Origin: Clostridia bacterium
GTDB taxonomy: Bacteria > Bacillota > Clostridia > Christensenellales > Borkfalkiaceae
Reading direction: 5' to 3'
NCBI GenBank assembly: GCA_017616925.1
Contig: JAFZXG010000136.1
Location: 1 to 12,533, forward strand
Length of the DNA stretch: 12,533 nt
Shown: one piece after another, positions 1 to 12,533 of the stretch
Layout of the letters: the number at the start of each line of letters is the position of its first letter
Numbering within the stretch: position 1 is the first letter of the stretch
The notes under the pieces: model-generated
Seen by the model: the letters and a program-made list of their open reading frames with translations, nothing else
The model's database searches: none
What the model was told of the DNA's origin: nothing
Translations under genes and position numbers: made by a program

Positions 1-691
1 AACTCTGACGGACTTCTTCGGGCGTCATCCCTCTCATTTCGCCTTCCCAGACGATCTCGCGATCCTGCATGGGCGTTTTCACCCAGCCGGGACAGACGCA
101 GTTTACGGTGATACCGTACGGCGCAAGACCGATTGCCGAAGCCTTGGTAAGACCTAAAACGCCGAACTTCGACGCCGTGTAGTGCGCAAGCGTGGGATCG
201 GGTTTTATCGCCGCCATAGAACAGGTGTTAACGATCCTACCGCCCGATTTTTTCATATACGGAATAACCGCCTGCGTGCAAAGGAAAACGCCTTTCATAT
301 TGACGTCAACGTTAAAATCCCACTCCTTTTCGGTGAGTTTTTCTAACGGCGCCATAGAGGAAACGCCCGCATTATTGCATACTATATCAAGTTTCCCGTA
401 CGTTTCGTACACTTTTTTTACCACGGCGTCGATAGAATCTTTATCCGTAACGTCAAGCTTTAGCGCCGCGTGCGGCGCGTTGCCTTCGTATGTTTTCAAC
501 GTTTTTACGGTAGTTTGAGCCGCTTCCAAGTTTACGTCGGTCGCAACCACGGTCGCCCCCATTTTCGCCAAACGCTGCGCTATCGCGGATCCCATATTCG
601 GAGCGTGCTTTCCCGCCGCGTCGTTACCGCTCGTCTTACCGTATCCCGCTCCGGTAATAAGCGCAACTTTACCCATAATCGGTGTTTCCAT
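1..691 (-). CDS. Short-chain dehydrogenase/reductase (SDR), 3' end cut by window edge
   Basis: Classical SDR oxidoreductase, probably an NAD(H)-linked alcohol, polyol or sugar dehydrogenase in the cytoplasm. The 230 visible residues contain the first Rossmann strand and TGAGYG (13-18), an Asp at the end of strand 2 (D52, which favours NAD over NADP), NNAG (106-109), Asn131, catalytic Ser158, Tyr171 and Lys175 (YTASK) and the PG motif at 201-202. Most SDRs are 245-270 residues, so only the last 20-40 residues lie outside the window. The glycine-rich loop is unusual: about 15 extra residues (19-32) separate TGAGYG from the following MGSAIA helix start. The ATG at 691 has AAGGAG 11 bases upstream; an internal ATG at 676 is an alternative start. 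The gene diverges from a DeoR-type repressor and is probably its target. The exact substrate cannot be told. Confidence 0.9.
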   Translation of the reverse strand, partial: METPIMGKVALITGAGYGKTSGNDAAGKHAPNMGSAIAQRLAKMGATVVATDVNLEAAQTTVKTLKTYEGNAPHAALKLDVTDKDSIDAVVKKVYETYGKLDIVCNNAGVSSMAPLEKLTEKEWDFNVDVNMKGVFLCTQAVIPYMKKSGGRIVNTCSMAAIKPDPTLAHYTASKFGVLGLTKASAIGLAPYGITVNCVCPGWVKTPMQDREIVWEGEMRGMTPEEVRQS

Positions 692-741
692 TTCTTAACT
701 TTCTCCTTTTTTATTTTTTTAAATCATACTCCCTTGCTATT

Positions 742-770
742 ATTTTATTATTGTTCTCTTTCTTAGTCAA
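742..770 (-). promoter_or_regulatory. σA promoter of the SDR gene
   Basis: On the minus strand TTGACT (770-765) is followed by exactly 17 bp and then TAAAAT (747-742), close to the consensus -35 and -10 boxes. This predicts a start near 735 and a leader of about 45 nt. A TTGTTC element (751-756) lies in the spacer, where a bound repressor would block polymerase. Confidence 0.75.
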
Positions 771-851
771 TACTTGTTCGATATATTGAAAAAAAAACAT
801 TTTTTAGCGAAAAAAAGAAAAAAACCAACAATAAAAATTGACATTTTGTTC
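751..851. promoter_or_regulatory. Candidate DeoR operators: three TTGTTC elements between divergent promoters
   Basis: TTGTTC occurs three times in the same orientation, at 751-756, 774-779 and 846-851; the last two extend to TTGTTCG. The first lies in the spacer of the SDR promoter, the second just upstream of that promoter's -35 box, and the third in the spacer of the deoR-type promoter, where it forms an inverted repeat GTTC-N5-GAAC (848-860). Spacings are 23 and 72 bp, roughly two and seven helical turns. DeoR-family repressors commonly bind repeated short elements and can loop DNA; assigning these sites to the neighbouring repressor is inference. Confidence 0.5.
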
Positions 852-866
852 GTTTTGAACTATACT
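838..866 (+). promoter_or_regulatory. σA promoter of the DeoR-family gene
   Basis: A perfect TTGACA (838-843) is separated by 17 bp from TATACT (861-866). This predicts initiation near 873 and a leader of about 34 nt. The inverted repeat GTTC-N5-GAAC fills most of the spacer, which suggests autorepression. Confidence 0.85.
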
Positions 867-906
867 TAAACAAAAATCGGATTCATTAGGAAAGCGGAGC
901 GGAAAG

Positions 907-1599
907 ATGAAGTTAAACAAACGGCAGGAAATGATAATGGAAAGGCTTAACGAAAGCGGACAAGTCCGTGTTTCAAAACTTTCCGAAGAACTTTATTTCA
1001 GCGAAATGACCATACGCCGTGATCTTAAATATATGGAAAAAGAAGGATTGCTTAAAAGAGTACACGGCGGAGCAATAGAAAACGTCTTTATTTCGCAGTA
1101 TCCCGTAAATTACAGGTCAAACTTCAATAAAGAACAGAAAAAAATTATGGCGGAACAGGCGCTTAAATACGTAAAAAACGATCAGATCATTTTTTTTAAC
1201 AGTTCTTCGACCTTGGCGTTTATTATTCCGTACCTTTCAAATTACAGGAATATCAAGATAATAACGAATTCAGTCTATCTCGTTCCTTTGATCGAACAAT
1301 TACATATCCCCTGTTATCTGACGGGCGGAAAGTACGACGAGATCGAAAAGTGTCTTTCGGGAAAGCAGACCGAAGATTTTTTGAGAAGCGTCAATCCCGA
1401 CCTCGCGCTTTTATCGTGCGAAGCGCTTTCGGACGACGGAAACGTGACCGACAGCGATCAGAATCTTGCCGAGATCGCAAAAATAGTCATTAAAAAATCA
1501 AAATTTTCGGTTTTACTTATGGACAGATCGAAAATCGGTACGGTCTGTACCTACGATATCTGCAACAAAGAAGAATTAAACGACGTAATCTTGTTTTGA
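907..1599 (+). CDS. DeoR/GlpR-family transcriptional repressor
   Basis: DNA-binding regulator of sugar or polyol catabolism; family members are normally released from DNA by a sugar phosphate. The 230-residue length is slightly below the usual 250. Residues 1-57 form the DeoR winged helix-turn-helix, with the signature run from RVSKLSEEL through MTIRRDLKYME to RVHGGA. The rest is a DeoRC sensor domain: NSSST (a phosphate-binding loop, about residues 97-101), ITNS, LTGGKYD, a conserved EALSDDGNVTD segment and a C-terminal LLMDRSKIG. The ATG at 907 has GGAG seven bases upstream. The divergent SDR gene and the shared TTGTTC elements suggest that it controls itself and that dehydrogenase. The inducer is unknown. 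A strong terminator follows directly. Confidence 0.93.
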   Translation: MKLNKRQEMIMERLNESGQVRVSKLSEELYFSEMTIRRDLKYMEKEGLLKRVHGGAIENVFISQYPVNYRSNFNKEQKKIMAEQALKYVKNDQIIFFNSSSTLAFIIPYLSNYRNIKIITNSVYLVPLIEQLHIPCYLTGGKYDEIEKCLSGKQTEDFLRSVNPDLALLSCEALSDDGNVTDSDQNLAEIAKIVIKKSKFSVLLMDRSKIGTVCTYDICNKEELNDVILF

Positions 1600-1612
1600 T
1601 CGTCATTAAATT

Positions 1613-1652
1613 AAGGGGCTGCCGCGTTAAGCGGCAACCCCTTTTCGTTTTT
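1613..1652 (+). terminator. Intrinsic terminator of the DeoR-family gene
   Basis: AAGGGG (1613-1618) and TGCCGC (1620-1625) pair with GCGGCA (1631-1636) and CCCCTT (1638-1643), with one C/A mismatch and a 5-nt loop. A T-rich tail, TTTTCGTTTTT, follows. On the minus strand the same hairpin is followed by TTAATTTAAT, so it may also stop the convergent four-gene operon. Confidence 0.88.
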
Positions 1653-1677
1653 ACGGCAATATCCGTTTGACACCGAT

Positions 1678-1694
1678 CGAGCGCTGCGCGCTCG
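1678..1694 (-). terminator. GC-rich hairpin directly after the solute-binding protein gene
   Basis: CGAGCGC (1678-1684) pairs with GCGCTCG (1688-1694) around a 3-nt loop, starting two bases past the stop codon. No T-tract follows on the minus strand. It is therefore more likely a 3' mRNA-stabilising stem, or works together with the hairpin at 1613-1652, than a terminator alone. Confidence 0.35.
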
Positions 1695-1696
1695 TA

Positions 1697-2986
1697 TTAT
1701 TCGGAGAATTGTCCGTACTTCCCGATGGCTCCATCTATCGTGATTTCGCCTTTTCCAACCTTGTACGACGCGATCCTTATCTGAACGGTGAGTTTATCCT
1801 TTATACCGAGCACTTCCGGAGAAATGGTGCGTTCGGACGGGATCCGACCGAAAGGAGCGTAAACCGAGTCAAACGGCATATCGGTGGTCGGCGTTACCAA
1901 ACGCTTGACGGACGCTATTTTGTTCAGTTCCTTTTTCGAGATCAGAAAACGCATAAATTCGTTTGTCATATCCAGATTGTCGCAATCCTTGTTAACGGAA
2001 AACTCTATGGAAGGACTGTCGATAAAATATCCGCCATCTTCCGTCATCGGAATAGGTGCGAACGTGTAGTCGAACGGCGCTTTGGTGAACGCCTCGGACT
2101 GACTTTCACGCTTTTTAGTTCCGGATACGGTGTCGCCGGCGCAGATCATCATCGGCACGTCGCCTTCGAAAAAGCGCAAAATCACACCGTCATAGTTGTT
2201 CCCAATATTAGCACACTCTTCGAGATCGACGCAGTCGTTATCGATCAACTGCTTCACCGCATTAAGCGCGGGGCGCATATATTCCCCCGCCTCGGAGTCA
2301 AGGTCGTTGGCTAGCGCAAGCGCATCAGGATTTTCGGCAAGTGCGGATAAAAATAACGGGTAAGCAACCGTGTACATGAAACAACTGGACGATGTACGAC
2401 TGTACCCCATCATAGGACTCGAGTAACCTTTATTGCGGAAGGCTTCGCAAACGGACATCAACTCCGTCAGCGTTTTAGGAACGCTGAGACCTTCTTTTTT
2501 GAACAGGTTTTCGTTCACCAGCATACCGTAAGTTCTGGAGAAAACCGGTACCATCAGCACACGACCTTCCGCATCGTGATTGACAAGACTCGGGCGGATG
2601 CAGTCAAGATCCAACTTCAGAGCGGGATCGGAAAGGTCTTCCATATGAGTTAGTACCTGATTGTAATCAGGGTTTCCGATCATCCAGGTATATGAGAAGA
2701 AAATATTCGGTTTATCGTTTCCTTCTAATACCGTGCGAAGAGTTTTTTGATAGTTGTCCGTTTTCGCGTAACTTAGCCGAACGTTCGGGTAAAACTTGTT
2801 GAATCTGTCGAATTCGGCTTCCAACGCCTCGAAATTACCATAATCTCCGATTACGTTGATCTCACAACTCGTGGTCGTATCGAGGGTCGGTTTGAATTCG
2901 ACGTCGGTTTCACCGGTCGTAAACTTACAAGCGGCAAATGGAAAAACGATCAGTACCGCAAGTATCAGGCATAAAAATTTTTTCAC
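1697..2986 (-). CDS. Extracellular solute-binding lipoprotein (ABC family-1 type), last gene of a signalling operon
   Basis: Lipid-anchored substrate-binding protein of the carbohydrate-type family, on the outer face of the membrane. Residues 1-20 are a lipoprotein signal peptide ending in the lipobox FAAC, with Cys20 as the lipidated residue. The mature part shows the SBP pattern: a first strand (INVIGDYGN, about 43-51), a PNVRLSYAKT segment, NIFFSYTW and a hinge region with VPVFSRTYGMLVNENLFKKEG; the total of 429 residues is normal. Translation starts at GTG 2986, which overlaps the kinase stop codon as GTGA; AAGGAG inside the kinase gene lies 8 bases upstream. Tight coupling to a sensor kinase and the absence of any permease or ATPase gene suggest a ligand-sensing co-receptor rather than an importer. 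The ligand, probably a sugar or oligosaccharide, is not known. It could still serve a transporter encoded elsewhere. Confidence 0.88.
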   Translation of the reverse strand: MKKFLCLILAVLIVFPFAACKFTTGETDVEFKPTLDTTTSCEINVIGDYGNFEALEAEFDRFNKFYPNVRLSYAKTDNYQKTLRTVLEGNDKPNIFFSYTWMIGNPDYNQVLTHMEDLSDPALKLDLDCIRPSLVNHDAEGRVLMVPVFSRTYGMLVNENLFKKEGLSVPKTLTELMSVCEAFRNKGYSSPMMGYSRTSSSCFMYTVAYPLFLSALAENPDALALANDLDSEAGEYMRPALNAVKQLIDNDCVDLEECANIGNNYDGVILRFFEGDVPMMICAGDTVSGTKKRESQSEAFTKAPFDYTFAPIPMTEDGGYFIDSPSIEFSVNKDCDNLDMTNEFMRFLISKKELNKIASVKRLVTPTTDMPFDSVYAPFGRIPSERTISPEVLGIKDKLTVQIRIASYKVGKGEITIDGAIGKYGQFSE

Positions 2987-5520
2987 TGTTTATTCTCCTT
3001 TATTTTCCGTATTTCTTTGATCACGAATTTAATATCTATCGGCTTGGCGACGTGTCCGTTCATACCGGCTTTTAAACACTCCGCCACGTTCTCCGAAAAC
3101 GCGTCCGCGGTCATGGCTATGATCGGCAAGTTGGCTTTTTTTGCGTTTTCGAACTTACGGATCGTTCTCGTGGCGTCAAGACCGTTCATCTCGGGCATCT
3201 GGATATCCATAAAGATAAGGTCGAATTCGTCGTCTTTTGCGTTACTCAGTCTTTCCACGCAGACCTTGCCGTTTACGGCGCGTTCGGAAGTAATGCCGAA
3301 CATTTCGAGCAAGGCGTGGATAATCTCCCAGTTGATCTCGTTGTCTTCGGCGATAAGGATATTTAAGCCCGCGATATCCGAATAATCGTCTTCGGGTTCG
3401 ATCGCCTTGGCTTCCACGCCGCGAAGTTCGTTGATCGCGGTAAACAGAGTGGACGGGAACAGCGGTTTACCCATAAATCCGTTGACTCCCGCGTCCTTCG
3501 CGGCAGTCTCGATGTCCGACAGGTCGTAAGCGGACGTCATAATGATCGGGATCGTCGCACCGAATTCTCCGCGGATCTTTTTTGCGGTTTCGACGCCGTC
3601 TAAACCTTTCATCTTCCAGTCGAGAATTATAACGTCGAAGTTCTTGCCTGTCGCCTGTCTGTTCCCGATAAGATCTATCGCTTCCTGCCCGCTGTGCGCC
3701 TTTTCGGGACGACCGCCCAAAGACTCAAGCGTCTCCGCGACGGTTTCAAGCAAAACGTCATCGTCGTCGGCGATCAGGATATCGATCGGATCAAGGCGCA
3801 TCTTTTCGGGCTGTCTGTCGGCAACGCGAAGGTCAAGCGTGATCGTGAAAGTAGTTCCGACTCCGACTTTACTCTGACAATCGATAGTGCCTTCCATTAA
3901 GTCGACCATCTTCTTGGTGATGGCAAGCCCAAGCCCCGTACCCTGAATACTGTTGACTCGCGAATCGGTCTGGCGCGAGAACGGTTGATACATGATCTCC
4001 ATAAACTCGGGACTCATACCCATACCGTTATCCGCCACCGTGAAAGTCAGTCTGACGTACCCCGCCTTTTCACTCTTTTCTTCCTTTAAGTCCACGCCGA
4101 TCGTTCCACCCGCCTGCGTGTATTTGATGGCGTTTGACAGGATATTGATATAGATCTGATTAAGCCGCATCTGGTCGGCGAAAAGGTATTCCTGTTCTAT
4201 ATGGTTGATGCGGATATTGAAATCGATCGTCTTTTCTTTGATCATCGGTTGCGAGATGTTGACGAGATTTTCAATGGAATCGACGATGGAAAAGGTTATC
4301 GGATTCAGCGAAAGTTTGCCGCTTTCCACTTTCGAAATATCGAGAATATCGTTGATAAGCGTAAGAAGGTGGCTGCTTGCAAGAGATATTTTCCGCAGAC
4401 TGTCGCTGAGAGATTTTCGGTCTTCGATCTTCTGTTCGGCTATGGTAGTCAGTCCTATAATGGCGTTCATCGGGGTACGGATATCGTGCGACATGGTCGA
4501 AAGGAAGTCCGTTTTCGCCCTGTTTGCCGACTCGGCTTCTTTTGCCATCTGTTGCAGTCTCTTGTTGATAAGCCGCATGTAAATGGTATTGACGGCGAGT
4601 AGAACCAGCAATCCGACCGTAATGACGCCGATCAGTATCCAGTTTTCCGTTTTGGAAGACAGCGCCGAAACGGGAATATAGTTCAGCATCGCCCACCCGT
4701 TAGCGACTTTGATAGGCGTGTACGCAATAAGGCAAGGCTGACCCTTTGAGTCGTTCATGGTAAAACTCGCGGTCGCCGAGATCACGTTGTCTTTAAGTTC
4801 CTGCAGCGCCGCGCCGCCGATCGTGTTATAGGACTTGTAAAACTCGTAGAAGTTGTTGTTCTTGAAGGAATTGCCCTTTATAATGTAGTCGCCGTCGGAA
4901 TTGATAACGGACAGTTCGGCGTTTTCGAATTCCGATTGCGGAAACGCCCATTTCTCTTTAAGGTCCGAAATGGGTATGATCCTTAAAAGCAAGGCGTTCC
5001 GCGTCTCGTCAAGAGTATCGTCGTAGACAGTGATTTTGTTGATAAACGCCAAGGACTGTTCACCGTTCATGGGGTTGGTGTAAGCCCTGGACATATTGAT
5101 ATCTTCGCCTATATCGGCGATCCATTCCATATTCCCGAAAATATCGACCTGATTATAAGACACCTCATAGTTATCGGTGTTGATTATGTTAGATCTGGTC
5201 GACAGCCCGCGCAAAGTGTCCGTATAGATCAAGTGAGCGGACGTATTCTGTAAAACGTGGGAAGCACGGATAAACTCGGTAGCGTCGGACAGCGTCATAT
5301 TCCGACCGACGATATAGTTCGCCCATACGTCGCAAATACTCTGTTCTCCCTGCAGATAATTCTCCGTAACGTGTTCCATCGCAACGGTCATGTCTTCAAA
5401 TCTGACGACTTGATTGCGATAGTCTTTTTCGTGGTCAAAATACGAATATAAAACAACAAAGGTCAGAATACCGACGATGATCAGGGCGTTTAATACGGAA
5501 AGCCATATTTTCTTTATCAT
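2983..5520 (-). CDS. Membrane hybrid histidine kinase with two receiver domains
   Basis: Sensor kinase of 845 residues. A transmembrane helix (about 6-27) leads into an extracytoplasmic sensor of roughly 265 residues, possibly Cache-like (for example NSDGDYIIKG at 207-216), and a second helix (about 294-315) returns inside. A short linker precedes the HisKA domain with phosphoacceptor His345 (STMSHDIRTPMN). The ATPase domain has the N-box Asn463, DNG (497-499) and GTGLGLA (527-533). Receiver 1 (about 578-700) has phospho-Asp634 (ILDWKM), Thr662 and Lys685; receiver 2 (about 719-840) has Asp772 (FMDIQMP), Thr804 and Lys826. All key residues are present. There is no Hpt domain inside; a separate Hpt protein is encoded 33 bp upstream. 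The ATG at 5520 has only a weak ribosome binding site (ACGAGA). The 3' end overlaps the binding-lipoprotein gene, its likely partner. Confidence 0.94.
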   Translation of the reverse strand: MIKKIWLSVLNALIIVGILTFVVLYSYFDHEKDYRNQVVRFEDMTVAMEHVTENYLQGEQSICDVWANYIVGRNMTLSDATEFIRASHVLQNTSAHLIYTDTLRGLSTRSNIINTDNYEVSYNQVDIFGNMEWIADIGEDINMSRAYTNPMNGEQSLAFINKITVYDDTLDETRNALLLRIIPISDLKEKWAFPQSEFENAELSVINSDGDYIIKGNSFKNNNFYEFYKSYNTIGGAALQELKDNVISATASFTMNDSKGQPCLIAYTPIKVANGWAMLNYIPVSALSSKTENWILIGVITVGLLVLLAVNTIYMRLINKRLQQMAKEAESANRAKTDFLSTMSHDIRTPMNAIIGLTTIAEQKIEDRKSLSDSLRKISLASSHLLTLINDILDISKVESGKLSLNPITFSIVDSIENLVNISQPMIKEKTIDFNIRINHIEQEYLFADQMRLNQIYINILSNAIKYTQAGGTIGVDLKEEKSEKAGYVRLTFTVADNGMGMSPEFMEIMYQPFSRQTDSRVNSIQGTGLGLAITKKMVDLMEGTIDCQSKVGVGTTFTITLDLRVADRQPEKMRLDPIDILIADDDDVLLETVAETLESLGGRPEKAHSGQEAIDLIGNRQATGKNFDVIILDWKMKGLDGVETAKKIRGEFGATIPIIMTSAYDLSDIETAAKDAGVNGFMGKPLFPSTLFTAINELRGVEAKAIEPEDDYSDIAGLNILIAEDNEINWEIIHALLEMFGITSERAVNGKVCVERLSNAKDDEFDLIFMDIQMPEMNGLDATRTIRKFENAKKANLPIIAMTADAFSENVAECLKAGMNGHVAKPIDIKFVIKEIRKIKENKQ

Positions 5521-5553
5521 TTCGCTATTCTCGTTCTTATTTTTTTATACGGT

Positions 5554-5910
5554 TCAACGATCCGCGTCCTGCGCCGCAAGCGCGGAAAGTTCCTTCGTCT
5601 TTTGCAGGATCTCGGCATACAGCGTTTCGTAGTCGCCCGGCGTTTTGCGGCGAAGCAGTTCGGTAAGCGCCGAAACAGGTTCATAAATCGGCGTCAGCGA
5701 TAAGTTCCCCGCCACGCCCTTTAATTTGTGCGCCTCTTCGAACGCCTTGTCCAGATCTCCTTCTTTTAATGCCTCGCCGAGAGCGGCAACGGAAAAACCG
5801 TTCACCGCCATTACGACCAAACGCAAATAAAACGTTTCGTTTTGCATACACCGCGTCAGTCCCGATTCGACGTCCGTGCCGTATTCTCTCAATTTTTCCA
5901 AGGTTAACAT
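5554..5910 (-). CDS. Stand-alone Hpt phosphotransfer protein
   Basis: A 118-residue helical protein that carries phosphate between receiver domains in a phosphorelay, in the cytoplasm. The Hpt signature AHKLKGVAGNL places the phosphorylated histidine at residue 61, followed by the usual small-residue turn and a further helix pair. The length is typical of single-domain Hpt proteins. GGGAG lies 9 bases before the ATG at 5910. It sits between a phosphodiesterase with a receiver (46 bp upstream) and a hybrid kinase with two receivers (33 bp downstream), in the same orientation. Its obvious role is to take phosphate from a kinase receiver and pass it to the receiver of the phosphodiesterase. This routing is inferred from position and domain logic. 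Confidence 0.9.
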   Translation of the reverse strand: MLTLEKLREYGTDVESGLTRCMQNETFYLRLVVMAVNGFSVAALGEALKEGDLDKAFEEAHKLKGVAGNLSLTPIYEPVSALTELLRRKTPGDYETLYAEILQKTKELSALAAQDADR

Positions 5911-5956
5911 ATCACCGTACTCCCAAAAAAATTATTCGGATCGCCGTACCCGTGCG

Positions 5957-7687
5957 TCAAGGGTTTCGGTCTCCGCTTTTACTTGCCACACCTTTCTTTT
6001 CGATCATGAATTTCTCAAATTCCTCAGCAGGAAGCGGACGCGAAAAATAATAGCCTTGTATTACGTCGCAGCCCATCGCTTTAAGCGACGATACCTGCTC
6101 GGAAGTCTCGACGCCTTCCGCAATGGTCGTCAACTCAAACGATTTGGCAAGATGAATCATTGCTTCGAGCAATTGCGCGCCCTTCTCCCCCTTAAACGCG
6201 TTGCGGATGAACAGCATATCGAGTTTCATCGCGTCGATCGGCACGCAGGACAGCATATTAAGAGAAGAATAACCCGTACCGAAGTCGTCCATTTCGATAT
6301 AAAAACCGAGTTCGCGAAGGTGTCTTACCTTATCAACGATCTGTTCCGCGTTTTCGGTGTAAGCGGATTCCGTGATCTCCAAAAGCAGTTCTTTGTTGGT
6401 CAATTTATGAGTTTTGACGATACTTAAAAGTTTGTCCTCGAGTTCGGGATCGTAAAGATCCACGCGGGATACGTTTATGGAAACGGGCAAGGAAATACCA
6501 ATCCGATCACGCCAATCGCGGATCTGCGCGGCGACTTCGTCCCATACGTAATGGTCAAGCGCCTGTATAAGCCCGTTCTTTTCAAACAGCGGAATAAACA
6601 GACCGGGGCTGACGAGTCCGAGAGTGGGATGTTTCCAGCGCACCAGCGCTTCCGCGCTGTTTAAGATGGGTTCCTGCCCGCGCATATCGAATTTGGGCTG
6701 ATAATAGACCGCGAACTGTTTTTCGCGGATCGCCGTCGTGAAATCTTCTATAAGTTGCGCGTTAAGCAGTTCCGCTTCGTGCAAAGAGTGATCGTAAAAC
6801 CCGATGGGCTTTGTGAAATTATCTTTTACGAGATCCGCCGCCATTTTCGCGCGGTCAAATCTGCGCTCTATATCAAGTGATTTATCGACGTCGGCATAGA
6901 TACCCATTCTCAATTTCACGCGCAAATCCTTGTTTTCCCCCGTACCCAGCGGGACGGAAAGGGCTTCCAGTATCGAATTATAATGCGAGACGTGCGGACA
7001 GTAAAACATAAAAGTATCCGCTTCGCTACGGCTGACTATACCCCCGTTTTTGTTGACGATGGTAAGAGATTCGTCGGCGATGTGTTTTAAGATCGCGTCA
7101 CCGTAAGATTTGCCGTAGCGGTCGTTGATTATATGAAAACGGTTAATATCAAGCACGATCGCGTCAGTCGTAATGTTTTTATTATACAGGTCGAATTGAT
7201 CGGCGTAGTGATAGAAAAATTCCTTGTTGTAAAGTCCAGTCAACTGATCGCGTTCGGTCAATTTCAGGATAACCCTGTCCTCCGACAATTCGATCGTCCG
7301 CCTGATCCTTGCGAGAATAACTTCCTGTCTCGGATACGGTTTTGAAATGAAATCGATCGCACCGATCGTCAAACACTCGACTTCGGCGTCGCTATCCGCG
7401 GTCATGACGATAACGGGAATACGCAGAAAGGTCGGATCTTTTCTTATGCGGCGCAAAACGTCGAGACCGCTGATACCCGGAAGATTCAAGTCTAAAAGAA
7501 CGATGCTTAAAGTCTCGTGCTTTGCGCTTAATATTTCAAGCGCCTGTTCGCCCGATTCGGCAACGATTACGTCGTAAAAATCTCCTATGGCGAGTTTCAT
7601 CAATTCCTGATTGACGACTTCGTCCTCTACGAGTAAAACGCACCGTTTCTTGTCGAAAATGCGAAATTTTGTTTCACGATCATCCAT
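5957..7687 (-). CDS. Response-regulator c-di-GMP phosphodiesterase (REC-GGDEF*-EAL)
   Basis: Cytoplasmic enzyme predicted to hydrolyse cyclic di-GMP under control of phosphorylation. Numbered from ATG 7687 it has 576 residues. A receiver (about 16-135) has phospho-Asp66 (VLLDLNLPG), a Thr in VMTAD and Lys in SKPYP. A GGDEF domain (about 150-300) has EADTF (222-226) in place of GGDEF, so it is probably not a cyclase. An EAL domain (about 315-565) keeps EAL (346-348), NVSR, LEITES, DDFGTG (467-472), the MKLD lysine, AEGVET and QGYYFSRP, so it is probably active. The start is decided by GGAGG at 7700-7696, 8 bases before ATG 7687; an in-frame TTG at 7720 has no such site. It is the first gene of the four-gene operon and its likely output. 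Confidence 0.93.
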   Translation of the reverse strand: MDDRETKFRIFDKKRCVLLVEDEVVNQELMKLAIGDFYDVIVAESGEQALEILSAKHETLSIVLLDLNLPGISGLDVLRRIRKDPTFLRIPVIVMTADSDAEVECLTIGAIDFISKPYPRQEVILARIRRTIELSEDRVILKLTERDQLTGLYNKEFFYHYADQFDLYNKNITTDAIVLDINRFHIINDRYGKSYGDAILKHIADESLTIVNKNGGIVSRSEADTFMFYCPHVSHYNSILEALSVPLGTGENKDLRVKLRMGIYADVDKSLDIERRFDRAKMAADLVKDNFTKPIGFYDHSLHEAELLNAQLIEDFTTAIREKQFAVYYQPKFDMRGQEPILNSAEALVRWKHPTLGLVSPGLFIPLFEKNGLIQALDHYVWDEVAAQIRDWRDRIGISLPVSINVSRVDLYDPELEDKLLSIVKTHKLTNKELLLEITESAYTENAEQIVDKVRHLRELGFYIEMDDFGTGYSSLNMLSCVPIDAMKLDMLFIRNAFKGEKGAQLLEAMIHLAKSFELTTIAEGVETSEQVSSLKAMGCDVIQGYYFSRPLPAEEFEKFMIEKKGVASKSGDRNP

Positions 7688-7752
7688 AGCGGGATCCTCC
7701 GAACCGATACTGCATTTCAAAATTTGTGATTTTTAAAAATTTTTCTTCGTCA

Positions 7753-7761
7753 AGTATAACA
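7753..7761 (-). promoter_or_regulatory. Extended -10 promoter of the phosphodiesterase-kinase operon
   Basis: On the minus strand TGT-TATACT (7761-7753) is an extended -10 element. The best -35 at 17 bp is only TTTATT (7781-7776), which fits an extended -10 promoter or an activator-dependent one. Initiation near 7746 gives a leader of about 60 nt. A perfect 12-bp palindrome ATTTTTAAAAAT (7729-7740) lies in that leader and could be a protein-binding site. Confidence 0.55.
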
Positions 7762-7832
7762 CACTCCGACAAAAAAATAAAGCGACTTTCGACTTTTTTC
7801 GTCATTTTTTTCGTTCATGCCGTTTAAGAAAA

Positions 7833-7894
7833 AGAGAACGGGCTTTACCAACGGGGGCAAAACTCGTTCTCTATCGTTAAATAGCGGAACGATA
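7833..7894. other. Tandem inverted repeats in the intergenic region
   Basis: AGAGAACG (7833-7840) pairs with CGTTCTCT (7865-7872) around a 24-nt loop. Directly adjacent, TATCGTT (7872-7878) pairs with AACGATA (7888-7894) around 9 nt. On the minus strand the first hairpin is followed by TTTTTCTT, like an intrinsic terminator. The block sits between the terminator of the leucine-rich-repeat gene and the next promoter, so it belongs to no obvious gene; a small minus-strand RNA or a back-up terminator are the options. Confidence 0.45.
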
Positions 7895-7921
7895 ATTTAA
7901 AATCCGAGAATTTCCGCAAAG

Positions 7922-7949
7922 AAAAAAGCGCAGGGATCTGCGCTTTTTT
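7922..7949. terminator. Bidirectional intrinsic terminator after the leucine-rich-repeat gene
   Basis: GCGCAG (7928-7933) pairs with CTGCGC (7938-7943) around GGAT, flanked by six A on one side and six T on the other. It therefore has a proper T-tract on both strands. It lies 28 bases past the stop codon of the minus-strand leucine-rich-repeat gene. Confidence 0.92.
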
Positions 7950-7976
7950 CGTTTTATTTATTTTGTGAATTATCCG

Positions 7977-9122
7977 TTATAAGCAGTCCTTAAAGCAGTT
8001 GCCGTTCGCGTTATAGTTGCATTTACCTTCGACCGTCGCCGCGGTAAGCGCGGTGCAGTAAGCGAACCCGTAATTGCCGAGATCGACCGTCGCCGCGGTA
8101 ACGGCTGAAAAATCGACCGTGGTCAGACTCTTGCAAAGCAAGAACGCGCCTTCGCCTATTTCGGTAAGGTTTGCGGAAAGAGTTATCGACTCTAACGCGC
8201 TTGCGTTTTTGGCGGCTATCGGGTTAGCGGAAGAATCTATCTCGCTTGCGAAAGCGTACTCGCCTATCTTCGTTACGCCCGCGGGAAGAACGATATTCTC
8301 GATACTCGTAGCATAGAACGCGTGCGATTTTATCTCGGCAAGTGCCGACGCCGCGCCGAAGGAAAGTCCCTTTAAGTTCTTGCAGTTATAGAACGCGTAA
8401 GCGTCTATACTTTCCACGGTATCCGCGACCGTAACCGCGCTTACGCCCGAATTTGCGAAGGCATACTCGCCTATTTCCGTCACCTTGTCGCCGAGAACCA
8501 CGGTCGCAACGTCGTTAAGGCCGTTAAACGCGTACATGGGCAGGCGGTAGTTTTCCGCGGGATTTATCGTGATTTTGGTAAGCGAAACGGGAAGATAGTA
8601 AACGCTGCTCTTTTCCGCCGCGTAGAATAAAGTTTCGGTTTTACCTTCGGCGTATTCGGTCTTACCGAAAACGTATCCTATAGATCTCTTTTCTTCTACC
8701 GCTTTGTTTTCTGCGGAACCCGTCTGGTTAAAAGACGCGTCCCCCGTCGCGTTTGCGCCGACGAAAGGCAGAACGATCTCTTCTAACGCCTTCATACCCG
8801 CGAATGCGCCCGCCTCGATCTCGGTAACGGTAGCGGGAACGACGAGTTTCTTGATCGAAGAATCGCCGTTGAACGCACCGGATCTGATCTTGCCGACGGT
8901 CTTGCCCTGTTCGGTCGCGATCGCGCCTATATCGAGCGTGCCGTTCACTACGGAAACGCCGTCGTCGACGAATTTCGCGACTTTATACGAATCGCTGTCG
9001 GCGGATTTTGTCAGAATAAGTCCTTTCTTTCCGGAATCGGTGCTGCCCGAGCGAGCGAAAGCCGAAACCGCCATAATTGCGGCGAGCAGTCCGAAAAGCA
9101 ATATCTTTAAGGTTTTTTTCAT
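7977..9122 (-). CDS. Secreted BspA-type leucine-rich-repeat protein
   Basis: Exported protein of 381 residues, probably for binding or adhesion outside the cell. The first 23 residues are a Sec signal peptide (MKKTLKILL followed by a hydrophobic stretch to SAFA). Repeats of the LRR_5 type then recur, with the pattern IGEYAFxxxxxLxxIxLPxxVTxI: clear copies begin near residues 78, 105, 213, 236, 262, 285 and 318. The start is ATG 9122, with AAAGGAG 5 bases upstream; an in-frame ATG at 9167 lies upstream of the predicted transcription start and is rejected. The protein stops inside a repeat (NCFKDCL) and has no LPXTG, SLH or other anchor. A 19-nt direct repeat (8029-8047 and 8083-8101) encodes the repeated LTAATVE/VTAATVD segments. 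Function beyond binding cannot be told. Confidence 0.88.
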   Translation of the reverse strand: MKKTLKILLFGLLAAIMAVSAFARSGSTDSGKKGLILTKSADSDSYKVAKFVDDGVSVVNGTLDIGAIATEQGKTVGKIRSGAFNGDSSIKKLVVPATVTEIEAGAFAGMKALEEIVLPFVGANATGDASFNQTGSAENKAVEEKRSIGYVFGKTEYAEGKTETLFYAAEKSSVYYLPVSLTKITINPAENYRLPMYAFNGLNDVATVVLGDKVTEIGEYAFANSGVSAVTVADTVESIDAYAFYNCKNLKGLSFGAASALAEIKSHAFYATSIENIVLPAGVTKIGEYAFASEIDSSANPIAAKNASALESITLSANLTEIGEGAFLLCKSLTTVDFSAVTAATVDLGNYGFAYCTALTAATVEGKCNYNANGNCFKDCL

Positions 9123-9157
9123 AAAAACTCCTTTGAAAGCCCCTTTATACTTCAAAT

Positions 9158-9186
9158 AGTTTAACATTTATAAACCCGTTTGTCAA
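9158..9186 (-). promoter_or_regulatory. σA promoter of the leucine-rich-repeat gene
   Basis: A perfect TTGACA (9186-9181) is followed by 17 bp and TAAACT (9163-9158) on the minus strand. Initiation near 9151 leaves a leader of about 29 nt before ATG 9122, so this gene is transcribed separately from the peptidase gene upstream of it. Confidence 0.85.
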
Positions 9187-9236
9187 TAGATATCGCCCGT
9201 TTTTAATTAAATAACCCCCTATAAGCCGCCGAAAAT

Positions 9237-10691
9237 TTATAAAATGACTCTTCCGTAAAAAAACCCGTCGAAAAACCCGTTTACGTCCGCGCCCGTTTTC
9301 TCGAACGCGCCCACGAGATCGTCGGGCGCAGCGATCTTAAACGCGTAGTCCGAATAATACTTTTTTAGCCCCGCGAAGAACTTTTTATCGCCTATCGTTT
9401 CCCTTAAAGTATCGTACATAATGCAGGATTTAACGTAAGCGATATTGACGTATTCGTACTCGCTGTTGAAATCTTTAAGGCTTCTCGTCATCACCGTATT
9501 CACTTTGCCGAACAGTTTGTCGGACACCGAACAGAAAGTCTTGTAAGTCTTTTCGGACGCGGAAAGCAGATTTTTACGGGTGTAGCCGTAATCGGAATAG
9601 TTTTCGTAGAACAGCACCACCGAATACTCGGCGAGACCTTCGTCCAAAAATCCGTATTCCGTTTCGTTGTTTCCGACGACCGTCTGCCACCATTGATGCG
9701 CGGTCTCGTGCGCGATCACTTCGCCGAACGCCTTCCTTTCCAGATCGTCGCTTATATAGACGAGTCCGGGGAATTCCATACCGCCCTGTATAAATCCCGT
9801 TTTCGCGACCGAATATGTCTTATACGGATATTCACCGAACAGTCTGCCGAAAAGGTCGAGCGATCTGACGGCGTAGTCTAAAAACTCTTCGGGGTTGTCG
9901 TCGTCGTAATAGTAATAATTTACCTGCGTGTCCCTATACTTTGCCGAAACGACCAGAAAGTTTTCGGACGCGACCGCCGAAAACGACCGCGCGTTCTCGA
10001 TTTTGTAAGTTTCCTTTTTCTTGTCGCCCGCGGTCTCGCTTTTAACGGGGTATCCGCTCGTAGCCATCGCCAAATTATCGTCAAAGGTAAGAGTTACCGT
10101 ATAGTTCGCGCACTCGGAAAAATAAGGGTCGCCCACGGGGTAGTAAAGGCACTCGTAAAACCCGTCTTTATCGACGGCGCAGAGTATCGGGTAAAAATTC
10201 GCAAGGTTGACGGTCTTTTTCGTGATCCCCGTTCTTGCGATAACTTCGGCAAGTTCTACTCTAAATTCAACGGTCAAGGTCGCTTTTTCTTCGGGGAAAA
10301 CTTCCGTTTGTAAAGGTACGGTAAGCACGTTCCGGTCTTCGCCGCCGACGGTAAAATCGACGGGGACACCGTCCTGAACGACCGAAAGTATCTCCATATC
10401 GCCGTAGTTTTCGCCGTTATAGTAAGCAATACTCTTGTACTGTTCGGCGATAGGTTTTATCTTCGCGCCCGACCTAAACGCGTTGGGAAACAGATTGAAT
10501 TTCAGTTCCTTAAAGGAAGTGTCGTAAGAGTTGTAAAAAGTTACGGTTTCCCTGCCCGTAAGCGTGTTTCCATCGAGTTCGGCGGTTATATCGTACTCGG
10601 TGATTTTGGCGCGGTTACCGCAGGAAACGAGAAAAAAAGGCGTTGCCGCCGCAAAAACGATAAACGCCGCGAGTCTAAATAAAATTTTCAT
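9237..10691 (-). CDS. M1-family (gluzincin) metallopeptidase lipoprotein
   Basis: Membrane-anchored zinc aminopeptidase-like protein of 484 residues, acting outside the cell. The signal peptide ends in the lipobox LVSC with Cys24 lipidated. An N-terminal β-rich domain is followed by the catalytic domain, with GGMEF (303-307; GxMEN in the family) for substrate binding, the zinc site HETAH (328-332), third zinc ligand Glu351 in DEGLAE and the probable catalytic Tyr419 in NIAYVKS. It is shorter than full aminopeptidase N because it has no large C-terminal helical domain, like other short bacterial M1 lipoproteins. The ATG at 10691 has GGAG 6 bases upstream, but that GGAG is inside the 3' arm of a terminator-like hairpin. 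The gene follows a SpoIIQ-like gene by 65 bp; whether it has its own promoter is unclear. The substrate is unknown. Confidence 0.92.
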   Translation of the reverse strand: MKILFRLAAFIVFAAATPFFLVSCGNRAKITEYDITAELDGNTLTGRETVTFYNSYDTSFKELKFNLFPNAFRSGAKIKPIAEQYKSIAYYNGENYGDMEILSVVQDGVPVDFTVGGEDRNVLTVPLQTEVFPEEKATLTVEFRVELAEVIARTGITKKTVNLANFYPILCAVDKDGFYECLYYPVGDPYFSECANYTVTLTFDDNLAMATSGYPVKSETAGDKKKETYKIENARSFSAVASENFLVVSAKYRDTQVNYYYYDDDNPEEFLDYAVRSLDLFGRLFGEYPYKTYSVAKTGFIQGGMEFPGLVYISDDLERKAFGEVIAHETAHQWWQTVVGNNETEYGFLDEGLAEYSVVLFYENYSDYGYTRKNLLSASEKTYKTFCSVSDKLFGKVNTVMTRSLKDFNSEYEYVNIAYVKSCIMYDTLRETIGDKKFFAGLKKYYSDYAFKIAAPDDLVGAFEKTGADVNGFFDGFFYGRVIL

Positions 10692-10737
10692 AAAAAACTC
10701 CGAATAAAAGTTATTTTAATAACATTTTATTCGGAGT
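10692..10737 (-). terminator. Long hairpin: terminator of the SpoIIQ-like gene that also covers the peptidase RBS
   Basis: ACTCCGAATAAAA (10697-10709) pairs with TTTTATTCGGAGT (10725-10737), and GTTATT (10710-10715) pairs with AATAAC (10718-10723). This leaves a 2-nt centre and one bulged base at 10724. On the minus strand the stem is followed by a T-tract and then at once by the ATG of the peptidase gene. Its 3' arm contains the GGAG of that gene, so the folded RNA would both terminate transcription and hide the ribosome binding site. Confidence 0.75.
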
Positions 10738-10756
10738 CTGCGGCTTTGATACCGTT

Positions 10757-11407
10757 TTACTTGTTATCTATCGAAAGATATTTTTCGGGGTTTACGGAAA
10801 CGCCGTTCTCGTAAGTCTCGAAATGCAGGTGCGCGCCGTCTTTATATTCCTGTCTGTTGGAAGTACTCATCACGCCGATCACGTCGCCCTTTTTAAGTTG
10901 CATACCCACCCAGACGTCTTCGGCGTCCAAAAGCGAGTTATACACCGTGATAAGTCCGTCGCCGTGATCCACGGTTACGGTCACGCCCGTACGCAGCGAA
11001 TTTTCAACGCTTTTCACCACGCCGTCGAAAGCGCAGAACACTTTCGCGCCTTCTTCGCCGTAAAAGTCCATCGCCTTATGGGAAGAATACCTTTTAAGCG
11101 TAGGGTTATACGCCAAAGTTTCGCTGTACTCTTCGATCGCGGAATAACTTTCCACAGGCACGCAGAACGATATTACGGAAATCGTGGGTTCGGTCTCTTC
11201 GGGTTCCTGTTCCTTCGGTTCTTCAAAGTTGTCCGCGGGCTGCACTTCACTCGGTTCGCTGTTAATGGAAAGGGAATCCTTCTCCCCGACCATAATAAGC
11301 GCGATCGAAACGCCTATCGCGATTATGCATAAAGCCAGAATAATGTAGGTCGCGTTCCTTTTGAAAAAATTCGCTATCGCGCTACCCGCGCCGTTTGTCT
11401 TTTTCAT
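10757..11407 (-). CDS. SpoIIQ-like M23 (LytM) membrane protein
   Basis: A 216-residue bitopic protein resembling SpoIIQ, which in spore formers joins with SpoIIIAH to form the channel between forespore and mother cell. A transmembrane helix (about 19-41) is followed by an acidic Pro/Glu linker (50-75) and a LytM/M23 domain. The zinc ligands His110 and Asp114 (HKAMD) and His193/His195 (HLH) are present, as is His148 in VDHGDG. In the segment usually written YxHL the sequence is YNSL (156-159), so the catalytic His of active M23 enzymes is replaced by Ser158, which suggests a structural role. The start is ATG 11407, with AAGGAG 10 bases upstream; an in-frame upstream extension to 11494 lacks this. 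It follows a YwmB-like gene by 67 bp. A cell-wall hydrolase outside sporulation is the alternative. Confidence 0.75.
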   Translation of the reverse strand: MKKTNGAGSAIANFFKRNATYIILALCIIAIGVSIALIMVGEKDSLSINSEPSEVQPADNFEEPKEQEPEETEPTISVISFCVPVESYSAIEEYSETLAYNPTLKRYSSHKAMDFYGEEGAKVFCAFDGVVKSVENSLRTGVTVTVDHGDGLITVYNSLLDAEDVWVGMQLKKGDVIGVMSTSNRQEYKDGAHLHFETYENGVSVNPEKYLSIDNK

Positions 11408-11463
11408 AGTTTCATATCTCCTTATAAATGATTTGCCTTGATTATTGCCTGAAAAATTTTTTA

Positions 11464-11472
11464 TATACCCGT
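11464..11472 (-). promoter_or_regulatory. ACGGGTATA motif upstream of the SpoIIQ-like gene
   Basis: On the minus strand ACGGGTATA (11472-11464), continuing as TAAAAAA, lies 57 bases before ATG 11407. The identical 9-mer precedes the YwmB-like gene. It resembles a -10 region with leading GG, as in σF/σG-type promoters, but the match to those consensus sequences is imperfect and no clear -35 is seen. Confidence 0.3.
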
Positions 11473-11474
11473 TT

Positions 11475-11891
11475 TTAAAAACTTCCGAAAACAACGGGGC
11501 TTGCGACTTTTATAACGCCGCTTACTTTATTTTCGGCGATATGCAGATTTATCTTTACTCCGTCTATCTTTATAAAGTTATCTATTTCGGGCGTATAAGC
11601 GTAGATCGAAAATACTTCTCCGCCGTTCTCGGTCGAGACGATACGGGCTTTCATTTTTTCCAAAAACTCCGCCGCGTCGAAATCCTGATCCGCGACGAAC
11701 CCTTCGCCGCAGCGGATCGGAACGCGTGCGAAAGAGAACTTATCGGAAACCGTTATCGGCACGGACGACGAAAACGACGAATACACTTCCGTAGCGGGAT
11801 ACTTTTCGCCGAACACCGAAACGGAGTTGATAAACCAGGCGTAAGCCGCTATCAGAAAGAACGCAATGAAAAATCCGAATCTTTTAAGCAA
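11475..11891 (-). CDS. Small exported protein, YwmB-like
   Basis: A 138-residue protein with an N-terminal signal or anchor helix (about 3-25) and a soluble domain of about 110 residues outside the cell. The C-terminal half (VSTENGGEVFSIYAYTP, then VNLHIAEN-type and PVVFGSF segments) resembles the YwmB family (called TATA-box-binding-like) that sits in sporulation gene neighbourhoods of Firmicutes, but it is much shorter than B. subtilis YwmB (about 245 residues). This assignment is from memory of the family and is tentative. Translation probably begins at TTG 11891, with AGGGGG 7 bases upstream; no ATG or GTG is available before residue 80 or so. The next gene, SpoIIQ-like, follows after 67 bp in the same direction, which supports a role in spore formation. 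Confidence 0.6.
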   Translation of the reverse strand: MLKRFGFFIAFFLIAAYAWFINSVSVFGEKYPATEVYSSFSSSVPITVSDKFSFARVPIRCGEGFVADQDFDAAEFLEKMKARIVSTENGGEVFSIYAYTPEIDNFIKIDGVKINLHIAENKVSGVIKVASPVVFGSF

Positions 11892-11940
11892 AACGAAACC
11901 CCCTGCGCTTTTTAGAAGAGTTTTGCCTTTTTCGGTCGGA

Positions 11941-11951
11941 ATTATACCCGT
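11941..11951 (-). promoter_or_regulatory. Promoter -10 region of the YwmB-like gene
   Basis: On the minus strand ACGGGTATAAT (11951-11941) contains a perfect TATAAT -10 hexamer about 50 bases before the TTG start. At 17 bp spacing the -35 hexamer would be CGGCTA (11969-11964), which is not σA-like. A non-σA factor such as a sporulation sigma factor, or an activator, is possible. Confidence 0.4.
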
Positions 11952-12030
11952 AAACGCCCTTTATAGCCGAAAAAATCTTTCTGAAAGGGTAAAACGGCGT
12001 CCTTAAAGTGTATTTTTAACAATTATTGTA

Positions 12031-12067
12031 TTTTTTTTGCTGTTTTTCGATATTTTTTTTAAAAAAA
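12031..12067. promoter_or_regulatory. Phased T/A tracts (curved DNA or UP element) upstream of the HU promoter
   Basis: T8 (12031-12038), T5 (12043-12047) and T8 followed by A7 (12053-12067) are centred about 10.5-11.5 bp apart, in phase with the helix, and end three bases before the HU -35 box. Such DNA is expected to curve and to act as an UP element for RNA polymerase. Confidence 0.5.
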
Positions 12068-12070
12068 CTA

Positions 12071-12098
12071 TTGTAAAAAGTCTGAAATATGGTATAAT
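12071..12098 (+). promoter_or_regulatory. σA promoter of the HU gene
   Basis: TTGTAA (12071-12076), a 16-bp spacer and a perfect TATAAT (12093-12098), the latter preceded by TGG as an extended -10. Initiation near 12105 gives a leader of about 22 nt. The elements fit a strongly expressed gene. Confidence 0.8.
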
Positions 12099-12126
12099 TA
12101 AGACAATAAAACTTTGGAGGTTTTTT

Positions 12127-12396
12127 ATGAATAAGAACGAATTAGTCAGAGCAATTGCCGAGAAGTCGGGTTTGACCCTTAAAGACGCGGGCGCCGCGTT
12201 CGACGGGTTTGTTAAAGCGGTTACGGACGCTTTGAAAGCGGGCGATAAGATCCAGATCTCCGGTTTCGGTTCTTACGAAGTTAAGTCGAAAGCGGCGAGA
12301 GAAGGTATCAATCCCAAAACCGGCGACAAGATCAAGATCGCAGCGAGTAAGACTCCCGTATTCAAATTCGGTAAGGCTTACAAAGATCAGTTTTAA
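12127..12396 (+). CDS. hup: HU-family DNA-binding protein
   Basis: Histone-like nucleoid protein of 89 residues that binds and bends DNA as a dimer. The full family pattern is present: an N-terminal helical dimerisation part beginning MNKNELVRAIAEKSGLT, a central ISGFGSYEVKSKAAREG with the GFG turn, the flexible DNA-binding arm with the invariant proline in GINPKTGDKIKI, and the C-terminal VFKFGKAYKDQF. The length is normal. The start is ATG 12127, six bases after a perfect GGAGG (12116-12120); an upstream in-frame TTG at 12037 lies before the promoter and is rejected. The gene has its own promoter and terminator, so it is monocistronic. No sign of an IHF- or phage-type variant is seen. Confidence 0.97.
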   Translation: MNKNELVRAIAEKSGLTLKDAGAAFDGFVKAVTDALKAGDKIQISGFGSYEVKSKAAREGINPKTGDKIKIAASKTPVFKFGKAYKDQF

Positions 12397-12406
12397 TTGA
12401 GAATCA

Positions 12407-12451
12407 AGTAAAACTACACCCCGCAAAGCGTCGCTTTGCGGGGTTTTACTT
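12407..12451 (+). terminator. Intrinsic terminator of the HU gene
   Basis: CCCCGCAAAGC (12419-12429) and GCTTTGCGGGG (12433-12443) form an 11-bp perfect stem with a 3-nt loop, followed by TTTT. Outside it, AAGTAAAA (12407-12414) can pair with TTTTACTT (12444-12451), so the structure also has an A/T-flanked form that could stop minus-strand transcription. Confidence 0.93.
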
Positions 12452-12468
12452 ACGCTAAAAAAGAGATT

Positions 12469-12533
12469 TCAATAATCCAACGTTTTGATATAACAGTCGA
12501 TCGCGGCGATAATGCTGTTAAAAATCATTTTGG
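12469..12533 (-). CDS. Possible C-terminus of an unidentified protein, 5' part beyond the window
   Basis: An open frame of 20 codons runs in from the right edge on the minus strand and ends with TGA at 12471-12469. Its residues (for example MIFNSIIAAIDCYIKTLDY) read like a normal helical C-terminus. The stop lies just before the A/T-flanked HU terminator, which could serve both genes as convergent units. The piece is too short to identify or to prove coding. Confidence 0.35.
   Translation of the reverse strand, partial: KMIFNSIIAAIDCYIKTLDY

What the first reader, a model, noticed from the sequence alone, without database searches (positions are those of the whole stretch)
1697..7687. Four-gene operon that appears to link an extracellular binding lipoprotein to c-di-GMP breakdown through a full phosphorelay
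The sequence shows, in one direction with gaps of 46 bp, 33 bp and -4 bp, a REC-GGDEF*-EAL protein, a lone Hpt, a membrane kinase with two receivers, and a solute-binding lipoprotein with no transporter genes. All phosphotransfer residues are present (kinase His345, Asp634, Asp772; Hpt His61; EAL-protein Asp66). Every step from ligand to second messenger is therefore encoded together: lipoprotein, kinase, receiver, Hpt, receiver of the phosphodiesterase. Binding-protein co-receptors (LuxP-LuxQ, ChvE-VirA) and phosphorelays are known separately; a transporter-free operon that ends in a c-di-GMP phosphodiesterase is unusual and may be a distinct nutrient-sensing module.
Basis: partly seen in the sequence, partly recalled or inferred. 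Interest (0 to 1): 0.75.

Follow-up and report, generated by a model that had tools for sequence, protein, structure and literature searches.

The report
Binding-protein kinase controlling c-di-GMP breakdown
A gut-type bacterium carries a lipid-anchored binding protein paired with a membrane sensor kinase, and the genes around it suggest that the pair controls breakdown of the lifestyle messenger c-di-GMP; the same pair recurs in many rumen and gut bacteria beside one of two unrelated c-di-GMP-degrading enzymes, but its ligand is unknown.

Summary
In detail: four codirectional genes (gaps 46, 33, -4 bp) encode REC-GGDEF*-EAL, Hpt, a hybrid kinase with two receivers and a solute-binding lipoprotein, with all phosphotransfer residues. 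The kinase sensor is a dCache domain. Two wirings exist. Type A (window): Hpt and EAL protein within five genes in 17 of 61 loci. Type B (mostly Lachnospiraceae): kinase with its own Hpt, REC-HD-GYP within five genes in 16 of 22. EAL and HD-GYP are unrelated c-di-GMP phosphodiesterases, so c-di-GMP breakdown is the best-supported output. In 391 class genomes, window left out, all 8 with the lipoprotein match the EAL protein (one without receiver) versus 13 of 382 others. Ligand, docking, phosphotransfer and sign of regulation are unproven. New variant of SBP-assisted kinases.

The parts
5957..7687 (-). Response regulator REC - degenerate GGDEF (SEADTF) - EAL, 576 aa; receiver aspartate Asp66; predicted c-di-GMP phosphodiesterase
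   Evidence: motifs EAL, INVS, LEITES, MDDFGTGYSS, MKLD, AEGVET, QGYYF present, and kept in 19 of 19 aligned proteins, window included
5554..5910 (-). Stand-alone Hpt protein, 118 aa, phospho-acceptor His61
   Evidence: PF01627 2e-9; His61, Lys64, Gly65 invariant in 11 aligned sequences
2983..5520 (-). Hybrid sensor kinase, 845 aa: dCache sensor - HisKA (His345) - HATPase_c - REC1 (Asp634) - REC2 (Asp772)
4651..5436 (-). dCache_1-like extracellular sensor domain of the kinase (residues about 29-290)
   Evidence: Pfam dCache_1 in 11 of 61 homologues at E<=0.1, best 1e-7, not in the window protein itself
1697..2986 (-). Family-1 solute-binding lipoprotein, 429 aa, GTG start, lipobox Cys20, overlapping the kinase gene by 4 bp
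   Evidence: PF01547 4.6e-20; homologues 71-77% identical over 95-100% of the length
7921..7950 (.). Terminator-like hairpin upstream of the operon
   Evidence: pattern match only; the number of such sites is no more than in shuffles
1615..1641 (.). GC-rich hairpin between the end of the operon and the convergent deoR-type gene; read by eye, one mismatch, not listed by the scan
   Evidence: Sequence

Best explanation
A solute-binding lipoprotein, kept for sensing and not for transport, docks on the dCache sensor domain of its partner hybrid kinase. Ligand occupancy changes kinase activity. Phosphate moves His345 -> receiver Asp (634 or 772) -> free Hpt His61 -> Asp66 of the REC-GGDEF*-EAL protein and changes its c-di-GMP phosphodiesterase activity, so an extracellular solute sets the cell's c-di-GMP level. 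Shown: gene order, domains, residues, no neighbouring permease, conserved pairing of kinase and lipoprotein, co-occurrence with the Hpt and EAL protein across genomes, and a second lineage in which the same lipoprotein family and a related sensor lie beside REC-HD-GYP. Inferred: physical docking, order of phosphotransfer, direction of regulation, physiological outcome. The Hpt-EAL pair is probably a shared output that other hybrid kinases (with SBP_bac_3, dCache or PAS sensors) also feed. Working guess on sign, little better than even: phosphorylation activates the phosphodiesterase; AsrK-AsrR of Vibrio furnissii works the other way.
For: Kinase gene adjacent to the lipoprotein gene in 84 of 87 loci, the other 3 ending at a contig edge; 4-bp overlap in 41 of 61 type-A loci. 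No permease adjacent; 6 permease-like ORFs in 1.36 Mb, nearest 1.65 kb away. Sensor is a dCache fold. Within five genes, type A has an EAL protein of the window's kind in 20 and the Hpt in 18 of 61 loci; type B has REC-HD-GYP in 16 of 22; no crossing above my score threshold (Fisher p 1e-10 on non-independent loci). In 36 chosen genomes without the side-by-side arrangement, 35 encode an EAL homologue at E<=1e-60 (34 covering the receiver) and 35 an Hpt match, 30 of them at E<=1e-38; the Hpt lies beside the EAL protein in 15 of 30 such loci fetched. Class-wide, window left out: 8 of 8 genomes with the lipoprotein match the EAL protein vs 13 of 382 without (receiver covered: 7 of 8 vs 11 of 382, p 1e-9); close Hpt in 6 of 8 vs 6 of 382, the 2 without it being type-B genomes. 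EAL motifs kept in 19 of 19 proteins aligned and HD/GYP motifs in 16 of 16. The host has four other GGDEF matches.
Against: 41 of 61 type-A loci have no such EAL protein within five genes; among 32 with at least 5.5 kb upstream and 3 kb downstream, 23 lack one. Hpt-EAL pairs lie beside other hybrid kinases and occur in 6 class genomes without the lipoprotein. The two type-B class genomes also match the EAL protein although their neighbour is HD-GYP, so part of the genome-wide association may only reflect genomes rich in signalling proteins. Three of 19 type-B loci with enough downstream sequence lack HD-GYP. Below the score threshold there are exceptions: a 703-aa protein with a 31% EAL match near the type-B L036, and a 39% HD-GYP match near the type-A L076. 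The kinase dCache could bind a ligand itself. The SBP structure prediction failed (pLDDT 40), so no pocket or interface was examined. In some searches only 3-4 candidates a genome were scored, and genomes are related, though the association holds at genus level.
Confidence: 0.68

Rival explanations
1. The sensing branch is real but the output is different or variable: the pair normally signals to other response regulators, and its position next to Hpt-EAL in the window is one of several interchangeable wirings.
For: 41 of 61 type-A loci have no EAL protein of this kind within five genes; 8 of 11 fetched Hpt-EAL loci sit beside other hybrid kinases, of which eight scanned carry SBP_bac_3 (3), weak dCache_1 (2), PAS (1) or no named sensor (2); some loci add further hybrid kinases (L011, L024).
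Against: 35 of 36 chosen unlinked genomes match the EAL protein and 30 of 36 have a close Hpt; association across genomes; type B has another c-di-GMP phosphodiesterase nearby in 16 of 22 loci.
Confidence: 0.19
2. The lipoprotein is an ordinary ABC importer component that uses a permease encoded elsewhere and merely shares an operon with a sensor kinase.
For: It is a family-1 SBP, and the genome has 17 permease matches, 16 over the Pfam cut-off; SBPs working with distant permeases are known (recalled).
Against: Next to a kinase wherever the flank is present and never beside a permease in the loci fetched; the family is discrete: class genomes score E 2.6e-142 or better or do not pass 1e-60, and only 2 of 398 phylum genomes pass 1e-30.
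Confidence: 0.08
3. The kinase senses the signal through its own dCache domain and the lipoprotein only raises sensitivity or modulates it.
For: The sensor is a dCache fold and its closest solved relatives bind amino acids directly. In CuaDSR the kinase responds to cellobiose without the SBP, less efficiently (PMC10384115, abstract and passages). AsrK is a dCache kinase that binds AI-2 directly (PMC11796354, abstract and passages).
Against: The lipoprotein is more conserved than the sensor domain (median identity 74% vs 62% over 75 pairs), which is hard to square with a minor role.
Confidence: 0.25

Closest known systems
LuxP-LuxQ-LuxU-LuxO (Vibrio)
   Same: Binding protein, hybrid kinase, separate Hpt, response regulator: same topology (recalled). 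LuxQ and TorS models are among the best NCBIfam hits to the kinase, far below their cut-offs
   Different: SBP family (LuxP profile PF13407 as named in PMC9540692, passages; here PF01547); two receivers in the kinase; output is REC-GGDEF*-EAL instead of a sigma-54 activator (recalled)
NspS-MbaA (Vibrio cholerae)
   Same: A periplasmic binding protein controls c-di-GMP synthesis and breakdown (PMC8967002, passages)
   Different: MbaA is itself the membrane GGDEF-EAL enzyme, with no kinase or phosphorelay; polyamine ligands
CuaD-CuaS-CuaR (Ruminiclostridium cellulolyticum), with XylFII-LytS as its cited model
   Same: Clostridial SBP lipoprotein encoded next to, and binding, its sensor kinase (PMC10384115, abstract and passages)
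   Different: The kinase-regulator pair turns on uptake genes; no Hpt or c-di-GMP enzyme in the passages seen
Roc system (Pseudomonas): RocS1/RocS2 to RocR
   Same: Kinases with SBP_bac_3 periplasmic domains, receivers and Hpt pass signals to regulators that include the REC-EAL phosphodiesterase RocR (PMC12051241, abstract and passages)
   Different: SBP domain is part of the kinase, not a separate lipoprotein; proteobacterial; also feeds DNA-binding regulators
AsrK-AsrR (Vibrio furnissii)
   Same: dCache histidine kinase controlling a phosphodiesterase response regulator (PMC11796354, abstract and passages)
   Different: No SBP in the passages seen; AI-2 binds the dCache directly, and less phosphorylation means more phosphodiesterase activity

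Membership tests
SBP-assisted (three-component) sensor kinase systems | SBP gene conserved next to a sensor kinase with an extracellular domain | tested here: met
   84 of 87 loci, 3 undetermined at contig ends; dCache sensor
SBP-assisted (three-component) sensor kinase systems | No dedicated permease beside the SBP | tested here: met
   No adjacent permease in 89 fetched loci, some cut short by contig ends (profile from the window genome's own 17 matches, sensitivity elsewhere not calibrated)
SBP-assisted (three-component) sensor kinase systems | Physical SBP-sensor complex | not testable with these tools
   No complex prediction; SBP monomer model failed
CUT1 ABC-transporter substrate-binding protein | Encoded with MalF/MalG-type permeases | tested here: not met
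LuxPQ-LuxU-LuxO | LuxP-type binding protein (PF13407) | tested here: not met
   Only PF01547 and PF13416 match at E<=0.001
LuxPQ-LuxU-LuxO | Sigma-54 activator output | tested here: not met
   Output protein is REC-GGDEF*-EAL
NspS-MbaA | Membrane-bound GGDEF-EAL receptor | tested here: not met
   The EAL protein has a receiver at residues 17-124 and no sensor domain in Pfam
EAL c-di-GMP phosphodiesterase with receiver | Complete EAL catalytic motifs and receiver aspartate | tested here: met
   (which residues count is recalled)
EAL c-di-GMP phosphodiesterase with receiver | Measured hydrolysis of c-di-GMP | not testable with these tools
   Needs enzymology
Active GGDEF diguanylate cyclase | GG(D/E)EF signature | tested here: not met
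   SEADTF in the window; no GG(D/E)EF at this position in 19 of 19 aligned proteins
dCache_1 sensor domain | Two stacked Cache modules on a long N-terminal helix | tested here: met

The most novel reading that the evidence does not exclude
A discrete, patchily and probably horizontally spread sensory family of gut and rumen bacteria in which one strongly conserved, cysteine-rich, transport-free binding lipoprotein was coupled at least twice, by exchange between kinase lineages, to unrelated c-di-GMP phosphodiesterases (EAL via a free Hpt, HD-GYP via a kinase-borne Hpt). The conservation of the lipoprotein across families would then mean that all these bacteria read one common extracellular compound, possibly an interspecies signal and not a species-specific nutrient.
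Probability: 0.25. Interest if true: 0.8.

Novelty: new variant of a known kind. Interest (0 to 1): 0.6.

Why it matters
SBP-assisted kinases and c-di-GMP phosphodiesterases are each well known, but a separate binding lipoprotein feeding a phosphorelay that ends in c-di-GMP hydrolysis was not seen in the listings of ten paper searches (CC-licensed PMC only). Two unrelated phosphodiesterases beside the same input make the proposed output testable and give a ready comparison. If one compound is read by many rumen and gut bacteria, identifying it could show what tells them to leave or stay on a surface or fibre.

Tried and rejected
Phage-borne module: a scan of viral contigs gave 105 pattern matches and no relative. 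Defence system: PADLOC gave no match for three proteins and weak matches over common domains for the kinase. Rfam and tRNA scans of the window found nothing. Sugar specificity: solved relatives are sugar-binding proteins at about E 1e-9 to 1e-10, aligned over part of the length; NCBIfam sugar models are far below cut-off; the SBP model failed, so no ligand is claimed. LuxQ is not among the 50 Foldseek or 50 VIA rows shown for the sensor, which does not exclude it. A first permease profile from a motif-matching subset found one ORF and was replaced by one from all 17 own-genome matches. Direct co-evolution of lipoprotein and sensor was not shown: over 75 pairs the distance correlation is weak (r 0.31), because kinases split into types A and B and lipoproteins hardly do; within type A (54) it is 0.69, against 0.49 for the kinase core. 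A review of clostridial orphan kinases and phosphotransfer proteins (PMC11210211, passages) held no mention of c-di-GMP or binding proteins. My notebook gives 16 of 30 for Hpt beside EAL; a recount gives 15, used here.
Full report
OBSERVATION. The four genes exist as described on the minus strand of the window: REC-GGDEF*-EAL 5957-7687, Hpt 5554-5910, hybrid kinase 2983-5520, lipoprotein 1697-2986, with gaps of 46, 33 and -4 bp. Pfam gives the stated domains and every stated phosphotransfer residue is present. The GGDEF signature is degenerate and the EAL motifs complete. The window lies in a 907-kb, 56% complete assembly; kinase and lipoprotein have no other copy in the part that is held (the only other match to the kinase is the receiver of the EAL protein). 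The assembly has five GGDEF matches including this one.

THE LIPOPROTEIN. The search returned 4407 homologues among 7998 scored candidates; the best 120 are listed and, the window's own apart, are 71-77% identical over 95-100% of the length. An alignment of 25 has a mean column identity of 82%. The 80 named loci kept come mostly from MAGs of rumen and gut labelled Clostridia, Lachnospiraceae, Oscillospiraceae or Erysipelotrichaceae, with a few isolates; single records are labelled Eggerthellaceae and Chloroflexi, labels that may be binning errors. Distribution is patchy: 2 of 61 genomes in the relatives search (the window's own and one of another family in the same order; 0 of 36 other same-genus genomes), 9 of 391 class genomes, 2 of 398 phylum genomes. 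Class genomes match at E 2.6e-142 or better or do not pass 1e-60, so the family is discrete. This suggests horizontal spread, but I did not test it against a species tree.

NEIGHBOURHOOD. In 83 a kinase gene is directly adjacent on the same strand, and in one more (L021) a 120-aa kinase fragment at the contig end is. The other three (L014, L066, L083) have the lipoprotein ORF within 94, 1 and 2 bases of a contig end. 61 are type A (kinase like the window's, order kinase->lipoprotein, 4-bp overlap in 41). 22 are type B (kinase most like that of L036, which has one receiver plus its own Hpt by Pfam): 20 with lipoprotein->kinase, 2 (L117, L118) with kinase->lipoprotein. A profile from the 17 permease matches of the window genome found 6 ORFs in the 89 loci (1.36 Mb); the nearest is 1.65 kb from the lipoprotein gene and none is adjacent.

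OUTPUTS. Types and neighbours were called by BLAST scores against the window's and L036's proteins. Among 61 type-A loci, 20 have an EAL protein of the window's kind within five genes (some cut by contig ends), 18 the Hpt, 17 both; none has HD-GYP above the threshold. Of 32 with at least 5.5 kb upstream and 3 kb downstream, 9 have the EAL protein. Among 22 type-B loci, 16 have REC-HD-GYP within five genes and none the EAL protein above the threshold; of 19 with at least 4.3 kb downstream, 16 have it. Below the threshold, L036 (B) has a 703-aa protein with a 31% EAL match and L076 (A) a 438-aa protein with a 39% HD-GYP match. The order EAL-Hpt-kinase-lipoprotein recurs in L112 (another family), L011, L012 and L024, and with a small ORF between in L013 and L019; the order kinase-lipoprotein-EAL-Hpt in L005, L006, L008, L039, L046 and L072. 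The 19 aligned EAL proteins (window included, split or truncated ones left out) all keep the receiver aspartate and the EAL motifs and lack GG(D/E)EF at the central position; L006 has one undetermined residue inside the DDFG stretch. The 16 HD-GYP proteins all keep HD and GYP motifs. Several EAL proteins carry a second GGDEF at the C terminus, so some may be bifunctional.

UNLINKED GENOMES. I chose 36 genomes by hand whose lipoprotein locus lacks the EAL protein and Hpt side by side; two (L055, L074) do have an EAL protein within five genes. 35 of 36 match the window's EAL protein at E<=1e-60 (34 with the receiver covered), and 35 of 36 have an Hpt match, 30 at E<=1e-38. Of 30 of these EAL loci fetched with about 1.5 kb flanks, 15 have the Hpt adjacent. 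In the 391-genome class sample the EAL protein (E<=1e-120) is in 22 genomes, including all 9 with the lipoprotein (in G282 without the receiver); the close Hpt (E<=1e-38) is in 13, including 7 of those 9. With the window left out, Fisher p is 2e-11 for the EAL protein, 5e-9 for the Hpt, 1e-8 for the EAL protein by genus and 1e-9 if the receiver must be covered (7 of 8 vs 11 of 382). Against a specific link: the two type-B genomes (G282, G371) also match the EAL protein, weaker Hpt matches (E<=1e-5) occur in 69 of 391 genomes, the tests ignore relatedness, and searches scored only a few candidates per genome.

HUB. Of 11 fetched Hpt-EAL loci from genomes with and without the lipoprotein, 8 lie next to a hybrid kinase whose sensor does not match the window's. 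Eight kinases from 7 of these loci were scanned: three carry SBP_bac_3, two a weak dCache_1, one PAS, two no named sensor. So Hpt-EAL looks like a shared output and the lipoprotein-kinase pair one of its inputs. This is inference; there are no phosphotransfer data.

EVOLUTION. Median identity within A, within B and between them is 74, 75 and 73% for lipoproteins but 70, 75 and 41% for sensors and 83, 82 and 37% for kinase cores (75 pairs). The sensor tree puts type B on one side of a fully supported branch. The lipoprotein tree needs three changes, at least two by starred branches: 18 type-B lipoproteins form a supported clade among type-A ones, L050 falls elsewhere with weak support, and L117/L118 are deep on long branches. 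The simplest reading is that lipoproteins moved between kinase types; the trees are quick searches with many weak branches, and the window's sensor is itself a long branch.

MECHANISM. The best-supported model is a transport-free co-receptor that adjusts a hybrid kinase, with a phosphorelay ending in c-di-GMP hydrolysis. Two unrelated phosphodiesterases beside the same input, each with its own way of supplying the Hpt step, are the strongest evidence on the output. Direction is open: in AsrK-AsrR less phosphorylation activates the phosphodiesterase (PMC11796354, abstract and passages).

KNOWN SYSTEMS. Precedents exist for each half: NspS-MbaA (PMC8967002, passages), CuaDSR with XylFII-LytS (PMC10384115, abstract and passages), the Roc system (PMC12051241, abstract and passages) and LuxPQ-LuxU (recalled). 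A rumen survey proposes dCache domains as AI-2 receptors (PMC9540692, abstract and passages). The listings of ten paper searches showed no description of this combination; subscription papers and preprints were not searched. I rate it a new variant of a known kind.

Noticed in passing
L023:2305-6300 and L074:2853-7229: Proteins of 1332 and 1459 aa fuse an amino-acid permease (AA_permease_2) to GGDEF, REC and EAL domains; open frames of 1429-1508 aa around similar matches appear in other genomes but were not scanned.
   Followed up: partly
window 1697-2986: The exported lipoprotein has eight cysteines after the lipobox (41, 129, 180, 202, 252, 258, 282, 335), seven of them conserved in 89% or more of 75 sequences, and a single tryptophan (76%); this seems unusual for a sugar-binding protein of an anaerobe and may mean disulfides or a metal.
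   Followed up: no
L036:14128-14898: Type-B loci often carry an about 257-aa protein with a C-terminal receiver and an N-terminal half without Pfam match, between kinase and HD-GYP protein; role unknown.
   Followed up: partly
L012 and L021: One assembly (RUG13574) holds two copies of the lipoprotein on different contigs, 72% and 71% identical to the window's.
   Followed up: no
L011:13522-17274, L179:5483-9244, L180:8068-11772: Large hybrid kinases with fused SBP_bac_3 domains beside lipoprotein or Hpt-EAL loci, reminiscent of Roc-type sensors.
   Followed up: partly
window 7977-9167: BspA-type leucine-rich repeat protein upstream of the operon, a possible surface protein; any link to c-di-GMP is unknown.
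   Followed up: no
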